Assembly (NCBI GenBank): GCA_029213045.1
Contig: JARGPN010000006.1
Coordinates: 356,123 to 420,122 of the forward strand
Direction: 5' to 3'
DNA from: Alcanivoracaceae bacterium
Lineage (GTDB): Bacteria > Pseudomonadota > Gammaproteobacteria > Pseudomonadales > Alcanivoracaceae
DNA length: 64,000 bases
Shown: piece by piece, positions 1 through 64,000 of the stretch
How the letters are laid out: every line of letters begins with the position of its first letter
How positions within the stretch are numbered: the stretch's first letter is position 1
The notes under the pieces: model-generated
The model's input: only the letters and a program-made list of their open reading frames with translations
What the model was told of the DNA's origin: nothing
Database searches by the model: none
Made by a program: the position numbers and the translations under genes

Positions 1-869
1 AACATTTATGGACCTTCTTTTTTCTCGCGTCATTCGCCTTGCTTCAGGGCTGTTTTGGCGGCTCTCAGCCGGAAGAAGATCCCAACGCGACAGGGCTGGG
101 AGCTGACGGCGATTACGAAGTATGCAGCTACACCAACGGCCTAAGTTCAGACGGCTATCGCTCTGCACGAATGACCTACCCTTGCGATTTATCCGATGGC
201 CCTTTCCCTGCCACAACGTTAACTGGCGGCTTCACCAACACCAAAGAACAGATGGAATGGCTGAGCAATCATCTCACCAGCCACGGCTATGTCGTGCTCA
301 CCATGACGCCGACTAACACGCTGGGCAATCCGCCAATTTGGAAAAAAGCGCACCTCGCCGGCTTTGCAAAATTGGCGGAAGAAAATGCCCGTCTCGATAG
401 CCCAGTGATGCTTAATATTGCTCAGGACAAACGTGCGATCACCGGTTTCTCAATGGGCGGTGGCGGCACCTTGCTAGCGGCGGGAGAATTAGGTCAAGGC
501 TTTGCCACGGCAATCGCGTTAGCGCCTTATCTAGGCTCGAACAACCCTAACTATGCAAACATCGACGAGCCGGTGCTTGTTCTAGGTAGCGCCGAGGATA
601 TTCTGGCACCCGCCTCGAGTGTCGCCAGCTATTACCAAACATTACCGGCGGACATTACTCGCGCGCTGGCTATCTACAAAGACACCACGCATTTCCAATG
701 GTATGGCAGCGGCGATCCATTAGAAAAAACCAAGTTCAAAGTGCTGGTAACGGCGTGGCTGGATTACTACGTGAAGAATGATGCGAGCGCGCGCAGCTAC
801 TTTGATGGCGCTAAACACGCTGAGCATGAAGCTAACGATTGGTTCACGCAGTTTGAGTACCGCCCTTAG
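1..869 (+). CDS. Polyester-hydrolase-like (PETase/cutinase-type) alpha/beta hydrolase lipoprotein, 5' end cut
   Basis: The frame is open to the left edge, so the start codon lies outside the window. A hydrophobic run followed by the lipobox LLQGC, with Cys at codon 51-53, shows a lipoprotein signal; the TTG at 39 inside that signal is not a believable start. The mature part has an alpha/beta-hydrolase layout: GGFTNTKEQ near the oxyanion hole, nucleophile elbow GFSMGGGG (Ser codon 450-452), acid in SAEDILAP (Asp codon 597-599) and base in TTHFQW (His codon 690-692). The GxSMGGGG elbow and a C-terminal WLDYYVKND-like stretch match the dienelactone-hydrolase/PETase/cutinase family. It probably cleaves esters or polyesters at the cell envelope. 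Substrate is inferred from family only; the Trp before the PETase nucleophile is Phe here. Confidence 0.82.
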
Positions 870-896
870 TGGCACCATTGATACTGACTAAACGGT

Positions 897-934
897 AACG
901 CATTACGCCGGCACCTGTCGGCGTAATGCGTTTT
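897..934 (+). terminator. Rho-independent terminator after the hydrolase gene
   Basis: A 12-14 bp stem (left arm about 897-910, right arm 919-932) encloses an 8-nt loop and runs into TTTTGCTCTT. It lies 28 bases after the hydrolase stop. The opposite strand lacks a good U-run, so it serves mainly the plus-strand gene. Confidence 0.85.
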
Positions 935-954
935 GCTCTTCGCGCTTGCGACCG

Positions 955-1632
955 TTAATTTATCACCGGTAACGTAACGGGAGTAATGTTCGCGCCCCCA
1001 TAAGGCAGGAAGACTATGGTCTGCTCGCGCACGGGTACACGAGACTCTGGCTGATATCCCAATCGAATGACGTCACTACGGCCATCATAACGATACGCCA
1101 CATCATAACTTAATATTTTTTCACTTCTGTCCTGCACCGTTTCGCACTGACGTTCAGTCGTTGTATAGGTTTGTGTTTGTTGCTTATTACGTTGCACGTT
1201 GTCACCCACGATACCGCCCAACACAGCGCCACCAACCGTGGCGGCGTCTTTTCCTTTACCCCCTCCAAACTGATGCCCAATGACACCGCCAATTACCGCG
1301 CCGAGAAGCTTTCCGGTCACTCGTTGCTCATCATTCACCGGACGCTGATGCACCACCGTGTTATCACGGCATACTTCACGCGGGGTTGAGATGACTTTTG
1401 TGATGGGTGTTACGGAGAGAATATCTGCATACGCGGGGCGCACCACTACTTCCGGTATGACCGCTGCTGGAACGACCTCGGGCGGGGCCGCTTGCTGCGG
1501 CGCGACAACAGCAACGCTTTCTGTGTTATTCAGCGGCGCAACGTTTCGGCTACCCATCCAAGAACCAAGGCTGAATATGGCTGTGGCCGTGACTGCTCCA
1601 CCCGCTACAGCACCAATCAGGGACTTGTTCAT
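955..1632 (-). CDS. Glycine-zipper 2TM domain protein
   Basis: 225 residues. The start is ATG at 1632 because GGAGG (plus-strand CCTCC at 1638-1642) sits 5 nt upstream of it; an upstream in-frame ATG at 1644 would place that ribosome site inside the gene. The N-terminus (MNKSLIGAVAGGAV) is a hydrophobic anchor or uncleaved signal. A Pro/Val-rich linker follows, then a Gly-zipper block (GKLLGAVIGGVIGHQFGGG and GGAVLGGIVGD) typical of SlyB/Pcp/17-kDa-antigen envelope proteins, then a Cys-containing polar tail. There is no lipobox Cys after the signal, unlike SlyB. Probably an inner-membrane or periplasmic envelope protein of unknown precise role. It lies downstream of and on the same strand as the AraC gene, about 100 bases apart. 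Confidence 0.8.
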   Translation of the reverse strand: MNKSLIGAVAGGAVTATAIFSLGSWMGSRNVAPLNNTESVAVVAPQQAAPPEVVPAAVIPEVVVRPAYADILSVTPITKVISTPREVCRDNTVVHQRPVNDEQRVTGKLLGAVIGGVIGHQFGGGKGKDAATVGGAVLGGIVGDNVQRNKQQTQTYTTTERQCETVQDRSEKILSYDVAYRYDGRSDVIRLGYQPESRVPVREQTIVFLPYGGANITPVTLPVIN

Positions 1633-1735
1633 AAAAACCTCCATGCTTCAGGAACCGCAATTGCGGCGTTCAAAAACTTGGAGGCGCGCTGGGGCAAAAA
1701 AGTTTATGCAACGAATGAGGAAGAAATGTGCACGA

Positions 1736-2779
1736 TTAAGCTTGGCTTATTCGATAGTCGCGCGGTGTTTTACCGGTCCATCGTTTAAACGCGCGAGAGA
1801 AGTTTGATACGTCGTTATAACCCAGCCGGTATGCGACCTCGCTGATGCCCAGTCGGTCATCCGCCAGCCAACGCAGGGCGCGATCTTTAAGTTCACTTTC
1901 TGTGAGATCGCGGTAATTAACGCCCTCTTCGTGCAAACGGCGTTTAAATGTGCGCGACGACAAGTGCAGCCAACCGGCCATGCGTTCTAACGCTGGCAGG
2001 GCCTCGCCCTCTTCTGCCATGCGTAAATTTTCGGCCACTCGGCGCGCCAATGTTTCGCGTCCAGCAAACAATTGCTGATATTCGATTTCGCATTGTTCGC
2101 GGGCTAATTCTGCGACGGCTGGATCCGCTAAACGCGGGGCCAACTTAAACATTTTCACCGGTCCCCGCAGGGCGAACGCATCGCTGTTATAAATAATCGG
2201 CACACTTAGTCGACTTTTATAACGCTGATAGTATTTAGGCTCGTCGATAGGCATATGCACTGAGATGCCTTCAAGCGTTTCTCCCAAAAGCTGCTCAAGC
2301 ATTAGCACTAAGCCAACCAAAATGGATTCCATCACGAAGATACGCAGCGACCCCATTTCCATGCGAGTGGACACCACAATCTCGGAAATATCGCCCGACA
2401 CTTTATAGCCGGCCTGCAAAAATGGGGCACGCAAACCGATATACCGCACCACAGCATCCAATGCGTCGCCTACCGTCGGGCTGGACATCGCCATCAAACC
2501 AAGGGAACCGTGCAGCGTCACTTTTAACGCGTGGGCGAACTCAAGACCAACGCCTTTCTCCCCGACCAAGCTCACCGCACGCTCCGCAGCAATATGCCCA
2601 GTTAATACGGAAATTCGGCTATCTGGCTGCAATAGACCCGACCTCGTAACACCCAAGCCCTCTAAGATGATTTGCTCGTCGGCGCCTAAACGCTTAACAA
2701 CATCGCACAGCAGCAATAAATAAATGCCTGGGACACCGAGATACCAATTTGCTGCGTTGTGAGTACGGCCTGCCTGCAC
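1736..2779 (-). CDS. AraC-family transcriptional regulator (OruR/ArgR-like N-terminal domain)
   Basis: 347 residues from a GTG start preceded by GGAGG about 10 nt upstream. The C-terminal 100 residues carry two helix-turn-helix motifs of AraC type, including MAGWLHLSSRTFKRRLHEEG and ISEVAYRLGYNDVSNFSRAF, ending WTGKTPRDYR. The N-terminal 200 residues resemble the arabinose-binding-like ligand domain of OruR-type regulators rather than a cupin. It should bind DNA as an activator in response to a small molecule, which is unknown. No obvious catabolic operon is next to it; the glycine-zipper gene downstream may be an unrelated neighbour. Confidence 0.9.
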   Translation of the reverse strand: MQAGRTHNAANWYLGVPGIYLLLLCDVVKRLGADEQIILEGLGVTRSGLLQPDSRISVLTGHIAAERAVSLVGEKGVGLEFAHALKVTLHGSLGLMAMSSPTVGDALDAVVRYIGLRAPFLQAGYKVSGDISEIVVSTRMEMGSLRIFVMESILVGLVLMLEQLLGETLEGISVHMPIDEPKYYQRYKSRLSVPIIYNSDAFALRGPVKMFKLAPRLADPAVAELAREQCEIEYQQLFAGRETLARRVAENLRMAEEGEALPALERMAGWLHLSSRTFKRRLHEEGVNYRDLTESELKDRALRWLADDRLGISEVAYRLGYNDVSNFSRAFKRWTGKTPRDYRISQA

Positions 2780-3134
2780 AGTGAATGGGCCTCCGAAAGC
2801 TGATGTGTATTCAACATCTATAGTAAACCAAGCAAGCGCTCGGTGCAGTCACGACGCATAGCCAACGCGTCCACTCTGGTTGTTTTTTAGACGATTTTAC
2901 GCCTGAAAACCTAGCAATATCCTCAACGCTACGGCCACACACAAAAATCGACCGCCTATCCGCTGATATCAAGTGCCATCATTGTTGGCAGCCGATGGAT
3001 GTCGCTAGCCTGCACGGATAATTATAAAAAAACGTTAAATACGACCATCGCGATAAAGCGGGCACCGTCCGCAAATAAAAACACCCGCGAAGGGCTCAAT
3101 GTAACGAGAACAAACGTTGAAGGGGATGTGAAAT
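2780..3134. other. Intergenic stretch, 355 bases
   Basis: Lies between the divergently transcribed AraC gene and the small Cys-rich gene, so it must hold both promoters. I see no convincing -35/-10 pair, repeat, RNA or coding frame in it. A GAAGGGG ribosome site for the small gene lies at its right end. Confidence 0.5.
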
Positions 3135-3338
3135 ATGACGTGTGAATTTAAGGATCAATGCCCAATACCAGGCGACCGTGGCGTTAAACGTATCTTCCAG
3201 CGTAAATACTGTGAAGGGAATTGGCACGAATGCGCACGCTACAACTTATCACTGTCATCACAACTCGAGAAAATCCCATTGTGGCTATTGCCCAATATGG
3301 AAAAAGAGGCAAGCGAGCTGCTGATAAATGCGACGTAG
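3135..3338 (+). CDS. Small Cys-rich protein of unknown function
   Basis: 67 residues from ATG at 3135, with GAAGGGGAT a suitable distance upstream. Four cysteines occur as CEFKDQC near residues 3-9 and YC...CARY near residues 26-33. This spacing recurs in a family of small bacterial proteins and resembles a metal site (Zn or Fe-S); that is inference. The rest is amphipathic helix. It stands alone, divergent from the AraC regulator and convergent with the next gene. No function can be assigned. Confidence 0.62.
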   Translation: MTCEFKDQCPIPGDRGVKRIFQRKYCEGNWHECARYNLSLSSQLEKIPLWLLPNMEKEASELLINAT

Positions 3339-3423
3339 AGGGGTTATTTCGAAGATTAAGCTCTAATTGATGGAGGAGAGATTACAGGCATCCATGCCTG
3401 CTTTAATTATTCGTTAATCCTAA

Positions 3424-4014
3424 TTACTCCATGCAGGCGCGCAGTTTTTGACGAATACCACTACGAATATCGCTAATTTCGAAGCGTGATTTTTCACGCA
3501 TTTCCGCTAAATCCAAACGGTGTAGGTTCAGCATTGGCGCTTGCTTTTTAAAGGCGCGTAAGTCGCCTTTTGTTAGCAACGGCAGAAACTCTTCGCCGCG
3601 TTGTTGAAACTCATCCGATACCGCACGCAACCCTGCAGCTAAGGGCACCGCGCGACCTTTGCCGCTGTCTGCGAAAGGAATATGGAGAAACAACCCTGAT
3701 TTCCCCACCACGCCGCCAGGCAAAATAGTGTACCCGGTTGGCTTAATCGCGCGATCTGGAATCGAATACCACGTTTCCGTAAAGGCTTCTAAATCAGGCA
3801 CAACAATGAGTTCTTCATCGCTGCCTGTGATGATATCCACGTCATACTTGGCGTAGATCTGCCCTACCTTATTCGAAAATATGGATAAAGAATTGGAGAA
3901 GTGACGCACAAATTCAAGCGCGCGGCGGTGATCATGAAATTCACGCAGGCTCCAAACGAGGCTCTCATCTGATTGCATTTCTGCTGCTGCTGAACTAATT
4001 CCGAGACTGGACAT
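3424..4014 (-). CDS. Conserved protein of unknown function with a long leader
   Basis: 196 residues from ATG at 4014. The frame is open 159 bases further upstream, but that part overlaps three stem-loops and encodes a peptide unlike the body, so I prefer 4014. A TTGGAG ribosome site lies at 4026-4031, with a spacing of 11 nt that is longer than usual. The body is soluble and mixed alpha/beta, with no signal peptide or membrane segment and a basic, helical C-terminus ending LRACME. It contains a PDLEAFTETWYSIPDRAI stretch and no recognised catalytic motif. I do not recognise the family. It is convergent with the small Cys-rich gene. Confidence 0.65.
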   Translation of the reverse strand: MSSLGISSAAAEMQSDESLVWSLREFHDHRRALEFVRHFSNSLSIFSNKVGQIYAKYDVDIITGSDEELIVVPDLEAFTETWYSIPDRAIKPTGYTILPGGVVGKSGLFLHIPFADSGKGRAVPLAAGLRAVSDEFQQRGEEFLPLLTKGDLRAFKKQAPMLNLHRLDLAEMREKSRFEISDIRSGIRQKLRACME

Positions 4015-4220
4015 GTATTTGCAAGCTCCAACTGTTGCTGTCTTCTGTCTCCCCCACCCCGATGCGGCGGTACCGCCGTATTGGAGGCCTATCGTATGTC
4101 CCTCAGGACAAGGCCCTCTATAGGGCCAATCGCTATGCGCTAAAGCTTTTTTTATGAAAAAAATGATGATCACCCATACTAAATGCGAACTGCGTCACAT
4201 TAAAGAGTGATGGCATTATA
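4015..4220 (-). promoter_or_regulatory. Possible structured 5' leader (cis-regulatory RNA candidate)
   Basis: On the minus strand a TATAAT -10 candidate (4215-4220) would give a leader near 190 nt. The leader holds three compact hairpins: arms 4122-4127/4112-4117 (GGCCCT with AGGGCC), 4106-4110/4097-4101 (TGTCC with GGACA), and a 14-bp palindrome at 4065-4078 centred on GGTACC. The ribosome site TTGGAG (4026-4031) is complementary to CTCCAA (4081-4086), and the same segment could instead pair ATTGG (4126-4130) with CCAAT (4080-4084). Such alternative pairing is what an RNA switch would need. It matches no riboswitch class I know, and no -35 box is clear. Confidence 0.3.
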
Positions 4221-4454
4221 ATTTCACAAATTTACAATTTGGCGCCCGATTTGGGGGTTTTGACGATATAACACCGGCATCTGAGCCGATCCACGTCTTT
4301 TATCAAGCCGTGTGAGCGTTATCTCATACCGAGATGTCCACCGGCGTGAAAGTGGAACCAGTATGCCCAAAAACCCTGTCTAACTAATACCGACTATTCC
4401 GCGTTTTGGAGTGAGTTTTCAGCTAGACTAGGCGCCGTCAATTTGAGGTCCCCC
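4221..4454. other. Intergenic region upstream of the YgiQ gene
   Basis: Divergent spacer between the unknown gene and the radical SAM gene. The only clear element is TGAGG at 4444-4448, the ribosome site that decides the ATG at 4455 as YgiQ start. No repeat or RNA gene seen. Confidence 0.45.
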
Positions 4455-6758
4455 ATGTCCGCCATCAGTATCCCACAAGCTCGTACCGCCCTTTTCGATT
4501 ACACCCCCTATTGGGCTGAGTGTTTCGGCGAGGCGCCCTTTCTGCCTATGTCCCGCGCGGAAATGGATCAACTCGGCTGGGATTCCTGCGACATCATTAT
4601 CGTCACCGGCGATGCCTACGTGGACCACCCTTCATTTGGCATGGCGATTATCGGCCGCTTGCTTGAAGCTCAAGGCTTCCGCGTGGGCATCATTGCGCAG
4701 CCCGACTGGACCTCTAAAGAGCCCTTTATGGCACTTGGCCAACCCAATCTTTTCTTTGGCGTTGCAGCCGGCAATATGGATTCAATGATCAACCGCTACA
4801 CGGCCGACCGCAAAGCACGGTCTGACGATGCCTACACGCCAGGCGGAAAAGGCGGCTCCCGGCCAGATCGTTGCTCGCTGGTATATTCCCAGCGCTGTAA
4901 AGAAGCGTGGCCGGATGTGCCCGTAGTACTCGGCGGGATCGAAGCCTCATTACGCCGCATTTCCCACTACGATTATTGGCAAGACAAAGTACGACGCTCA
5001 ATCTTGCTCGACGCCACCGCGGATATCTTGCTCTACGGCAACGCCGAGCGCGCGGTGGTGGATATTGCACATCGTCTTTCCCGTGGCGAGAACATCGATA
5101 GCATCACCGATATTCGCGGCACCGCCTTTATTCGACGCGACACGCCGAAAGACTGGATGGAAATTGATTCCACCCGTGTTGATCGCCCTGGCAAAGTCGA
5201 TCGAATTATTAATCCCTATGTGAACACGCAGGAAATGGACGCCTGCGAAATTGAAAAACGAAACAATCCAATGTTCGGCGTGCAGTACAACGAGAACGGC
5301 GAGCAAGTTGTGCAAATTTTGCCGCACCCAAAGCTCGACAGAAATAAAACCGTTATTCGTTTGCCGTCTCACGAAAAAGTCCGCAACGATCCCGTGCTTT
5401 ATGCACACGCTAGTCGTGTGCTGCACTTAGAAACAAACCCCGGCAATGCGCGCGCGTTAGTTCAACGCCATGAAGATATTGATGTGTGGTTAAACGCGCC
5501 ACCTATTCCGTTGACCACCGAAGAAATGGATTACGTTTTCGGGCTTCCGTATGCGCGCGTACCGCACCCGGCATACAAAGGCGAAAAAATTCCTGCGTAC
5601 GACATGATCCGTTTTTCTGTAAACATCATGCGCGGCTGCTTCGGTGGCTGTACATTTTGTTCAATCACGGAACACGAAGGCCGCATTATTCAAAGCCGCT
5701 CGCAAGAATCAATTTTGCGGGAAGTGGAAGAAATCAGAGACAAAGTACCGGGCTTTACCGGCGTTATTTCCGATCTCGGTGGCCCCACCGCGAACATGTA
5801 TCGCATTGCCTGTAAAAGCCGAGAAATCGAAGCCGCGTGCCGCAAACCAAGCTGTGTTTATCCCGGTATTTGCGAAAACCTCAATACCGATCACTCATCG
5901 TTAATTGATCTGTATCGTTCTGCGCGCAATCTGCCCGGCATTAAAAAGATCCTTATTGCCTCGGGTTTGCGCTATGACTTGGCGGTAAAAGATCCTGAAT
6001 ATGTGCGCGAACTAGTGACTCACCATGTTGGCGGCTACTTGAAAATTGCTCCTGAACATACCGAGCAAGGCCCGCTGTCTAGCATGATGAAGCCGGGCAT
6101 CGGCACTTACGATACGTTTAAAGAAATGTTCGAGCGCTTCACTAAAGAAGCCGGCAAGGAACAATATTTAATTCCATACTTCATCGCCGCGCACCCGGGT
6201 ACCAGCGATGAGGACATGCTGAATTTGGCGCTCTGGTTAAAGAAATACGAATTCCGTGCAGACCAAGTTCAAGCCTTTTACCCATCGCCAATGGCCAGTG
6301 CCACAGCGATGTATTACACCGGCAAGAACCCGCTGAGAAAGGTGTCGTATAAATCTAGTGGTATTGAAACGCCAAAGACTGCAGAACAAAGAAAACTGCA
6401 CAAAGCATTTTTGCGCTACCACGATCCGGCGAATTGGCCACTGCTGCGCGACGCGCTGAAGAAAATGGGCCGCGCAGACTTAATTGGAACAGGCAAGCAT
6501 CACCTTATTCCAAAAGATCAGCCGGCCACAAATAGTCGTGACTACCAAGCGCCGCGCCGGAAAAATTCACAAGGCGCACATGCAAAACGCACTCAGAAAA
6601 GTGCAACGAGCGGTGCGGCAGAAAGTTCGTCAAAAGGCGCTGCGAGAGAGCCAGGCAAAGGCCGCATTCAAACGCAACATACTGGGCTGCCGCCGAGAGA
6701 TGATGGCAGCCGAGGCGCTGGCAAACGGAAACCAATTAGAGCGCAGAAAAAACGCTAG
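4455..6758 (+). CDS. ygiQ: YgiQ family radical SAM protein
   Basis: 767 residues. ATG at 4455 is chosen over TTG at 4443 because TGAGG lies 6 nt before it. The N-terminal about 300 residues match the YgiQ-specific domain. The radical SAM core carries the CxxxCxxC cluster motif as CFGGCTFC (Cys395, Cys399, Cys402), which binds a 4Fe-4S cluster and S-adenosylmethionine. A DUF3362-type segment follows, then a basic Lys/Arg/Gln-rich disordered tail from about residue 680, as usual in the family. The substrate of YgiQ proteins is unknown. The gene stands alone and its stop shares four bases (CTAG) with the stop of the convergent acyltransferase gene. Confidence 0.95.
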
Positions 6759-7357
6759 CGTAAAGGGCCGGACAAACGTTCCGGCCTTTTGGGTTGTACG
6801 CCGCGATAACAATGGAGGATGCGCTCCATATCCGCGTCCATATCCCCGGTTGGGTGAAAGGTAAGCGGCAAATGCAAAATCCGATTTTCGTAATCGAACA
6901 TGGCCAACATGATTGGTACGCCAGCCTCTAACGCAATGCGATAAAACCCCGTCTTCCACTCCGGCGCGCCGTGCCGCGTACCTTCAGGCGCGATGCCTAA
7001 AAAGAGCTGATCCTTCTCATTAAATTTCTCCACCGACTGCTCAACGATCCCTGCTGCACTGGTGCGATCAATCGGGATCAATCCAATCCAACGCAACAGT
7101 GGCCCAAAAGGCCCGCGAAAAAGACTCGACTTGCCCATTAAGGAAATACGCAAACGCAGTGCGAGCACTGTGCTCACGCCAACCACCCCATCCCAGTTAG
7201 AGGTATGTGGTGCGCCAATCACGACCGCTTTGCGCACATTCGGAAACTCGCCGACCACTCGCCAGCCCATCAGCCCCAGCACCCATTCGCCCAGCCATTG
7301 GAAAAACTTATTACCACGACGAGGGACTTCGCTCCCCAGCATATTTTCGTAGGTCAT
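6755..7357 (-). CDS. PlsC-type lysophospholipid acyltransferase family protein
   Basis: 200 residues. The catalytic H(X4)D motif appears as HTSNWD near residue 52, and the substrate-binding motif as APEGTRHG near residue 124, both defining the glycerophosphate acyltransferase fold (PlsC/AGPAT). The short length and NWDG variant match a subgroup that is not the housekeeping PlsC, so it may acylate a specialised lysolipid. A weak hydrophobic segment near residues 20-35 suggests peripheral inner-membrane association. It is transcribed alone, toward the YgiQ gene; the plus-strand terminator at 6766-6790 lies inside its last codons. Confidence 0.9.
6766..6790 (+). terminator. Rho-independent terminator of the YgiQ gene, inside the convergent gene
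   Basis: The 7-bp stem GGCCGGA (6766-6772) with TCCGGCC (6780-6786), loop of 7, is followed by TTTT. It begins 8 bases after the YgiQ stop and lies inside the 3' coding end of the acyltransferase gene. Confidence 0.7.
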
Positions 7358-7632
7358 AGCACACCCTGATGTTTGGCCTATTATGCCACCGGCATGCGCT
7401 AAACAATTGGCATATAGGGATTTTTTTCGTGCCGAGGAGGCCTAAAATAGGGCCTATAAGCACCAATCCAGTGAACGCCTGTCATCATTTCGTCGGATTG
7501 CAGTCTTTACATAAAAACGTATCGTTAGGCCCCTGAGGTGGGGTTTTGATCAGGTACCCAAGGTGGCCGCAAGAAACCACACTCAAAGCTAATCGTGACA
7601 CAATAATAACGACAAACGACAAGGCTGATTCC

Positions 7633-8604
7633 ATGAAGACGTTAAGCTGGCTGCTGTCCCGCGGCTTCACCGTTTTTTTTCTCTCGCTCTCCTTCGTTGC
7701 CATCATCACGCTGAATTACGACGCAAATAAACTGCTGCTGTGGTTTTTGCTGCCGTTCTATGCCATCAGCCTAGCCTTACAGTTCTTTTTGCCTAAGATA
7801 AAAAAGCCGCTGGAAAAAGGCGAATTGGCAACCGATTTAATCTCCAACTCTGTACTGACACTGGTTAACTCGCTGCAAAGCACCGGATTAGCAGCGATCT
7901 TTGCGCTCGGCTCATCGAGCTTGTTAATTGAAGCTGGGTGGATTGATCCGCAATGGGGGCTTAGCAATTACGCCATGTGGGTTCAGGTACTGGTCGGTGT
8001 TCTATTACTCGACTTCTTTTTCTACACAACACATCGAATGGCCCATGAAGTGCCAATGTTGTGGCGATTCCACTCTGTACATCATTGCGCCCATCGCGTG
8101 ACGTTTTTAAACGCTTATCGAGTTCACCCCATCGATGCGATGTTCCGTCGTTTCGTGCCGTTATTTTTTGTTTTGCTCACCGGCATTAGCGAACAAGCGC
8201 TGGTGGCGGTTGCCGTGATCGGCAGCGTGTTGGGTACGATTACCCATCTAAATATGGATTTAAAACACGGCTGGCTAAACTACGTCATTGGCACAAACGA
8301 AGTGCACCGCTGGCACCATTCTTCAAAATACAGTGAAGCGAAAAACTTCTCGGTTATCATGATTTGGGATCATTTATTCGGTACTTACTACTTCCCGAAA
8401 GATAGAGAAATGCCAGAACGTACCGGTCTCGGCGATGAGACGAACTATCCGCGCCACAGCTATTGGCAAATGCTGCTGCTTCCCTTCCGCTGGGATCGGT
8501 TGAAAGGTGACAAAAACGATACTCGTATCGCAGAGCAATCGAGCTCGACTGACGCTGAAAGCATTCAAGAAATCAGTGCGGCTAAAACAGCGGATGCGTC
8601 CTAG
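7633..8604 (+). CDS. Sterol desaturase / fatty acid hydroxylase superfamily membrane protein
   Basis: 323 residues from ATG at 7633; an upstream in-frame TTG at 7546 adds a polar stretch before the first membrane helix and is rejected. Four or five hydrophobic segments surround the three histidine boxes of di-iron hydroxylases: HRMAH, HSVHH and HRWHH. These bind a di-iron centre that oxidises C-H bonds of lipid substrates at the inner membrane. The bacterial clade is broad (sterols, carotenoids, fatty acids, ether lipids), so the substrate is unknown. The C-terminal 30 residues are polar and probably disordered. It is a single-gene unit. Confidence 0.9.
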   Translation: MKTLSWLLSRGFTVFFLSLSFVAIITLNYDANKLLLWFLLPFYAISLALQFFLPKIKKPLEKGELATDLISNSVLTLVNSLQSTGLAAIFALGSSSLLIEAGWIDPQWGLSNYAMWVQVLVGVLLLDFFFYTTHRMAHEVPMLWRFHSVHHCAHRVTFLNAYRVHPIDAMFRRFVPLFFVLLTGISEQALVAVAVIGSVLGTITHLNMDLKHGWLNYVIGTNEVHRWHHSSKYSEAKNFSVIMIWDHLFGTYYFPKDREMPERTGLGDETNYPRHSYWQMLLLPFRWDRLKGDKNDTRIAEQSSSTDAESIQEISAAKTADAS

Positions 8605-8622
8605 ACGTCTCTGCTGTTTTCC
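8584..8622 (+). terminator. Probable terminator after the hydroxylase gene
   Basis: AAAACAGC (8584-8591) pairs with GCTGTTTT (8613-8620), with an internal loop and an inner CGTC/GACG stem. The right arm ends in a four-T run. The left arm overlaps the last codons of the hydroxylase. Stem is interrupted, so confidence is moderate. Confidence 0.5.
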
Positions 8623-8646
8623 TGCACGACCATCACATTACATTCG

Positions 8647-9402
8647 TTAATCAAACGCCCAGGCATCCATAGCCAGTACACTGTATTCCGTGCTGCTATG
8701 GAGTTTTCGCGCCCGACCTGGCGCGGCAGCTGCCACCAACAAAGGCTGGAAGTGCTCATCCGTAGGATGATGAAAGTCGGCAAGGTTTAACGTATCCCAG
8801 CGCATGAGATCTGCCCGATCCTGCGATAGTAATACCGGCTCTAGCGCCTCTCTAAATAACTGCACGCGCGGGTCCTCGGGCTGTGTTACCGGCATGCGTA
8901 TTGCGCCGAGGTTGTGCGTTAAGCTGCCGCTACCGATTAGCAAAACGTTATCGTGTTCAAATTGTGATAACACCTTTCCAAGTCGCAGCACGCTTTGGTT
9001 ATCTGTGGGATATGGCAGAGACACCTGAACCACAGGCACCTCAGCTTCGGGAAACATCAGCGACAGCGGCACCCAAGCACCGTGATCAATGCCCCGATTC
9101 ATGTTTAATGAAGCAGCGATACCGCCCTCCTTGAGCGCGCCGACAACTCGGCGCGCTAGCGCCGGAGCACCACGTACCGGCCACTTGAACTGATACAAGG
9201 CATCAGGAAAGCCTGAAAAATCATAGATAAGCTCATGAGCCTCGCCTGCCGTCACTTGCACCTGTGGCGTTTGCCAATGCGCAGACACGACGAGAACGGC
9301 GTCAATATTGGGAAGTGTAGACGTTAATCTCTGAAGAAAAGAATGTGCCGGTGTTTGCTCCAGCAATAACATGGGCGCACCGTGGGAAATAAACAAACTC
9401 AT
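8647..9402 (-). CDS. ygiD: DODA-type class III extradiol ring-cleavage dioxygenase
   Basis: 251 residues. ATG at 9402 is chosen because it gives the canonical MSLFISHGAP start and is preceded by GGGACGGA; the frame extends 12 codons upstream without family similarity. Conserved metal and acid/base histidines occur in SHGAP, SAHWQTP, HGAWVPL and GSLTHN, as in the LigB-superfamily YgiD/DOPA 4,5-dioxygenase clade, where a single divalent metal is bound. YgiD-like enzymes open catechol rings such as L-DOPA; the natural substrate here is unknown. The gene is convergent with the hydroxylase gene and not in an obvious aromatic operon. Confidence 0.93.
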   Translation of the reverse strand: MSLFISHGAPMLLLEQTPAHSFLQRLTSTLPNIDAVLVVSAHWQTPQVQVTAGEAHELIYDFSGFPDALYQFKWPVRGAPALARRVVGALKEGGIAASLNMNRGIDHGAWVPLSLMFPEAEVPVVQVSLPYPTDNQSVLRLGKVLSQFEHDNVLLIGSGSLTHNLGAIRMPVTQPEDPRVQLFREALEPVLLSQDRADLMRWDTLNLADFHHPTDEHFQPLLVAAAAPGRARKLHSSTEYSVLAMDAWAFD

Positions 9403-9564
9403 TGATAATCCGTCCCAGCGAAAAGAACATGTTAGCACTGTGCATGACGGGGAAAAGGCGTTTATCTAAAACGGCGAGTGCGAAAAAAATAGGAGAGAGG
9501 ATTAGCGACTGGGGAAAAGCAATAACCGCCAACGCAACCTAAGCTGCGCCGGCGGCGAAATATA

Positions 9565-10275
9565 TTAAGGTAAATCTGCGAAATTAATTTCAGCAACTTT
9601 GGCCATCAATAAGGATTCCGCGCTCTTAGTATCCGGCAATTGTTCTGCATAGTTGAACAAATCAATGCGCAATACATAGCGGTCCTTCATAAGCGATACC
9701 AGCGCCCAATCTTCGCCTTCACTGTAAACCGTCGCGTCGGCACCGTTTGGCAGCTTCACCTGACTTGGCAAACGCGCCCTTTCCTCTGCGCTCAATGGAT
9801 CAGTGCCATTACTTGCAACCGGTTTTTTACCCACTTCAATCATCGACTTCTGAGTGGAGATAAGCGACTCAATCGCCTGACGGTTCATATCCAACAAGCC
9901 CTGCCAGTGCGCACCCTGACCTGGCAAATCAGCCAATTCAGTTTTCAACACACTGACCGTGTAGTAGATGCCTTTGTCATCGTCCTCAAATTGGAGGTTT
10001 GCCGTCATAGGTGACTCGCAGCCACGGTAGCTCTCGTCTAAGCCATCCATGCTTTGCGTCGCCGGCAACGCCGCCAACAACTTAGCCAGTTTGCCGCAGG
10101 CGGAACTATCATCTTCGCTTTCACCAGACACACCCGCGACTTCATCGACCATTTTTTCGACTTCGGCGTCTTGCTGTGCCTGCTTGTGCTCGGGAGAATT
10201 GTCGCAGCCGCTCAACGCAGAGAGTGACGCCAGTAAAATAAAAGAGATGGCAACGCCATGTTTGGTAACGCTCAT
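9565..10275 (-). CDS. Lipoprotein of unknown function
   Basis: 236 residues from ATG at 10275, preceded by GGGGATACAA; an ATG four codons earlier would put that ribosome site inside the gene. The signal peptide ends in SALSGC, a type II lipobox with Cys at about residue 24. An acidic low-complexity linker (QQDAEVEKMVDEV) follows, then a soluble domain containing CGKLAKLLAALP and a C-terminal YVLRIDLFNYAEQLP stretch. Asp follows after the Cys, which by the E. coli rule favours the inner membrane. I do not recognise a family. It may be co-transcribed with the small gene upstream at 10304-10627, 28 bases away. Confidence 0.8.
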   Translation of the reverse strand: MSVTKHGVAISFILLASLSALSGCDNSPEHKQAQQDAEVEKMVDEVAGVSGESEDDSSACGKLAKLLAALPATQSMDGLDESYRGCESPMTANLQFEDDDKGIYYTVSVLKTELADLPGQGAHWQGLLDMNRQAIESLISTQKSMIEVGKKPVASNGTDPLSAEERARLPSQVKLPNGADATVYSEGEDWALVSLMKDRYVLRIDLFNYAEQLPDTKSAESLLMAKVAEINFADLP

Positions 10276-10303
10276 TTGTATCCCCAAAGAGAGCCAGAGT
10301 GAA

Positions 10304-10627
10304 TTAATTACCCGATTGTGCTGAACTGCGCGGAAAGCGCAACCTTGAAAGCAATTGAAATGAGCCTAACGGCGCAGAAATAAGCAATAAATTTCCCGTG
10401 ACCCACTCGCGCCAGTGCCCTAGCTCACGGTTCACTTGGACTAGCTTTTCATGGACTAAGCGATAGTCCGCCGGTGAATGGGGAGCATTCCTATTTGCCG
10501 CAAGGTACAACCGTTTGGCGGTAAGGAGGTCCGCCTTGCGAAAAGCGCGATCCCCTTCGCGAAGCAATCGTCTTGCCGTGAAATCAACGCCCTTTTTCTT
10601 CTCTGCCGCCTTCAAATCCATCTTCAT
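10304..10627 (-). CDS. Small hypothetical protein, possibly TPR-like
   Basis: 107 residues. Strongly basic and helical: residues 18-70 (RLLREGDRAFRKADLLTAKR and what follows) have the A/L/Y spacing of a tetratricopeptide-like helix pair. The C-terminus is hydrophobic then Arg/Ser-rich. The ribosome site is weak for both ATG 10627 and ATG 10621. It lies directly upstream of the lipoprotein gene on the same strand. Reality of the gene is supported only by composition and position, so it is a tentative call. Confidence 0.45.
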   Translation of the reverse strand: MKMDLKAAEKKKGVDFTARRLLREGDRAFRKADLLTAKRLYLAANRNAPHSPADYRLVHEKLVQVNRELGHWREWVTGNLLLISAPLGSFQLLSRLRFPRSSAQSGN

Positions 10628-11037
10628 GGTAAATTACACTCTTATTTCTGAGCGCCTTGTTCTTATTTGAACTCTACGCGCCATCCCCTCCATACCGTCG
10701 CGTTAAGCCTTAATGCTAGGGCTCACCCGCGTTGGCCTAATCAGTGACTCCTTAAAGTGCTTTCATCACAACATTCGATAACGCACTGACTTGAAAGAGA
10801 GCCCCCAATTTCCTGCCGCTCGGCTGATTTTTTATTAGTTTTGCGCCAGCTAACAGAAGGAACGTAAGTTACCCGATACCCTCTAGGTACATCTGCCGGA
10901 CTTTCGTCTGAGAGAGCATGGACATGGGTATGAAATTAGAAAAAATGTGATCTATGCACGGATATTAGAGCGCCTCAGGCATACAAAAGGCGCCATAAAA
11001 AAAGAATAACGACTCTTGGGGTCAAGGGAGATACCAA
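10628..11037. other. Intergenic stretch, 410 bases
   Basis: Divergent spacer. A short inverted repeat (GCGCCT at 10970-10975 with AGGCGC at 10988-10993) lies before the next gene, with no U-run. AGGGAG before 11038 is its ribosome site. No RNA gene, repeat family or frame with coding character was recognised. Confidence 0.45.
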
Positions 11038-12258
11038 ATGCGACCATTACGGCAAGGCGCTGTCCTATTAGCTAGTTTATTGCCAATAGCCAGCGGTTTC
11101 GCAGTTGAGGCAAGCGCTACGGATATAAAGCAGTGCGCCGGACTAGAAACCTCTCAATCCGTACAGCCCATCACAGACGCCAGTACGCGTCTTGTTTTGC
11201 AAGCCCTAGTGCAGCCACAGAGTGTTGAAAACCGCTCTTCCCTGTTCGAGCATTACCTTTCCTCAACAGTGGAACACCCAAACAGCGCCCGCAAAGTAGC
11301 AAGCAGTCATGCGCGCTTAGTGCTCGCTGCCGAACGCATTCAACAAGGCCGCTTCGAAGAGGCCCGCCAAACGCTGTCCAAGATTGATCTTTCTAGCACT
11401 GTTGCCGTTGATGCAGCACTGCTCCTTGCCGAGTCATGGCGCCTACAAGGTAACGATGCTCAATCCCAAGCTTGGCTTATTCGCGTTGTGCAGCGTTATT
11501 CTAGCGACCCACAAGCGCTGGATGGCCTTCTTCTCTCGGCACGTGATCTCGCCGCCGATGGCAAAATTCGCGAAGCGTGGGCGCTGTACAGCCTAATCAA
11601 CGATAAGGTGCTGGCGAACGTCGAACAGGTCGGCGCATTGCGCGACAAAGACGACACCCTTGTAGAAGATTTGATTAATACCCGTCTCGATGAAAGCCGG
11701 TCGATCAAATCTCAAATCGTGAAAAACATTCTTCAATCCAATGAACATACAGCCCTAGCCAACATGCGCGACATTATTGAAGCGCGCCAACAGCTCGACT
11801 GTCTGGCGAATGAAGACGAAGGATTAAAAGACGACGCTTGGGATGAATCCATATTGGCGGCAAACGTCACATCATTCCAAACGATGCTGAAAACGGAAGC
11901 TCGTATAAACGAGCAACAGCTGAAAGAACTCAATGCACAGTTAGTCAATGCGCCGCCAGAAGCGCGCCCAGTTATCGAAGCGGAAATCACTAACCTGCAT
12001 GAACAGATGGCGTCTCTGTCTGATCGGCTGAATGAATTACAGAGAGAACAGGCTGAACTTCCAGATGATTCTCTCAGCCAAAAGAAGCAACTTCAGCAGC
12101 GCGTAAAAGCCACTGAACATCGTGTCGAAGAAAACAGAGTGGCCATTCGCCGCGAATTGGATGCTTCTCTGGATTCACTGCAAAATCGTTATCGCGAGCT
12201 GGCTGCTGAAACACAACTGGCTCGGGCTGAGCTGATGCAGCTCTTGGCAAATCGCTAA
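11038..12258 (+). CDS. Exported protein with TPR-like repeats and C-terminal coiled coil
   Basis: 406 residues, ATG at 11038 with AGGGAG seven nt upstream. An N-terminal signal peptide (LLASLLPIASGFAVEASA) suggests export to the periplasm. Residues about 85-180 contain helical repeats (RLVLAAERIQQGRFEEARQT) typical of tetratricopeptide folds. Residues about 275-400 are a long heptad-rich coiled coil (QQLKELNAQLVNAPPEARPV region onward, Gln/Glu/Arg/Leu-rich). Such proteins often act as envelope scaffolds, but no family or partner is evident. It is a single unit ended by a strong terminator. Confidence 0.8.
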   Translation: MRPLRQGAVLLASLLPIASGFAVEASATDIKQCAGLETSQSVQPITDASTRLVLQALVQPQSVENRSSLFEHYLSSTVEHPNSARKVASSHARLVLAAERIQQGRFEEARQTLSKIDLSSTVAVDAALLLAESWRLQGNDAQSQAWLIRVVQRYSSDPQALDGLLLSARDLAADGKIREAWALYSLINDKVLANVEQVGALRDKDDTLVEDLINTRLDESRSIKSQIVKNILQSNEHTALANMRDIIEARQQLDCLANEDEGLKDDAWDESILAANVTSFQTMLKTEARINEQQLKELNAQLVNAPPEARPVIEAEITNLHEQMASLSDRLNELQREQAELPDDSLSQKKQLQQRVKATEHRVEENRVAIRRELDASLDSLQNRYRELAAETQLARAELMQLLANR

Positions 12259-12286
12259 ACACCCTAAGCGAACAAGCGCTGAGAAC

Positions 12287-12329
12287 AAAAAGGCCGCCGT
12301 CTCACCAAGAAGGCGGCCTTTTTATTTTC
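12287..12329. terminator. Strong bidirectional terminator
   Basis: Arms AAAAAGGCCGCC (12287-12298) and GGCGGCCTTTTT (12312-12323) pair over 12 bp, with an A-run on the left and TTTTTATTTT on the right. It separates the convergent coiled-coil gene and LuxR-type gene and can stop transcription from both sides. Confidence 0.92.
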
Positions 12330-12363
12330 AGACGGATGGCCACTCATCACCTCATTGCTACTT

Positions 12364-13590
12364 TCATATCCCATCACTTTTAATCTTGTCCTTAAATCCA
12401 AATCGCTCTGGCGCCCTATTCGCCATAACAATCGCTTCCGCTCTGGAACCAACTTTTAACTTCCCAAAAATATTCTTGATGTGCCACTTAATGGTCGTCA
12501 CTGCAACGCCGGATTGTTCGCTGATTTCCTTATTGGAAATACCCTTACGTAGTAAATCCAAAATATCTGTTTCACGGGTCGTTAACCTATCGATTGCCGC
12601 ATTGTCACCTGCCGCCGCGCCGATTTCTTCTACCTGAGCGGATGCATTGAATGAAGCAAGCATCGCTGCGTACATACTCGGCGCATTAATAACGTTGTGT
12701 TTTATCTGCGTGAGAATAAGCGCATAAAGTCGCAACCCTTCGTCCGACTCAACCCTATTTAGATACGGAATACCGCGGCCTAAAGCCGGCTGACTAATTC
12801 GAGTATCGGGTTTATCGCTGAATCCATGGCGCCATGCCTCCACTACGCGATTCGCCTCGGAAACCGTTGCCGATTGAGACAAAGCCATCAGCCCCAATTT
12901 AACACCCGCAGTCCAGCCTTCTGTCATTGTTAGTAACTGGTTGCGACACTCTTCAGCCAATGAAGGGCACAATCGCTCGCTCAATTCCATAATTTCGGAT
13001 TCCGAGAAGCGCAAATCATGATGATCAATCACTTGCGCACGACCATCTAGCTTTAATCGACTCAATGAAAACCGAGGATGGGTATGACTCGCGACTATAA
13101 AGTGAATATTATGGGGAAGCCTCGCTATCAACTCCGCAAACATTTCATGAATAAATATGCTGTCGGCGCAATGAAAGTCATCAACCAAAATATACAAAGG
13201 CGTTTCAATTGACGACAACGCGTCGGCCAATCGTTCGGCAAGCACCTGAGACTGTTTCCCTGGTTCAACACTGGGATCATCACAAGAAAGACCATGGTAA
13301 TTCGAGACCATATCGCTCAGTGCGCTATTTAAACGATTTAAAAAATGGGACGGGTCCGCATCGCACTGATCTAAATTAATCACCGCTAACGGCAACTCTG
13401 GATGCGTATTTCGCCACTGCATAAGAAGCGTTGATTTACCGCTCCCCGCTGGCGCCAACAAAAGCGTGAGCGCGTAATTGTCGGCGCGATTCAACAGCGC
13501 AACGAGATCGGCGCGGTTTACGTAGGCGTCGTTTAGGTAGCCATCTAACGAAGCTAATTCTTTATCGGTATTATTTTTTATTTTTCTCAT
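12364..13590 (-). CDS. Compact MalT-like LuxR-family ATP-dependent regulator
   Basis: 408 residues. The N-terminus has a STAND/AP-ATPase P-loop, LAPAGSGKSTLL near residue 50, and a Walker-B-like LYILVDDFHCAD near residue 130. The C-terminal 65 residues are a LuxR helix-turn-helix (LTTRETDILDLLRKGISNKE, then TTIKWHIKNIFGKL). MalT proteins are near 900 residues with a large TPR sensor domain; here that domain is almost absent and about 100 residues join ATPase and DNA-binding parts. It is divergent from the RoxA-like gene, which it may control. Partner or ligand is unknown. Confidence 0.88.
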   Translation of the reverse strand: MRKIKNNTDKELASLDGYLNDAYVNRADLVALLNRADNYALTLLLAPAGSGKSTLLMQWRNTHPELPLAVINLDQCDADPSHFLNRLNSALSDMVSNYHGLSCDDPSVEPGKQSQVLAERLADALSSIETPLYILVDDFHCADSIFIHEMFAELIARLPHNIHFIVASHTHPRFSLSRLKLDGRAQVIDHHDLRFSESEIMELSERLCPSLAEECRNQLLTMTEGWTAGVKLGLMALSQSATVSEANRVVEAWRHGFSDKPDTRISQPALGRGIPYLNRVESDEGLRLYALILTQIKHNVINAPSMYAAMLASFNASAQVEEIGAAAGDNAAIDRLTTRETDILDLLRKGISNKEISEQSGVAVTTIKWHIKNIFGKLKVGSRAEAIVMANRAPERFGFKDKIKSDGI

Positions 13591-13752
13591 GCCATCTTCT
13601 TATTATGTCGGCATTTAAGGACTTAAACAGTAGCACAAAGCCTATTCTCAAACAGTACGAACGTTCAAAAAACCCTACTTTAGGAGGGCGATATTTGATT
13701 CACGTCATGGCAGTGTAACCGCGTTGATACATCCACAAGGAGGGTCATAAAA

Positions 13753-16071
13753 ATGATAAAGGCTCATCATCTTTTCGGTATTTTTATTTTTACGCCGCTG
13801 TTCAGCGGTTGCATTGGCGAATCAGTCGGCGAGTTTCCGGATCAGGAAGTCACATGTGGTTTCGACGCAGCGCGTGAACTTAACCGTGCCGTTTCCTCAT
13901 TGAATTTCCCCTCGCCTGTTATTAACACGATAAAAATTAATGGCGTTCAGGTTTGGAGCCTGAGCAATCCATCCGTTGCGCCGACATTCCGCCCAGGCGA
14001 TGTAGTCACGTTAATGGGCTCAGGTTTGGGCAATGGCCCTGACATTGATTTCACTAAGCTGATGATCGGCAATAGCCGAATCCTCGAAACCGACTTGGTG
14101 ATGTATAAGCAAGTTCTCGACATTAGCAAGCAGGTCAATTTCGAAAAGCCCGAGCTCCATAGCAGCTGGAGCAAAGATGTACTTTCGTGGAAGAACAACG
14201 AAGTAAAATTCCGCGTGCCGACTCATGTTAGCGAAGGGCCGCTAAAACTGCAGGTGCAGAAACGGGTTGGCTATAATACTTCCCTCACCAAACCAGGCAG
14301 TGCACACAACGTCATTGATGCACAAACCAAGCGCATCACCGACGAAGACTTCACTCATTCCTGCGATGTTGTTTCAAAATTGTCAGAGACTAAATCGGCG
14401 CAGCCTATAGACGTTAATGTTATTAACCCGAACATAAACGCCTTGGTTAAACGTGGTCGCGAAATTTTCTGGTCGTACGACTACAACATTGGCTTGGCGC
14501 ACAAGGTTAGAAATCTCGATTGGACGAAAATCTTTGAATATAAGACCGTCGATCCTATTACGCGTCAAACGGCTGATCCGGCGCTGCTCTTTGGTGCTTA
14601 TAAAACAGTCACAGGCGAAGTTCCCGACGAAGCTATCAAGGATGTTTACTTCAATCCCTATCCTCAGCCCAACCCTATTCCAGGACTACTGACGGTGAAC
14701 AAGCAGCTCACCAAAGGCAACACACGTGATACTGGCTGGGTTGGCTACCGTTACGCGGAATCTAATCACCCTTATACCGGAAAAGGGTCTTGGGCTGGAT
14801 TTAACTGCGCGTCCTGCCATAGCTATCGCATCACTTATGAACCAGCGCCGAATCAGCAAGTCACTAAAGTTATTCCAGGCCTACCGAACCCAGAGTGGTC
14901 GATGAAGTGGTCTATCTTGGGCGATAAAAAAGGATCTACCACCGCAACCTTTGACGGCATTGAAGCCAAAGAACCAGGCCCAGCGTTCGACCCCAACTCG
15001 AAAGATATTGATCGCACCACATTGATCTATTACATGCCGGCCGGTACTGGTGAACACAATATGATTCGCGCATCGAATGAAGGAAGCGAAACGGATAACG
15101 ATCACCAATTCTCGCCAATCGCCATTCCTAACGTCACCAACTACATGGCGATTCGCCGTTCGCTTTCACACACTGAATCGTATGTCGGCTTTGAAGGCTC
15201 TTATATCCACGCAGAAGAACCAGATGGCGCGATGGGATCAATGAGCGCCGACGCCTTGAAGGCGCTCACTGCGTATATGACCGTGCTCGATGAAGACGAC
15301 GATGACTTGCGTAACGTTGGTTTATATCGCTGGTTAAAGAGCACCAATAAACTCGCGGCGCAAACAGGTTCTAGCTCTTTATCTGAAGGTGCTTTTGTAC
15401 AAACCGGTTGGCAGTCTTTTGCGGGTGTAAGCAACGTGGTTAGCCAAGGCAAACAAATATTTGATCGCGACTGCGGCAGTTGCCACACCGATCAAATGGG
15501 TGCCCACACCAATGAACGCATGTTCCGCCTAGATGAAGTCGGCCGTTTCTTCGCGCCGACGATCTATCAAAAGGATCAGCAATCCATTCGCGCCAATTAT
15601 TTACGTGACATGTATTGGACGCAATCGCGAGGACTGCTTAGCGATGGTCACGTACGTAACCTCGAAGACTTGGTTAGCCCTGATCGCTGCACAGAAGGGA
15701 CCGCCCTGTACAATCAATACTACACATTGCATGCGCCTGTTCGTCCCGAGCCAGGCTCACCGGATCAACCGAAACCTTGGCCGGACCTCAACCGTAAAGG
15801 CGATGCGTTTCGCGTCTACAAAAATGTGGAGTACAGCAGCAGCGACACATCCACCAAACGCAATCGCTTTATTGAACGTCACAAATACTTTGTCGAAGTG
15901 CCGTGGGATAGCGAGAACTACTATTGGGATTACCAAAAAATGCGTGCCGAATACGGCCCAGAAGAAATGGGCACTGCAACGCCAATCGGTTTGCCTGCAG
16001 CGCCGCACCCTTGGTGCGCAGCGTCTGCGTCAGACATAGATCCGCTAGTCCAGTACGTATTAACGCTCTAG
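13753..16071 (+). CDS. RoxA/RoxB-like dihaem cytochrome c lipoprotein
   Basis: 772 residues, ATG at 13753 behind AAGGAGG. The N-terminus ends in the lipobox FSGC. Residues about 60-170 look like an IPT/TIG-type beta sandwich (FRPGDVVTLMGSGLGNGPDI). Two c-type haem sites occur: CASCH at 352-356 and CGSCH at 574-578. Spacing, length and the motif RGLLSDGHVRNLEDLV place it near the dihaem oxygenase/peroxidase group that includes rubber oxygenases RoxA and RoxB. RoxA-type proteins cleave polyisoprene oxidatively outside the cell; this lipoprotein would be tethered to the envelope. Substrate is inference and another oxidative role is possible. Confidence 0.78.
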   Translation: MIKAHHLFGIFIFTPLFSGCIGESVGEFPDQEVTCGFDAARELNRAVSSLNFPSPVINTIKINGVQVWSLSNPSVAPTFRPGDVVTLMGSGLGNGPDIDFTKLMIGNSRILETDLVMYKQVLDISKQVNFEKPELHSSWSKDVLSWKNNEVKFRVPTHVSEGPLKLQVQKRVGYNTSLTKPGSAHNVIDAQTKRITDEDFTHSCDVVSKLSETKSAQPIDVNVINPNINALVKRGREIFWSYDYNIGLAHKVRNLDWTKIFEYKTVDPITRQTADPALLFGAYKTVTGEVPDEAIKDVYFNPYPQPNPIPGLLTVNKQLTKGNTRDTGWVGYRYAESNHPYTGKGSWAGFNCASCHSYRITYEPAPNQQVTKVIPGLPNPEWSMKWSILGDKKGSTTATFDGIEAKEPGPAFDPNSKDIDRTTLIYYMPAGTGEHNMIRASNEGSETDNDHQFSPIAIPNVTNYMAIRRSLSHTESYVGFEGSYIHAEEPDGAMGSMSADALKALTAYMTVLDEDDDDLRNVGLYRWLKSTNKLAAQTGSSSLSEGAFVQTGWQSFAGVSNVVSQGKQIFDRDCGSCHTDQMGAHTNERMFRLDEVGRFFAPTIYQKDQQSIRANYLRDMYWTQSRGLLSDGHVRNLEDLVSPDRCTEGTALYNQYYTLHAPVRPEPGSPDQPKPWPDLNRKGDAFRVYKNVEYSSSDTSTKRNRFIERHKYFVEVPWDSENYYWDYQKMRAEYGPEEMGTATPIGLPAAPHPWCAASASDIDPLVQYVLTL

Positions 16072-16089
16072 CGCAAGCAAGGCGTGATC

Positions 16090-16124
16090 AAAGCGGCCAA
16101 GCGTAGAGCTTGGCCGCTTTTTTA
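16090..16124 (+). terminator. Rho-independent terminator after the dihaem protein gene
   Basis: A 13-bp perfect stem AAAGCGGCCAAGC / GCTTGGCCGCTTT (16090-16102 and 16108-16120), 5-nt loop, continues into seven T residues 16118-16124. Confidence 0.95.
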
Positions 16125-16128
16125 TTGT

Positions 16129-16539
16129 CTACGAAAAAACTGGCACATCTAAAAAAATAAGCACCAAGTTCCACACTGCCAGCCCCAATATCACACACCA
16201 ACTTGCCAACATACCGCCAAATCGAAATATAGAATAACGTCCCCCGGAAACGGTCATGCCCCACGCATGTGAAAGCCGACTCAAGATCATCACCGCACCC
16301 ACCGCCGCTAATGCCGTTGTATTGCCGCCATTTATCTCACACACCAACATTAACAAAAGCGTGATCAGTATGTTTTCAACCGCATTGCCGTGCACACGCA
16401 TGGCAACCGCTAAATCTCGGTGATCTCGCTCGCCGATACCGCACTGGTACAGGCGACGCATATTGGCGACTCGATAGGCCAAATAAACAATGAAGAGTGC
16501 GGAAAGTGCAGTATAAAAAGCGGTAATCGTAGCGCTCAT
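16129..16539 (-). CDS. MAPEG family membrane protein
   Basis: 136 residues with four predicted membrane helices. It has the MAPEG signature: a first helix, then ERDHRDLAVAMRVHGNAVEN, where the Arg and the following Glu/Asn bind glutathione in eukaryotic members. Length and order match bacterial YecN-like MAPEG proteins, whose enzymatic role is unproven. AGGAGAACTTTT lies just before ATG 16539. It is 45 bases upstream of no other gene on its strand except the GGDEF-EAL gene behind it (starting 19148), so the two could share a unit only weakly. Confidence 0.92.
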   Translation of the reverse strand: MSATITAFYTALSALFIVYLAYRVANMRRLYQCGIGERDHRDLAVAMRVHGNAVENILITLLLMLVCEINGGNTTALAAVGAVMILSRLSHAWGMTVSGGRYSIFRFGGMLASWCVILGLAVWNLVLIFLDVPVFS

Positions 16540-16583
16540 AAAAGTTCTCCTGTGCTAACTCTCAAGTGAGAGTGATCGCTACA

Positions 16584-19148
16584 TTAAAACCCCTTTCCCA
16601 CCACTGCGGATTGACTGCTTTTATCCTCTTCGACAGCGAAGAAGTCAGTCATGCGTAAATTGATTAGCCGAGTAGCAGCTTCTACGGCCATCGGTTTAGA
16701 GATAAGGTAACCCTGAACATAATCGCAGCCCAACTCTTGTACTGCGCGTAACTGCTCAATCGTCTCAACACCTTCAGCGATTACATCCATCCCCAGACTA
16801 TTACCCAATGATGAAATCGTTTTAACGATCACGGCATCATTGCCACCCTGAGTCAGGTGCTGAACAAAGGAGCGATCAATCTTTAATGCATTGGCGCGAA
16901 AGCGTGTTAAATAATTCAGCGATGAATAGCCCGTCCCAAAATCATCAATATAAATTTGCACGCCAGCCTGACGAAATAGCTGGATATTGCGCATGCATGC
17001 GTCCGCATTGGCAATAATTTGTGTTTCAGTAATTTCCAATCGCAATGCATCCGGCGTCAGCCCCGTTTGGCGAATAATGGTTATTACTTCATTCGGGGTC
17101 ATTTCAGCAGCAAAATAATCCGCACTGAGATTTACGCTTACTGACATATTGGCGGCAGCCGGAATTTCGCGCCGCCATGTCGACAATTGGGCCGCCGCTT
17201 GGCGCAACAACTGGCGGGTCATGGGCGTCATCAAGCCAGTTTCTTCGGCCAACGAAATAAACATATCCGGCATTAGCCAACCCTGCTCAGCATGGCGCCA
17301 ACGCACTAAGGACTCGAAGCCACTTAGTCGCCCGGTTTTCAAACAAACAATTGGCTGGTAATGCAAAATTAATTCGTTCTTTTCAATCGCATTTTTCAAA
17401 TCTGTGGTCAGCTTCAAACGATGCCGCACACGCTCAAGCATATGATCCGCAAAAATCGAATAGCCACCTCTACATTCTTCTTTAGCGTAAGATTTTGCTG
17501 TATCCGCATCACGCAATAGCTCTTCCGCCTTTTTATAAGCTCGGTTCCCTAGCGCAATACCCACCGTCACGCCCATTTCTATATGGTTGTCTTCCAATAC
17601 CACAGGCTGACGCAGTTGTTCTTGAATACGGTGCACGGCATCAATCGCATCCTGCTGGCCAGAAATGCCATCAAGCAGCACAGCGAATTCGTCTCCGCCT
17701 ACTCGGGCGATAATATCTTTTTCATGTAGCGCACGTTGCAGGCGTTGCGCCAAACTGGCAAGCAAGCCATCTCCGGCTGCGTGACCCAAACTGTCGTTAA
17801 CCCATTTAAATCTATCTACATCAAGGAAGAGTAATGCGAAGCTGTGCTGCAAATTATCTTGATGGCGTGTCAGTGCTTCACGAATTGCAGAAAGCATATA
17901 TACGCGATTTGCCACCCCTGTTAGGCCATCATGTGACGCCATATTTTGTAGTTGTTGTTGCTGCCGATCGCGCTCAAAAATCCGCGTAAACTGAAGTCCC
18001 ACCTGCTCCATCATTTCTAACATGACCGCATCAGGTACTTCTGTACGCATGGAAAAGAACTCTTGTACGGCGATTAAATGAGAATCAGAGGTCACGGGAA
18101 ACGCCAAATGAGTCAGCGGGCGATTTTCATCCATCATCAATTGCTCAGCCCGCCACAAGGCTCGTCCCTGCATTGCCGCGTCGCTGGCCAGTTCAGATAC
18201 GCTGTCCAGCGGCCATTGCAATTGCAACGCCTGATTCCACTCTTGCTGTCGATCTGAATGCGGAAAGTGTGTGAAAGGAATTAACTTTTTATTGTCCTGA
18301 TACCGAGAAACTCGCCCCGCAATCCAACCCATATGCGCACACACTCGGCCGAGTGCAATCTGCATAACATGTTGAAAATCCGCGCCATCGACTTCTAATG
18401 AACGAAGCTCATTGAGTAGCAGCTGGCTTTCTTGGCGACTGCAGAGTAGCTGAATAAAGTCACGCCGCGCCGCATATTCGAGCATATAACCGTTAATGGC
18501 ACAGATAAGTAATGGCACGAAAAAATACAGCAATGCATTCAACCAAGAAGGCTGAATGTCGTTAATCAAGGCGAAAGTTCCCGCCACAACAAACGCCGAC
18601 AGCGCTCCGCGTAACGCGAGCAGTGTGCTTAAACGCAACACGGAAAACGCCACAAACAACACGTAAATTGTTTCAAAGGCTGCTACTTGGCCTAGATAGT
18701 TATTACCGAGCAACATGGCACCGTAAATGGTACCGCTTAGACAAAAGAAGACGCCAAAGCCTAGCGTCACTTCTACATAGCTATCTAACTTAGGAACTCG
18801 CGTGGCCAGCAAAATAGCAAACAGCACCGCACCAATCGGCACCACCGCATAGCGAAACCAAACCGTGGCGTGGGCGTCACTGGTCAGCACCCCCACCGGG
18901 AGAACAACTAATAAATAGAGGCCGAACAAACCAAAAATGGATTTGCGCAACAAATGAGCGGCACGGGAGCGGGAGTGCCGGCGAAATGCTGTTTCCAGCA
19001 TCGGAGGCAAACGCAATAACGCCTGAACACCTCCGGAGAGGATGTCTCTTAACTGTCGAACATCGATATTTGCCAAATCCGTTGGCGTAAGACCGGCGGT
19101 GTTGCCCGTCTGAAGTCCATTTCCTGCGGAGGTTTGCCCTTCATACAT
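16584..19148 (-). CDS. Membrane GAF-GGDEF-EAL cyclic-di-GMP enzyme
   Basis: 854 residues. Residues about 70-230 hold six or so membrane helices, followed by a GAF-like domain (about 255-400). The GGDEF diguanylate cyclase domain has an intact GGDEF motif near residue 484. The upstream inhibitory I-site RxxD is HEKD here, so product inhibition by that site is probably lost. The EAL phosphodiesterase domain follows, with ESL at about 612 in place of EAL, then the metal and catalytic motifs LEITET, DDFGTGYSSL and AEGVET. Both domains look catalytically complete, so it may make and break c-di-GMP at the membrane. It is a single gene. Confidence 0.95.
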   Translation of the reverse strand: MYEGQTSAGNGLQTGNTAGLTPTDLANIDVRQLRDILSGGVQALLRLPPMLETAFRRHSRSRAAHLLRKSIFGLFGLYLLVVLPVGVLTSDAHATVWFRYAVVPIGAVLFAILLATRVPKLDSYVEVTLGFGVFFCLSGTIYGAMLLGNNYLGQVAAFETIYVLFVAFSVLRLSTLLALRGALSAFVVAGTFALINDIQPSWLNALLYFFVPLLICAINGYMLEYAARRDFIQLLCSRQESQLLLNELRSLEVDGADFQHVMQIALGRVCAHMGWIAGRVSRYQDNKKLIPFTHFPHSDRQQEWNQALQLQWPLDSVSELASDAAMQGRALWRAEQLMMDENRPLTHLAFPVTSDSHLIAVQEFFSMRTEVPDAVMLEMMEQVGLQFTRIFERDRQQQQLQNMASHDGLTGVANRVYMLSAIREALTRHQDNLQHSFALLFLDVDRFKWVNDSLGHAAGDGLLASLAQRLQRALHEKDIIARVGGDEFAVLLDGISGQQDAIDAVHRIQEQLRQPVVLEDNHIEMGVTVGIALGNRAYKKAEELLRDADTAKSYAKEECRGGYSIFADHMLERVRHRLKLTTDLKNAIEKNELILHYQPIVCLKTGRLSGFESLVRWRHAEQGWLMPDMFISLAEETGLMTPMTRQLLRQAAAQLSTWRREIPAAANMSVSVNLSADYFAAEMTPNEVITIIRQTGLTPDALRLEITETQIIANADACMRNIQLFRQAGVQIYIDDFGTGYSSLNYLTRFRANALKIDRSFVQHLTQGGNDAVIVKTISSLGNSLGMDVIAEGVETIEQLRAVQELGCDYVQGYLISKPMAVEAATRLINLRMTDFFAVEEDKSSQSAVVGKGF

Positions 19149-19327
19149 GAAATGCCCCGATATTTATGCAGCGCTTAATTAAAGTGGCGACGTGATTTGC
19201 CCTAATCATTGTTTTGTTTGGGCAGAGCAGAGCGCTGCATGTATTTGGAGTTAACCTGAAGCCTCCCCAAACCGTCCACATTGAAATTGTTGTCTGTGCG
19301 TATCTGAGCTTTATTTTTCTCTTGCAT

Positions 19328-19347
19328 TACTGTCCAAATGAGCAGTA
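19328..19347 (+). promoter_or_regulatory. LexA box (SOS operator) upstream of imuA
   Basis: TACTGT-N8-GCAGTA: both arms match the LexA consensus TACTGT/ACAGTA except one G for A. TTGCAT at 19322-19327 and TAACCT at 19346-19351 give an 18-bp spaced sigma-70-like promoter overlapping the operator. A transcription start near 19358 would fall after the GTG at 19352, which argues for ATG 19385 as the imuA start. Confidence 0.85.
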
Positions 19348-19384
19348 ACCTGTGATCACTGACCATACGAACAGGTGTGCCGAG

Positions 19385-20287
19385 ATGCAGGACATACAAA
19401 CCTCCACCAATACTAACGCTGCCGTTTCACTTGATACGCTCTATGCCCGCGCCGAAGTGTGGCGTGGCCGTATGTCACGGCCTGCTGCCGCCGCATTGAA
19501 TACCGGCTTTAGTGCTCTTGATCAGGCGTTGCACAATGGTGGCTGGCCCGCAAACGGCCTTGTAGAGCTGCTTTGCGCCTCGCCCTGTCCTCAATCTCTG
19601 CGTTTACTGCTACCGGTTCTGGCGAATCAGCAAGATGGTCTATTGGTCTTAGCCAACCCACCTGCGCGCCCACAAGCCAGTACGCTCAAGCAAGCAGGCA
19701 TTCACAGCGCCAATTTATTGGTAATGCGCAGCCACGATCATCCAACACTGCTACGCGCTTGCCGCGAAACAGCGGCCTCAGGTGCCGCCAGTGTATTAGT
19801 TGTCTGGTTACCCGAAGGTACCGACAGCCCTGCCAATTTGCGACGCCTGCACATGGCGGCACAACAAGGTCGCTGCTTACTCATTGCTTTACGCTCAGCC
19901 AACCAAGTGCAACACGCTTCACCCGCTCCATTACGATTGGTACTGCGTGCATCTCCGCCTGCACACCTAGAAATTGAAATCGTGAAGCAACCTGGTGGCT
20001 GGGGCGGGCAACGCCTCACCTTGGCCTTGCTGCCTGAGCGTTTAACCTGGCCTTTTGCCGCCACCGCAGACATGCCTGCACCTCAGGCAAACAAGGGTTC
20101 CACTAAAACGGAAAATACATCTTCCGTACCGGCATTTCGTGACCCCGATAGTCGCTTTGGCTATCGTCCAGCACCTCGCAGCTCAATATCGGAGACGATC
20201 ACACCACGTCAAAGCCAAGGCACTGTGCTTTCTGAACTTTATAGCTCAACACAAAGCCCAACCCACAACTTGAGTCTGCCGCTATGA
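19385..20287 (+). CDS. imuA: ImuA, translesion synthesis accessory protein (RecA/SulA-like)
   Basis: 300 residues from ATG 19385. The upstream GTG at 19352 lies inside the inferred promoter. Residues about 45-200 match ImuA: NTGFSALDQALHNGGWPANG and ELLCASPCPQSLRLLLPVLA, a RecA-like core without a complete Walker A. The C-terminal 60 residues are polar and variable. ImuA supports ImuB and DnaE2 in SOS mutagenesis. Expression should be LexA-repressed through the box at 19328-19347. Its TGA overlaps the next ATG by four bases (ATGA), so translation of the following small gene is probably coupled. Confidence 0.92.
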   Translation: MQDIQTSTNTNAAVSLDTLYARAEVWRGRMSRPAAAALNTGFSALDQALHNGGWPANGLVELLCASPCPQSLRLLLPVLANQQDGLLVLANPPARPQASTLKQAGIHSANLLVMRSHDHPTLLRACRETAASGAASVLVVWLPEGTDSPANLRRLHMAAQQGRCLLIALRSANQVQHASPAPLRLVLRASPPAHLEIEIVKQPGGWGGQRLTLALLPERLTWPFAATADMPAPQANKGSTKTENTSSVPAFRDPDSRFGYRPAPRSSISETITPRQSQGTVLSELYSSTQSPTHNLSLPL

Positions 20288-20658
20288 ACCTTTCTCTTGC
20301 TACCACAAGTCGTGACAATCACGCCCTACGCAACCGCTCTGTACGCAATAGTTTTACAGGAAATGTGCTTATCGGCCGCAGCACGACAACAACTAACAGC
20401 CTTGAAAATGATGCGATTGAGAGTCGTCACATCGAAGAAAACAGCATCAATAAAAGCAATGAATTTACCCGCGCTTATTCACAACCGAAAATCATCCGAG
20501 AATGGCTAAACCGCGCCGATGGACAGCGTGGCGAAAATGACATTATTCATTTTTATAGCTATTTAGAGCGCGCCCATCATGACTTATTAGAATTTGCCGC
20601 CATTGCGAACCGAAGACAAATTCTTAAAGACATGCTCCACCACTTTATGGAGTCTTGA
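20284..20658 (+). CDS. Uncharacterised small protein coupled to imuA
   Basis: 124 residues starting inside the imuA stop (ATGA). The first 60 residues are Ser/Thr/Asn/Arg-rich and likely disordered. Residues 65-124 are strongly amphipathic and helical (PKIIREWLNRADGQRGENDI followed by FYSYLERAHHDLLEF), ending in HHFMES. No metal, catalytic or DNA-binding motif is visible. I do not recognise the family. By position it belongs to the LexA-controlled imuA transcript, before imuB 195 bases later. It could be an accessory mutasome protein or chance; coding composition in the second half supports a real protein. Confidence 0.6.
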   Translation: MNLSLATTSRDNHALRNRSVRNSFTGNVLIGRSTTTTNSLENDAIESRHIEENSINKSNEFTRAYSQPKIIREWLNRADGQRGENDIIHFYSYLERAHHDLLEFAAIANRRQILKDMLHHFMES

Positions 20659-20680
20659 AGGGGCCGATTAAGCCCTTCAA
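20655..20680 (+). other. Hairpin after the small gene
   Basis: TTGAAGGG (20655-20662) pairs with CCCTTCAA (20673-20680) across the stop codon of the small gene. There is no U-run, so it is not a typical terminator. It may limit downstream transcription or protect mRNA; this is inference. The rest of the 195-base gap to imuB shows no LexA box. Confidence 0.4.
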
Positions 20681-20852
20681 AAGTGACCTACGAAAAAGTC
20701 ATCACGTTGAATTTTCTAACCTGTCTAACCTAGAGAGCACAGGCATCTGCTTTGCAGCCATCTAATTTTTCGTGTTCTTTACTTGGTTATGCATCTCATC
20801 TCTGTGCAATGCCTATGCTTCCTAAATCATTCGGTCCCCTTCGTTACTGATC

Positions 20853-22316
20853 ATGCTATGGCTGGCCATTCGTTTCCCCCTTCTCGCGCTCGAAGCTTGC
20901 CCTAACCCGCAGCCTCATCATGTTGTGCAGGAGAAAAACAAAGTCTTTCTTTCCTCTGCGCAAGCCAAAGAATACGGTATTCGTGAAGGCATGAAAGTCG
21001 CGTCGGCGCACTCTTTGTGTGACAAGCTGCTCGTCACAGACAGAGACATGCAAGCAGAAAAAATCCGCTTAAGAAATATTGCAGAACAACTATTATTTAT
21101 TACCCCTGCTGTCAGCATTGAGGCACCGGAGATCATCCTGCTCGACATACACGGCAGTCTAAAACTGTTCAATGGTTTGCCAAGCCTGCTTGAAGTATTG
21201 CAGCAGGCCATCAATCCTTTATCTCAGCAGTGGTATTGCGGTATCGGCCATACGCCACTTTGCGCCAGCCTGTTATCCAGACAGCCAATAACGCCCAATC
21301 TGTCCAACGTGGGCTCATATACACAGCAAGACTTTATTCACGCACTTAGCAACATTCCAATTGGTGAACTGCCACTTAGCACCAACCTCAAACAAACATT
21401 AAGCGCCCCAGGGTTCCGCTTTTTAGGAGACATTCTTTCTCTACCTCGTACTGCCATCGGCAAACGTCAAGGTAAGACCTTCCTGTTGTGGTTGCAGAAA
21501 CTGCTTGGCGAGACACCAGATCCTCGCCCTCCCATTGAGCAGCCTGAACGTTTCTATACGGAAGTGGAATTTTCAGACCCCGTAGAAAATGTGCAGGGCT
21601 TACTCTTTCCTGCCCAGCGTTTACTCTCGCAGTTGGAATATTTTTTACGGCAGCGGCAGTTGAGCACCAAAGCTATCCGCTGGCACTTCACCGATTATCG
21701 AAAACAAACGCAACGACTGTTAATTCGAAGGGCGAGTGACATTCCTGATATTAGCATTTGGCAAGATCTCACTAGACGTCGTTTTGAGCAAGTTCAACTC
21801 CACAGTGCAACGCTAAAACTCGGATTGGATTGCGCTCGTCCTCGCCCTTTAAAACAAAGCAGCGCAGGGCTTTTTCATACGGAAAACGAGCGCCCCGACA
21901 AGCTTGCATTACTTGAACGTCTTGCTGCGTTGCCCGCATTACAGATTAGCTTTGCTCAGCATCGCGATAACCATATACCGGAGTTAGCGCAAGACTGCCA
22001 AGACCCGCTCGCTACACACCGCCACACTGCTACGGCAAAAGATGCTTCACTGCATGCCACAACAAAAGAAGATTCGCGCTATCTTGATGAGCCCATCTGG
22101 TTACTTGAAAACCCATGGCCGCTACATCAACAACACGATCAACTTTTTTGGCGTGGCGCTGCCCTGAATATTCTTCCTGGGGAACAAAACCTGAGTAGTA
22201 ACTGGTGGGCGGAGTCTGTGCAACGCCAGTATCACGTTGCACGGCATCCATTAGGCTTATGCTGTTGGATATTTCGAGATAAAAAAAATCGTTGGTTTTT
22301 GCAGGGTTTCTTTTGA
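20853..22316 (+). CDS. imuB: ImuB, Y-family polymerase-like mutasome hub
   Basis: 487 residues, ATG 20853 (MLWLAIRFPLLALEA), the usual ImuB opening. The Y-family fold is recognisable: SSAQAKEYGIREGM, then LLDIHGSLKLFNG, and a helix-hairpin-helix thumb (LSAPGFRFLGDILSLPRTAI). The acidic catalytic residues of active Y-family polymerases (DxD near the N-terminus and the SxE motif) are absent, as expected for ImuB, which links DnaE2 to the clamp rather than copying DNA. The C-terminus WIFRDKKNRWFLQGFF is typical. No LexA box lies directly before it, so it probably depends on the imuA promoter. Confidence 0.94.
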   Translation: MLWLAIRFPLLALEACPNPQPHHVVQEKNKVFLSSAQAKEYGIREGMKVASAHSLCDKLLVTDRDMQAEKIRLRNIAEQLLFITPAVSIEAPEIILLDIHGSLKLFNGLPSLLEVLQQAINPLSQQWYCGIGHTPLCASLLSRQPITPNLSNVGSYTQQDFIHALSNIPIGELPLSTNLKQTLSAPGFRFLGDILSLPRTAIGKRQGKTFLLWLQKLLGETPDPRPPIEQPERFYTEVEFSDPVENVQGLLFPAQRLLSQLEYFLRQRQLSTKAIRWHFTDYRKQTQRLLIRRASDIPDISIWQDLTRRRFEQVQLHSATLKLGLDCARPRPLKQSSAGLFHTENERPDKLALLERLAALPALQISFAQHRDNHIPELAQDCQDPLATHRHTATAKDASLHATTKEDSRYLDEPIWLLENPWPLHQQHDQLFWRGAALNILPGEQNLSSNWWAESVQRQYHVARHPLGLCCWIFRDKKNRWFLQGFF

Positions 22317-22359
22317 TCTTATCCGCCAGATATTTTTCTTACGGAGTTTTATCTTATAG

Positions 22360-22389
22360 GGGCTCTCAGGGCTTTATCCCTGAGAGCCC
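22360..22389. other. Twelve-base-pair hairpin between convergent imuB and GDYXXLXY genes
   Basis: GGGCTCTCAGGG (22360-22371) pairs exactly with CCCTGAGAGCCC (22378-22389) around the loop CTTTAT. It lies between convergent genes, 44 bases after imuB. Neither strand has a proper U-run, so termination is uncertain. Confidence 0.5.
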
Positions 22390-22431
22390 TAAAAAACATC
22401 GCATACCTACGGCTTCACTCTCAGGCCCAGT

Positions 22432-23100
22432 CTATTCAACATCTTTGGGGCTGGTTTCCACCGCAAACAGTGCAGCCTTACCATTATCTGCCACGTACAA
22501 CGTTGCCCATGCTTCATCGCGCAACGCAAGCTCTAAAGCCTGCGCCTTCTCTTTTGGCGCAAACCAAGCCTCAACGCCATATTCAATTCGATAACGATCC
22601 GGTGTATCGCTTTTTACCCACGTCGCTTTGCCGTCAGGCCCTTCTACACGATCACGCGGCGCCGACCAGACATACTTAAAACGGCCTCGTAAAAACATGC
22701 CATCCTCGGGAGGCTCATCAGAGATCGCTGCGGCATCCCAACTGCCCGCCTCATTTTGAACTAACGTCACATACACACGCTGACCCTTTTTCGGCGTATC
22801 GCCCCCATGCCACAGCGTCTCGTCAATCACATTAAAGCTGTACTGCAAGCGCGCATAATTCCCGCGAAATAAATCTCGTGGATCAACAGGCTGCACCTGC
22901 ACGCGAATAGGCTGCCCAGTCCAATGTGGATACACCGCCGCCAATAACTCACCGCCTAACACGCACAGCTGAAAGAGCATCACCGCAGCTAACGCCATTA
23001 CATGCTTCTTCGCGAATATTCTATTTTTCGACGACGCCGCATTTAACATCGCTCTCGGTTGATGCTCAGAATGCTGAGGAATTTCCGTATTGTCGATCAT
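22432..23100 (-). CDS. GDYXXLXY domain membrane-anchored protein
   Basis: 222 residues from ATG 23100, whose ATGA overlaps the stop of the DUF2157 gene, so the two are translationally coupled; the longer upstream open frame (to 23376) is antisense-like and rejected. One N-terminal membrane helix (residues about 35-60) is followed by a periplasmic domain with DPRDLFRGNYARLQY, which fits the GDYxxLxY signature (the G-D is G-N here). The family occurs with DUF2157/DUF4401 membrane proteins and its role is unknown. Confidence 0.85.
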   Translation of the reverse strand: MIDNTEIPQHSEHQPRAMLNAASSKNRIFAKKHVMALAAVMLFQLCVLGGELLAAVYPHWTGQPIRVQVQPVDPRDLFRGNYARLQYSFNVIDETLWHGGDTPKKGQRVYVTLVQNEAGSWDAAAISDEPPEDGMFLRGRFKYVWSAPRDRVEGPDGKATWVKSDTPDRYRIEYGVEAWFAPKEKAQALELALRDEAWATLYVADNGKAALFAVETSPKDVE

Positions 23101-24416
23101 GCCTCTCGCTCCATCATTCGATGCTGCCAAAAGCGTGCGGCAGCAAACAGAACGCCCCCTGCTACGAGAAACAGAATTGAGCCCGTCACGTAGTCTCCGA
23201 TGACATTGACATACCGCAGGAGCGCTTGAAGCAAGACAACCACCACACCCATATAAAACAAATAGCCCGCATGTAGCTCGAGGCCCCGCAGTATTAAACG
23301 AATGGCACTGGACAATAAAATCACATTTACAATAATCGCAAACGCCATTGCCGAATCCGGCGTGGCCAACAGCCACGCGCTGAATAGCAAGCCATTAATC
23401 ACTAGGGCCGCAAGGATAACGCCCACCAAACGCGGTAATGAAATTCGCGTTGCCACAACAAGCAACAACACATCGAACACCAATAGGAACCAAAATGATG
23501 ATGCATCAACAGCGTTAAGCTTCTCAATCATGTACACCCATGTACTAGAGAAACTAAAAATCATCAGCATCAATAGCGCGCCACGCAGCAACCAAAGATT
23601 TAAAATCTCTGCCGTATCACGCCACCACGCCGATACATCAGACTTAACACCACTGGCTAACGCCTGACTAATGCCATAGCACAACAAACCAAAACCTAGA
23701 TCGACAACCCAATGTCCCGCACGAAAGCTCAATAACCAGCGCGCGCCAGACAACTCGCCATACAACATATGCAACCAAAGACCGGTGCCCCACAACAAAG
23801 CAGCAACCAGCCAGCGAGAGGGTTCAGCCCGCCATAATTGCCACGCTAACGCGAATAAAAAGACGGGGTAAAACGTGGCAAGGCCATATTCAGATTCCGC
23901 AAATAACCAACAGGTAGCTAACGCCCAATGGAGTAAATGCAGTAATCGGCTTTGCGTAATAAAGGCCATCGGCACAACGCCCAGCGCCCACCAAAACAAA
24001 CCGTCAGGAAAATGCTCACCAAGATGGTAAATCTGCGCGATCAACATAATGCTCGCGCCGTAGGCAATACTACCGGCGAATATCCAGCGCTTGCCGAGAT
24101 CAATTTCGCCACGGACATAGCAACGCAGGCCCCATCCGTTTAAACCTGCTGTTAAGGTCATTAACGACAGCATCCGAACTGCACGGGGAATCTCATCCCA
24201 GTTATGACTAATCAATAAAAGTAACGCCAACCCCATGGAAAAAATGGCAAGCCCAATCAGCATGCTATAGCCGAACGAATGGTGCCGGCGGTCATCCAAA
24301 GACGTGTCATAACGCTCAAGAATCTTTTCCGCCTGACTTCGTTCAACCAGACCGTCTTCCATCCACTGGCGCACTTCCCGCACCAGCTCACCTTTTAATA
24401 ACCGCAGCAATCCCAT
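23097..24416 (-). CDS. DUF2157 family polytopic membrane protein
   Basis: 439 residues, AGGAGACAGC before ATG 24416. The N-terminal 40 residues are a soluble helical part (KGELVREVRQWMEDGLVERS) typical of DUF2157, followed by about twelve hydrophobic segments, among them one containing LLISHNWDEIPRAVRM. It forms a two-gene operon with the GDYXXLXY gene. This operon sits, opposed, between imuB and dnaE2. The dnaE2 LexA box is 171 bases upstream of its start, too far to assume control. Biochemical function of DUF2157 is unknown. Confidence 0.9.
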   Translation of the reverse strand: MGLLRLLKGELVREVRQWMEDGLVERSQAEKILERYDTSLDDRRHHSFGYSMLIGLAIFSMGLALLLLISHNWDEIPRAVRMLSLMTLTAGLNGWGLRCYVRGEIDLGKRWIFAGSIAYGASIMLIAQIYHLGEHFPDGLFWWALGVVPMAFITQSRLLHLLHWALATCWLFAESEYGLATFYPVFLFALAWQLWRAEPSRWLVAALLWGTGLWLHMLYGELSGARWLLSFRAGHWVVDLGFGLLCYGISQALASGVKSDVSAWWRDTAEILNLWLLRGALLMLMIFSFSSTWVYMIEKLNAVDASSFWFLLVFDVLLLVVATRISLPRLVGVILAALVINGLLFSAWLLATPDSAMAFAIIVNVILLSSAIRLILRGLELHAGYLFYMGVVVVLLQALLRYVNVIGDYVTGSILFLVAGGVLFAAARFWQHRMMEREA

Positions 24417-24720
24417 GCTGTCTCCTGTTTTTCTTGAATAAGGTAATGCATGCCTGCGTCATCTGGAGATACAGCCACCGAGAATGCCCTGTATACAAGA
24501 TACAAGGCAACAAATGGACTGTTTCAGAATTCGCCGAGGGGTGTTCAATAAAAACGCGGAACAAGCGCGACGCTACTTGCAAGATATACTGTCTATTTGT
24601 ACAGTATCAGCAATGAGACTCCCTGCTCTCCTAAGCGCCCCTGTATGCCCAACTGACCTCAGGCTCCTGTCTTCAGGAATACCGTATTTAGACACCTAGC
24701 CACACAGACACCTATGACCT
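24417..24720. other. Divergent intergenic region holding the dnaE2 promoter
   Basis: 304 bases between the DUF2157 gene and dnaE2. It holds the LexA box and the sigma-70-like promoter listed separately. A 28-codon frame at 24613-24699 begins almost at the inferred transcription start and lacks a ribosome site, so it is not called. No other element was seen. Confidence 0.6.
24577..24606 (+). promoter_or_regulatory. dnaE2 promoter with canonical LexA box
   Basis: The 20-mer at 24587-24606 is a near-perfect LexA operator: TACTGT, eight spacer bases, ACAGTA, exact in both arms. TTGCAA (24577-24582) and TACAGT (24600-24605) are 17 bp apart, so the operator covers the spacer and the -10. Repression by LexA and induction by DNA damage are expected. 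Confidence 0.92.
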
Positions 24721-27700
24721 ATGTATGCCGAACTGCACTGCACAAGCTCTTTTACCTTTCTAACTGGCGCTAGCCAGCCAGAGGAGCTGGTATTACAGGC
24801 TCATGCTCTTGGTTATCAGGCCATCGCCATTACCGACGAATGCTCTTTTGCTGGGATCGTGCGCGCACTTCAAGCCGCCAAGCAATGCGCCCTGCCGCTA
24901 ATTATCGGCAGTCGATTCCGTATTGATTGCGACACGGCCACACCCATCAATGTGATTTTATTAGCGCAAGATAAAACCGCCTACAGCGAAATATCAGCAC
25001 TGATAACGCGGGGACGACGGCGAAGCGACAAAGGCCAATACCAATTACATTGGCGTGATGTGGAAAAAATCATTCGCCACGCGCTCGCCTTATGGGTGCC
25101 TACCCATACAGACGAAGATCAACAGCACGGCACGTTTCTGGCTGCGCATTTTCCACAGCGACTATGGCTCTGCTGTGCCCTGTTGCAAGAAGATAATGAC
25201 GGCGCGCGCTACCATTACCTCTATGAATTAGCGGAGAACTTTCGCGTTCCAATGATCGCCAGCAACGACGTCCACATGCACCACCCAAACCGGCAACCTC
25301 TGCAAGATATCCTTACTGCTATTCGCCTAAAATCCCCCGTACAACAGTTAGGCAAGCAACGCTTTAAAAACGCACAACGTCACCTGCGGCCAATTGAAAC
25401 ATTGCAATCGATTTACCCACAACCGCTACTCGATGAAACCCTTCATATTGCTGGGCAATGCACCTTTTCTCTCAACGAATTACGTTATCAATATCCGCAA
25501 GAAGTTGTTCCCAGTGGCACCAATGCAACACAGTATCTTCGCGCATTAGTCGAACAAGGTGCTTTAACACGCTGGCCCAATGGCACGCCAGAAAATATCG
25601 TCGTCCTGCTCAACACTGAGCTGGCACTCATCAACGAACTCCAATACGAATATTATTTTCTCACCGTACACGACATCGTCAGTTACGCTCGTAGCCAAAA
25701 CATCCTCTGCCAAGGACGAGGCAGCGCTGCGAATTCAGCCGTATGTTATTGCCTGTTTATCACTGAAATTGATCCATCAAGAAGCCAACTATTATTTGAG
25801 CGGTTTATTTCTCGTGAACGCGATGAGCCTCCCGACATTGACGTGGACTTCGAGCACGAACGGCGCGAAGAAGTCATTCAATACATTTACCAAAAATATG
25901 GCCGCGATCGCGCAGCACTCGCCGCCACTGTCATCCGATATCGGATGCGCTCTGCAGTGCGTGACGTAGGACGCGCCCTTGGTTTGGATGAAAGCCTGCT
26001 CAATGTGTTAGCCAAACAACTTGCGTGGTGGGATAAGCCCGACACCTTAGCCCAGCGTTTTCATGAAGCCGGCCTAAACAATCAGCATATTGCTGATCTG
26101 TACATTAAACTGGTCATGGCGTTGCTCGGCTTTCCTAGGCATTTATCTCAGCATGTTGGCGGCTTTGTTATCACCCGCGACCCTGTACATACACTTGTTC
26201 CTGTCGAAAACGCGGCCATGGCAGATCGCACGATTATTCAATGGGACAAAGAGGACCTTGAATCTCTGGGGTTAATGAAAGTCGACGTGTTGGCGCTTGG
26301 CATGCTAACTGCCATTCGAAAAATGCTCGACGAAATCAATCGCTATGAAGACTCAACGCTAACGATGCAAGGTATTCCTGCTAAAGATGCCCCCACCTAC
26401 GCGATGCTATGTAAAGGTGACAGCCTAGGCGTTTTTCAAGTGGAATCCCGTGCGCAAATGAATATGTTGCCGCGTTTAAAACCAAATAACTTTTATGACC
26501 TTGTTATTCAAGTCGCCATCGTGCGTCCCGGCCCCATTCAAGGCGACATGGTGCACCCGTATCTACGCCGCCGAAATGGAGAGGAAGCCGTTGCTTATCC
26601 AGATAAACGTGTAGAAGACGTTCTTTCCAGAACACTTGGCATTCCTATTTTCCAAGAACAGGTCATTCAGCTAGTGATGGTGGCCGCAGGTTTTAACGGC
26701 GGGCAAGCAGACCAACTTCGTCGTGCCATGGCCAGCTGGGGAAAGTCTGGGGAGTTGGAGAAATTTCAACACCCGATTGTTCAAGGCATGGTTAAAAATG
26801 GCTACACCTTAGAATGGGCCGAGCGCCTCTTCGAAATGATGAAAGGTTTCGGTGGTTATGGGTTCCCCGAATCGCATTCAGCCAGTTTTGCCTTACTGGT
26901 TTACGTTTCCGCGTGGATGAAACGCCACCATACAAGCGCATTTTATTGCGGATTACTAAACAGTCTTCCCATGGGCTTTTATTCCCCGTCGCAACTTATT
27001 CAAGATGCGCGCCGTCATGGCATAGAGGTGCGGCCCGTTGATATCCATAACAGCACTTGGGAATACCAACTTGAGGACATCGAACGTAAGGCACTCGGCG
27101 TGCAACCAGCATTACGCATCGGCTTTAGGCAAATCAAAGGCTTTAATGAAGATGCGGCACGCAGAATAGAAAATGCACGGAACAACCACGCGTTTGTTTC
27201 ACTTAACGATGTCTATCAACGCGCAACCCTATCGCCGCAAGAAAGACAGGTACTCGTTGATGCCGACGCTTTGCGCCCGATCACCGGCCATCGGCATCAA
27301 GCCCACTGGCAAGACCAAGGCGTGCAGGAAAGTCGACCGCTGTTCGATTACGAACACACACAACAAGACAACGACAACATAGCCTTGGACGCGCCTTCGG
27401 AAATGGAATCAATGCTGAGCGATTACCAACGACTCTCGCTGACCCTAGGTAAACACCCTATGGCGTTAGTGCGCTATCGAGAAGAGTTCAAAAACTGCCT
27501 AACCGCACGGGATTTAAAACATGCTCGCCACGGGCAACTTGCGCGGGTGGCCGGATTGGTGACTAACCGACAACGTCCAGGCACCGCATCAGGAATTTTA
27601 TTTATGACGCTGGAAGATGAAACCGGCAACACCAATGTGATTATTTGGAAGTCATTACAGGAAACGTTTCGACAAGAGATATTGAGCGGAAGCTTATTAC

Positions 27701-27819
27701 TCATCAAAGGCACATTGGAGAAATCCGCAGACGGGATCATCCATTTAATAGCCGGTCACGTAAGCGACCATAGCAATGTCATTAACGCCTTAACGGTAAA
27801 GTCGCGAGATTTCCATTAA
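24721..27819 (+). CDS. dnaE2: DnaE2, error-prone DNA polymerase III alpha-type subunit
   Basis: 1032 residues. The start MYAELHCTSSFTFLTGASQP is the conserved DnaE2 opening, an N-terminal PHP domain. The polymerase active site is seen at PDIDVDFEHERREEVIQYIY (residues about 375-395), and the fingers at FQEQVIQLVMVAAGF and YGFPESHSASFA. An OB-fold lies near residues 935-1000 (GLVTNRQRPGTASGILFMTL). Length and motifs are complete. It works with ImuA and ImuB for lesion bypass under SOS. It has its own LexA-controlled promoter, separated from imuAB by an opposed two-gene operon. The ribosome site before 24721 is poor. Confidence 0.96.
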   Translation: MYAELHCTSSFTFLTGASQPEELVLQAHALGYQAIAITDECSFAGIVRALQAAKQCALPLIIGSRFRIDCDTATPINVILLAQDKTAYSEISALITRGRRRSDKGQYQLHWRDVEKIIRHALALWVPTHTDEDQQHGTFLAAHFPQRLWLCCALLQEDNDGARYHYLYELAENFRVPMIASNDVHMHHPNRQPLQDILTAIRLKSPVQQLGKQRFKNAQRHLRPIETLQSIYPQPLLDETLHIAGQCTFSLNELRYQYPQEVVPSGTNATQYLRALVEQGALTRWPNGTPENIVVLLNTELALINELQYEYYFLTVHDIVSYARSQNILCQGRGSAANSAVCYCLFITEIDPSRSQLLFERFISRERDEPPDIDVDFEHERREEVIQYIYQKYGRDRAALAATVIRYRMRSAVRDVGRALGLDESLLNVLAKQLAWWDKPDTLAQRFHEAGLNNQHIADLYIKLVMALLGFPRHLSQHVGGFVITRDPVHTLVPVENAAMADRTIIQWDKEDLESLGLMKVDVLALGMLTAIRKMLDEINRYEDSTLTMQGIPAKDAPTYAMLCKGDSLGVFQVESRAQMNMLPRLKPNNFYDLVIQVAIVRPGPIQGDMVHPYLRRRNGEEAVAYPDKRVEDVLSRTLGIPIFQEQVIQLVMVAAGFNGGQADQLRRAMASWGKSGELEKFQHPIVQGMVKNGYTLEWAERLFEMMKGFGGYGFPESHSASFALLVYVSAWMKRHHTSAFYCGLLNSLPMGFYSPSQLIQDARRHGIEVRPVDIHNSTWEYQLEDIERKALGVQPALRIGFRQIKGFNEDAARRIENARNNHAFVSLNDVYQRATLSPQERQVLVDADALRPITGHRHQAHWQDQGVQESRPLFDYEHTQQDNDNIALDAPSEMESMLSDYQRLSLTLGKHPMALVRYREEFKNCLTARDLKHARHGQLARVAGLVTNRQRPGTASGILFMTLEDETGNTNVIIWKSLQETFRQEILSGSLLLIKGTLEKSADGIIHLIAGHVSDHSNVINALTVKSRDFH

Positions 27820-27836
27820 GCAAGGCGAGAAAAAAC

Positions 27837-28634
27837 CTAGGTATCGGAGCCGACCAGAATCCGGATATTTCTCGAACGACGCAATACAGTCGACGGTTTT
27901 GTGCCAAGCATATCTTTAAAAACGTGATTTAAGTGGGATGAATCGGAGAATCCAGCAGCCAGCCCTGCATCCGTTAACGTACTTCCCATTGCCATCATTG
28001 ACGCCGTAACAAATAAGCGATGCCACAAACGATAGCGACGGATCGGAATACCTGTCGCCTGTTTAAACAAACGTTGTAAGCGCGCCCCTGAAAGCCCGAC
28101 CTGGGCTCCGAGATCATCATTAGAAATATTCTCGGTAGGATCACTACGGATCAGTTCAACAACACGTACAATCCGGCGATCCTCTTTAAAGCCATCCACC
28201 TGAGTCTCGACCCCGGGGAACAATTCATCTAAAAGCAGCTGGTACGCTGTCGCCGCATCCACGCCTCGCTGATGCACATCATTTAAAGCAACAAGCTGAC
28301 TACCTTCACGGGAAGAATTAAAATAGATACCCGCCTCGGCATTGTTCATCAGCGGTTTATGAAAAAGGAAATCGCGACCTAACGGATCTAAAAAACAACA
28401 ACCAATACGCTGGCCAAACGAATCACCTGTATAGCGCACGCCCGCCGGAATTAAAAACGACCGAGAGGAAAACACTTGTTCACCAATGCACACCTGAATG
28501 TCGCTATCTAGCCCGTAAATAACCGCATGCGCGCCTTGGGAAAGCTGCGAAAGACGATGTATATGACCCACATAAAGAGTGCGAAGAGGCCATAAATAAA
28601 GCGTCGACTGTATTGAGTCACGTTGATTAGTCAT
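27837..28634 (-). CDS. AraC-family transcriptional regulator next to the lipase genes
   Basis: 265 residues. The C-terminal 100 residues contain the double helix-turn-helix of AraC proteins (NDDLGAQVGLSGARLQRLFK, LTDAGLAAGFSDSSHLNHVF). The N-terminal part (RTLYVGHIHRLSQLSQGAHA region) looks like a cupin-type sensor domain. It is divergent from the lipase gene 255 bases away and could control it; no operator is evident. The start has a weak ribosome site. Confidence 0.88.
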   Translation of the reverse strand: MTNQRDSIQSTLYLWPLRTLYVGHIHRLSQLSQGAHAVIYGLDSDIQVCIGEQVFSSRSFLIPAGVRYTGDSFGQRIGCCFLDPLGRDFLFHKPLMNNAEAGIYFNSSREGSQLVALNDVHQRGVDAATAYQLLLDELFPGVETQVDGFKEDRRIVRVVELIRSDPTENISNDDLGAQVGLSGARLQRLFKQATGIPIRRYRLWHRLFVTASMMAMGSTLTDAGLAAGFSDSSHLNHVFKDMLGTKPSTVLRRSRNIRILVGSDT

Positions 28635-28889
28635 TGTTTTTATATGTCTTTTTTCAGTGTTTTTGTATTAACGAAGAATGGGCACCACGGGAAATTCACA
28701 TGCGCTTTAGCGCAATTCTTATCTCCATACTCCTCGTAAATCAAGATGAAATGCAATTCGTCGATTCATCCAAGACGGTGTCAATTCATACAAGTTTGCT
28801 CAATGTGCGCCGCCTATAGTCCGTATCGTCGACAGAAATAGGTCATCTCAAGGATTGGCCACAAAAAATAACAAGACAGGAGAAGCACC

Positions 28890-29849
28890 ATGTCGCTATC
28901 ACGGCGCGGCCTATTCGTCGCAACCCTCACCATGCTTTTTATGAGCACTCAGGCGCAGGCCTGGTGGATTTTCGGAAAAGACACCAAGTACGCAAAAACA
29001 AAATATCCAATTGTGCTCGTCGGCGGCATTATTGCGTTCGATGATATCGCAGGCATTGATTATTTTTACGGTATCGAAGACGACCTGAAGAGCTACGGCG
29101 CGAAAGTTTACACAAGCAACGTCAGCGCGCTGCAAAGCAACGAATACCGTGGCGAAGAACTTATTATTCAAATTGAAAACTATCTGGCTGTGACCGGCGC
29201 AAGCAAAGTCAATCTTATTGCACACTCGCAAGGTGCAGCGACCTCTCGTTACGTCGCGGCAGTACGCCCTGACCTCATCGCATCAGTAACGTCGGTTCAC
29301 GGCGAAAATCGAGGGACACCTATCGCCGATGTGATTGGCGGTCTCATTCCTGAAGGCAGCGGCACGGAAGGTTTTGCCGATGCAATTGCCGGTGCGTTTG
29401 GCGCTTTCTGGGAGTTTCTATCTGGCGGCCCTAACCCTAGCGAACAGTCAGCGTCCGCTGTGCTGGCCGACTCAACAACAGCGGGCATGGCAGAGTTCAA
29501 TCAGCGCTACCCACAAGCAATGCCAACCTCCGCCTGTGGCACAAGCGGCGCTCATACAGTCAACGGCGTGAGCTATTGGTCTTGGGGCGGCACCGGTGTG
29601 CACACCAATTTACTCGACCCGTTTGATACGTTACTGGTCAGTGTCACGCAGTTCGCGTTCGCGCCTGGGGTAAAGCACGACGGCGTTCTGCCTTTGTGCG
29701 GCATGTATCTAGGCAAGCCTATTCGCCATAACTACAACCACAATCATGCAGATGCGATACGCCAATTATTCGGTTTAATGGGCTGGGAAACCGACCCAAA
29801 AACCTTGTACCGAAACCAAGCAAACCGCATTAAAAACGCCGGTTTATAA
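28890..29849 (+). CDS. lipA: Secreted triacylglycerol lipase, family I (LipA-like)
   Basis: 319 residues, ACAGGAGAAG before ATG 28890. A signal peptide ends near AQAWW. The nucleophile elbow is AHSQG (Ser113), with predicted acid Asp264 (KHDG) and His286 (NHNHADAIRQLF). Cys216 and Cys270 can form the disulfide of Pseudomonas and Burkholderia lipases, and the order of motifs (YPIVLVGGI, then VNLIAHSQGAATSRYVAA) is the same. Such lipases need a dedicated foldase, encoded directly downstream, and leave the cell by type II secretion. The elbow has Ala where most members have Gly. Confidence 0.93.
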   Translation: MSLSRRGLFVATLTMLFMSTQAQAWWIFGKDTKYAKTKYPIVLVGGIIAFDDIAGIDYFYGIEDDLKSYGAKVYTSNVSALQSNEYRGEELIIQIENYLAVTGASKVNLIAHSQGAATSRYVAAVRPDLIASVTSVHGENRGTPIADVIGGLIPEGSGTEGFADAIAGAFGAFWEFLSGGPNPSEQSASAVLADSTTAGMAEFNQRYPQAMPTSACGTSGAHTVNGVSYWSWGGTGVHTNLLDPFDTLLVSVTQFAFAPGVKHDGVLPLCGMYLGKPIRHNYNHNHADAIRQLFGLMGWETDPKTLYRNQANRIKNAGL

Positions 29850-29878
29850 TTGCAGTAACCGTGAGATAACGCAGCGCG

Positions 29879-29912
29879 GAATCGGTGCAGCCAAACGTGG
29901 CTGTACCGATTC
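29879..29912 (+). other. Hairpin between lipase and foldase genes
   Basis: Arms 29879-29893 and 29898-29912 form a 15-bp stem with one mismatch and loop AACG. No U-run follows, so it more likely limits or stabilises transcript ends than terminates fully. This would allow more lipase than foldase mRNA; that is inference. Confidence 0.6.
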
Positions 29913-29959
29913 ATCGTTAGCTAACGAACCACAGACATACTCAATGGCGCAGGTGAACC

Positions 29960-31000
29960 ATGCCGAAAAACAAACGCTGGCTTGTATTTTCGCTATGTCT
30001 ACTGATGCTGACCATTTCGTTAGCGTTAGTGCTAACCAGCTCTGATAAAAATGCTGTTGTCTCACAATCAATTGCCTCAGCTAACAGCACTCAATCCGTA
30101 CCTTCACAGCAGCTCAATCCATCACGCCGCGCCGCGGACGCCTCACCGGCATTCGACCTATTTTCCCTAGAAGAAATATCCACACTCGTAGCCGCCTCAT
30201 CGCTAGACGGTACAGAAGCACCGGGCACCTTGCAGCTGGACCGACAAGGCAAGCTCATCATCGACAGCAGCACCAAAGATATTTTGGATTACTTTTTATC
30301 CCTATCAGGTGAAATGCCAAACGATCGCATTCATAAAATTATTTTTTCATGGGCGCACAACACCGCATCGCTATCGGCGGCGAACGAACTTATGGATATC
30401 CTTGAACGCTACCAAACCTATCAACAGACTTTCGCAAGTGGTGACTATGCTGCATCGGATTTAGCCGATATATCACAGAAGATGGCAGCAAGACGCGCAA
30501 TGCGTGATGAGATCATGGGCACAAGAATTTCCACCGATATGTTTGCTAACGACGATGCATATGACGAATACAGCATGGCGCGACTTACTATTATGCAATC
30601 AACTCGTAACGACGCAGATAAACAAAAAGCGTTAGGAATTCTTAGCGCCTCGCTTTCGCCGGAAATAGCGCGCGAAATACACCAGCAACATTCGCTGAGA
30701 ACCTTGCCTGAAGTTGAAGAAACAATGAAAGCGTCAGGTGACACCGACGCAGAGATCTATACATACCGGCAGCAAGAATTCGGCGCGGCCGCCGCACAAC
30801 GGCTAGAATCCCTTGATCAGCAGCGCTCACAATGGCAACAACGCTACCAAACTTATAAAGAAAGAAAAGAGCAAATCACTCGGTCGGGACTTGCCGCGGA
30901 AGATCAACAATCCGAAATAACTAAACTACGCGAGGAGATGTTCGACCAAACGGAACAGCTACGCATCAGCGCCATGGAAAGGATCGACGCCAATATCTAG
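29960..31000 (+). CDS. lifO: Lipase-specific foldase (Lif)
   Basis: 346 residues. The N-terminal membrane anchor (residues about 7-25) is followed by a Ser/Ala/Gln-rich linker to about residue 60, then two helical mini-domains joined by long helices. The STKDILDYFLSLSGE stretch near residue 95 matches the foldase motif Rx1x2FDY(F/C)L(S/T)A in weakened form. Foldases fold the cognate lipase in the periplasm. Its position behind the lipase gene, 111 bases apart, supports the pair. Confidence 0.92.
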   Translation: MPKNKRWLVFSLCLLMLTISLALVLTSSDKNAVVSQSIASANSTQSVPSQQLNPSRRAADASPAFDLFSLEEISTLVAASSLDGTEAPGTLQLDRQGKLIIDSSTKDILDYFLSLSGEMPNDRIHKIIFSWAHNTASLSAANELMDILERYQTYQQTFASGDYAASDLADISQKMAARRAMRDEIMGTRISTDMFANDDAYDEYSMARLTIMQSTRNDADKQKALGILSASLSPEIAREIHQQHSLRTLPEVEETMKASGDTDAEIYTYRQQEFGAAAAQRLESLDQQRSQWQQRYQTYKERKEQITRSGLAAEDQQSEITKLREEMFDQTEQLRISAMERIDANI

Positions 31001-31192
31001 CCCTAGGCTCCCTATGAATAGGCTAATATCCGAATAATCCCGCCACCCCTACCCCGCCGCAAGAGGCACTTTATCGCGACAGCGCGCCCTTGGTCTGAAA
31101 CCCTGCTAAAAGGCGCACTCAGCGTTTAAGGCGCCATAGAAAACTGTCAAAAAAATCTCTACAGTGAAATTCGGCTTTCAAGGGACCACTGT

Positions 31193-32038
31193 ATGAGTAT
31201 CTTGCAACTGCCACATACCTATCCAACGGCCATCTTGTTTGACTGGCACGCCACATTAGTCGACACCCACGACGCCATGTATCACGCCGTAGACGATATT
31301 TTGCCACGCCTACAAACTCTTGATTTATGGGATAGATTATTAGAGCCACAGGATTCAAAAACTGCCGAAGACGCTAAGCTCCTAATGTATGTCCGCGAGA
31401 ACAAACGCTTACACCCAAAAATTGTTGCGCAGCGAAAAATCTCCCGCACTGATATTTTTGAAGTACTGTTCGGCGACGACGAGCAAGCGAAAAGCGAGGC
31501 GCATAAAGCATTCGATAACGCCTACCGAAAATACGTTGCCGACGTATTCCCCCTAGAAGAAGGCATTCGCGAACAACTCGAACGATTAAAAGATGTCGGT
31601 ATTAAAGTTGGCTTAATTTCAAATCGTCGTAGAGACTTCCTTGAACACGAATTGAAACTCGTCGATGGCACCGGCTGGGAAGATCTATTTGATATCGTCG
31701 TGTGTGGCAGCGATGTAAAACGCAGAAAGCCTGCGCCTGACATGCTATTGAAAGCATTGTATGAATTAGACATCCCGCCTACGGAACATTGCTGGTATGT
31801 CGGAGATAGTACAACCGATGTCATTGCGGCAAGAGAAGCCGGTGTCACCTCAATTTTTTATAACGGTGCGGGATGGGACCAAGCATGGTTGGATAAGATC
31901 TTTCCTGGTACTTTACGCCACCCTCACCGGCCGGACTCCGTCGTCCCTTCCATCGCGGAAGTCACTCAGCTAGCTCGTTGGATGCTCGCTCATTCATTAC
32001 GAGTAGATCGCGCTAGAGAAAAAGCCCTCTCCGTTTAA
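31193..32038 (+). CDS. HAD-superfamily hydrolase with atypical DxH motif
   Basis: 281 residues. Motif I reads FDWHATLVDT: the nucleophile Asp is present, but the general acid/base Asp (DxD) is His. Motif II is LISNRR, motif III has Lys in KRRKPAPDM, motif IV is GDSTTD. A cap domain lies between residues about 20 and 115. In haloacid dehalogenase and phosphonatase branches the second Asp is also replaced, so a substrate other than a simple phosphate ester is possible. It is a single-gene unit; no partner is seen. Confidence 0.88.
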   Translation: MSILQLPHTYPTAILFDWHATLVDTHDAMYHAVDDILPRLQTLDLWDRLLEPQDSKTAEDAKLLMYVRENKRLHPKIVAQRKISRTDIFEVLFGDDEQAKSEAHKAFDNAYRKYVADVFPLEEGIREQLERLKDVGIKVGLISNRRRDFLEHELKLVDGTGWEDLFDIVVCGSDVKRRKPAPDMLLKALYELDIPPTEHCWYVGDSTTDVIAAREAGVTSIFYNGAGWDQAWLDKIFPGTLRHPHRPDSVVPSIAEVTQLARWMLAHSLRVDRAREKALSV

Positions 32039-32190
32039 CCGTATATATGCAGACAACAGCGCTGGCCAGTTCCTTTGAGCAGACTGACATGTACCTGGCA
32101 ATCCTCTTCCAATAAAATGGCATCATCTACGCCTTTACTCGCTGCAAGAATACAGGGTTAACTATTATTTCTGATCGGAGGAGCTTTTAT

Positions 32191-32607
32191 ATGCGACAAC
32201 GCCGCTTTTTCACACCCTTGCTCGCCTCTGTGACACTAGTGCTTGCCGCTATCGCATCCGCCGACGAAAGCATGGTCTTGCAATATGACGCGCGCCCTCC
32301 GCTGCAAGGCGAAATCAGATTCGATCAGAATGATCCTAAGAAAATCGCACGGCATGACTTTGAAGTGATTGACTACGCATTAATGAGCAATGATCAAGGC
32401 GAGCGTTGGGCGGTGGTCACCTTCAGGAACAACGCCAGCGGTATGCGGCTGCTGGCGAATGAATACTTACTTGCCAACTTCTCCGATGGCACGCAACGCT
32501 TTGCGCTAAATTTAGAAGGTAAGGTGGAGGCAAACCAATACATCACCCGAAATGTTTTTTTTGGATACCACCGCTTTCCTATATTACAGCTTCAGTGGAA
32601 GCCCTAA
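32191..32607 (+). CDS. Small exported protein of unknown function
   Basis: 138 residues, GGAGGAG eight nt before ATG 32191. A signal peptide ends near ASA (residue about 25). The mature 110 residues are predicted beta-rich (GERWAVVTFRNNASGMRLLA, FSDGTQRFALNLEGKVEAN). No lipobox. No recognised family. Probably periplasmic or secreted. It is not part of a clear operon. Confidence 0.78.
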   Translation: MRQRRFFTPLLASVTLVLAAIASADESMVLQYDARPPLQGEIRFDQNDPKKIARHDFEVIDYALMSNDQGERWAVVTFRNNASGMRLLANEYLLANFSDGTQRFALNLEGKVEANQYITRNVFFGYHRFPILQLQWKP

Positions 32608-32631
32608 CTACTCATTCAAAAAGCACTGAGG

Positions 32632-33417
32632 TTAGCGATACGTTTCGTATATTCTAGCGACCCACTGCCCAGCCACAGATGCTCTCACACGAGCGCGATT
32701 AAACTGCATCTCGGCGGCACCAATTGCCACGCTCACATGCGAGTCTTCCCACGGGCTATTTTTAGGTCCTATCAAAGGCGCCAACATACTGGCGGCCGTC
32801 ATATCCGCTAGGGTAAATTGTTCAGATACCAAATAACGCTGCGGATCGCCGTCCAACAACATTTCAACGTAGCCCATCGCAGCGGTGATGCAGCCCCATG
32901 ATGTTAGGAGCATGTGGTCATACACTTGAAACCTGCGCCGAACCATTTGCCGTAAGATAGATTTACCGATAGCGCCGACCCCCTGAGCTCGCGAGCTGTA
33001 ACCGACAAAATTGAAAAATAATTCATCGATATTCTCGCTCTCAATTGCAAGACTCCAAACAAACCGGCGAACATGCACACCTACCTCTGAAAAGTACGCT
33101 TCAAGCATCAATGCCTGCTCTCGATCATCGTCCTCACTAGGCAGTAGCGGACGGCGGCTATACGTATTTTCCAAATAGGATGCAATTTTTACGGAATCAC
33201 CAACGACCGTATTACCATCTCGAAATATTGGCAACGTAGACTGATTGCAGAGCCACATCGCGCGAGGCAAATGAAATCCAGGAATTAGATCTACGCCTTG
33301 ATACGGCAGATTCTTGTACTCAAGATTCCAGCGCGACTTCTCGCAATATAGAGACAGCGGAAACTGATAAAGATATCGCGCTTCATGATTCATCGTCGCC
33401 TGAGTATCCTTTCTCAT
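32632..33417 (-). CDS. Glutathione S-transferase family protein
   Basis: 261 residues from ATG 33417; an ATG at 33393 (MNHEARYLYQF) is an alternative start. The N-terminal thioredoxin-like domain has LSLYCEKSRWNLEYKNLPY and the cis-Pro motif TLPIFRDG with GDSVKIASYLE. The C-terminal helical domain has the N-capping motif TLADMTAAS. The active-site residue may be Ser or Cys in SLYCEK. It lies 6 bases behind the gene at 33424 and probably belongs to the operon of the solute-binding protein. Confidence 0.85.
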   Translation of the reverse strand: MRKDTQATMNHEARYLYQFPLSLYCEKSRWNLEYKNLPYQGVDLIPGFHLPRAMWLCNQSTLPIFRDGNTVVGDSVKIASYLENTYSRRPLLPSEDDDREQALMLEAYFSEVGVHVRRFVWSLAIESENIDELFFNFVGYSSRAQGVGAIGKSILRQMVRRRFQVYDHMLLTSWGCITAAMGYVEMLLDGDPQRYLVSEQFTLADMTAASMLAPLIGPKNSPWEDSHVSVAIGAAEMQFNRARVRASVAGQWVARIYETYR

Positions 33418-33423
33418 TTTTAA

Positions 33424-33912
33424 TTACCACTGACGGGTGACAGTTCGGATTGCGCTAATAACAACGGCGCCATCTTGAAGTTCACACTGCAAAACAATAT
33501 CGCTATTCTGCCCAATCGACTCACCAAAGAGCTTGTATTCGTCCTTCTGTGTTAAGGCAAGACTCCATTGATCGGTGCCAACTTCTTGAACGTTGAGTAA
33601 AGCAATCGCATATCGCTGCTCGCTAGAAAATCGCCATAGCGCTCTTATCTGTTGAAGATACTCCGTTCGCGACAGACTAATGACGATATTAGGCTCATTT
33701 TTTTGAACCAAAGACACCTTAACTAACGCGTCAGGCGCAATCATCCGTTTTAACGTACCGGCGTCGCCCTGCATCATTGCACTGCGATACTTTTCGAAAA
33801 GTTCCTTACTATCAAATTTCTCAGCTGCAAAAGACCATTGGCTAACAGCAAGAACCGTTAATGTAAGAACCGCCTGAGAAAGTGCAATCTTGCATCGCTC
33901 TATTACCGTCAT
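33424..33912 (-). CDS. Exported protein, NTF2/SnoaL-like
   Basis: 162 residues from ATG 33912, which overlaps the stop of the preceding gene by TGATG. A signal peptide (ALSQAVLTLTVLAVSQWSFA) leads into ELFEKYRSAMMQGDAGTLKR, the opening typical of cone-shaped NTF2-like folds; family membership is inferred from that pattern only. A start eight codons upstream is open but has no better ribosome site. It lies in an operon of three genes with the solute-binding protein upstream and the GST downstream. Function unknown. Confidence 0.72.
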   Translation of the reverse strand: MTVIERCKIALSQAVLTLTVLAVSQWSFAAEKFDSKELFEKYRSAMMQGDAGTLKRMIAPDALVKVSLVQKNEPNIVISLSRTEYLQQIRALWRFSSEQRYAIALLNVQEVGTDQWSLALTQKDEYKLFGESIGQNSDIVLQCELQDGAVVISAIRTVTRQW

Positions 33913-34934
33913 CACCAAGCGCTCCCATTCACACACTCAGCGGCGGATGGCGTTAGCTTGCAGCGAACCTTTTTCATCCACACCATCATGTCCTTATCGT
34001 AGACGCCCTGCTCTATCAAATAAGTTCTGGACTCATCCAACATCAACGCATAACGCTCTCGGTCTTTATCTGGTGGTGGATAGAAAAACAAAATATCATC
34101 TTCGGCGGCTGCAATGAGCTTTAAAGTATCGTCAAATTGATCTGCAAAATATCGGCGTGATTTCGCCATAAAATTTTCGCTGAATTTCTCATGACGCATG
34201 ACCAACTGAAACGTCAACTGAGCAGAGGGCAACTTCACCACAATACCTTGTGTGCCTACCCCTCGGTATAACTCCAGCGGCATATAAGCGGTGGCCGGTG
34301 CAGCAATCACATCAACAACACCGTTATTAAATTTCGCCGCGAAGTTGGTGACGTCGGAAGAGACGGGGCGCGCACCGATGTGCTCGGCCATTAACAACTG
34401 TGCACGATCATTTTCAAATACGGCCATCGTACGCCCGGCGAATTTTTCTACACTAGTAATCGAGCGATCACTTAAAAATAAGTACGCCGCGCCTAACGGT
34501 AGAATGCCCGCTACTTCATACGCACCATGACGCATACTCGCCGCCAGTTCTTTGCGGGCAAGCAATTCAATCAATACTTTTAGGCTTTCGTAACTCCGTA
34601 AGCCGCCTATTGAGTCCACGCTCCCAGCAAACGGAACAAACTGACGCGCTTTAATACCTGTCATTAATAACGCATCGCAATGGCCGGCCTTGAGATCCTC
34701 GGCGCCAATTCGCTCATCGGTGAAAACGCGCAGCGTTATATCTTCGCCCCACTCTTTCGCTGTGATCGAATAGTCCTTCATTAACTCCCACATTTCTCCC
34801 TGTGCGCCGATCAAACTAAACACACACACCGTTTGAGACGACGCCACCGTGCTGGAACACACTAGGGCCAGCGTTAGCAGAATGCGGTGAATCATTCGTT
34901 TTTTTATTCTTGTTTTGCCTATTCTCGTATTCAT
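33912..34934 (-). CDS. Periplasmic TRAP-type solute-binding-like protein
   Basis: 340 residues from ATG 34934 (GGCGGACT just upstream); ATG 34895 (MIHRILLTLALVCSS) has a poor site. The signal peptide ends near VASSQ. The body resembles TRAP C4-dicarboxylate-type binding proteins in order: LKAGHCDALLMTGIKARQFV, LFLSDRSITSVEKFAGRTMA, and a Tyr-rich C-terminal region. There are two extracytoplasmic Cys residues after the signal (CVFS, GHCDA). No TRAP or other permease genes lie nearby, so ligand uptake is not implied; a sensor or envelope role is possible. Confidence 0.7.
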   Translation of the reverse strand: MNTRIGKTRIKKRMIHRILLTLALVCSSTVASSQTVCVFSLIGAQGEMWELMKDYSITAKEWGEDITLRVFTDERIGAEDLKAGHCDALLMTGIKARQFVPFAGSVDSIGGLRSYESLKVLIELLARKELAASMRHGAYEVAGILPLGAAYLFLSDRSITSVEKFAGRTMAVFENDRAQLLMAEHIGARPVSSDVTNFAAKFNNGVVDVIAAPATAYMPLELYRGVGTQGIVVKLPSAQLTFQLVMRHEKFSENFMAKSRRYFADQFDDTLKLIAAAEDDILFFYPPPDKDRERYALMLDESRTYLIEQGVYDKDMMVWMKKVRCKLTPSAAECVNGSAW

Positions 34935-35045
34935 AGTCCGCCGTCTTCTGTCCGCGAGAGCTGCAAAAGAAGGCCTTCCAAGACCTTCAAACGTGACGTA
35001 CCACAACTCATATGTGTACAATGCAAACATCGAGACTAAAGAGCC
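34935..35045. promoter_or_regulatory. Divergent promoter region with TetR-type regulator
   Basis: 111 bases between the binding-protein operon and the TetR gene. GAAGGCCTTC (34969-34978) is a perfect palindrome, a candidate operator for the neighbouring TetR protein. TACAAT at 35017-35022 with GTGACG 18 bp upstream is a weak promoter candidate for the regulator. Confidence 0.35.
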
Positions 35046-35711
35046 ATGTATGCAATGTCAACATTGAAAAGTAAACGTCCATCTAACACCGCCCCAAAAG
35101 CATCGAGCCAATACCATCACGGTGATTTACGCTCGGCGCTCGTCAACGCAGGAATGCAGCTTCTGCAGGCAGGAAACAGCACCGACTTCAGCCTTCGTGA
35201 AGCAGCTCGAGCAGTCGGCGTAACGGTCAACGCGACGTATCGCCACTTCGCCAATAAGCAGGATCTGATTACCGCAATTTCGGCTGAAGGGTTCCGGCAA
35301 TTTACCGTGGCGCTAATGACCGGTGCTCAGCACGGCACAAATCCAAAGGAAAGACTGCTTGGCAGCGGCCACGCTTACGTGGACTTCGCCCGACAACACC
35401 CTGCTCTATTTCGACTCATGTTTGGTCGTGCCAGTGTCAGCAGCACTCCGACAATCGACGCATCGTTGACCTCCAGCAAAGCCGCCGAAGAACTTACCGC
35501 CGCCGGCACTAATGCGTTTAACGCCCTAAAAAGCGGCGTCGCGGCGCTCCGCAATGAAAGCATTGAGTCTGAGAGTGTCGTATTGGCATCGATCAAGGCG
35601 TGGAGCCTAGCTCACGGCTTGTGCCACCTCATTCTTGATGGTCAGCTCGATGAACACGCTGTCGGCTTCGACCAAATGATTGACGACGTGCTGCGTTCCT
35701 ACGCCGAATAG
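35046..35711 (+). CDS. TetR/AcrR-family transcriptional regulator
   Basis: 221 residues from ATG 35046; a second ATG 9 bases later (MSTLKSKRP) is an equally good start. The N-terminal helix-turn-helix (YHHGDLRSALVNAGMQLLQA, then FSLREAARAVGVTVNATYRH) is the TetR/AcrR type. The C-terminal part has FARQHPALFRLMFGR, typical of the WHG/TetR_C group. It is divergent from the binding-protein operon and probably represses it. Confidence 0.9.
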   Translation: MYAMSTLKSKRPSNTAPKASSQYHHGDLRSALVNAGMQLLQAGNSTDFSLREAARAVGVTVNATYRHFANKQDLITAISAEGFRQFTVALMTGAQHGTNPKERLLGSGHAYVDFARQHPALFRLMFGRASVSSTPTIDASLTSSKAAEELTAAGTNAFNALKSGVAALRNESIESESVVLASIKAWSLAHGLCHLILDGQLDEHAVGFDQMIDDVLRSYAE

Positions 35712-35780
35712 ACTCCTGCAACCTCATTCCCTAGAAAATCAGGTCAATTTGAGCGCAATAAGCCACTACCCCTTTCAAAA

Positions 35781-35805
35781 GATGCAAATAATTCGCATTA
35801 TTACT
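35781..35805 (+). promoter_or_regulatory. Fur box candidate
   Basis: Contains a perfect inverted repeat AATAAT-TCGC-ATTATT at 35787-35802; the 19-mer from 35784 matches 12 of 19 positions of the Fur consensus. It lies about 70 bases before the imelysin start, where an iron-controlled operator is expected. Confidence 0.55.
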
Positions 35806-35871
35806 ATATTCGCAAGTACAGGCCCTTCGAGGCCTTCTGCAGAACTTGAAAAGACTTCACAGGATGATTTC

Positions 35872-37161
35872 ATGTCGTTTTCTACTCTGAAAATTGGCGC
35901 TGCAATGGTTGCCGCCCTGACGCTCTCAGCATGCGGCGAATCACCTCAATCTGACAGCAAGACCGCCTACGACGACGCCAGTGCCCAACAAGTCGTTAAT
36001 CATTACGCAGATATCGCACTTGCGACGTTTAGCGACGCATTAGAAGGCGCAAAAGCCATGCAACGGGCGAACCAAGCGCTGCTAGATGCCCCCTCTGCCG
36101 GCACGCTTAACGCCGCACGCGATGCTTGGCGAACTGCGCGCGTGCCTTATATGCAGACGGAAGTCTTTCGTTTTGGCAACGCCATCGTCGATGAGTGGGA
36201 AGTACAAGTGAATGCTTGGCCGCTGGATGAAGGCCTTATTGATTACGTCGGCAATGACTACCAAGCTGCCTTGGGTAACGCCGGCGCGACGGCCAATATC
36301 ATTGCCAACACCTCGTTGCGCGTTGGCGAAGAAGACCTGGATTTAACCAAGATCACACCTGAATTGCTCGCCGGTCTGAACGAATTGGCCGGCTCTGAAG
36401 CAAACGTTGCCACCGGCTTCCACGCCATTGAATTTTTATTGTGGGGCCAAGACACCCACGGCACCAACGCCGGTGCGGGCGAACGTCCTGCCACTGACTT
36501 TTCGTTGAACACGCAATTAGCCACTGGCGGTCACAATGCTCGGCGTCGTGACTATCTTACTGCCGTGACCGATCTACTGGTCAGCGATTTAGAAGCAATG
36601 GTTGCGCAATGGAAGCCCGACAGCGACAACTATCGCGAAGCATTAATCAGTGACACTGCTGAAAATGGATTACGCAAAATATTCTTTGGCATGGGTAGCT
36701 TGTCACTGGGAGAGCTCGCAGGACAGCGCATGAAAGTTGCGCTCGAAGCTCATTCACCTGAAGACGAACATGACTGCTTTAGCGACAACACGCATGCATC
36801 CCATTTTTACAACCAACAAGGCATCGTCAATGTGTACCTCGGCAGTTACCGTCGCGTAGATGGCAGCGTATTAACTGGCCCTAGCTTGTCTGCCCTTGTT
36901 GCGGAGCAAGACGCCGCACTCGACGAAAAATTAAAAACACATTTACTCGCCAGCACGTTTGCAATGCAAGCACTCGTCGACAGCGCAGAGCAACACCAAA
37001 TTTATTTCGATCAACTGATTGCGCCAGGCAACGACAGCGGCGCGCAATTGGTGCGCGCAGCGATTAATGCGCTCGTAACACAGACGGGTGATATCGAGCG
37101 CGCAGCAGAGGCATTGCGCATAAAAGGTCTGAACCCAGACACAGCTGGACAAGATTTTTAA
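35872..37161 (+). CDS. Imelysin family lipoprotein (iron-regulated, peptidase M75)
   Basis: 429 residues from ATG 35872, which gives the lipoprotein signal ending in LTLSAC; an upstream in-frame start at 35680 is rejected because it overlaps the TetR gene and lacks a signal. The GxHxxE imelysin motif is present (GFHAIEFLLWGQD), and a second conserved stretch is GQRMKVALEAHSPEDEHDCF. Imelysin proteins are iron-regulated envelope proteins, and a peptidase role is doubted. The adjacent Fur-box candidate supports iron control. It begins a cluster of imelysin, dihaem oxidoreductase, second imelysin and DUF1513 genes. Confidence 0.92.
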   Translation: MSFSTLKIGAAMVAALTLSACGESPQSDSKTAYDDASAQQVVNHYADIALATFSDALEGAKAMQRANQALLDAPSAGTLNAARDAWRTARVPYMQTEVFRFGNAIVDEWEVQVNAWPLDEGLIDYVGNDYQAALGNAGATANIIANTSLRVGEEDLDLTKITPELLAGLNELAGSEANVATGFHAIEFLLWGQDTHGTNAGAGERPATDFSLNTQLATGGHNARRRDYLTAVTDLLVSDLEAMVAQWKPDSDNYREALISDTAENGLRKIFFGMGSLSLGELAGQRMKVALEAHSPEDEHDCFSDNTHASHFYNQQGIVNVYLGSYRRVDGSVLTGPSLSALVAEQDAALDEKLKTHLLASTFAMQALVDSAEQHQIYFDQLIAPGNDSGAQLVRAAINALVTQTGDIERAAEALRIKGLNPDTAGQDF

Positions 37162-37183
37162 AGCGCATTCTTAACTCATTCGC

Positions 37184-37205
37184 GCCGCCACTTATTCGTG
37201 GCGGC
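37184..37205 (+). other. Hairpin between imelysin and dihaem oxidoreductase genes
   Basis: GCCGCCAC (37184-37191) pairs with GTGGCGGC (37198-37205) around TTATTC, without a U-run. It may partly attenuate read-through, so the downstream genes could be less expressed than imelysin. Confidence 0.45.
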
Positions 37206-37259
37206 TTGCCCGCGGCAAAAATATTGTGCCGTTCAAAAAACATCGCTCCGGAAATTGTA

Positions 37260-38741
37260 ATGCACACACATCGCTCTGCAGACGTTTTAGAGTTTCTTTC
37301 TACTTATCAAACCCAGTCCACCCGTCTACTTCACGCACTGCTCCGCATGATCATAGTCGGTGTGACAATAACGCTGGTAGGCTGCGACAAAGCACCCACC
37401 TTCAACAAAGCAGAACAGGGCGAACATCTTTCCGGTGGCGATACTACCGTGATGAAATTCGACGAGAATGCCTTCTCACTTCCCGCCGCAAACTTAGCGC
37501 CATCACGTCAATTAAATTTTAGTGTCGGTAATAGCTTTTTCAAAAACGCTTGGGTTATTGCACCGGCCTCAACGGACGCCCGTGATGGGCTAGGTCCTTT
37601 GCTTAACACCAATGCGTGCCAGAACTGTCATATAAAAGATGGCCGCGGCCACCCACCCGCTACTGACGCCAAGCAAGCAGTATCTATGTTAGTACGTGTT
37701 TCTATTCCGTCCGACGAACACGATGAAACATGGCACATGCATAACGGGCTTGCGCCCGAGCCGGTATACGGTGGGCAACTGCAAGATTTTGCCAACCCGG
37801 GAGTCACCCCCGAAGTAAAAATTCGCGTGAGCTACGAACCGGTGACCGTCACCTTCGCTGACGGCAGCAAGGTGGCGTTGCGTAAACCCACGCTTAATTT
37901 TTCCAACTTAGGCTACGGCCCATTGCATAAAGACGCATTGTTCTCGGCGCGTGTCGCACCACCCATGATTGGCTTAGGGTTACTTGAAGCCATTGCCGAC
38001 GAAGACATCCTGGCGAATGAAGACCCTGACGACGCCAACAAGGATGGCATCAGTGGGCGCGCCAACCACGTCTGGGATAGAGCCAGTGAGTCAGTAAAAC
38101 TCGGCCGCTTTGGCTGGAAAGCGGGCCAGCCAAGTTTGAACCAACAAAATGCTGAAGCGTTTGCAAACGATATGGGTTTAACCAGCTCACTAGTACAACA
38201 CGACGCATGCACAGCCGCTCAAACAGATTGCATTGCCGCAGTAAACGGCGGCAACCCAGAAGTCAGTGACAATATTCTCGCCAACGTTCTATTTTATTCG
38301 CGCATGCTCGCTGTACCGGCACGACGCAATGTTAACGACCCGCAGGTTTTATCCGGAAAGTCATTGTTTTATCAGGCGGGCTGCCAACAATGCCATGCTC
38401 CGAAATTCACCACCCGTGCGGACGCCGCAGAGCCGGAGCTCGCTAACCAAACCATTCGCCCGTATACCGACTTATTACTTCACGATATGGGCGAAGGCCT
38501 AGCGGACAATCGACCGGAAGCGTTAGCGTCAGGAAACGAATGGCGCACACCGCCGCTTTGGGGCATCGGATTAATTGAAAAAGTGAATGGGCATACCGAG
38601 TTCCTGCACGACGGTCGCGCGCGTAATTTACTTGAAGCCGTTCTATGGCACGGCGGCGAAGCAGAACACGCGAAACAGCAAGTGCTGCAATTTAATGCGG
38701 AAGAACGCGCCGCCTTTTTGGCATTTCTTAATTCCTTATAG
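37260..38741 (+). CDS. Dihaem oxidoreductase lipoprotein (DUF1111-like)
   Basis: 493 residues from ATG 37260; ATG 37347 would also give the lipobox ITLVGC and cannot be excluded. Two c-type haem sites are CQNCH (in CQNCHIKDGRGHPP) and CQQCH (in CQQCHAPKF), the arrangement of the dihaem thiol oxidoreductase family found beside imelysin in many gammaproteobacteria. DPDDANKDGISGRANHVWD resembles an EF-hand-like calcium loop. It probably sits in the periplasm on a lipid anchor and passes electrons in iron or redox handling; the partner is unknown. The downstream imelysin follows after 12 bases. Confidence 0.9.
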   Translation: MHTHRSADVLEFLSTYQTQSTRLLHALLRMIIVGVTITLVGCDKAPTFNKAEQGEHLSGGDTTVMKFDENAFSLPAANLAPSRQLNFSVGNSFFKNAWVIAPASTDARDGLGPLLNTNACQNCHIKDGRGHPPATDAKQAVSMLVRVSIPSDEHDETWHMHNGLAPEPVYGGQLQDFANPGVTPEVKIRVSYEPVTVTFADGSKVALRKPTLNFSNLGYGPLHKDALFSARVAPPMIGLGLLEAIADEDILANEDPDDANKDGISGRANHVWDRASESVKLGRFGWKAGQPSLNQQNAEAFANDMGLTSSLVQHDACTAAQTDCIAAVNGGNPEVSDNILANVLFYSRMLAVPARRNVNDPQVLSGKSLFYQAGCQQCHAPKFTTRADAAEPELANQTIRPYTDLLLHDMGEGLADNRPEALASGNEWRTPPLWGIGLIEKVNGHTEFLHDGRARNLLEAVLWHGGEAEHAKQQVLQFNAEERAAFLAFLNSL

Positions 38742-38753
38742 GAGTGATACGAC

Positions 38754-39851
38754 ATGCGCGACGTTTTAAAAAGCCGTTTGACCATCGTCATAGCGCTCCT
38801 CTCAGCGTCTTTAGGCATTATCTCCTGCAGCCTGCCTCGGCAAGATGTGCTCAGCGACCTGGCGCAATACACTTACCTTCCCGCTTACGGGCAATGGCTA
38901 GAAAGCAACGTCACGCTTACAGACCACACCAAGCAATTCTGCCAAACGCCAACGGATACATCGGCACAGAGCTCTAAGGCAATTGAACGTCTGCGCAACG
39001 CTTTCTATTCTGCTCAATCACAGTGGTCATTGATGCAGCCGCTGTTAGTTGGACCGATGTCTGAAGGCAACAAAAGTTGGCAAGTTCAATTTTATCCCGA
39101 CAAGCGAAACCTCGTTGCGCGCCAAACCGAGACGCTTTTAGACAAAATGCCGACGCTAACGCCACAACAGCTCAGCGAAGAAAGTGTTGTTGTGCAAGGC
39201 CTCACCGCGTTCGAATACATCCTGTTCGATGAGTCCATCGATCTAGCGCAGCCATCGAAAAAAAAGCGCTACTGCCCTCTTCTGATGGCTATTGCCGAGC
39301 ATCAGCGCGCACTAACGGAAGATCTCCAACAACAATGGCTAACACCGACATCGGGTATGGCGGCACAACTTAGCCAATTTCCAAACGACCGCTATCTCGA
39401 TCAGAACGAAGCACTCGCAGACGCGCTACTCATTCAAATTAGTGCCATCGATAACCTAAAGAAAAAGCTCGGCGCGCCGCTGGGTCGATTAAGTCGCGGC
39501 GCCCCTCAGCCTTATCTCTCCGAGGCGTGGCGAAGCGGTCGCTCGCTTAGCAACATGCTCGCCACATTGAACGGCGCACGTGAAATCTGGACTGGCAGCA
39601 ACGGGCAGCTAGGCGTTAGATCTTTGATTAACGATAGAGAACTCAGCCATAAAATCGATCAGGCCTATGACGTCACGCAAGCGCAGCTCAAAGGCTTCCA
39701 GCAACCGCTGTTCCAACTCGTCACCCAAAGCGATACGTCTGCGCTTGATGCGCTTTATGAAAGCTTCGATGCGCTACATCGCATACATCACAACGAATTG
39801 GCGCAAAGTTTAAATATTCAAATCGGCTTTAACGCCGCAGATGGAGATTAA
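38754..39851 (+). CDS. Imelysin-like lipoprotein lacking the motif His
   Basis: 365 residues, TAGGAGTGATACGAC before ATG 38754. Lipobox GIISC. The region equivalent to GxHxxE reads GLTAFEYILFDES: the Glu is kept, the His is Thr. The second conserved region (LSRGAPQPYLSEAWRSGRSL) is present. Divergent imelysin copies without the His are found in such clusters, so it may have lost metal binding. It overlaps the transcription unit of the dihaem oxidoreductase and ends 2 bases before the next gene. Confidence 0.88.
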   Translation: MRDVLKSRLTIVIALLSASLGIISCSLPRQDVLSDLAQYTYLPAYGQWLESNVTLTDHTKQFCQTPTDTSAQSSKAIERLRNAFYSAQSQWSLMQPLLVGPMSEGNKSWQVQFYPDKRNLVARQTETLLDKMPTLTPQQLSEESVVVQGLTAFEYILFDESIDLAQPSKKKRYCPLLMAIAEHQRALTEDLQQQWLTPTSGMAAQLSQFPNDRYLDQNEALADALLIQISAIDNLKKKLGAPLGRLSRGAPQPYLSEAWRSGRSLSNMLATLNGAREIWTGSNGQLGVRSLINDRELSHKIDQAYDVTQAQLKGFQQPLFQLVTQSDTSALDALYESFDALHRIHHNELAQSLNIQIGFNAADGD

Positions 39852-39853
39852 TC

Positions 39854-40966
39854 GTGACCGTGTCACGGCGAACATTTCTGGGCCTAAGCGGCGCCATTGC
39901 CGGTGCAGGAATGATCGGCGGCTGGGCATTTTGGCAACAGCGCCAACACCGACCGTTAATACTGTCGGCACGCAATGATCAAAGCGGTCAGCACTATGCA
40001 GCGGGGTTTTATCTCGACGGTCGCTGTGCCTTTCAAACGCCAGTGGCAACGCGCTGCCACGACATTACCCGACACCCTTTTCTACCCATCGCGTTATTTG
40101 TAGGTCGCCGCCCGTCTACGGAAAGCTATCTTATTGACCTGCGCGACGGCAGGCTATTACAGACACTGAGAAGCCAAACGAACCGGCATTTTTATGGGCA
40201 CGCCATATTTGATGCCTCTGGAGACTGGTTATTCAGTACGGAAAATGACACCCGCTACCCTGGTAAAGGGGTAATTAGCGCCTATCGTTTTGACGGCGCT
40301 CAACTCCTCCCCCATCACGAGTTTCCGTCTTATGGAATCGGCCCCCATCAACTTGCGTGGATGCCTGACGGGAACACCATCGTTGTCGCGAACGGCGGCA
40401 TCCGCACGGAAGCCGATAGCCGCAAAGAAATGAACTTGAATGCCATGGAGCCCAGCCTGGTGCTCGTCTCTCGCGACGGACGATTGCTAAGCAAGGAAAC
40501 GTTGCCTGAGCAACAGAGCAGCATCAGACACTTAAATGTCGCCGCTGACGGCACCATAGTGACCGGCCAACAGTTTATGGGCGACGCCTATAAAGAAGTG
40601 CCCTTGCTCGCCATCAAACGCCCGCACCAACCTTTCACCACCTTTCCTGTCTCCCATCGCGCGCTCTCGGAGATGCGGCACTATACGGCAAGCATCTCCA
40701 TTAATAGTGAACTGCGTCAGCTGGCGATCACCGCGCCCCGTGGAAATCGTTTTTATATTTGGAATCTGAACAACGCGGAACTTCTTCTCGACGTTAACGT
40801 GCCCGACTGTGCTGGCGTCGGCGCGGTGAAAAATGGGTTTGTCGTCACATCGGGTCAAGGGAAGTGCCGATTATTCACCTCTATCGGAGCCACAGCGGAA
40901 CATCAACCAACCTCTAAAGCACTCACTTTACCCGCGGGCCTTTGGGATAATCACCTAATCTGCTAA
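39854..40966 (+). CDS. DUF1513 Tat-exported beta-propeller-like protein
   Basis: 370 residues from GTG 39854, two bases after the imelysin stop. The N-terminus has a twin-arginine signal SRRTFLGLSG, indicating folded export by Tat. The body has about six similar blades with motifs such as HAIFDASGDWLFSTENDTRY and PHQLAWMPDGNTIVVANGG, as in DUF1513 proteins that accompany imelysin. The cofactor, if any, is unknown. It is the last gene of the iron-linked cluster. Confidence 0.9.
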   Translation: MTVSRRTFLGLSGAIAGAGMIGGWAFWQQRQHRPLILSARNDQSGQHYAAGFYLDGRCAFQTPVATRCHDITRHPFLPIALFVGRRPSTESYLIDLRDGRLLQTLRSQTNRHFYGHAIFDASGDWLFSTENDTRYPGKGVISAYRFDGAQLLPHHEFPSYGIGPHQLAWMPDGNTIVVANGGIRTEADSRKEMNLNAMEPSLVLVSRDGRLLSKETLPEQQSSIRHLNVAADGTIVTGQQFMGDAYKEVPLLAIKRPHQPFTTFPVSHRALSEMRHYTASISINSELRQLAITAPRGNRFYIWNLNNAELLLDVNVPDCAGVGAVKNGFVVTSGQGKCRLFTSIGATAEHQPTSKALTLPAGLWDNHLIC

Positions 40967-41342
40967 TTCATTTTTAGCCGCCTCTAACGCCTTCCGAGGA
41001 TAAAACCACTAGGACGCCAGACTCGTTTTACAAATTTTTATATTGCAAAGCGAAAAAACAGGCGTTTTCCCACCTAAAAATCACTCTAAAAACACAAGTA
41101 ATAACAGCATGACATGCGCTCACAAGATGACTTCGATAAGCCAAGGAGAAGCGCATCACAATGAACCCGAGTTATTTTTTATATCTGTGACAAAAACACG
41201 GAAAATCAGGGCGTTTTTTCATAACCGGTTCGAGTATACGACCCCGCTGATAAGTAACTCACAATAAAAATATTTCGACATAATTAATTTTTTTTCCACG
41301 CGTATGCTTACCCCAACTTCCAAAACAGTTAGGTGACTAAGC
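40967..41342. other. A+T-rich intergenic region, 376 bases
   Basis: Between the DUF1513 gene and the FN3 lipoprotein gene. It is visibly richer in A and T than its surroundings, with long A and T runs at 41270-41295. AGGTGA precedes GTG 41343. A 74-codon TTG frame at 41043 is rejected for lack of a ribosome site. No repeat or RNA gene recognised. Confidence 0.5.
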
Positions 41343-43850
41343 GTGAAAATTAAATTTAAAAAGAAACTTCAAGAACAAATACCGTTATCTCGGAACGCAC
41401 GGATAACAAATTCATTATGCATTCTCGCGATTGCGTTAAGTGGCTGCGTCGCAACCAGCGAAGAAGAAATTAATCCGGAAGATATAACGTCTGCTATTGT
41501 TGAAGGCGCCAGCGATTATCTCTATGAAAGCTCTGCGACGGATACCACCAAACCCGCCGTTATATCGACCCTATCAGCAACAACACTCTCTTCAAATAGC
41601 TTACGTTTAAACTGGACATCACCCGGTGATGACGGCATGACTGGCACCGCAAAAGATTACGACATTCGGTACAACACGTCACCAATCGATCGCTCAAATT
41701 GGAAGAGCTCAATAAAATTAACGAATGAACCTGCACCTCAAGAGGCCGGCACAAATCAATCCGTTACAGTTGACGGACTAGATGCTGGCACCGAATATTT
41801 TTTCACCATGAAAACGTCAGATGAATCACGCAACAGAAGCAAACGCAGCAACGTCGCGAGTGCAACAACAGATACTGACGTGATTGAGACAACGCAAGAC
41901 ACCACCGCTCCGGCGAAAATTAGCGCGCTCTCTGCAACAGTGCTTTCAACCTCGAGTGTGCGACTCAATTGGACGGCACCTGGCGATGATGACAACAGCG
42001 GCACTGCATCAAGTTATGACATTCGCTTTGCTAATGTTGTCATTACAAATGGAAACTGGAACGGCATAACCCAAGCCGTCGGCGAGTCAAACCCTGGCGC
42101 TGCGGGCGACGCTCAGTCATTTACAATCAACGGGCTCAACGCAAACAGCCAATATTTCTTTGCAATTAAAACGCAAGATAAAGCAGGCAATGAAAGTATC
42201 TTAAGCAATGTGGTAAGCGGCACTACACTGGCCAATACGTCGGGCGCTGCAACAACACCAGGCACTGCAACGTCGCCTTACCCAACCATTAAGCACCTTT
42301 CTATTGAGTGGCCAATTAGCGGCGACAACGATGAGGACGGCGTTGTGTCTGTACGCTATCGTCAAAAAGGCAGCTCTGCGTGGAAAAAAGGAATGGATCT
42401 ATTCCGTGTGCCCGCGGGCAGCAATGAAGGCTTCTCATGGAAGAACAAGCATTCTGGCAGCCTGTTCAATCTTGCGGCCAACACAGAATATGACATTGAA
42501 CTGACACTCGACGATCCGGATAACGGCTCAACTATCGTGCAAACATTGAATGCCCGCACGCGCGCTGTTCCTCAGGCCGCCGCAGGCGCAAAGGTAGTGA
42601 ACGTTACGCCATCAAATTTTTCTAATGCATTAAGCAACGCCAGTGCTGGCGATCTCATTGTGCTCGGCGCAGGAACCTACTCTGGCTTCACTGTCGGCCG
42701 TGATGGCGCACCTGGCCAACCGATTGTGATTCGCGGCGCAAACAAAAACAGTGTGATCATTAATGGCGATATACGCATGGATAACCGCCACGATGTCTAC
42801 ATCGAATCAGTCACTGTCAACGGCACCATTAAATTTAACAGCAGTGAACGTATTGTTGTCCGCGGCTCCAAGATCAACACAAACGGTAGCGGTATTGTTG
42901 CGCAAGGAAATGGCACTGTGAATTCCTATATCGCTGACAACGTCGTACTTGGCTCTACCACTTGGAGCAACAACACCGTCGGCAATAACGGCAGCAACAC
43001 TGGAGAAGGAATAGAACTTACTGGCCCTGGCAATGTTATAGCGTATAACTATGTGAAAGGATTCCGTGACTGTATTTCATTGCTCGAAGATGACGAAGCG
43101 GTAAATCAACTCTCTTTCGATATTTATAACAACGATATTGAAATTGGTGCTGATGACGCGATCGAAGCCGACTTCGCCATGGGTAACGTGCGCGTGCTGA
43201 ACAATCGCATCACCAACTCGTACGTCGGATTAAGCTCGCAGCCAAGCCTCGGAGGGCCAACCTACTTTATCGGCAACGTGCTATATAACGTGGTTTACAC
43301 TGCATTCAAACTGCATCGCGGTAGCGTTGGTGATGTTGCACTACACAACACCATTGTTAAACCTGGCGACGCTTTCGGAGTGTTCACCACCGATACTTGG
43401 TCCCATGCCTACTTCCGCAATAATATCTTTATCGGCGGAAATGTATCCGGACAAGTAGGACCATATGGCATTGGTAGCGGCGACGTCGCAAACCTGCGTG
43501 CTGCGGCGAGCAACACCAGCTTCGACTTTGACGCCTACGGTTCGATCGGCGGCAGTTTTTCAGGCCGCATTGGCAGCACGACCTTTAGCAGCTTAAACAC
43601 ACTGCGCAACAACACCACTGAAACGCATGCGCAACAAGTGGATATGAGCATCTTCGCCGGGGGCGTCACGTTCCCAGATACGGTGTTCCCAGCGCGCGGC
43701 GTTCCTGATCTATTCCTCAAGTCAGGCACAGCAGTGATTGATGCGGGCGTTGTCATCCCAAACATTAACGATGGATATACTGGTAGCGCACCCGACCTAG
43801 GCGCCTACGAACTTGGTGGAACCCAGCCTACCTACGGCCCACGTTCTTAA
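41343..43850 (+). CDS. FN3-repeat and right-handed beta-helix lipoprotein
   Basis: 835 residues from GTG 41343 (AGGTGA seven nt upstream). Lipobox ALSGC near residue 34. Two clear fibronectin type III domains follow (ISTLSATTLSSNSLRLNWTS at about 75 and ISALSATVLSTSSVRLNWTA at about 192), and a third, weaker one near 320-410. From about 420 the protein is a parallel beta-helix of pectin-lyase type, with turns such as VIRGANKNSVIINGDIRMDN and VYIESVTVNGTIKFNSSER. Such proteins bind or cleave acidic polysaccharides. No catalytic residue can be assigned, so lyase activity is unproven. Probably surface exposed. Confidence 0.85.
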   Translation: MKIKFKKKLQEQIPLSRNARITNSLCILAIALSGCVATSEEEINPEDITSAIVEGASDYLYESSATDTTKPAVISTLSATTLSSNSLRLNWTSPGDDGMTGTAKDYDIRYNTSPIDRSNWKSSIKLTNEPAPQEAGTNQSVTVDGLDAGTEYFFTMKTSDESRNRSKRSNVASATTDTDVIETTQDTTAPAKISALSATVLSTSSVRLNWTAPGDDDNSGTASSYDIRFANVVITNGNWNGITQAVGESNPGAAGDAQSFTINGLNANSQYFFAIKTQDKAGNESILSNVVSGTTLANTSGAATTPGTATSPYPTIKHLSIEWPISGDNDEDGVVSVRYRQKGSSAWKKGMDLFRVPAGSNEGFSWKNKHSGSLFNLAANTEYDIELTLDDPDNGSTIVQTLNARTRAVPQAAAGAKVVNVTPSNFSNALSNASAGDLIVLGAGTYSGFTVGRDGAPGQPIVIRGANKNSVIINGDIRMDNRHDVYIESVTVNGTIKFNSSERIVVRGSKINTNGSGIVAQGNGTVNSYIADNVVLGSTTWSNNTVGNNGSNTGEGIELTGPGNVIAYNYVKGFRDCISLLEDDEAVNQLSFDIYNNDIEIGADDAIEADFAMGNVRVLNNRITNSYVGLSSQPSLGGPTYFIGNVLYNVVYTAFKLHRGSVGDVALHNTIVKPGDAFGVFTTDTWSHAYFRNNIFIGGNVSGQVGPYGIGSGDVANLRAAASNTSFDFDAYGSIGGSFSGRIGSTTFSSLNTLRNNTTETHAQQVDMSIFAGGVTFPDTVFPARGVPDLFLKSGTAVIDAGVVIPNINDGYTGSAPDLGAYELGGTQPTYGPRS

Positions 43851-43873
43851 TATTTGCCTTCATAGGTACTCTC

Positions 43874-43908
43874 AAGGCCTGCGGATTTTTCCCAGGCCTT
43901 TTTTTTTC
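43874..43908 (+). terminator. Rho-independent terminator after the beta-helix gene
   Basis: AAGGCCTG (43874-43881) pairs with CAGGCCTT (43893-43900) and runs into ten T residues from 43899. It stops before the sulfotransferase gene, so the two genes have separate units. Confidence 0.9.
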
Positions 43909-43950
43909 TTCTTTTCCTCATTGGATTTATTAGCGACCTGGGGTGCATCG

Positions 43951-45006
43951 ATGACAGGGATTTGGCAAGATGCCTGCTCAGTAGGAGATTGGAGTAGGTC
44001 TGTGAACGACACGCATACATTGGGCGGAATTGTTTTGCATTCAGGCATTACTAACCAGCGCGGTCTAGACGCTGCGACTGCAAAAGGTGTCGTGCTCTTG
44101 AATTCAACACCCGCTAATGCGGGGCAAAGAATAAATGTCGGTGATGAGATACAACTTTCTAAGGGAAAGTATCGTGTTATCAGTGGCGGCGGCGAAGGTC
44201 GCTTGCAGCTAGAAAGCATCACACAGAACACACCTGAAAACATTTCCGGCATTACCCGCGTTCATTGTGGTTACCACAAGTGCCTCACAGAGTATTCTAA
44301 GAAAGTATACGGCGGCGTTTGCAAAGGTAAACTTCCCGGCACCTCACACGGCAGCTTCGCACATTTTTTTCACCGGGCAGATGCGTTCTATAATGAATGC
44401 AATCAGCACTATATTAATTCCGTCAGCGGACACGCGTTGGAATTAGATCGCTTCGAAGATATAAGAGTTGTACGCTTTATTCGCGATCCGAGAGATTTAA
44501 TTATTTCTGGCTACTTCTATCACAAACGTGCGGCCGAGCACTGGTGTGCGTTGAAAAACCCTACTGAAACAGACTGGGCCATGGTGCGCGGCTGTATCCC
44601 AAGGAAGCTGCCTAGCGATATTTCACTTACCGAGTATCTTAACTGCACGTCTCTCGAAGAAGGGTTAATTGCAGAAATGGATTTTCGCACCCACCATTAC
44701 AACAGCATGCTAGAATGGCCGAGAAATGATCAACGCGTTCGACTTTATCGCTATGAAGACATTATGGGAAATGAAGGGGACACGTTTCGCAGCATTGTTA
44801 ATTTCCTTGAGCTCCCCCTGCTGACGCGCATCGCAGGTGTGCATTACTCCAAGCGCTTTCGCGCAAAACGAAATATGGGCAAAACAGCACACATTCGAAA
44901 TCCAAACAGCCAACAATGGCGTCAGCATTTCACTCCAACTCTCACTGCAATGTTTAAAGAGCGCTTCTCTGAAGTTTTGCAACGATACGACTATCCGCTC
45001 GAATAA
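43951..45006 (+). CDS. Sulfotransferase family protein
   Basis: 351 residues from ATG 43951; the longer frame from 43813 crosses the terminator and is rejected. Residues about 45-95 are beta-rich and may form a small N-terminal domain. The nucleotide-binding 5' phosphosulfate motif appears as VHCGYHKCLTEYSKKVY, with Lys as expected. The 3' phosphosulfate motif appears as VRFIRDPRDLIISGYFYHKR, including the conserved Arg and Ser. It should transfer sulfate from PAPS to an acceptor, perhaps the polysaccharide handled by the neighbouring beta-helix protein (inference). No signal peptide is seen. Confidence 0.85.
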   Translation: MTGIWQDACSVGDWSRSVNDTHTLGGIVLHSGITNQRGLDAATAKGVVLLNSTPANAGQRINVGDEIQLSKGKYRVISGGGEGRLQLESITQNTPENISGITRVHCGYHKCLTEYSKKVYGGVCKGKLPGTSHGSFAHFFHRADAFYNECNQHYINSVSGHALELDRFEDIRVVRFIRDPRDLIISGYFYHKRAAEHWCALKNPTETDWAMVRGCIPRKLPSDISLTEYLNCTSLEEGLIAEMDFRTHHYNSMLEWPRNDQRVRLYRYEDIMGNEGDTFRSIVNFLELPLLTRIAGVHYSKRFRAKRNMGKTAHIRNPNSQQWRQHFTPTLTAMFKERFSEVLQRYDYPLE

Positions 45007-45117
45007 CTTGAGGGCTTAGCGTTTCATATTTTAGCGAGGACATGGAAGGATAGGCCTGCGCGGCAACCACTTTTCAAAAACGGTTCAAAAGTGATGCCGC
45101 GACGACCGAATATTTGG

Positions 45118-46023
45118 CTACGAAAACAATAAAGAACCGACGCCCATTTTAATGACATTTCCGCCGATACGGCAGCGGACACCACGACCAGGACGCTTAT
45201 CAAACTCCGCATGCAGCACACTTTTACGTGTGTCTTTGCTGCCGCGATCAATAGTAAATGTATGCGTCCCTTCTGCTGTTTCTTTTTGCTCCGAAAGATA
45301 TGCAATAAATTCTGGCATCACATTACCGATCGGCGGATAAATATCCCGCGGTAAGTTTGCATTGAGCAACCGGCCATAAAAATCAGATGAGCCGGTAATC
45401 GAACCTGGCGCAAACAGAAATAACTCGGTTGTGTACACCTCGGAAAGCAACTGAGTCCAGCGCTCTTCATTGAGGCTCGCGGCGAGCACGTGTTCGGGTT
45501 TTGTGAAAGGGACAATCAAAGTAGGATGGTCAACGCTTACGAGCATCGGGCGGTATTTGCTAAACGAAATGTGCTTTTCATCGACATTCAGCGCCTTCGC
45601 CAAACGACTCACCTCTGGGGTAAAACGGTCAACCGTCGGCGTTAGTGTTCGAGCGAACTGAATTGAACCTGGCGACTGCTCTCTTTTATCAATAAAGCTC
45701 TTAATCACATGTTCATTCTGACTCATCTGAAATGAAGCGAAGCCGCCCTCATCTTTCGCCAAGCCCATCTCGTAGGCCACATATGAAGCTGCGAGAATCG
45801 TGTGTGCGCCAAATAATGTTTTACCCTTACCGTTGTACACGCTCACCAGACATTCTTTGTTCGCAGCATCGACAAACACTGTTTCTGTTTGCTGAAACTC
45901 GCTAGCAATGGCTGTTTTCGTCTGGTCAGTGAATACACCACCATCAAGTACGACGACGGGAATCTGCGTGCCTTGGAAAGGCGAGTCCGCGAAAACATCG
46001 AGAAGGGAATAATCCAGCGCCAT
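45118..46023 (-). CDS. PhzF-family isomerase-like protein
   Basis: 301 residues, AAGGTGAACTCTT before ATG 46023. The fold is the DAP-epimerase/PhzF type: DVFADSPFQGTQIPVVVLDG opening, FQQTETVFV with the catalytic Glu, and GAHTILAASYV in place of GHxTxAAAH, so the second-half pocket is altered. PhzF isomerises a phenazine precursor, but most family members have unknown substrates. No phenazine genes are near. It is a single gene convergent with the sulfotransferase gene. Confidence 0.87.
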   Translation of the reverse strand: MALDYSLLDVFADSPFQGTQIPVVVLDGGVFTDQTKTAIASEFQQTETVFVDAANKECLVSVYNGKGKTLFGAHTILAASYVAYEMGLAKDEGGFASFQMSQNEHVIKSFIDKREQSPGSIQFARTLTPTVDRFTPEVSRLAKALNVDEKHISFSKYRPMLVSVDHPTLIVPFTKPEHVLAASLNEERWTQLLSEVYTTELFLFAPGSITGSSDFYGRLLNANLPRDIYPPIGNVMPEFIAYLSEQKETAEGTHTFTIDRGSKDTRKSVLHAEFDKRPGRGVRCRIGGNVIKMGVGSLLFS

Positions 46024-46147
46024 AAGAGTTCACCTTTATTATTGGAGTGGCAGTTAACACCTATTGAGCGGAGCATCGATAACGCCTGCCCCTGCCCTTT
46101 GACTATTCCTCTTTGAATATTGGAAAGCAAGGCTCCCTGCATCGCCC

Positions 46148-46180
46148 ACAAAAAAGCCCAGCATCGCTGGGCTTTTTTGT
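46148..46180. terminator. Perfect 15-bp terminator downstream of etfA
   Basis: ACAAAAAAGCCCAGC (46148-46162) pairs with GCTGGGCTTTTTTGT (46166-46180), 3-nt loop. The A-run on the left arm supplies the U-run for the minus-strand etfBA operon. Confidence 0.94.
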
Positions 46181-46200
46181 TACCGCTGTCTAATTCGATA

Positions 46201-47130
46201 TCAGACTAAAGAATCTAGCTCTGGTACCGCGTCAAACAGATCAGCAACCAGACCGTAGTCTGCTACTTGGAAGATAGGCGCTTCCTCGTCTTTGTTGATA
46301 GCAACAATGACTTTGGAATCTTTCATGCCCGCCAAATGCTGGATGGCGCCGGAAATACCGACAGCAACATACAGATCAGGAGCAACGATCTTACCAGTTT
46401 GACCAACCTGCATATCGTTAGGAACGAAACCAGCATCAACCGCAGCGCGAGACGCGCCTACTGCTGCGCCAAGCTTGTCGGCAACTTTGTAAAGCATTTC
46501 AAAGTTGTCGCCGTTCTGCATGCCACGGCCGCCAGAAATAACGATCTTCGCTGCAGTCAGCTCAGGACGATCAGACTTCGCTAGCTCTTCGCCAACAAAC
46601 GCTGATTTGCCTTCGTCTTTAGCAACGTCGAGGGCTTCTACAGAAGCGGAACCGCCTTCTGCTGCTGCCGCGTCAAAACCAGTTGTACGGACAGTGATCA
46701 CTTTCGTGCTATCGCTGTTCTGTACAGTGGCAATCGCGTTACCTGCGTAAATAGGACGCTTGAAGGTGTCAGCTGACTCTACCGCGACGATCTCGGAGAT
46801 TTGCTCAACATCCAACAATGCTGCAACGCGTGGCATAAAGTTTTTGCCAGTAGTGGTTGCTGCCGCCAGGATGTGGCTGCTGCCCTTGCCTGCTTCGGCA
46901 ACCAGTGCAGCAACGTTCTCTGCCAACTGATGCTCGTAAGCCGCGTTATCAGCGCACAATACTTTTGATACGCCGTCGATTTTGGCAGCCGCTTCTGCTG
47001 CTGCGCCACAGCCACTGCCTGCAACCAATACAGTGATGTCGCCACCGATCGCTTTCGCTGCGGTGATTACATTCAACGTGGCGCCTTTAATGCTGTTGTT
47101 GTCGTGTTCTGCGTAGACGAGGATGCCCAT
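46201..47130 (-). CDS. etfA: Electron transfer flavoprotein alpha subunit
   Basis: 309 residues. It has the ETF-alpha pattern: [20 protein letters not shown] opening, [20 protein letters not shown], and the FAD-binding C-terminal block [20 protein letters not shown] with QHLAGMKDS, then [20 protein letters not shown]. With EtfB it carries electrons from acyl-CoA dehydrogenases to the ubiquinone oxidoreductase encoded divergently. ATG 47130 lies directly after the etfB stop (1 base apart). Confidence 0.97.
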
Positions 47131-47131
47131 G

Positions 47132-47881
47132 TTAGATCACCTTCGCTTCATTTTTCAGTTTCTCGACCAGCTCCGCAACGGAAGCCACCTTGATACCCGC
47201 TGAACGCTCAGCAGGTGGCTCAACTTTCAGCGTCTTAGTGCTAGAAGCGAAGCTCACGCCCAGATCAGCAGCGGAAATAACTTCCAGCGGCTTTTTCTTG
47301 GCTTTCATGATGTTTGGCAGTGACGCGTAACGCGGCTCGTTCAAACGCAAGTCAGTGGTAACCACTGCTGGCAACGACAATTCAACGGTTTGCAAACCAC
47401 CGTCAATTTCACGCGTTACTTTAACTTTGCCGTCAGCAACATTCACTTCAGAAGCAAATGTACCCTGTGGCATGCCAGCAAGGGCCGCTAACATTTGGCC
47501 AGTTTGACTGTTATCGCCGTCGATAGCCTGTTTACCCAAGATCACAAGATCAGGGCTTTCTTTGTCTACCAACGCTTTCAACGCTTTGGCAATTGCCAAT
47601 GGCTGAGCGTCTTCTTCGGTTTCAACCAAAATAGAACGGTCAGCGCCTAACGCCATTGCAGTGCGCAGTTGCTCTTGAGCCGCTTTATTGCCGATGGTTA
47701 CAGCAATAATTTCGGTAACAACGCCCTTTTCTTTAAGACGTACAGCTTCTTCCACTGCGATTTCGCAGAAAGGATTCATGGCCATTTTGACGTTGGCAAG
47801 ATCAACACCAGAGTTGTCCGCTTTCACGCGAACCTTGACGTTGTAGTCAACGACCCGCTTGATCGGTACAAGAACCTTCAT
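47132..47881 (-). CDS. etfB: Electron transfer flavoprotein beta subunit
   Basis: 249 residues from ATG 47881 (GAGGATCCT before it), giving the conserved start [20 protein letters not shown]. The longer frame to 48091 has no ETF similarity and is rejected. Motifs [19 protein letters not shown] and [19 protein letters not shown] are typical of AMP-binding EtfB. It starts the etfBA operon, divergent from the ETF-QO gene. Confidence 0.97.
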
Positions 47882-48264
47882 AGGATCCTCGGATTCGTTC
47901 ATAAGGTGACTTAACAGGACAGGAAGCCATAGGCCCCCCACGCGAGAGGCGCTATGTTGAACCCGCCTCCCCTGAAGGTCAATAGGCCGAAGAGCGCCAA
48001 CTCCATGATTTTCCAGCAAATAAGAATTTAGACTGGCGCATGATCTGTGACGCACCGGTCGCGTGTTTCCCTTGTAAATCAAACAGTTCACTTGGGATAA
48101 TCTAAACGCTCGTTTGAATTATGATCAGCTGCTGCCGAAATGACAGGAAAGCCTGTCAAACCAGCCTGCTCGGAAAGTAGCGAGCCTCCGGCGTGCTCTA
48201 TATACTCCGCGCCACTTAATCGCCCTCGCGGGCACCCCTCAACGAATTTTCGAGGAGCAAGGCT
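47882..48264. other. Divergent etf intergenic region
   Basis: 383 bases between etfB and the ETF-QO gene. It holds the PsrA-like operator at 48103-48116. A degenerate second half-site (CAAACAGTT at 48080-48088) is weaker. No RNA gene or repeat seen. Promoters of both units must lie here. Confidence 0.55.
48103..48116. promoter_or_regulatory. PsrA-like operator candidate
   Basis: TAAAC-GCTC-GTTTG: the AAAC...GTTT inverted repeat with a 4-base spacer matches the (G/C)AAAC-N2-4-GTTT(G/C) form reported for PsrA, a fatty-acid-responsive regulator of beta-oxidation and etf genes in pseudomonads. The left flank is T rather than G/C. Identity of the regulator is inferred. Confidence 0.45.
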
Positions 48265-49923
48265 ATGGAACGCGAATCAATGGAAGTCGACGTTGTCATC
48301 GTCGGCGCAGGTCCCTCCGGTTTGGCAACTGCTTGCCGTTTGGGTCAGATTGCCCAAGAAACTGGCCAAGAAATCAGCGTCGTTGTCGTTGAAAAAGGCT
48401 CTGAAGTTGGCGCCCATATCCTTTCTGGCGCGGTACTCGAACCGCGCGCATTAAACGAACTCTTCCCAAACTGGAAAGAGCTTGGCGCGCCCGTCAATGT
48501 ACCTGTTACTGGCGATGACATTTTGCTGATGACCGGTGCTGAAAGCTCCGTCAAAGTGCCGAACGTTTTTGCACCGAAAACCATGCATAACGAAGGCAAC
48601 TACATTATTTCGTTGGGCAATCTGTGCCGCTGGTTAGGCGAGCAAGCTGAAGGCCTAGGCATTGAAATTTTCCCAGGCTTTGCCGCAACAGAAGTACTCT
48701 TCAATGAAGACGGTTCTGTTAAAGGCATCGCCACCGGTGATTTCGGCGTCGACCATAACGGCAACCATAAAGACGGTTACATGCCAGGCATGGAACTGCA
48801 TGCGAAATACACTATTTTCTCTGAAGGCTGCCGTGGTCACCTTGGCAAGCAATTAATGGAGAAATTCGATCTGCGCGATGGCGATATCGATCCGCAGCAT
48901 TACGGTCTCGGCATTAAAGAATTGTGGGATATTGATCCAGCCAAACATCAGGAAGGGTTGGTCATGCACAGCGCAGGCTGGCCGTTAAGCGAATCCGGTT
49001 CTGCCGGCGGCGGCTTCCTTTACCACTTAGATAACAATCAAGTGGCGCTGGGCTTAATCACAGATCTTTCTTACTCAAATCCACACGTTTCCCCGTTCGA
49101 TGAAATGCAGCGTTGGAAAACCAACCCTGCTGTTAAAAAGTATCTCGAAGGTGGCAAACGCGTTTCTTATGGCGCACGCGCTATTGCAAAAGGTGGCCTG
49201 CAGTCATTGCCGAAAATGACTTTCCCAGGCGGCTTATTAGTAGGCTGTAACGCAGGCACACTGAATTTTGCAAAAATCAAAGGCACGCACACTGCCATGA
49301 AGTCTGGCATGATCGCGGCAGAAACCATTGCAACAGCGTTAAAAGCTGGACGCGGCTGTGACGAGTTAGTCGAATACAAAGCAGCGTTTAATAGCAGCTG
49401 GGTACACGAAGAACTTCACCAACAGCGCAACTTCGGACCATTGCAGCACAAGTACGGCAACTTCCTTGGCTCGGCCTTAGTGTTCCTCGATCTGAATATC
49501 TGCAACGGTAAACTTCCCTTTACCCTGCGCGACCCAATTCCAGACAACGAAACATTGAAGCCGGCTGCGGAAAGCAAAGTCATCAACTATCCGAAGCCTG
49601 ATGGCAAGCTCACCTTCAATAAATTGGATTCCGTATTCTTGTCGAATACCAACCATGAAGAAGATCAGCCTTGCCACTTAACGCTGAAAAACCCAGACGT
49701 GCCAATGCAAGTGAACTTGCCACGTTGGGATGAGCCAGCGCAGCGTTATTGCCCTGCAGGCGTTTATGAAATTGTGACGAGTGAAACAGACGGCTCCAAG
49801 CGTTTCCAGATCAACGCGCAGAACTGTGTGCACTGCAAAACGTGTGATATTAAAGACCCAACCCAGAACATTAACTGGGTGGCGCCGGAAGGCACTGGCG
49901 GTCCAAACTATCCAAACATGTAA
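48265..49923 (+). CDS. Electron transfer flavoprotein-ubiquinone oxidoreductase
   Basis: 552 residues, CGAGGAGCAAGG before ATG 48265. N-terminal FAD motif VDVVIVGAGPSGLATACRLG, substrate/quinone region with ISLGNLCRWLGEQAEGLGIE, and a C-terminal 4Fe-4S cluster motif in NCVHCKTCDIKDPTQN (Cys residues plus CPAGVYEI). It accepts electrons from EtfAB and reduces ubiquinone at the inner membrane; it is peripheral, with a short hydrophobic insertion. Together with the divergent etfBA operon it completes the acyl-CoA oxidation electron route. Confidence 0.97.
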   Translation: MERESMEVDVVIVGAGPSGLATACRLGQIAQETGQEISVVVVEKGSEVGAHILSGAVLEPRALNELFPNWKELGAPVNVPVTGDDILLMTGAESSVKVPNVFAPKTMHNEGNYIISLGNLCRWLGEQAEGLGIEIFPGFAATEVLFNEDGSVKGIATGDFGVDHNGNHKDGYMPGMELHAKYTIFSEGCRGHLGKQLMEKFDLRDGDIDPQHYGLGIKELWDIDPAKHQEGLVMHSAGWPLSESGSAGGGFLYHLDNNQVALGLITDLSYSNPHVSPFDEMQRWKTNPAVKKYLEGGKRVSYGARAIAKGGLQSLPKMTFPGGLLVGCNAGTLNFAKIKGTHTAMKSGMIAAETIATALKAGRGCDELVEYKAAFNSSWVHEELHQQRNFGPLQHKYGNFLGSALVFLDLNICNGKLPFTLRDPIPDNETLKPAAESKVINYPKPDGKLTFNKLDSVFLSNTNHEEDQPCHLTLKNPDVPMQVNLPRWDEPAQRYCPAGVYEIVTSETDGSKRFQINAQNCVHCKTCDIKDPTQNINWVAPEGTGGPNYPNM

Positions 49924-49939
49924 CGTTTCAGTGCAATTA

Positions 49940-49980
49940 AAAAAAGCCGCCAACGTTTAACACGTTGGCGGCTTTTTTGT
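49940..49980. terminator. Bidirectional terminator after the ETF-QO gene
   Basis: A 16-bp perfect stem AAAAAAGCCGCCAACG / CGTTGGCGGCTTTTTT (49940-49955 and 49963-49978), loop of 7. It has A/T runs on both sides and also terminates the convergent GNAT-nitrilase gene. Confidence 0.94.
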
Positions 49981-50018
49981 TTCTGGCGCATTCGAAGTGA
50001 TGCGCCATACTGACTCAA

Positions 50019-51563
50019 TTAGCCGTCGTTTTTTTCAGGCTCTAACCTCAACAACTTATACAAGTCATGGCGACGATCACGTAAGTTCGTTACAGAACCT
50101 TCTTGGTGCAACAACTTCAGCTTTTCTAAATCCACATCGGCGAACACCAGCATTTCAGTGTTGGCCACCGCTTCGCTAAGAATCCCGTCATGCGGAAAGT
50201 AAAAGTCTGAGGGCGTAAACACGGCCGACTGAGCGTATTGAATATCAACGTTGTCTACACGGGGCAAATTACCGCAACTACCGGAGATCGCCACATAACA
50301 TTCATTTTCAATGGCCCGCGCCTGCGCACAATGGCGCACACGCAGATAACCGTTCTTGGTATCCGTCCAAAACGGTACAATGAGAATTTCCATGCCCTGC
50401 TCTGCAAGCAGTCTAGACAACTCAGGGAATTCCACGTCGTAGCAAATCAAAATACCAATACGTCCGGCGTCCGTATCAAAAACCTGCAAGTTGTTGCCGC
50501 CTTCTATACCCCAGTCCCGACGTTCACCCGGCGTGATATGAATCTTATATTGCTTCTCTACGGTGCCATCGCGACGCAGAAGATACGCGACGTTATACAT
50601 TTTGCCGTCTTCCACTAACGGCATGGAGCCGCCGACGATATTAATGTTATAACTCACCGCCATTTCTGACAGGGCATCGGCGATTTCGCGTGTAAAAGTG
50701 GCCAGCAAACGAATTGCTTCAACAGAGCCTAAGTCGGGCTCTAACCCCATAAGCGGGGCACTAAAGAACTCCGGCAATACAACAAAATCAGCACGATAAT
50801 CCGATAACGCATCGACAAAAAACTCAACTTGATTCAACAGGTCCTCCATCGACCGTACCGCGCGCATACGACGCTGCACCACACCGATACGCACCACGGA
50901 TTTCCGTGGATAGGCATCTTCTTCCTGCACTGGCTCGAATAAAATATTGTCCCACTCAAGCAGCGTTGCGTAACCTTTCGATTGCGTATCTTCCGGCAAA
51001 TAGCGCGTAAGAAGTCGCTTCACATCAAAGCCATTGGAAAGCTGAAAAGATAGAATCGGATCATGGATTTTTTTGCGATCAACTTGATCGATATATTCCG
51101 TGACATCCATTGTCGCCGCATGATCGGCATACCCCGGCAAACGGCCGCCCGCTAAAATACTGCGCAGATTCTCATCACGGCATAAATCTTTGCGCGCCTG
51201 ATACAAGCGGCGACCTAAGCGATAGCCGCGATAATCTGGATGCACAAACACGTCCAACCCGTACAACGCTTCGCCATTGGGATCATGAGATTGCACTTGA
51301 TCGTTGGTAATTAAATCTTCATAGCGATGCGGATTGGAAAAACGCGCATAGTTCACTTTAATCGTTAACGCTGCGGCAACGAGCTGTCCGTGATCTTCAA
51401 TACACAACTGCCCTTCTGGAAATAATTCGATTAACGCCAGTACAGTATCCTTCGGCCACGCACCGCCGAGGTCTGGGTAAACCAGCTCCATAACTTCGGC
51501 AAGATGGGGGTAATCTTCAGCAGTAAGGGTGCGTAATCGTAATTTTGTACTTTCTTCGTTCAT
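50019..51563 (-). CDS. GNAT acetyltransferase fused to carbon-nitrogen hydrolase
   Basis: 514 residues from ATG 51563 (GGAGTGGTCA before it). Residues 1-200 are a GNAT acetyltransferase domain, with the acetyl-CoA loop region YRGYRLGRRLYQARKDL. Residues about 225-514 are a nitrilase-superfamily domain with the Glu-Lys-Cys triad: Glu in VLPEFFS, Lys in QYKIHITPGERRDW, Cys in LICYDVEFPE. Fusions of this order are known and their substrate is undetermined; an amide- or acyl-transfer role in amine metabolism is plausible. It is a single gene. Confidence 0.94.
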   Translation of the reverse strand: MNEESTKLRLRTLTAEDYPHLAEVMELVYPDLGGAWPKDTVLALIELFPEGQLCIEDHGQLVAAALTIKVNYARFSNPHRYEDLITNDQVQSHDPNGEALYGLDVFVHPDYRGYRLGRRLYQARKDLCRDENLRSILAGGRLPGYADHAATMDVTEYIDQVDRKKIHDPILSFQLSNGFDVKRLLTRYLPEDTQSKGYATLLEWDNILFEPVQEEDAYPRKSVVRIGVVQRRMRAVRSMEDLLNQVEFFVDALSDYRADFVVLPEFFSAPLMGLEPDLGSVEAIRLLATFTREIADALSEMAVSYNINIVGGSMPLVEDGKMYNVAYLLRRDGTVEKQYKIHITPGERRDWGIEGGNNLQVFDTDAGRIGILICYDVEFPELSRLLAEQGMEILIVPFWTDTKNGYLRVRHCAQARAIENECYVAISGSCGNLPRVDNVDIQYAQSAVFTPSDFYFPHDGILSEAVANTEMLVFADVDLEKLKLLHQEGSVTNLRDRRHDLYKLLRLEPEKNDG

Positions 51564-51617
51564 TGACCACTCCATCAGGAAATACGTGGATAGCTTTTAT
51601 TGCGCTTAATTTTTGCG

Positions 51618-51983
51618 TTATGAAGGTTTGGAGAAAGGAATCAACCAAAAGGAATTTTCATTGCGCAGAGCAGATTGACCATCCGCATACAGGGCAATGC
51701 CATCCGGTCGAATAAATAATACGGCGCCCGAACTCAACCCAACAAACCCTGCAAGCTGCTTGCTCACGAAGCCGATGTCATCGCTCCACGGCGCCTGCAA
51801 TGCGTCAGGAATAAGCTCATAACCCAGCGCACCGTTGCCCAAAGGATCATTCAGCGCTGCATCGTCGCGATACAGCCCCACCGCCTTTGCGCCGATCATG
51901 AGCACCTGGCCTTGATGAAAGTGCATTAAGTTAACTGGTCCGCGACCTTCAAGGTTGCGTGTTTCGTGTCGAGCGACAATCAT
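51618..51983 (-). CDS. Conserved small protein divergent from cobB, function unknown
   Basis: 121 residues from ATG 51983 (CGGA before it); ATG 51992 is an alternative that would overlap the cobB ATG. The ORF can be read far upstream, but that part is antisense to cobB and is rejected. The sequence ([20 protein letters not shown]) is compact and soluble, with no recognised motif. The start regions of this gene and cobB overlap head to head, so both promoters must lie in each other's coding sequence or share a few bases. Confidence 0.65.
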
Positions 51984-51990
51984 ATCCGTC

Positions 51991-52722
51991 ATGCGTAATA
52001 GTATACCTGAGTCATTGCATCGTATCGTCATCCTGACTGGCGCCGGCATTTCGGCGGAGTCAGGCATTCGCACTTTTCGCGGCGCGGACGGCCTGTGGGA
52101 AAACCATCGGCTGGAAGATGTTGCCACACCTGAAGCCTTTGCGCGCAATCCTGAACTCGTACAACGTTTTTACAATGCCCGCCGCGCGCAAATTCTCAGT
52201 GACGACATTCGTCCTAATCCGGCCCATTTTGCACTCGCGCGCCTAGAAAAAGAATTCTCAGGCGACGTATTGCTGGTCACGCAAAATATTGACGACCTTC
52301 ACGAACGCGCTGGCTCCGAGCATCTTATTCACATGCACGGCGAGCTGCTCAAAGGCCGATGCCAATACTCTGGCGCGGTGACCGAAGTGCGTGCCGACCT
52401 GACAACCGACCTGCCGTGCCCGTGCTGCGGTCGACCAGGAGGATTGCGGCCGCATGTGGTGTGGTTTGGCGAAATGCCCCTCGAAATGGACAGAACTTAC
52501 AGCGCCCTCGCCCAGTGCGACCTGTTCATCAGCATCGGCACATCGGGCAACGTCTACCCTGCGGCAGGCTTTGTGCAGGTCGCCAATGAGGCCGGCGCAA
52601 CGACGCTAGAACTGAACCTTGAACCATCAGCCACCCGTAGCGCGTTCCAATACCACGTAGACGGCAACGCCTCGGCGCTTGTTCCACGTTATGTAGAAAT
52701 GCTTCTTAGCGGCGCTGGTTAA
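51991..52722 (+). CDS. cobB: NAD-dependent protein deacylase (sirtuin, CobB)
   Basis: 243 residues from ATG 51991. Sirtuin motifs are all present: [20 protein letters not shown] (NAD binding), [17 protein letters not shown] (catalytic His), and Cys residues in CQYSG and CPCCG for the structural zinc. The YNARR pair (Tyr and Arg) marks the desuccinylase-type class III pocket. It removes acetyl or succinyl groups from lysines, for example on acyl-CoA synthetases. Confidence 0.96.
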
Positions 52723-52844
52723 GGATAGAGCACACCTATGAAATCCATATGGCACACAAAGTCCGCGCTGATATTTCTTCACATCGCCGATTGGGCTAGA
52801 CTGCCTTTCCGTTTTACCCCTGATATCAGGCAGATACGTAGCAA

Positions 52845-53921
52845 ATGACAGACATTCAGGTAGAAAACCTCAACATAGAATCTCAGCAAACGCTGATCAC
52901 ACCAAGCGAACTGAAGGCGAAATTGCCGCTCAGCGAAGCGGCGCGTAATACCGTTGCTGAAGGGCGCCAAGCGATTCGCGACATTCTGGATCGCAAAGAT
53001 GATCGCTTATTTATTGTGATTGGCCCCTGCTCTATTCACGACTTAAAAGCCGCGAAAGAATACGCCGAGCGCTTAAAAGTATTAGCGGATAAGGTCAAAG
53101 ACACTATCGTGCTGGTGCTCCGCGTTTACTTTGAAAAGCCGCGTACAACGGTTGGCTGGAAAGGATTAATTAACGATCCTTACATCAACGACACCTTCAA
53201 AATTGAAGATGGCTTGCACATTGCTCGTCAGTTGCTGCTGGACATGGCAGAACTTGGCTTGCCAACGGCGACCGAAGCGCTTGATCCAATTACGCCGCAG
53301 TATTTGCAAGATTTGATTGCTTGGTCGGCCATTGGCGCACGCACCACTGAATCACAAACACACCGTGAAATGTCTTCTGGTTTGTCTAGCCCTGTGGGCT
53401 TTAAGAATGGCACAGACGGTAGTTTGGAAGTGGCAGTGAATGCCATGTTGAGTGTGCAACACCCGCATCGTTTTCTCGGCATCGACAACGAAGGCCGTGT
53501 CGCGCTCACCACAACCCGAGGCAACCAATATGGTCACGTGGTCCTGCGTGGCGGTGGCGGCAAGCCTAACTATGATTCCGTATCGGTTGCATTGGCGGAA
53601 CAAGAACTGACTAAGTCTGGCGTGTCATCGAACATCATGATCGATGCCAGCCATGCGAATTCCAACAAAGATCCGTCGCTACAACCGTTAGTGATGGACA
53701 ACGTTAGCAATCAGATTTTGGAAGGTAATAAATCGATTGTTGGCTTGATGGTGGAATCGCACCTGAAATACGGCAACCAAAAAATTCCTGCCGATTTAAG
53801 TCAATTGGAATATGGCGTGTCTATTACCGATGGCTGCATTAGCTGGGAAACGACCGAAGAAGCCGTACTGAAAATGGCAGAGAAATTGTGCGACGTGCTC
53901 CCTGCACGCAATAAAAGCTAA
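52845..53921 (+). CDS. 3-deoxy-7-phosphoheptulonate synthase, class I (AroFGH type)
   Basis: 358 residues, AGGCAGATACG before ATG 52845. Class I DAHP synthase motifs: VIGPCSIHDLKAAKEYAERL, LRVYFEKPRTTVGWKGLIND, and MIDASHANSNKDPSLQP. It condenses PEP and erythrose 4-phosphate at the entry of the shikimate pathway. Whether it is feedback-inhibited by Tyr, Phe or Trp cannot be read here. Confidence 0.97.
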   Translation: MTDIQVENLNIESQQTLITPSELKAKLPLSEAARNTVAEGRQAIRDILDRKDDRLFIVIGPCSIHDLKAAKEYAERLKVLADKVKDTIVLVLRVYFEKPRTTVGWKGLINDPYINDTFKIEDGLHIARQLLLDMAELGLPTATEALDPITPQYLQDLIAWSAIGARTTESQTHREMSSGLSSPVGFKNGTDGSLEVAVNAMLSVQHPHRFLGIDNEGRVALTTTRGNQYGHVVLRGGGGKPNYDSVSVALAEQELTKSGVSSNIMIDASHANSNKDPSLQPLVMDNVSNQILEGNKSIVGLMVESHLKYGNQKIPADLSQLEYGVSITDGCISWETTEEAVLKMAEKLCDVLPARNKS

Positions 53922-53940
53922 ACGTTTTTACTTCTCCAAG

Positions 53941-54068
53941 AGCCTGTAGCTAGGCTTAGGCGCCAACCTGCAAGCGATGGGGCTTCTCCAACCGCCCCAT
54001 CGCCTGCAGGCAGGCTCCCACAAAAACCAACAACAAGCCCCCATGTAGGAGCTTGCTCGCAAGCGATG
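53941..54068. repeat. REP-like palindromic repeat cluster
   Basis: The 188-base gap after the DAHP synthase gene is made mostly of inverted repeats. GCGATGGGGC (53974-53983) pairs with GCCCCATCGC (53994-54003), extended on both sides by CCTGCA-type arms. A second unit holds the perfect hairpin GCTTGC-TC-GCAAGC (54051-54064) preceded by GTAGGA. GTAGGAGC...GCTTGCTCGC is very similar to Pseudomonas REP elements. They are probably mobilised by a REP-associated transposase elsewhere in the genome. Confidence 0.75.
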
Positions 54069-54109
54069 CCCCCCTAAACACTCCACTTGCCAAATCGGAG
54101 CTTCGGTAA

Positions 54110-54958
54110 TTAACGCCCAACACCCGCCTCTTCCAACACCTTTAAAAACATTTCAGGCTCAGGCCGCACCCGATAATTATCAGTCAAATGACTAAACAAC
54201 ACTTTTCCCTGAGCATCCAAAATATACACAGTGGGCATCACCGTATCCGCATCGTATCCCAGCGCCTCCAACCCGGCCGGTGTACCACCTTCATCGACAA
54301 TACCCAAGGTTTTCGCCGCGGCATTATGTTTATCCACTAAAAATTCAAATTGCACATCAAAGTGCGCCGCCAGTTCACGGGTTTGTTGATGCGACTGCGG
54401 ACTAATCAACGCAACGCGCACGCCGAGTTCTTGCAGCCTTTTATACTGACCAGAGATTTCTTTGACTTGCGCCATGCACAACGGGCACCAGTTGCCGCGA
54501 TAAAACATCATAATCAACGGCTGGCCATGAAATTCATCTAGCCCTACTTCTTTACCATCAATATTGGTCAACGTAATCACCGGAAGCGATTCACCATCAG
54601 CTATGGCTTTTCGCTTTCCGTATACGCTGTACCAGTAAATATAAGCGTATAAGCCAAACACACCGACGACAGCTGCAAGCCCCGCTTGTAAAGGGTGCCA
54701 GCCCATTTCCACACTGGCTGCCGCAGTTGTTGCAGCGCCTAATAGGGTAAATCGCCGCACCCAGGGCAAATCAAAACTAGTGCGCGCAGGCTTGAGAAAA
54801 AATAAATACGACAGAAAAATCAAAATAGGCGCGAGCGTTACAGCAACACCCAACCAGCGCCAATCGGACGTGACAACGAACTGATACGCCGCCCAACCGA
54901 AGCCCAACGACGACGCGGTGATATAACCAGAAATATATAAAGATTTAGCGCTTTTCAT
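54110..54958 (-). CDS. Membrane-anchored thioredoxin/peroxiredoxin-like protein
   Basis: 282 residues from ATG 54958 (GAGGGTTAC before it); the longer frame to 55057 is rejected. Four hydrophobic segments cover residues 5-125, followed by a thioredoxin-fold domain with LIMMFYRGNWCPLCMAQVKE, where CPLC is the redox pair (AhpC/TSA type). The C-terminal part (VMPTVYILDAQGKVLF) is also typical. It probably acts as a thiol oxidoreductase at the periplasmic or cytoplasmic face; topology is not determined. It is separate from the esterase gene upstream. Confidence 0.88.
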   Translation of the reverse strand: MKSAKSLYISGYITASSLGFGWAAYQFVVTSDWRWLGVAVTLAPILIFLSYLFFLKPARTSFDLPWVRRFTLLGAATTAAASVEMGWHPLQAGLAAVVGVFGLYAYIYWYSVYGKRKAIADGESLPVITLTNIDGKEVGLDEFHGQPLIMMFYRGNWCPLCMAQVKEISGQYKRLQELGVRVALISPQSHQQTRELAAHFDVQFEFLVDKHNAAAKTLGIVDEGGTPAGLEALGYDADTVMPTVYILDAQGKVLFSHLTDNYRVRPEPEMFLKVLEEAGVGR

Positions 54959-55079
54959 GTAACCCTCAAATCCATTAACCCGAGACATTAACTCGAGACA
55001 TAAACCGACACCGCTTGGGTGTCTGTAGCGAATGTAATCTGATGCACCAACACACACGCCGTTACAGCGCTAATCCTTT

Positions 55080-56093
55080 TTATTCTTTAGTCGCTGCCAC
55101 CAGCCTAGCTCGCCGACGTGCAGTCTTTTCACCACCGGCCGCGGCAATGCCAGCTTCAACAAAGGCCCCAATTTCCGCCACTGCATGCTGGGCTTCTGGC
55201 ACCCACGCGGCCATGACATGAAATACATGCATCATGTTTTCCCAAACTTGATAACAGCACTGCACGCCATCACGCTCAGCGTTATCGGCGATTCGCTGTG
55301 CGTCACTGAGCAACACTTCTGTGCTACCCACTTGAATAAGGAGCGGAGGCAACCCAGTGAGATCGGCATATACGGGAGAAATAAGCGGATGACGCACGTC
55401 TTCGCGTGCGCTGTACGACGCTGCCGCAAAACGGATGGCATTCACTGGAAGCAAAGGATCGGCGATGGCGTTCGACGCGACGGTGTCGCCAGTGCAGGTA
55501 AGATCGCCCCACGGACTAATGAGTACCGCGCACGACGGCAACGGCAAATGCATTTCCCGCAAGCGCAGCAATGTCACCAACGCTAAATTCCCACCGGCAG
55601 AGTCACCTGCAAACACAATATTTTCTGGGCGATAGCCCTGCTCCAGCAACGCTTTGTAGGCGGTCACAGCATCATCAAGCGGTGCAGGAAAATGCCAATC
55701 CGGCGGCTGTCGATAATTGAGCGCCAATACCTTGGCCCGGCAGGCACGGCTCAATCGCCAGGTTAATGCCCGATGCGAACGGGGCGACCCAAAAAAATAG
55801 GCCCCTCCATGAAAGTACAATACGACCCTGCCGGCAATGAGGTTGCGTCCTGTCATCAACCATTCACCAGGCACGCCACCAATATCCGCCGGCGCGATAT
55901 GAACTTCTGAATGCACGGGCAGCGCCAAGGTCACGGCGTCAAAACCCAGCTGAGTAAACTTCATGACTCGGCGATTAATCGGCACTTTGGCAATCGCAGG
56001 CTTAACAAATGTGCGCAGTAATTTATCGACGGCCCGCCCTTGCCAACTGTGCGCGCGCTTGTCTTCCCGTTTTATCTGATGTTTTTTTGTCAT
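55080..56093 (-). CDS. HSL-type alpha/beta hydrolase (esterase)
   Basis: 337 residues. The HGGAYFFGSPRSHR oxyanion motif and GDSAGGNLAL nucleophile elbow identify the hormone-sensitive lipase family; acid Asp is near STEVLLSDAQR and base His in NMMHVFHVMAAW. The N-terminal 40 residues are basic. The C-terminal end is Arg/Ala-rich. It should hydrolyse short or medium acyl esters in the cytoplasm. Confidence 0.95.
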   Translation of the reverse strand: MTKKHQIKREDKRAHSWQGRAVDKLLRTFVKPAIAKVPINRRVMKFTQLGFDAVTLALPVHSEVHIAPADIGGVPGEWLMTGRNLIAGRVVLYFHGGAYFFGSPRSHRALTWRLSRACRAKVLALNYRQPPDWHFPAPLDDAVTAYKALLEQGYRPENIVFAGDSAGGNLALVTLLRLREMHLPLPSCAVLISPWGDLTCTGDTVASNAIADPLLPVNAIRFAAASYSAREDVRHPLISPVYADLTGLPPLLIQVGSTEVLLSDAQRIADNAERDGVQCCYQVWENMMHVFHVMAAWVPEAQHAVAEIGAFVEAGIAAAGGEKTARRRARLVAATKE

Positions 56094-56360
56094 TCGTTTT
56101 CGTACTCAGTATCAAAACCATTCAATCTACTTGCGCTACACAGAGGCCGACTGAAATGCCTAGGGTCATGCACATAAATCAAAGCACATTTTACGTTACT
56201 TCATGTAGGAGAATGACTGTCTGAACGTGCCCTAACGTGACGCTTCGAATAGGCAGCATGATAGTTTGCATCATGGAAATATAATCAATTTGCCGTGATC
56301 GCTGGCGTAGCAGCGTCACTCAAGACACAATGACCGCCAGAAGAGTGTTCGGTGGAGTGT

Positions 56361-57200
56361 ATGTCAGAGCAAGAAAAAGAACAGTCGTTGCGTCTGCGTT
56401 GGCGCCATATTGTTTTCGGCACCGACACGCCGTCGGGCCGCCTGTTTGACCAAGCACTTATCGTGGCCATCATCGCCAGTGTCGCCGCCGTCATGTTCGA
56501 CAGCGTGCAAAGCTACCACCAAAAATATGGCGAGACCCTCTACATATTAGAGTGGGTATTCACAGTGATATTTACTACTGAATACCTCGTGCGCCTTTGG
56601 ATCAGCGATCGCCCTGGACGCTATGCCTTTAGCTTCTACGGTGTTGTCGATTTGTTATCCGTGCTTCCCACGTATTTAAGCCTACTCATCCCCGGGGCTA
56701 ACTTTCTGCTCACCATCCGAATCCTGCGCGTCTTACGCATATTCAGGGTTATGAAGCTGCTCACCTTTATGAGTGAGGCGCAATTTCTTGCCTCCGCATT
56801 GATGCGCGCGCGTCGCAAAGTGGTCGTATTTCTGTTTACCGTGGTGATCGTGATGGTCAGCTTTGGTAGCTTGATGTACGTCATCGAGGGGCCGCAGAAC
56901 GGCTTCACCAGCATTCCTAGCAGCATTTACTGGGCCATCGTCACGGTGACCACGGTTGGCTACGGCGATATCTCGCCGCACACCCCACTGGGCCAGTTTA
57001 TCGCGTCGCTCGCAATGATTACCGGCTATGCCATTATCGCGGTACCCACCGGTATCGTTACCGCTGAGATTACCTCCGCCATGCACAGAGACCGCTATAG
57101 CCGAGAATGCGCCAACTGCCACCTGCACGAACATGATGCAGACGCGCGCTACTGCAAACGCTGCGGAGAAGGCCTTGGCAAGCTAGAAAGCGACACTTAA
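56361..57200 (+). CDS. Voltage-gated potassium channel-like protein with C-terminal zinc ribbon
   Basis: 279 residues from ATG 56361 (GGAGTG before it); an in-frame GTG three codons earlier lies in that ribosome site. Six hydrophobic segments, an Arg-rich S4-like helix (FLLTIRILRVLRIFRVMKLL), and the K+ selectivity filter TTVGYGD between S5 and S6. The cytoplasmic tail ends in a zinc ribbon with paired Cys: CANCHLHEHDADARYCKRCG. The ribbon is not standard in Kch or KvAP and may sense metal, redox state or a partner. It is a single gene. Confidence 0.93.
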   Translation: MSEQEKEQSLRLRWRHIVFGTDTPSGRLFDQALIVAIIASVAAVMFDSVQSYHQKYGETLYILEWVFTVIFTTEYLVRLWISDRPGRYAFSFYGVVDLLSVLPTYLSLLIPGANFLLTIRILRVLRIFRVMKLLTFMSEAQFLASALMRARRKVVVFLFTVVIVMVSFGSLMYVIEGPQNGFTSIPSSIYWAIVTVTTVGYGDISPHTPLGQFIASLAMITGYAIIAVPTGIVTAEITSAMHRDRYSRECANCHLHEHDADARYCKRCGEGLGKLESDT

Positions 57201-57317
57201 CGATAAAAGGCGCCTTTCCCGGATGACGTCAACGTGCCGTTCACGCAGCCCTGTGATATAACGTCATTACATTTGATACATCTAAAATTAACGCACAGAT
57301 GTTTGAGATAAACTGAT

Positions 57318-58046
57318 ATGTCACACCCTATCATCGAAGCACGCCGCCAGTTTTTACAACAAGCCATGGGCTCCGCCATCGCGGTCACTGCGGGCGGCGC
57401 ATCTATGCTCCCCGCACTTGTTCATGCACTGGGCAAAATCCCAGAACAACTGATTCCTGGAAAGTCGATTTACGACATGCGCGGCACCGTCTTCGTTGAC
57501 GGCAAGCTTGCCTCCTCAGATACCTACATCAGCGCCAACTCGTTGGTAGAAACCGGCAGCAGTAGCTATGTGGTATTCGTTATCGGCTTCGACGCTCACA
57601 TTCTGCGCGAGAACAGCCGTGTAAAATTCGCAGGCAAAGATAATCTCGAAGAAAGTTTGCGCCTCGCCACAGGCAAATTGTTATCGGTGTTTGGTGCTCG
57701 CACTGGCGGCGCCACACATACCGTCCAAACCACCACGGCGACGATTGGTATTCGTGGAACGGGTCTTTATATTGAATCCGAAGAAGACGTGAGCTATGCC
57801 TGCACTTGCTACGGCAAGGTAGAGATCGCCTCCACCGACGATCCGCAAAGCAAAGAAACCATTGTATCTGTGCACCATGACGCCCCGCGTTACATCACCA
57901 AAGATGGCAAGGCCGGAGGCAAAATCACCTCTGCGCCAATGAAGAACCACACCGACGAAGAGCTTATGCTGATCGAACAAATTGTGGGCCGCACACCGGA
58001 TTTCACCTCACTGAAGTCCTACTCAGCGCCACGTAAAGGCTACTGA
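57318..58046 (+). CDS. FecR-like Tat-exported protein paired with CHASE2 cyclase
   Basis: 242 residues. Start ATG 57318; residues 9-20 (ARRQFLQQAMGS) are a twin-arginine-like export signal. The body has FecR-domain beta repeats: SIYDMRGTVFVDGKLASSD, VKFAGKDNLEES, and GIRGTGLYIESEED, which occur in proteins genetically linked to CHASE2 cyclases and phosphatases. It may present a periplasmic signal to the CHASE2 domain. It ends 22 bases before the cyclase gene and they form one operon. Confidence 0.87.
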   Translation: MSHPIIEARRQFLQQAMGSAIAVTAGGASMLPALVHALGKIPEQLIPGKSIYDMRGTVFVDGKLASSDTYISANSLVETGSSSYVVFVIGFDAHILRENSRVKFAGKDNLEESLRLATGKLLSVFGARTGGATHTVQTTTATIGIRGTGLYIESEEDVSYACTCYGKVEIASTDDPQSKETIVSVHHDAPRYITKDGKAGGKITSAPMKNHTDEELMLIEQIVGRTPDFTSLKSYSAPRKGY

Positions 58047-58068
58047 CGCACAGCTCCAAGGATCGGGA

Positions 58069-60273
58069 ATGCCATCAGGAAAATTACTTCGTCGCGGAAT
58101 GGTCGCACTCGTATGTGCGGCCTTTCTTGCACATAGCGTACATTTAATTCGCTTAGCATTTATCGACTCACTGGAAAATGCTGCCTACGATGTTCGGCTT
58201 CGACTTACCGCTCCCGGCGGTATTGATGATCGCGTCATCATTGCCGACATCGACGAAAAAAGCCTCGCCGAAATTGGTCACTGGCCGTGGAACCGAGGCG
58301 TGCTCGCGGACCTGATGAATTCGCTGTTTGACCACTACAACGTTAAAACAGTTGGCTTTGACGTTGTGTTTGCCGAACCAGATACCGATCAAGGCGTTTC
58401 CGCCATGCGCGAACTTGCCAGCGGCAGCCTGAAAAATAACAGCAGCTATCAGCGCGCGTGGAAAAAGATCGAAAAAGAACTCGACTACGATAAGCAATTC
58501 TCAGACAGTTTTGTCGGCCATAAAGTCGTGACTGGCTTCGTGTTTGATCAAGCTGACCCAGAAACGCTGAACGATCTACCTGAGCCCGTCGGCGAACTTC
58601 CGGAAAACTTGCACGGTGTTTTGCCTCTCGCACAACCACCTGGCTACACAGGCAACTTAAAAGTATTACAAGACACTGCGTGGAGCGGCGGTTTTTTCGA
58701 CAACCCTACCCTCGACAGCGACGGTGTTTTCCGCCGCGTGCCGGTGATCCAAGAATTCAACGGCAAACTTTACAACTCGTTAGCCTTCGGTCTTTTGCGC
58801 GCCGCATTGGACGATCCGCCAATTGATTTGATCATGGATAACTCCGGCTCATATCCTTTTATTGATGCAATTAAAGTGGGCGACGATGAAATTCCACTGG
58901 CACCGCTAGCGGCCGTGCTTGTGCCCTATCGAGGCAAAAGCTACAGCTTTCCATATTTTTCCGTCAGCGACATTATCGAAAAACGCATTGATAAATCCGA
59001 GCTAGAAGGTCGTATTGTTCTGCTCGGCACGTCTGCGCCCGGCTTAAAAGATCAACGAACCACGCCCTTTGAAAGTAGCTATCCGGGTGTTGAGGTACAT
59101 GCCAACTTGGTTGCCGGCATGCTCGACGGCAACATCAAGCGACAGCCCGGCTGGGTCATTGCTGTCGAGTTTTTCATGCTGCTGCTTATTAGCATCACGC
59201 TTGGCATTCTCAATAACCGCCTCGAACCCATGCGCAGTCTTATTATCACTGTCGCCGTCGTGGCTGCACTGTTGATATTCAATATGTGGGCATGGAATAA
59301 AAATCTCGTCCTGCCAATTGTTTCTCCCCTGCTGCTCACCATTATTATTTTTATTATTCAAAGTCTCTGGGGATTTTTTGCCGAAGCGCGCAACAAGCGG
59401 CAACTGGCCACACTGTTCGGCCAATATATTCCGCCTGAACTTGTAGAAGAAATGGCAGAAACGCCGAACAAAATTGACATCAGCGGCGAGAGCCGTGAGC
59501 TGACCGTATTGTTTTCTGACGTTCGCGGTTTCACCACTATTTCAGAAGGGCTCGACCCTCACGAACTCACCACACTGATGAACGAAATGCTCACGCCAAT
59601 GACCCATGTCATTCATGAGCACCGTGGCACCATCGACAAATATATGGGCGACGCCATTATGGCATTCTGGGGAGCGCCGCTTGCTGATCAGCAGCACGCG
59701 CGTCACGCCCTCGACGCGGCCATGGACATGATTAAAGCGCTGCCGAAAATTAACGAGCGCTTCAGCGAACGCGGTTGGCCGGAAATTAATATTGGCGTTG
59801 GCTTAAACACCGGCAACATGAGCGTTGGCAACATGGGCTCCGAATTCCGCATGGCCTATACCGTTATGGGCGATGCCGTAAACCTTGGCTCACGACTAGA
59901 AAGCCTGACCAAACAATACGGTGTGAATATCATTGTCAGCGAATTTACCCGCGCCGCCGTGCCCGAATACGCGTACCGCGAACTTGATCGCGTGCGGGTA
60001 AAAGGCAAGGAAGAGCCCGTGGCGATTTATCAGCCCATTGGCCCCGCCAATGAGTTAGAAGCTGGCACACTGACCCGCCTTGAGCGTTTCCATGAGGCGT
60101 TAGAGCTGTATCGCAACCAGAAATGGGATGAAGCGGAGCATGAAATCAACCAAATCAGCCGCGAAAGCGATCGCTATAAAATTTACAACATCTACCTAGA
60201 GCGTATCGCCACCTTCCGTGCCAATCCGCCTGGCGAGAATTGGGACGGCGTTTTCACCCATACCAGCAAGTAG
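58069..60273 (+). CDS. CHASE2-domain class III adenylate cyclase
   Basis: 734 residues, AAGGATCGGGA before ATG 58069. N-terminal membrane helix, then an extracytoplasmic CHASE2 domain (about 30-350, with PWNRGVLADLMNSLFDHYNV), three membrane helices (about 355-440), and a class III cyclase catalytic domain (about 475-655). The catalytic part has FSDVRGFTTISEGLD with metal Asp, KYMGDAIMAFWGAPL with the second metal Asp, and NLGSRLESLTKQYG. Product is presumably cAMP. A C-terminal helical tail of about 45 residues may be regulatory. Tied to the FecR-like gene just upstream. Confidence 0.95.
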   Translation: MPSGKLLRRGMVALVCAAFLAHSVHLIRLAFIDSLENAAYDVRLRLTAPGGIDDRVIIADIDEKSLAEIGHWPWNRGVLADLMNSLFDHYNVKTVGFDVVFAEPDTDQGVSAMRELASGSLKNNSSYQRAWKKIEKELDYDKQFSDSFVGHKVVTGFVFDQADPETLNDLPEPVGELPENLHGVLPLAQPPGYTGNLKVLQDTAWSGGFFDNPTLDSDGVFRRVPVIQEFNGKLYNSLAFGLLRAALDDPPIDLIMDNSGSYPFIDAIKVGDDEIPLAPLAAVLVPYRGKSYSFPYFSVSDIIEKRIDKSELEGRIVLLGTSAPGLKDQRTTPFESSYPGVEVHANLVAGMLDGNIKRQPGWVIAVEFFMLLLISITLGILNNRLEPMRSLIITVAVVAALLIFNMWAWNKNLVLPIVSPLLLTIIIFIIQSLWGFFAEARNKRQLATLFGQYIPPELVEEMAETPNKIDISGESRELTVLFSDVRGFTTISEGLDPHELTTLMNEMLTPMTHVIHEHRGTIDKYMGDAIMAFWGAPLADQQHARHALDAAMDMIKALPKINERFSERGWPEINIGVGLNTGNMSVGNMGSEFRMAYTVMGDAVNLGSRLESLTKQYGVNIIVSEFTRAAVPEYAYRELDRVRVKGKEEPVAIYQPIGPANELEAGTLTRLERFHEALELYRNQKWDEAEHEINQISRESDRYKIYNIYLERIATFRANPPGENWDGVFTHTSK

Positions 60274-60329
60274 TTTGCGGCACATTTAGAGGCCCTAATT
60301 CTGGCTACTGAGTGCCCTTCACGCGACGA

Positions 60330-60354
60330 CACAGGTACACTAGCGGTACCTGTG
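60330..60354. promoter_or_regulatory. Palindrome CACAGGTAC...GTACCTGTG upstream of the DUF4124-like gene
   Basis: Nine-base arms (60330-60338 and 60346-60354) around ACTAGCG lie 18 bases before ATG 60372. It could be an operator or a 5' mRNA hairpin that hinders the start; no evidence decides. Confidence 0.4.
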
Positions 60355-60371
60355 AAATTCGACCTTTATCC

Positions 60372-60899
60372 ATGAACAATACACATCGCCGACATCACTC
60401 GCCTCAGGAACGCTTCCATGCTCGCATTGTGCTTGCGAGCGTGCTCTCGTTCATCACGCTGGTAGCCGTGTTCCCAGCAGAAAGTCACGCAGGGGCCGTC
60501 TATCGCTGCGGCAACACCTTCAGCGAGTCCCCATGCGGGGAAGATGCGGTGAAGCACGAGATATTCGGCGAAGACTCTGAGTCGCTGAAAGGCTTGGATG
60601 ACAAAGCCGCCGACACTTGCCTCACGGGCATCATGCGCGCCGGCCTGCTGGGTAACCCTGAAAACCCACGCGTCGTGCCAACCTCACGGCGCAAATCTGA
60701 AATTGTCGACTTTAAAGGCAGCAAGCTGATGGGCACACGCATTCAGGTGGCCATCAGCGAGATGAACCCCAACACTGGTGTGTACATTGCAGGGAAACAA
60801 TATCAGTGTGTTCTAACACCTGATCTTGAACGTGTATTAAAAACCGAAGCCGCACATACCAGCAACACAGCCGCTGAAGCTTCAGCAGAAAAACCTTAA
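60372..60899 (+). CDS. Exported protein, DUF4124-like
   Basis: 175 residues from ATG 60372; the open frame starts earlier at 60312 but only ATG 60372 gives the basic, hydrophobic signal peptide (residues 18-40, ending SHAGAVY). The first mature residues VYRCGNTFSESPCGEDA resemble the DUF4124 pattern Y(R/K)C..G...(F/Y)S..PC. The rest contains SRRKSEIVDFKGSKLMGTRI and an Ala-rich tail. Role unknown. It stands between the cyclase and helicase genes, on the same strand. Confidence 0.75.
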   Translation: MNNTHRRHHSPQERFHARIVLASVLSFITLVAVFPAESHAGAVYRCGNTFSESPCGEDAVKHEIFGEDSESLKGLDDKAADTCLTGIMRAGLLGNPENPRVVPTSRRKSEIVDFKGSKLMGTRIQVAISEMNPNTGVYIAGKQYQCVLTPDLERVLKTEAAHTSNTAAEASAEKP

Positions 60900-60949
60900 G
60901 TGCGCGCAGCGCATTCCGGCAACGACGAATACTCAACGGAAAACAATCT

Positions 60950-62281
60950 GTGATCAGTGACATTACGTTTTATCCAGGTCTTCAAAAAGCAATTGATGAT
61001 TTAGGCCTAGAAAAACCAACACCTGTACAAGCTGCGGCAATTCCCCCCGCACTTGAAGGAAAGGATTTACTCGTCTGCGCACAAACCGGCAGCGGCAAAA
61101 CATTTGCCTTTCTGATTCCCATCGTACAAAGGTTATCTACCACTGAAATCGAAAATGACTCTGGTACGTTGGCGTTAATTTTAACGCCAACAAGAGAATT
61201 AGCCCGGCAAGTTTTTAAACAAACAGAAGCACTCATTGGCAGCACGCCATTGCATGCGGTGCTTCTGACCGGCGGCGATGATTTTAAATACCAGCGTTCT
61301 TTGCTGAGGAAAAATCCTGAGTTCGTCATTGCCACGCCCGGCCGTCTGGTCGAGCTTCTCGACAAAGGCCTAGTAGACTTAAAGAAACTAAAAGCCTTAG
61401 TGCTAGACGAAGCCGACCGCATGCTGGACATGGGCTTTAGCGAAGATATGTTGCGTATCTCAAGCGAATGCGGCACCGACAGACAAACGCTAATGTTTTC
61501 CGCGACCCTCGGTCACGCCGGTCTAGATCACCTCGGTAGCTCATTGCTCAAAGAGCCTCAGACTATCGACCTCACCCCGTTACAAGCTGACAGTCAGGAC
61601 ATCGAGCATAGAATTTTATTGGCGGATGACCGTAGCCATAAAGAAAAGTTGCTCGCCTGGGTGCTTAACAATGTGCCCTTTTTCCGCGCCATGGTATTTA
61701 CCAACACCCGTGACAATGCAGACAGGCTCGGCGGTTTAATTCGTTATCACAAACACAATGCCGGCGTTCTGCATGGCGAAAAAGAGCATAGCATTCGCAA
61801 AAATCTGATGGAGCAATTTAGCCACGGAAAAATGCGCGTGCTAGTTGCCAGCGATGTCGCGGCACGCGGCCTCGACATTAAAGACGTCGACCTAGTCATC
61901 AATTTCGACATGCCACGTCGTGGCGACGATTACACCCACCGCGTTGGCCGCACCGGTAGAGCGGGCAACAAAGGCATCGCGATTTCCTTAATCAGTCCAC
62001 AAGAGTGGGACTTGATGATCAGCATCCAGCGCTATTTGAAACTGGCTATGGACCGCATGCATGTTAAAGAATTAGCCGGTACGTTTAACGGCCCCAAAAA
62101 AGTGAAGTCTTCTGGTAAAAGCGTTGGCAGCAAAAAGAAAAAGCAGACGAAAAAGGCCGCTGCCAAACCCGCAGCCAAGAAGAAACCGGCAAAGCGTAAA
62201 AGCCCAGCGAGCAGCAATGCCCCTTTACTCACCGGTAACGAGACACTTAAACGCAAGAAAGACGGCCTCAAGCCTGACTAG
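60950..62281 (+). CDS. DEAD-box ATP-dependent RNA helicase
   Basis: 443 residues from GTG 60950 (ACGGA upstream). Motifs I AQTGSGKT, Ia PTRELARQ, II DEAD (LVLDEADRMLDMGF), III SAT, V DVAARGLD and VI HRVGRTGRAG are complete. The Q-motif region FYPGLQKAIDDLGLEKPTPV is present. Residues about 385-443 are a Lys/Ala-rich tail (SKKKKQTKKAAAKPAAKKKP) for RNA binding. RhlE/SrmB-like; cold adaptation or ribosome assembly are possible roles. A strong hairpin follows. Confidence 0.96.
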   Translation: MISDITFYPGLQKAIDDLGLEKPTPVQAAAIPPALEGKDLLVCAQTGSGKTFAFLIPIVQRLSTTEIENDSGTLALILTPTRELARQVFKQTEALIGSTPLHAVLLTGGDDFKYQRSLLRKNPEFVIATPGRLVELLDKGLVDLKKLKALVLDEADRMLDMGFSEDMLRISSECGTDRQTLMFSATLGHAGLDHLGSSLLKEPQTIDLTPLQADSQDIEHRILLADDRSHKEKLLAWVLNNVPFFRAMVFTNTRDNADRLGGLIRYHKHNAGVLHGEKEHSIRKNLMEQFSHGKMRVLVASDVAARGLDIKDVDLVINFDMPRRGDDYTHRVGRTGRAGNKGIAISLISPQEWDLMISIQRYLKLAMDRMHVKELAGTFNGPKKVKSSGKSVGSKKKKQTKKAAAKPAAKKKPAKRKSPASSNAPLLTGNETLKRKKDGLKPD

Positions 62282-62300
62282 GCCGGCCCTCATCAATCCA

Positions 62301-62338
62301 GCCGGATAAGCCATCAGTGCTCTGATCGCTTATCCGGC
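62301..62338. other. Long imperfect hairpin downstream of the helicase gene
   Basis: GCCGGATAAGC (62301-62311) and ATCAG (62313-62317) pair with CTGAT (62322-62326) and GCTTATCCGGC (62328-62338), with one C/C mismatch and loop TGCT: 16 bp in total. No U-run follows, so it looks like a transcript-stabilising end or a factor-dependent terminator aid. The remaining bases to 62505 hold nothing else I can support. Confidence 0.5.
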
Positions 62339-62505
62339 CCCCCTGATACCCAGCGCAAGATATCAATACCCCAGACCAGCAAATTATCGACGCCTGAGCT
62401 TTTAGCGACGCAAAGAACGCGGTACCTTTGACGGGTAGGCTGGAAACACTGAATTTGCATCTTTAATAAACGCCGCACGCTAGGCGGTAGCAGGGATTAA
62501 ACGCC

Positions 62506-62817
62506 ATGGAACAGCACAGCAGTAATGAAGTCGATGCTCTTCGCGCTGAGCTAGAAAAAATGCGCGAAGAGATGTCTAAACTCACCGCCTCTGACGCCCA
62601 ATCAACGCGAGATTTCGCCAAAGAAATTCAGGCCGAACTGCGTAACACTCTGAATAGCGCGCGCGACAAAGGTCAGGATTTTCTCGATCAAGCCAAAGAA
62701 GGCGGCGACAAAGCCATTGGCAAGCTAGAAAAACAAATTGAAGAGCGCCCGTTACTCACTTTATTGATCGTATTTATCGCCGGGTTGCTGCTAGCAAAGC
62801 TGTTTGAGCGCCGCTGA
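62506..62817 (+). CDS. YqjD/ElaB-like membrane-anchored protein (DUF883-like)
   Basis: 103 residues. A long charged amphipathic helix (residues 5-75, DALRAELEKMREEMSKLTAS) is followed by one C-terminal membrane helix (LLTLLIVFIAGLLLAKLF) and ERR. This is the architecture of YqjD, ElaB and YgaM, which anchor ribosomes to the inner membrane in stationary phase. The stop overlaps nothing but lies one base before the next ATG (62819), so the two are one operon. Confidence 0.87.
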   Translation: MEQHSSNEVDALRAELEKMREEMSKLTASDAQSTRDFAKEIQAELRNTLNSARDKGQDFLDQAKEGGDKAIGKLEKQIEERPLLTLLIVFIAGLLLAKLFERR

Positions 62818-62818
62818 T

Positions 62819-63250
62819 ATGTCAGAAATGAAAACTATACTTGCCCGAGTCATTGTGCAGTTCGCACTGATAGTCTTGGCGCTAGTATTGGCGGGAACAC
62901 TGACAGCTATCGGACTGGTTTGGCTAATGCACGGTCTTACCGCGTTTCTTGCTCAACACCTTAGCGAGCACTGGAGCGCAATACTCGTCGGCCTGCTGTG
63001 CCTTTCCCCGTTTCTTATTTTGCTCGTGATCCTTTATCGCCTACGACGCCATACCCGCGACCTAGACACCGGCGAGCAACGCGGCGGCTTACGGCAACTT
63101 GTCCGTGAGAACCCTTGGGAAACGGTGTCAGCCGCCTTTATATTCGGACTCACTTACAAAAATGATCCGCAAATGAGCCGAATGCTGCTGAATGAAAGCC
63201 TAGCAGCGCTAAGCAACACGAAGAAGTCGGACAACAACGAAAGCGCCTAA
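62819..63250 (+). CDS. YqjE-like holin-superfamily membrane protein
   Basis: 143 residues from ATG 62819, one base after the previous stop. Two hydrophobic segments near residues 12-32 and 45-70, then an Arg-rich cytoplasmic tail (LYRLRRHTRDLDTGEQRGGL) with PWETVSAAFIFGL. It matches YqjE/holin-X-like proteins that accompany YqjD. No lytic function is implied. An upstream in-frame TTG at 62804 overlaps the yqjD-like gene and is not used. Confidence 0.85.
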   Translation: MSEMKTILARVIVQFALIVLALVLAGTLTAIGLVWLMHGLTAFLAQHLSEHWSAILVGLLCLSPFLILLVILYRLRRHTRDLDTGEQRGGLRQLVRENPWETVSAAFIFGLTYKNDPQMSRMLLNESLAALSNTKKSDNNESA

Positions 63251-63277
63251 CCACTATGCCGCTTCAGAACGTTCCCG

Positions 63278-63865
63278 TTACAGCGCGTCAAACCGTAATA
63301 GCTCAACAGCCCACTCGGGAATATCTTCCGCCTTGTCGATAATAGTTCCCGCGCGCAAAACTGCCACTTTGCGAAACGGGCATAACGCACTGGAGTTATC
63401 CAACACACGCACCTGATCACATAAAGGAATAATTGTTCGGATGTGGTTCAAGGTGCGTGGAATACGGCTTTCCACTTTATCTTCCGGTACCGCATGACCA
63501 CCCTGCTCCACTCGCTGAGCAACACGCGCGTTGTTTAGCGCCGGGCTATCTAAATGAATAAATACCAAGATAATTTCGTAGCCCAACGCCTTGGCCTGAG
63601 CCACGAAATCAATTTTTGAGGGATGAGAAAAGACGGTTTCAAAACAAAAACTTTTTCCGTCAAGCAACAAACGTCGCCTTAGCTCTTCTGCTAAGCGAGC
63701 CGCATGATAGCTATGCACTTCTGGTGCGTCGGGAAACAGTTCCTTCGCGATTAAATCAGCATTAACAAATGGCACGCCCTGCGGCTGTAAAAAAAGCCGA
63801 TGAAACGTGCTTTTACCTGCCCCGTTTCCACCGGCCAATAGCCACAGCTGTTTACTCATCGCCAT
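63278..63865 (-). CDS. Zeta-toxin-like P-loop ATPase/kinase
   Basis: 195 residues. The P-loop GGNGAGKST near residue 11 and the downstream FVNADLIAKELFP, FCFETVFSHPSK resemble zeta toxins that phosphorylate UDP-sugar precursors, and related gluconate-kinase-like folds. The start overlaps the stop of the gene upstream (TAATG), a coupling typical of antitoxin-toxin pairs. An ATG two codons later (63859) is also possible. Toxicity is not shown; many such proteins are harmless. Confidence 0.75.
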   Translation of the reverse strand: MAMSKQLWLLAGGNGAGKSTFHRLFLQPQGVPFVNADLIAKELFPDAPEVHSYHAARLAEELRRRLLLDGKSFCFETVFSHPSKIDFVAQAKALGYEIILVFIHLDSPALNNARVAQRVEQGGHAVPEDKVESRIPRTLNHIRTIIPLCDQVRVLDNSSALCPFRKVAVLRAGTIIDKAEDIPEWAVELLRFDAL

Positions 63866-64000
63866 TACTTATCTAGAGGCGTAAACACACCGTTCTTAAA
63901 TTGACCTGTAACAACGTCACCATTGGCGGCCACGCGCTCCAACATACCAGCATGGATGGCGGATGCTTGATAACGCACCTTGCTCTCCGTTACTTGCGAG
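63865..64000 (-). CDS. Gene upstream of the zeta-like gene, cut at the right edge
   Basis: The minus-strand frame is open from the right edge to TAA at 63865-63867, giving at least 44 residues that end in NGVFTPLDK. It is coupled to the zeta-like gene by TAATG. Composition (RYQASAIHAGMLERV, then ANGDVVTGQFKNG) looks coding. By position it could be the antitoxin; no motif supports that. Confidence 0.6.
   Translation of the reverse strand, partial: SQVTESKVRYQASAIHAGMLERVAANGDVVTGQFKNGVFTPLDK

Follow-up and report, generated by a model that had tools for sequence, protein, structure and literature searches.

A distant di-haem relative of RoxA and cytochrome c peroxidase with an IPT/TIG-like front domain beside a shortened MalT-like regulator gene in an Alcanivoracaceae bacterium

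Gene and domain layout of the locus

The DNA analysed here (the window) is a stretch of 64,000 nucleotides from an Alcanivoracaceae bacterium, kin to the oil-degrading Alcanivorax, in which a coding sequence at 13753..16071 (+ strand, as are all features below unless stated otherwise) runs from an ATG start and encodes a protein of 772 aa with a lipoprotein signal, an IPT/TIG domain and a RoxA/CcP-type di-haem core. The open reading frame, its lipobox and its two c-haem motifs, already reported in a preliminary description of this DNA, are real, and 36 related loci were found in a genome collection. A ribosome-binding site, AGGAGGGT (13738..13745), lies 5' of the coding sequence, and a terminator-like hairpin of 13 pairs with a T run (16090..16120) lies directly 3' of the gene; terminator-like sites in the region numbered 5 against 3.4 expected.

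The signal peptide with the lipobox LFSGC (13753..13812) gives Cys20 as the lipid site, followed by Ile-Gly. Under the Lol rule, lipoproteins without Asp at the +2 residue are sorted to the outer membrane. The window protein is probably tethered as a lipoprotein, as described earlier, with the outer membrane as the predicted side. A pattern search found the lipobox in 18 of 37 family rows, by which the lipoprotein trait is lineage-specific.

The IPT/TIG immunoglobulin-like domain occupies residues 52-226 (13906..14430). The Pfam TIG profile matched residues 72-159 short of its cut-off (E 0.038), and the model of residues 52-226 matched cyclodextrin glycosyltransferase 1cgt (Z 10.1, rmsd 1.8, 85 residues) and EBF TIG domains (Z 6.3-6.8). 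As modelled, the front domain thus has an IPT/TIG fold, in agreement with the N-terminal beta-sandwich proposed before. The first c-haem motif, CASCH, is at residues 352-356 (14806..14820) and is predicted by analogy with RoxA to hold the catalytic haem; the second, CGSCH, is at residues 574-578 (15472..15486). Cys, Cys and His were kept at both sites in 40/40 aligned rows. A RoxA-type order, as had been claimed, holds for the haem motifs, but the passages on RoxA consulted in PMC6311187 and PMC6797691, which were chosen for other features, make no mention of a front IPT domain.

A shortened MalT-like regulator is encoded divergently

The divergent gene at 12364..13590 (- strand) encodes a LuxR/MalT-like regulator of 408 aa with AAA and LuxR (GerE) domains, and its top NCBIfam model was MalT, below the cut-off. 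The regulator aligned with homologues of 875-955 aa in two blocks, which are ca. 490 residues apart in those proteins, with the junction near residue 241. The regulator noted in the preliminary description is thus present, and it is a shortened form without ca. 490 internal residues, a naturally occurring example of a MalT-type protein lacking most of its middle region. When plasmids were searched, the 15 matches listed of 321 showed 24-28% identity and carried at most a generic LuxR annotation. AlkS is listed as a LuxR/MalT regulator with alkane effectors (PMC3664771, seen in part). Likened by description alone, AlkS-type regulators of alkane degradation share the family label and the likely size of the full-length neighbours in related strains, but the window's copy differs at 408 aa; AlkS identity may serve as a lead.

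Kinship of the di-haem core

Judged by its di-haem core, the window protein is an outlying member of the RoxA/cytochrome c peroxidase superfamily, in a subfamily without a name. The haem motifs, the C-terminal His segment and the core fold, taken together, place the window protein in the broad di-haem CcP/RoxA superfamily. The top NCBIfam match was NF040606 (di-heme cytochrome C peroxidase; 24.1 bits, E 1.8e-5), as it was for all three further members scanned (25.0-29.5 bits), all four proteins lying far below the curated cut-off of 150 bits. The window's genome was searched and held no standard NF040606 protein.

When the core was aligned globally, profile to profile, with 14 NF040606-type proteins, the probability was 96.9%; with the whole protein, an earlier global alignment gave 0.1%, and a local one of 37 columns at the second haem gave 91.3%. 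The global alignment of the core put the MauG-motif segment in the wrong place. When segments were cut out and aligned, the first haem was strong (97.6%), and both the MauG-motif segment (P 0.0077) and the C-terminal end (P 0.0045) were weak.

In a comparison of the core model with 107 chains, Z 2 was reached by only three, namely the CcP BccP 3o5c (Z 7.3, 203 residues), RoxA 4b2n (Z 7.1, rmsd 5.4, 339 residues over the whole core), and a respiratory subunit (Z 3.3), Z below 8 being weak alone. These RoxA and CcP fold matches came solely from this VIA re-examination. A Foldseek search with the core model had no match at E <= 0.001; with the full model, RoxA was absent among the 50 matches listed of 855, in which the VIA rows concerned the TIG domain. 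In the PDB, the single window protein had no sequence match at E <= 10; the family profile had 29, all weak, which were almost entirely to cytochrome c in the region of the second haem and did not include RoxA. The preliminary description had set a structural match to a different di-haem family against its RoxA-like reading; the bacterial CcP and RoxA scored equally (Z 7.3 vs 7.1), which favours neither family.

Signature residues differ from those of RoxA, CcP and MauG

The segment GFEGSYIHAEEP (residues 479-490, 15187..15222) carries the invariant residues F480, H486 and E489 in a part of the model where confidence is low (pLDDT was below 50 at residues 455-495, 586-616 and 748-752). F480, H486, E489, H633 and H710 were kept in 40/40 aligned rows. 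In the global profile alignment, F480 pairs in 40/40 rows with the inter-haem Trp290 of L074, an NF040606-type protein, but the cut segment around F480 aligned in another register and insignificantly. On the global alignment, the inter-haem Trp of RoxA/CcP type (W302 in RoxA) appears to be replaced by Phe480. In BthA, the corresponding position is Ser with activity kept, so that this Trp is not essential, according to the part of PMC6405878 consulted.

The place of the MauG motif, PY(F/L/M)HNGSVP in RoxA/RoxB (PMC6311187, in part), is taken by GLLSDGHVRN (residues 627-636, 15631..15660), with GLL(S/T)DGH in 40/40 rows, although the local alignment is weak, as noted above. The window protein was inspected for an HNGS motif and has none. 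If F480 is equivalent to W302, the spacing of RoxA F317, 15-18 residues further on, falls on G495-S498, where there is no Phe; nor is there any in residues 481-547. The haem-proximal Phe that the preliminary description had proposed to look for is thus missing at this spacing. M497 was present in 40/40 rows and the F317 place was without Phe in 39/40, the exception (L044) having Phe where the window protein has S498, which is the spacing of PA2077. Membership of the rubber oxygenases is not supported, because the MauG motif and the equivalents of W302 and F317 are absent; what survives of the RoxA-like assignment is the superfamily kinship seen in profiles and fold.

CcP and MauG have a distal acid-base Glu with Gln and Pro, and the invariant H486 and E489-P490 lie nearby at other spacings, in a region of low model confidence without a residue-level structural match. 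The motif PHPWC (residues 751-755, 16003..16017) was kept in 39/40 rows, the remaining row being cut. Its His752 lies 20 residues from the C-terminus, as compared to 21 for RoxA H641, and is predicted by analogy to be the second ligand of the C-terminal haem.

Comparison with characterised enzymes

Large di-haem enzymes with known reactions are few, being RoxA, RoxB, PA2077 and PA2078 in the literature consulted. The last two (10S-DOX and 7,10-diol synthase of P. aeruginosa) are superfamily members acting on fatty acids; they carry PYFHNGSVP, the F317 equivalents F269/F260 and the first haem motif at residue 130 (PMC4496055, Table 1). This NF040606/FadCcp type resembles the window protein as a large exported di-haem c protein and is its best family-level sequence match, and fatty-acid substrates are one plausible parallel. 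By the published description, the window protein is set apart by GLLSDGHVRN, F480 and a first haem motif at 352 after the IPT domain, and its family reaches 24-30 bits against the 150-bit cut-off. RoxA/RoxB (4b2n) share the two CXXCH motifs, the C-terminal His near the end and the whole-core fold alignment; their MauG motif, W302 (RoxA only; Val in RoxB) and F317 are missing from the window's family, which adds the IPT domain and, in about half of its members, a lipobox. Bacterial CcP, MauG and BthA share the di-haem core fold (3o5c, Z 7.3), but are proteins of 300-400 aa; in the window's family, their inter-haem Trp (Ser in BthA) is Phe and PYxHxGS is replaced, and the C-terminal haem of the 772-aa window protein is predicted to be His/His.

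The subfamily is rare and patchy

Among the 36 related loci, 34 showed 57-88% identity (some cut by contig ends) and two showed 26-28%. Profile A1 matched the window's own genome alone among 398 genomes of the phylum, and the own genome plus two short matches among 274 genomes of the class; in 250 genomes of the order of L032 it matched the seed alone, and in 58 genomes of the L019 family it had a single short match besides the seed. Plasmids searched for the di-haem protein gave no match. The di-haem subfamily is thus rare and patchy. A literature search, mostly at listing level, found nothing on the subfamily, its activity or expression, or a link with alpha-dioxygenases, and nothing on the di-haem protein was found in the parts consulted of the Thalassolituus, Oleispira and A. 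borkumensis proteome papers. Several neighbouring genes were set aside as unconserved or housekeeping: dGTPase, CNNM and an MMPL transporter beside the Thalassolituus copies, cytochrome c assembly genes and a TonB receptor beside the Burkholderiales copies, and a beta-lactamase-fold protein beside L027 and L028.

A conserved dyad precedes regulator-linked di-haem genes

A dyad box, CCCTACTTTAGGAGGG (13673..13688), has its left end 80 bp 5' of the di-haem start codon, and the genome of the window has no exact match of CCCTMCNNNNGGAGGG besides this box. A G+C-rich dyad was found ca. 79-112 bp 5' of the assigned start codon in 13/13 regulator-linked loci (the window, L001-L011 and L036), as the exact form CCCTMC-N4-GGAGGG in two and as variants in 11, against 1/19 other loci (p 4e-8, a value that ignores relatedness and comes from a pattern drawn from the same loci). 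It is missing from other branches of the di-haem family. This conserved dyad before regulator-linked di-haem genes is a new observation.

In genomes of the window's family, the exact box gave 79 strand matches as compared to 16 for a reversed control pattern, the chance expectation being 1.4 per genome of such size at 55% G+C. Of its 43 places, 22 were before a di-haem or PF03098 gene and 21 elsewhere. A one-mismatch search was dropped as evidence, since control matches equalled true ones in several genomes.

The exact box is shared with an alpha-dioxygenase homologue in related strains

The exact box precedes the PF03098 gene in 19 of the 21 PF03098-bearing genomes of the window's family, and in none of 6 PF03098 genomes outside it; a full-length regulator gene adjoins PF03098 in all eight neighbourhoods fetched. 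The product of the PF03098 gene is homologous to alpha-dioxygenases, matching 4kvj ('Fatty acid alpha-oxidase') with E 9.6e-117, and has the HDW and VYRMH segments kept. Alpha-dioxygenases form 2-hydroperoxides. The relatives' box-sharing gene belongs with the fatty acid alpha-dioxygenases (4kvj, 4hhr), which are of the animal-peroxidase superfamily (PF03098), not c-type di-haem proteins, and are not homologous to the di-haem protein.

PF03098 occurred in 8/10 di-haem genomes vs 19/84 others (p 0.0006); within the window's family, the difference was not significant (6/8 vs 15/38, p 0.12). The window's genome and G011 carry the di-haem gene and lack PF03098, and 15 family genomes carry PF03098 without the di-haem gene. 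Judged by genome context in related strains, the link is with a fatty-acid alpha-dioxygenase homologue and not with a polymer. Since the box is common to the di-haem gene and a fatty-acid-oxidising enzyme in related strains, fats or hydrocarbons are likelier than rubber as the target of the di-haem protein.

Discussion

Based on these results, we tentatively favour, at somewhat less than even confidence, an exported, lipid-anchored di-haem c-type oxidase or (hydro)peroxidase that acts on fatty compounds or hydrocarbons. In this reading, the N-terminal haem (Cys352-His356) would be the binding site for O2 or peroxide and the C-terminal one (Cys574-His578, with His752 as the putative second ligand) a relay for electrons. 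The substrate would most likely be a fatty acyl or alkyl compound, possibly a hydroperoxide made by the alpha-dioxygenase homologue whose gene, in relatives, follows the same box. The divergent MalT-like regulator may act at the dyad box; the window strain's copy has lost most of its middle (sensor) part.

An exported peroxidase that clears H2O2 or lipid hydroperoxides arising from hydrocarbon oxidation, with no product used by the cell, is the alternative that survives best, though it is unlikely. It is consistent with the BccP fold score, equal to that of RoxA, with the name of the top family model, and with the box shared with an enzyme type that forms 2-hydroperoxides; moreover, the invariant His486 and Glu489 could have acid-base roles, residues of this kind being absent from the RoxA pocket (PMC6797691, in part). 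Phe480 at the inter-haem Trp position argues against it, even if that Trp is dispensable in BthA, as do the absence of PYxHxGS, a size about twice that of CcPs and the lack of a known substrate. There is only a small chance that the protein lacks catalysis and serves in electron transfer or sensing, as a lipoprotein whose two haems are both bis-His and closed: H486, H633, H710 and H752 could ligate both haems, but the characterised relatives are enzymes, many invariant residues lie beyond the haem ligands, and the size is unusual for an electron carrier. An enzyme of MauG type, which would alter a partner protein (e.g. the alpha-dioxygenase or a different exported protein) through long-range oxidation, is improbable; the superfamily includes MauG and BthA (PMC6405878, in part), and the box is shared with a large haem dioxygenase homologue, but the di-haem and PF03098 genes each occur without the other and the inter-haem Trp was not found. 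Most improbable is the reading of the preliminary description, a membrane-tethered oxygenase of rubber/polyisoprene or another polymer, since the whole-core alignment with RoxA, the two CXXCH motifs and the similar position of the C-terminal His are outweighed by the missing MauG motif, the Phe at the W302 position, the lack of Phe at the F317 position in 39/40 rows (in RoxA, changes at F317 reduce activity drastically or abolish it; PMC6797691, in part), the absence of RoxA from the PDB matches of sequence and family profile, and that of a standard NF040606 protein from the genome.

The favoured reading has a broader and more doubtful extension: members of the Alcanivorax family and certain relatives would have an oxylipin/fatty-hydroperoxide system outside the cytoplasm, in which a MalT-like regulator, possibly sensing lipids or alkanes, activates both the alpha-dioxygenase and the IPT/TIG di-haem oxidase via one dyad box, the window's strain having a reduced version in which the regulator lacks its sensor and the di-haem enzyme works without the alpha-dioxygenase. 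A subfamily with remodelled motifs and a putative operator in common with an alpha-dioxygenase homologue in Alcanivorax relatives offers a testable route to a new extracytoplasmic lipid or hydrocarbon oxidation step, and the tempting annotation of the di-haem protein as a rubber oxygenase is corrected.

Gene and protein organisation

The 772-aa ORF at 13753-16071 (forward strand) is a real gene. Its ATG start codon is preceded by a ribosome site (AGGAGGG, forward strand), and a terminator-like hairpin lies past the stop codon (16090-16120, forward strand). The product has a lipoprotein signal (LFSGC) at residues 1-20, as expected from the preliminary description, and the haem motifs CASCH (residues 352-356) and CGSCH (residues 574-578), the second of which gave a cytochrome c match in Pfam. 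A Pfam match to TIG was below the cut-off. When the full-length protein was modelled with AF2 (mean pLDDT 71.6), residues 52-226 aligned with Ig-like/IPT-type domains (Z up to 10.1), and the beta-sandwich guessed for the front of the protein was thus right.

Kinship of the di-haem core

The di-heme cytochrome C peroxidase family model NF040606 was the best NCBIfam model for the window protein and for 3 of 3 other members scanned (24-30 bits; the cut-off is 150). A survey of 200 phylum genomes with this model gave matches in 39, of which 18 passed the cut-off. The profile of alignment A2 (14 NF040606-type proteins, from the phylum-genome survey with two from the class-genome survey) retrieved RoxA (4b2n, E 2e-26) from the PDB. 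An earlier attempt at global alignment of the whole protein with an NF040606-type profile failed; global alignment of the family's core with the A2 profile gave 96.9%, and the first haem segment alone gave 97.6% with an NF040606-type profile. Conversely, the present family's profile scored the NF040606-type loci L073 and L074 at 23.7 and 16.8 bits. AF2 was also run on residues 218-772 (mean pLDDT 73.1, pTM 0.81); this second model was compared with 107 chains, and Z was at least 2 in three of them: the CcP BccP 3o5c scored 7.3 over 203 residues, RoxA 4b2n 7.1 over 339 residues, and a respiratory subunit 3.3. The pLDDT of this model was below 50 at 455-495, 586-616 and 748-752, which cover F480, H486, E489 and H752. 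The NF040606 match, the profile alignments and the two fold scores place the predicted core in the CcP/RoxA superfamily but do not clearly favour either CcP or RoxA. The RoxA-like kinship proposed earlier thus stands at the level of the superfamily and not as a particular closeness to RoxA. We rate the family as a subfamily of this superfamily.

An 809-aa open frame (L070:1-2427) with CVQCH and CATCH, a weak NF040606 match and HNNAIG in place of HNGSV is possibly another unnamed di-haem type.

Rubber-oxygenase residues

The rubber-oxygenase type put forward in the preliminary description is unlikely by motif: the defining residues tested are missing from the window protein. Excerpts of PMC6311187 give PY(F/L/M)HNGSVP and the F317 equivalent for RoxA and RoxB, and W302 for RoxA. 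Residues were counted in 40 aligned rows, some near-identical and three being cut copies of other rows, with the window's own copy (L037) excluded. At the aligned place of the MauG-type motif PY(F/L/M)HNGSVP, all 40 rows have GLL(S/T)DGH. The W302 position is F480 in 40 of 40, in a register taken from the global core alignment that a cut segment around F480 did not reproduce. The F317 equivalent lies 15-18 residues past the W302 position in RoxA, RoxB, PA2077 and PA2078 (residue numbers from excerpts of PMC6311187 and PMC4496055). This spacing corresponds to G495-S498 in the window protein, and all 40 rows have M497; the haem-proximal Phe was absent there, the next Phe after F480 being residue 548. 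In the related locus L044, a Phe directly follows M497. RoxA F317 variants showed drastically reduced or no activity, according to excerpts of PMC6797691.

His486 and Glu489 are invariant in the aligned family rows. Since His752 of PHPWC lies 20 residues from the C-terminus and the ligand H641 of RoxA 21 residues from its end, bis-His ligation like that of RoxA is probable for the C-terminal haem.

Distribution of the family

The genome collection contained 36 related loci; identity was 57-88% for 34 of them, some being clipped at contig ends, and 26-28% for the remaining two. The lipobox pattern was present in 18 of 37 rows; most of the others had, as judged by eye, a plain-looking export signal. 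The rows without the pattern include copies from Moraxellaceae and Burkholderiales bins, and Alcanivorax and Thalassolituus contribute a second branch of this kind. The di-haem family is rare: it occurred in 10 of 94 relatives, and profile surveys found it in the window's genome only among 398 phylum genomes and full-length in the window's genome only among 274 class genomes. By record title, the 36 loci include 6 of Alcanivorax or Alcanivoracaceae, 7 of Thalassolituus, Thalassobium, Oleispira or Saccharospirillaceae, a crude-oil bin, 7 Moraxellaceae bins and 5 Burkholderiales; the first groups are known as hydrocarbon degraders. A few Pedobacter, Leptospiraceae and Spirochaetes bin titles may be binning errors. 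The window's family, f1, takes in the genomes of L002, L006, L008 and L028 (Alcanivorax and Alcanivoracaceae).

Distant members of about 1010-1050 aa in alphaproteobacterial bins (L032, L034) have insertions between the family's conserved blocks. Directly 3' of the di-haem gene, Thalassolituus and Oleispira bins have 1106- and 1085-aa genes (L024:10705-14025, L033:10616-13873), neither with a Pfam match.

Regulator, dyad and alpha-dioxygenase homologue

The divergent LuxR/MalT-like gene noted beside the di-haem gene was found at 12364-13590 (reverse strand), and a divergent regulator of this type, 875-955 aa long, faces the di-haem gene in 11 of 36 loci. The window's 408-aa regulator matches these full-length homologues in two blocks (about 24-241 and 241-392), between which the homologues have about 490 further residues. 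It looks like an in-frame internal deletion in which the ATPase part is preserved together with the DNA-binding end, and it may reflect either a natural deletion or an assembly error. With a full-length regulator as the query, no other full-length copy was detected in the genome of the window. The sister genome G001 has its full-length regulator next to the PF03098 gene, and its di-haem gene is faced by one of AraC type.

The product of the PF03098 gene, about 915-980 aa long, matches 4kvj, 'Fatty acid alpha-oxidase' (E 9.6e-117), and retains the HDW and VYRMH segments, whose roles in alpha-dioxygenases are described in excerpts of PMC8720084; by sequence it is an alpha-dioxygenase homologue. 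PF03098 occurred in 8 of 10 di-haem genomes against 19 of 84 others among the 94 relatives (p 0.0006), and within f1 in 6 of 8 against 15 of 38 (p 0.12); the window's genome had none. All 8 PF03098 neighbourhoods that were retrieved, from 8 of the 21 genomes, have the full-length regulator next to the PF03098 gene, and four of them come from genomes without the di-haem gene. This conserved pair (L149-L156, e.g. L151:6035-11708) thus occurs with and without the di-haem gene; its alpha-dioxygenase homologue has a hydrophobic N-terminal segment, and in L004, the only one of these proteins scanned, the C-terminal ~300 aa matched nothing in Pfam.

A G+C-rich dyad lies upstream in 13 of 13 loci (the window gene, L001-L011 and L036), its left end ~79-112 bp before start codons that were partly assigned by us. 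Among 19 other loci scanned it was absent in 18, L012 having one at 182; the resulting p of 4e-8 is a guide only, because the pattern is loose and drawn from the 13 sequences, several from close relatives. The exact form CCCTMCNNNNGGAGGG occurs in two of the 13 (the window and L002). The window's genome has a single copy, which precedes the di-haem gene, against 1.4 chance matches expected at that size and 55% G+C. Of the 21 f1 genomes with a PF03098 gene, 19 have the exact box before it; at that place G005 has a variant dyad and G016 a degenerate one. In f1 the box pattern gave 79 strand hits (palindromes counted twice) against 16 for a reversed control. Speaking against a shared box, 21 of the 43 places of the exact box in f1 genomes lay before neither gene, the exact box was absent from 6 of 6 PF03098 genomes outside f1, and the dyad was missing in other branches of the di-haem family.

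A direct repeat, CTTAAACAGTA / CTCAAACAGTA (13622-13632 and 13647-13657, 25 bp apart), between the divergent genes may be due to chance.

Possible function

We infer the substrate and reaction, as well as the haem ligation and regulator binding. The evidence is in keeping with a di-haem oxidase or (hydro)peroxidase that is exported, carries a lipid anchor here, and would have fatty or hydrocarbon compounds as substrates. The MalT-like regulator would control its gene and, in relatives, also serve the alpha-dioxygenase. Fatty-acid chemistry is described for the superfamily members PA2077/PA2078 in excerpts of PMC4496055.

Elsewhere in the window, the product of 41343-43850 combines a purple acid phosphatase N-terminal domain with fibronectin type III domains.

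Follow-up and report, generated by a model that had tools for sequence, protein, structure and literature searches.

The locus described here lies in a 64,000-nucleotide stretch of an Alcanivoracaceae genome (the window) and encodes the components of the ImuA–ImuB–DnaE2 mutasome, which makes damage-induced mutations in many bacteria. The genes imuA and imuB follow one another on the plus strand with dnaE2 nearby, an arrangement that marks this as an ImuA–ImuB–DnaE2 mutasome locus. A small gene sits between imuA and imuB, and another species of its genus (the congener) carries a homologue. The features are the following:

19330–19345, plus strand: LexA-like box 1, CTGTCCAAATGAGCAG, one mismatch; position conserved in the congener
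19359–19374, plus strand: LexA-like box 2, CTGACCATACGAACAG, one mismatch; same sequence in the congener
19385–20287, plus strand: imuA; ATG 19385 is the likely start, C-terminus NLSLPL
20284–20658, plus strand: small gene, maximal ORF of 124 codons from an ATG; supported by the ORF list, substitution pattern and codon usage
20284–20466, plus strand: lineage-specific, disordered N-terminal part of the small gene (residues 1–61); without counterpart in the congener, true start uncertain
20467–20655, plus strand: conserved helical core of the small gene (residues 62–124); 79% identity with the congener, AlphaFold helices
20659–20852, plus strand: spacer of 194 nt between the small gene and imuB; no conserved ORF
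20853–22316, plus strand: imuB; PF00817 IMS match
24589–24604, plus strand: LexA box CTGTCTATTTGTACAG, without mismatch, lying upstream of dnaE2; no second perfect CTGT-N8-ACAG in the window
24721–27819, plus strand: dnaE2 (error-prone DNA polymerase); NF004225 at 1404 bits

ImuA matches NCBIfam NF033429 (E = 4e-43), its 147 bits falling just below the cut-off of 150, and ImuB is full length in the window, with relatives aligning to residue 487. The locus shares with the ImuA–ImuB–DnaE2 cassette of Proteobacteria the order of imuA and imuB, a downstream dnaE2 and LexA-like boxes before imuA and dnaE2. It differs in the extra small gene and in two minus-strand genes (22432–24416; GDYXXLXY-type and DUF2157-type by eye), also kept in the congener, which part imuB from dnaE2 and set the latter apart, ~2.4 kb further on, as a second LexA-boxed unit.

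Taking CTGT-N8-ACAG as the LexA box consensus, we find tandem LexA-like boxes 29 nt apart before imuA, both of them kept in the congener. The preliminary description had placed a LexA-controlled promoter at 19328–19347; box 1 is indeed there, but with its one mismatch it is weaker than implied, and box 2 had been missed. Box 2 overlaps the region right after GTG 19352; because a start at this GTG would place a LexA box within the gene, imuA likely begins at ATG 19385. LexA is present in both genomes, and lexA, recA and dnaE2 each have a perfect upstream box in both. The conserved boxes, with those of lexA and recA as reference, argue at the level of sequence for LexA control of the mutasome locus. 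The plus strand showed no terminator-like site. As the boxes before imuA are kept in both species, damage-induced co-expression of the small gene with imuA is likely.

The small ORF is present as first described, with 124 codons on the plus strand and an ATG that overlaps the imuA TGA (20285–20287) as ATGA. Homologues between imuA and imuB elsewhere and a bias of synonymous over nonsynonymous change were looked for, and both were found. The homologue lies on MAG contig JAGPVL010000023.1 of the congener (uncultured gammaproteobacterium, bin Lab_640_Crude_bin.13), is likewise placed between imuA and imuB, and is the sole match beside the window itself among 57 related genomes searched. DNA similarity between the two is limited to the core (query bases 208–369 of 569), the 63 residues of which are 79% identical. 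Here pN is 0.13 and pS 0.80 (synonymous change is saturated), and 11, 7 and 33 substitutions fall on codon positions 1, 2 and 3, respectively. In-frame codon usage of the core scores above all wrong-frame windows and, among real genes, at the 58th percentile. These results indicate that the small gene is a real protein gene; the pN/pS values and the codon-position pattern rule out a non-coding or chance ORF. Because synonymous sites in the core are saturated, constraint acts on the protein, and constraint on the RNA is ruled out. The same comparison indicates that only the C-terminal helical half (residues 62–124) is conserved.

Both loci have the same flanks, with a GGDEF/EAL gene before and the GDYXXLXY-type gene, the DUF2157-type gene and dnaE2 after (names other than imuA, imuB and dnaE2 were assigned by eye); the congener has one added hydrolase-like gene, also named by eye, among them. 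Between the two species the core is more conserved than ImuA (61% identity), ImuB (48%) or the DnaE2 N-terminus (64%). The other neighbours are 61% (GGDEF/EAL), 64% (DUF2157) and 51% (GDYXXLXY) identical, and across the six neighbouring proteins 1.8% of 63-residue windows reach 79%. The SOS reference proteins RecA and LexA are 89% and 85% identical.

The small gene had been described as encoding a 124-residue protein translationally coupled to imuA through the ATGA. The ORF and the overlap are there, but the start at 20284 was not confirmed, residues 1–61 being absent from the congener. Coupling to imuA is not supported as a general property: the congener gene begins 70 nt after the imuA stop with its own Shine–Dalgarno sequence (AGGAG-N8-ATG) and encodes 75 residues. 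The window codon aligned with this ATG is ATC (20431), so that the window gene needs an upstream start, either ATG 20284 or the alternative in-frame GTG 20365. Residues 1–61 use codons much as real genes do: they rank at the 32nd percentile among true frames and at the 99.8th among wrong frames, with a clear signal in residues 28–61 and an ambiguous one in residues 1–27. Because the congener lacks residues 1–61, the ATGA-coupled start would be specific to the window genome and is unproven. The first residues of the ORF, MNLSLA (20284–20301), resemble the ImuA tail NLSLPL just upstream; the resemblance is absent in the congener and is possibly due to chance.

An AlphaFold model built from the two sequences agrees with the earlier view of a disordered first half (pLDDT about 40) and a helical second half (about 75–81, and up to 83 in the helical core block), with helices at core residues 8–16, 23–46 and 50–62. 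A Foldseek search of the structure library with the core model returned no PDB match and only viral matches at E > 1; with only 63 residues and a mean pLDDT of 73, the model of the core on its own does not allow a new fold to be claimed from this lack of a match. In keeping with the proposal that the protein belongs to no known family, no match was found in Pfam, NCBIfam, PHROGs or PDB sequences. The core is hydrophilic with a pI of about 6.9, properties that suit a partner protein in the cytosol more than a protein that binds DNA or sits in a membrane. A candidate clamp-binding motif in the small protein was set aside: 'QFYSYL' in the congener reads 'HFYSYL' in the window, and the segment lies within a predicted helix.

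No further convincing copies of the small gene were found in 46 genomes of the family, 390 of the order and 369 of the class, nor were relatives found in viral contigs, plasmids or phages, which speaks against a phage or plasmid origin. A peptide-pattern search, able to pick up only close relatives, covered contigs of about 85,000 species and gave nothing beyond the two species. Distant profile matches in the order and class genomes (E = 0.001–1) were discarded as short, often crossing stops or lying within longer frames, and at chance level for several hundred genomes. Such an ORF would have no room in 26 other loci, 19 from the family and 7 from the order, where imuB begins −197 to 64 nt after the imuA stop. 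Both genes were found on one contig and strand in 121 of 244 genomes of the order; in 111 of these 121, imuB starts at most 520 nt past the end of the ImuA domain, compared with 856 nt in the window. The other nine non-adjoining loci, eight of them from one other family, have imuA and imuB 0.9 to 30 kb apart, so the pair need not adjoin. Five interrupted stretches that we inspected seemed to contain ordinary unrelated genes (for example, OsmC-like by eye) or no clear genes. In one member of the family the place directly before imuB is taken not by imuA but by a gene that looks MetE-like by eye. Across the genomes surveyed, the small gene thus appears restricted to one genus, in two species so far, and so is not a general mutasome component. 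As it is absent elsewhere and imuA and imuB adjoin in most relatives, it entered the imuA–imuB junction, or arose there, within this genus's own lineage.

To our knowledge, the established components of the mutasome are ImuA, ImuB and DnaE2, and its recruitment and restraint are poorly known. The available text of surveys from 2019 and 2026 describes no fourth gene in imuA–imuB–dnaE2 loci, and gives UmuD′, YqjX/YolD, ImuB-C and SRAP-like proteins as known or proposed small mutasome partners (PMC6511836, PMC12926913). Like YqjX/YolD and UmuD′, the small protein comes from an operon that also encodes a Y-family protein and has a predicted disordered N-terminal part, a comparison that concerns only how it might work. 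Those subunits are described in the available text as having an SH3-like beta core (PMC6511836), whereas the window core is predicted, with moderate confidence, to be all-helical, its N-terminal part is not conserved, and no Pfam or NCBIfam match to a YqjX/YolD-like or UmuD-like subunit was found. Standalone ImuB-C, which some dnaE2 operons encode and which is likewise small and linked to the mutasome, is beta-structured according to the same text (PMC6511836), whereas in the window ImuB-C is still part of the full-length ImuB and the small core is predicted to be helical and is without a match. By fold and sequence, the small protein belongs to none of the partners tested; by analogy, it may work like them.

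We tentatively propose, with a probability of roughly 0.45, that this is a genus-restricted gene on the LexA-repressed imuA transcript whose core docks on a mutasome protein or on RecA. Upon DNA damage, ImuA and probably ImuB would be accompanied by this protein, which would be small, soluble and close to neutral, with three helices forming a conserved core of ~60 residues. The core would most likely dock on ImuA, ImuB, DnaE2 or RecA, making the protein a lineage-specific accessory or regulatory mutasome subunit. Position, co-regulation and conservation are what this proposal draws on: if a protein is produced alongside ImuA and stays conserved where ImuA and ImuB themselves diverge, it would most simply be an accessory mutasome partner, and because imuA and imuB adjoin in most genomes of the order, an extra gene kept between them in two diverged species is notable. 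Against a subunit role, only two sequences are known, and no interaction, structural match or known family linking the protein to ImuA, ImuB, DnaE2 or RecA was found. All relatives with imuA–imuB lack the gene, so the mutasome in general can work without it.

A gene under SOS control does not have to take part in mutagenesis, and LexA regulons often hold unrelated small genes. It is nearly as likely that the small protein is a damage-induced passenger, sharing the imuA promoter and acting elsewhere; it could, for example, help to halt the cell cycle, act on a different repair protein, or be a factor of phage origin or of the toxin/antitoxin type. The LexA-like boxes before imuA would fit such a passenger, and its absence from all other mutasome loci surveyed points the same way. 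However, two species that share only 48% identity in ImuB both keep the gene at this exact place between imuA and imuB, it has no phage, plasmid or viral-contig relative, and no partner toxin or antitoxin gene is seen adjoining it.

Two further explanations were considered. The frame could chiefly carry ribosomes from imuA to imuB, its product mattering little, as the ATGA overlap would allow; in addition, the spacer RNA (20656–20841) has a predicted long-range pairing of GAAGGGGCCGA with TCGGTCCCCTTC (z −2.4), which could bring the stop region of the small gene near the start region of imuB. A relay of this kind needs no amino-acid sequence kept at 79% under saturated synonymous change, and neither the 194-nt spacer, which is shorter in the congener, nor the congener's 70-nt gap after imuA is a coupling distance. 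It is largely refuted for the core, and we regard it as very improbable overall. More improbable still is that the gene is a piece or remnant of imuA, imuB or some other known gene, as its place exactly at the junction and the echo of the ImuA tail in MNLSLA might suggest. This is contradicted by the full-length ImuA and ImuB, by a core that matches neither of them, nor Pfam, NCBIfam or any other window ORF, and by the strong purifying selection on that core.

If the small protein is an accessory mutasome subunit, its gene, a conserved fourth member of the operon even if in a single genus, would offer a compact natural handle on how the complex is regulated. If it is only a passenger, the gene would still be an orphan new to the SOS response, with strong selection on its protein.

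The C-terminus of ImuA reads NLSLPL (20267–20287 in the window) in both species of the genus, and QNLPF in two relatives. These tails resemble beta-clamp-binding peptides, an example of which is QLSLPL of E. coli Hda, suggesting that the ImuA proteins of this group may be beta-clamp binders themselves.
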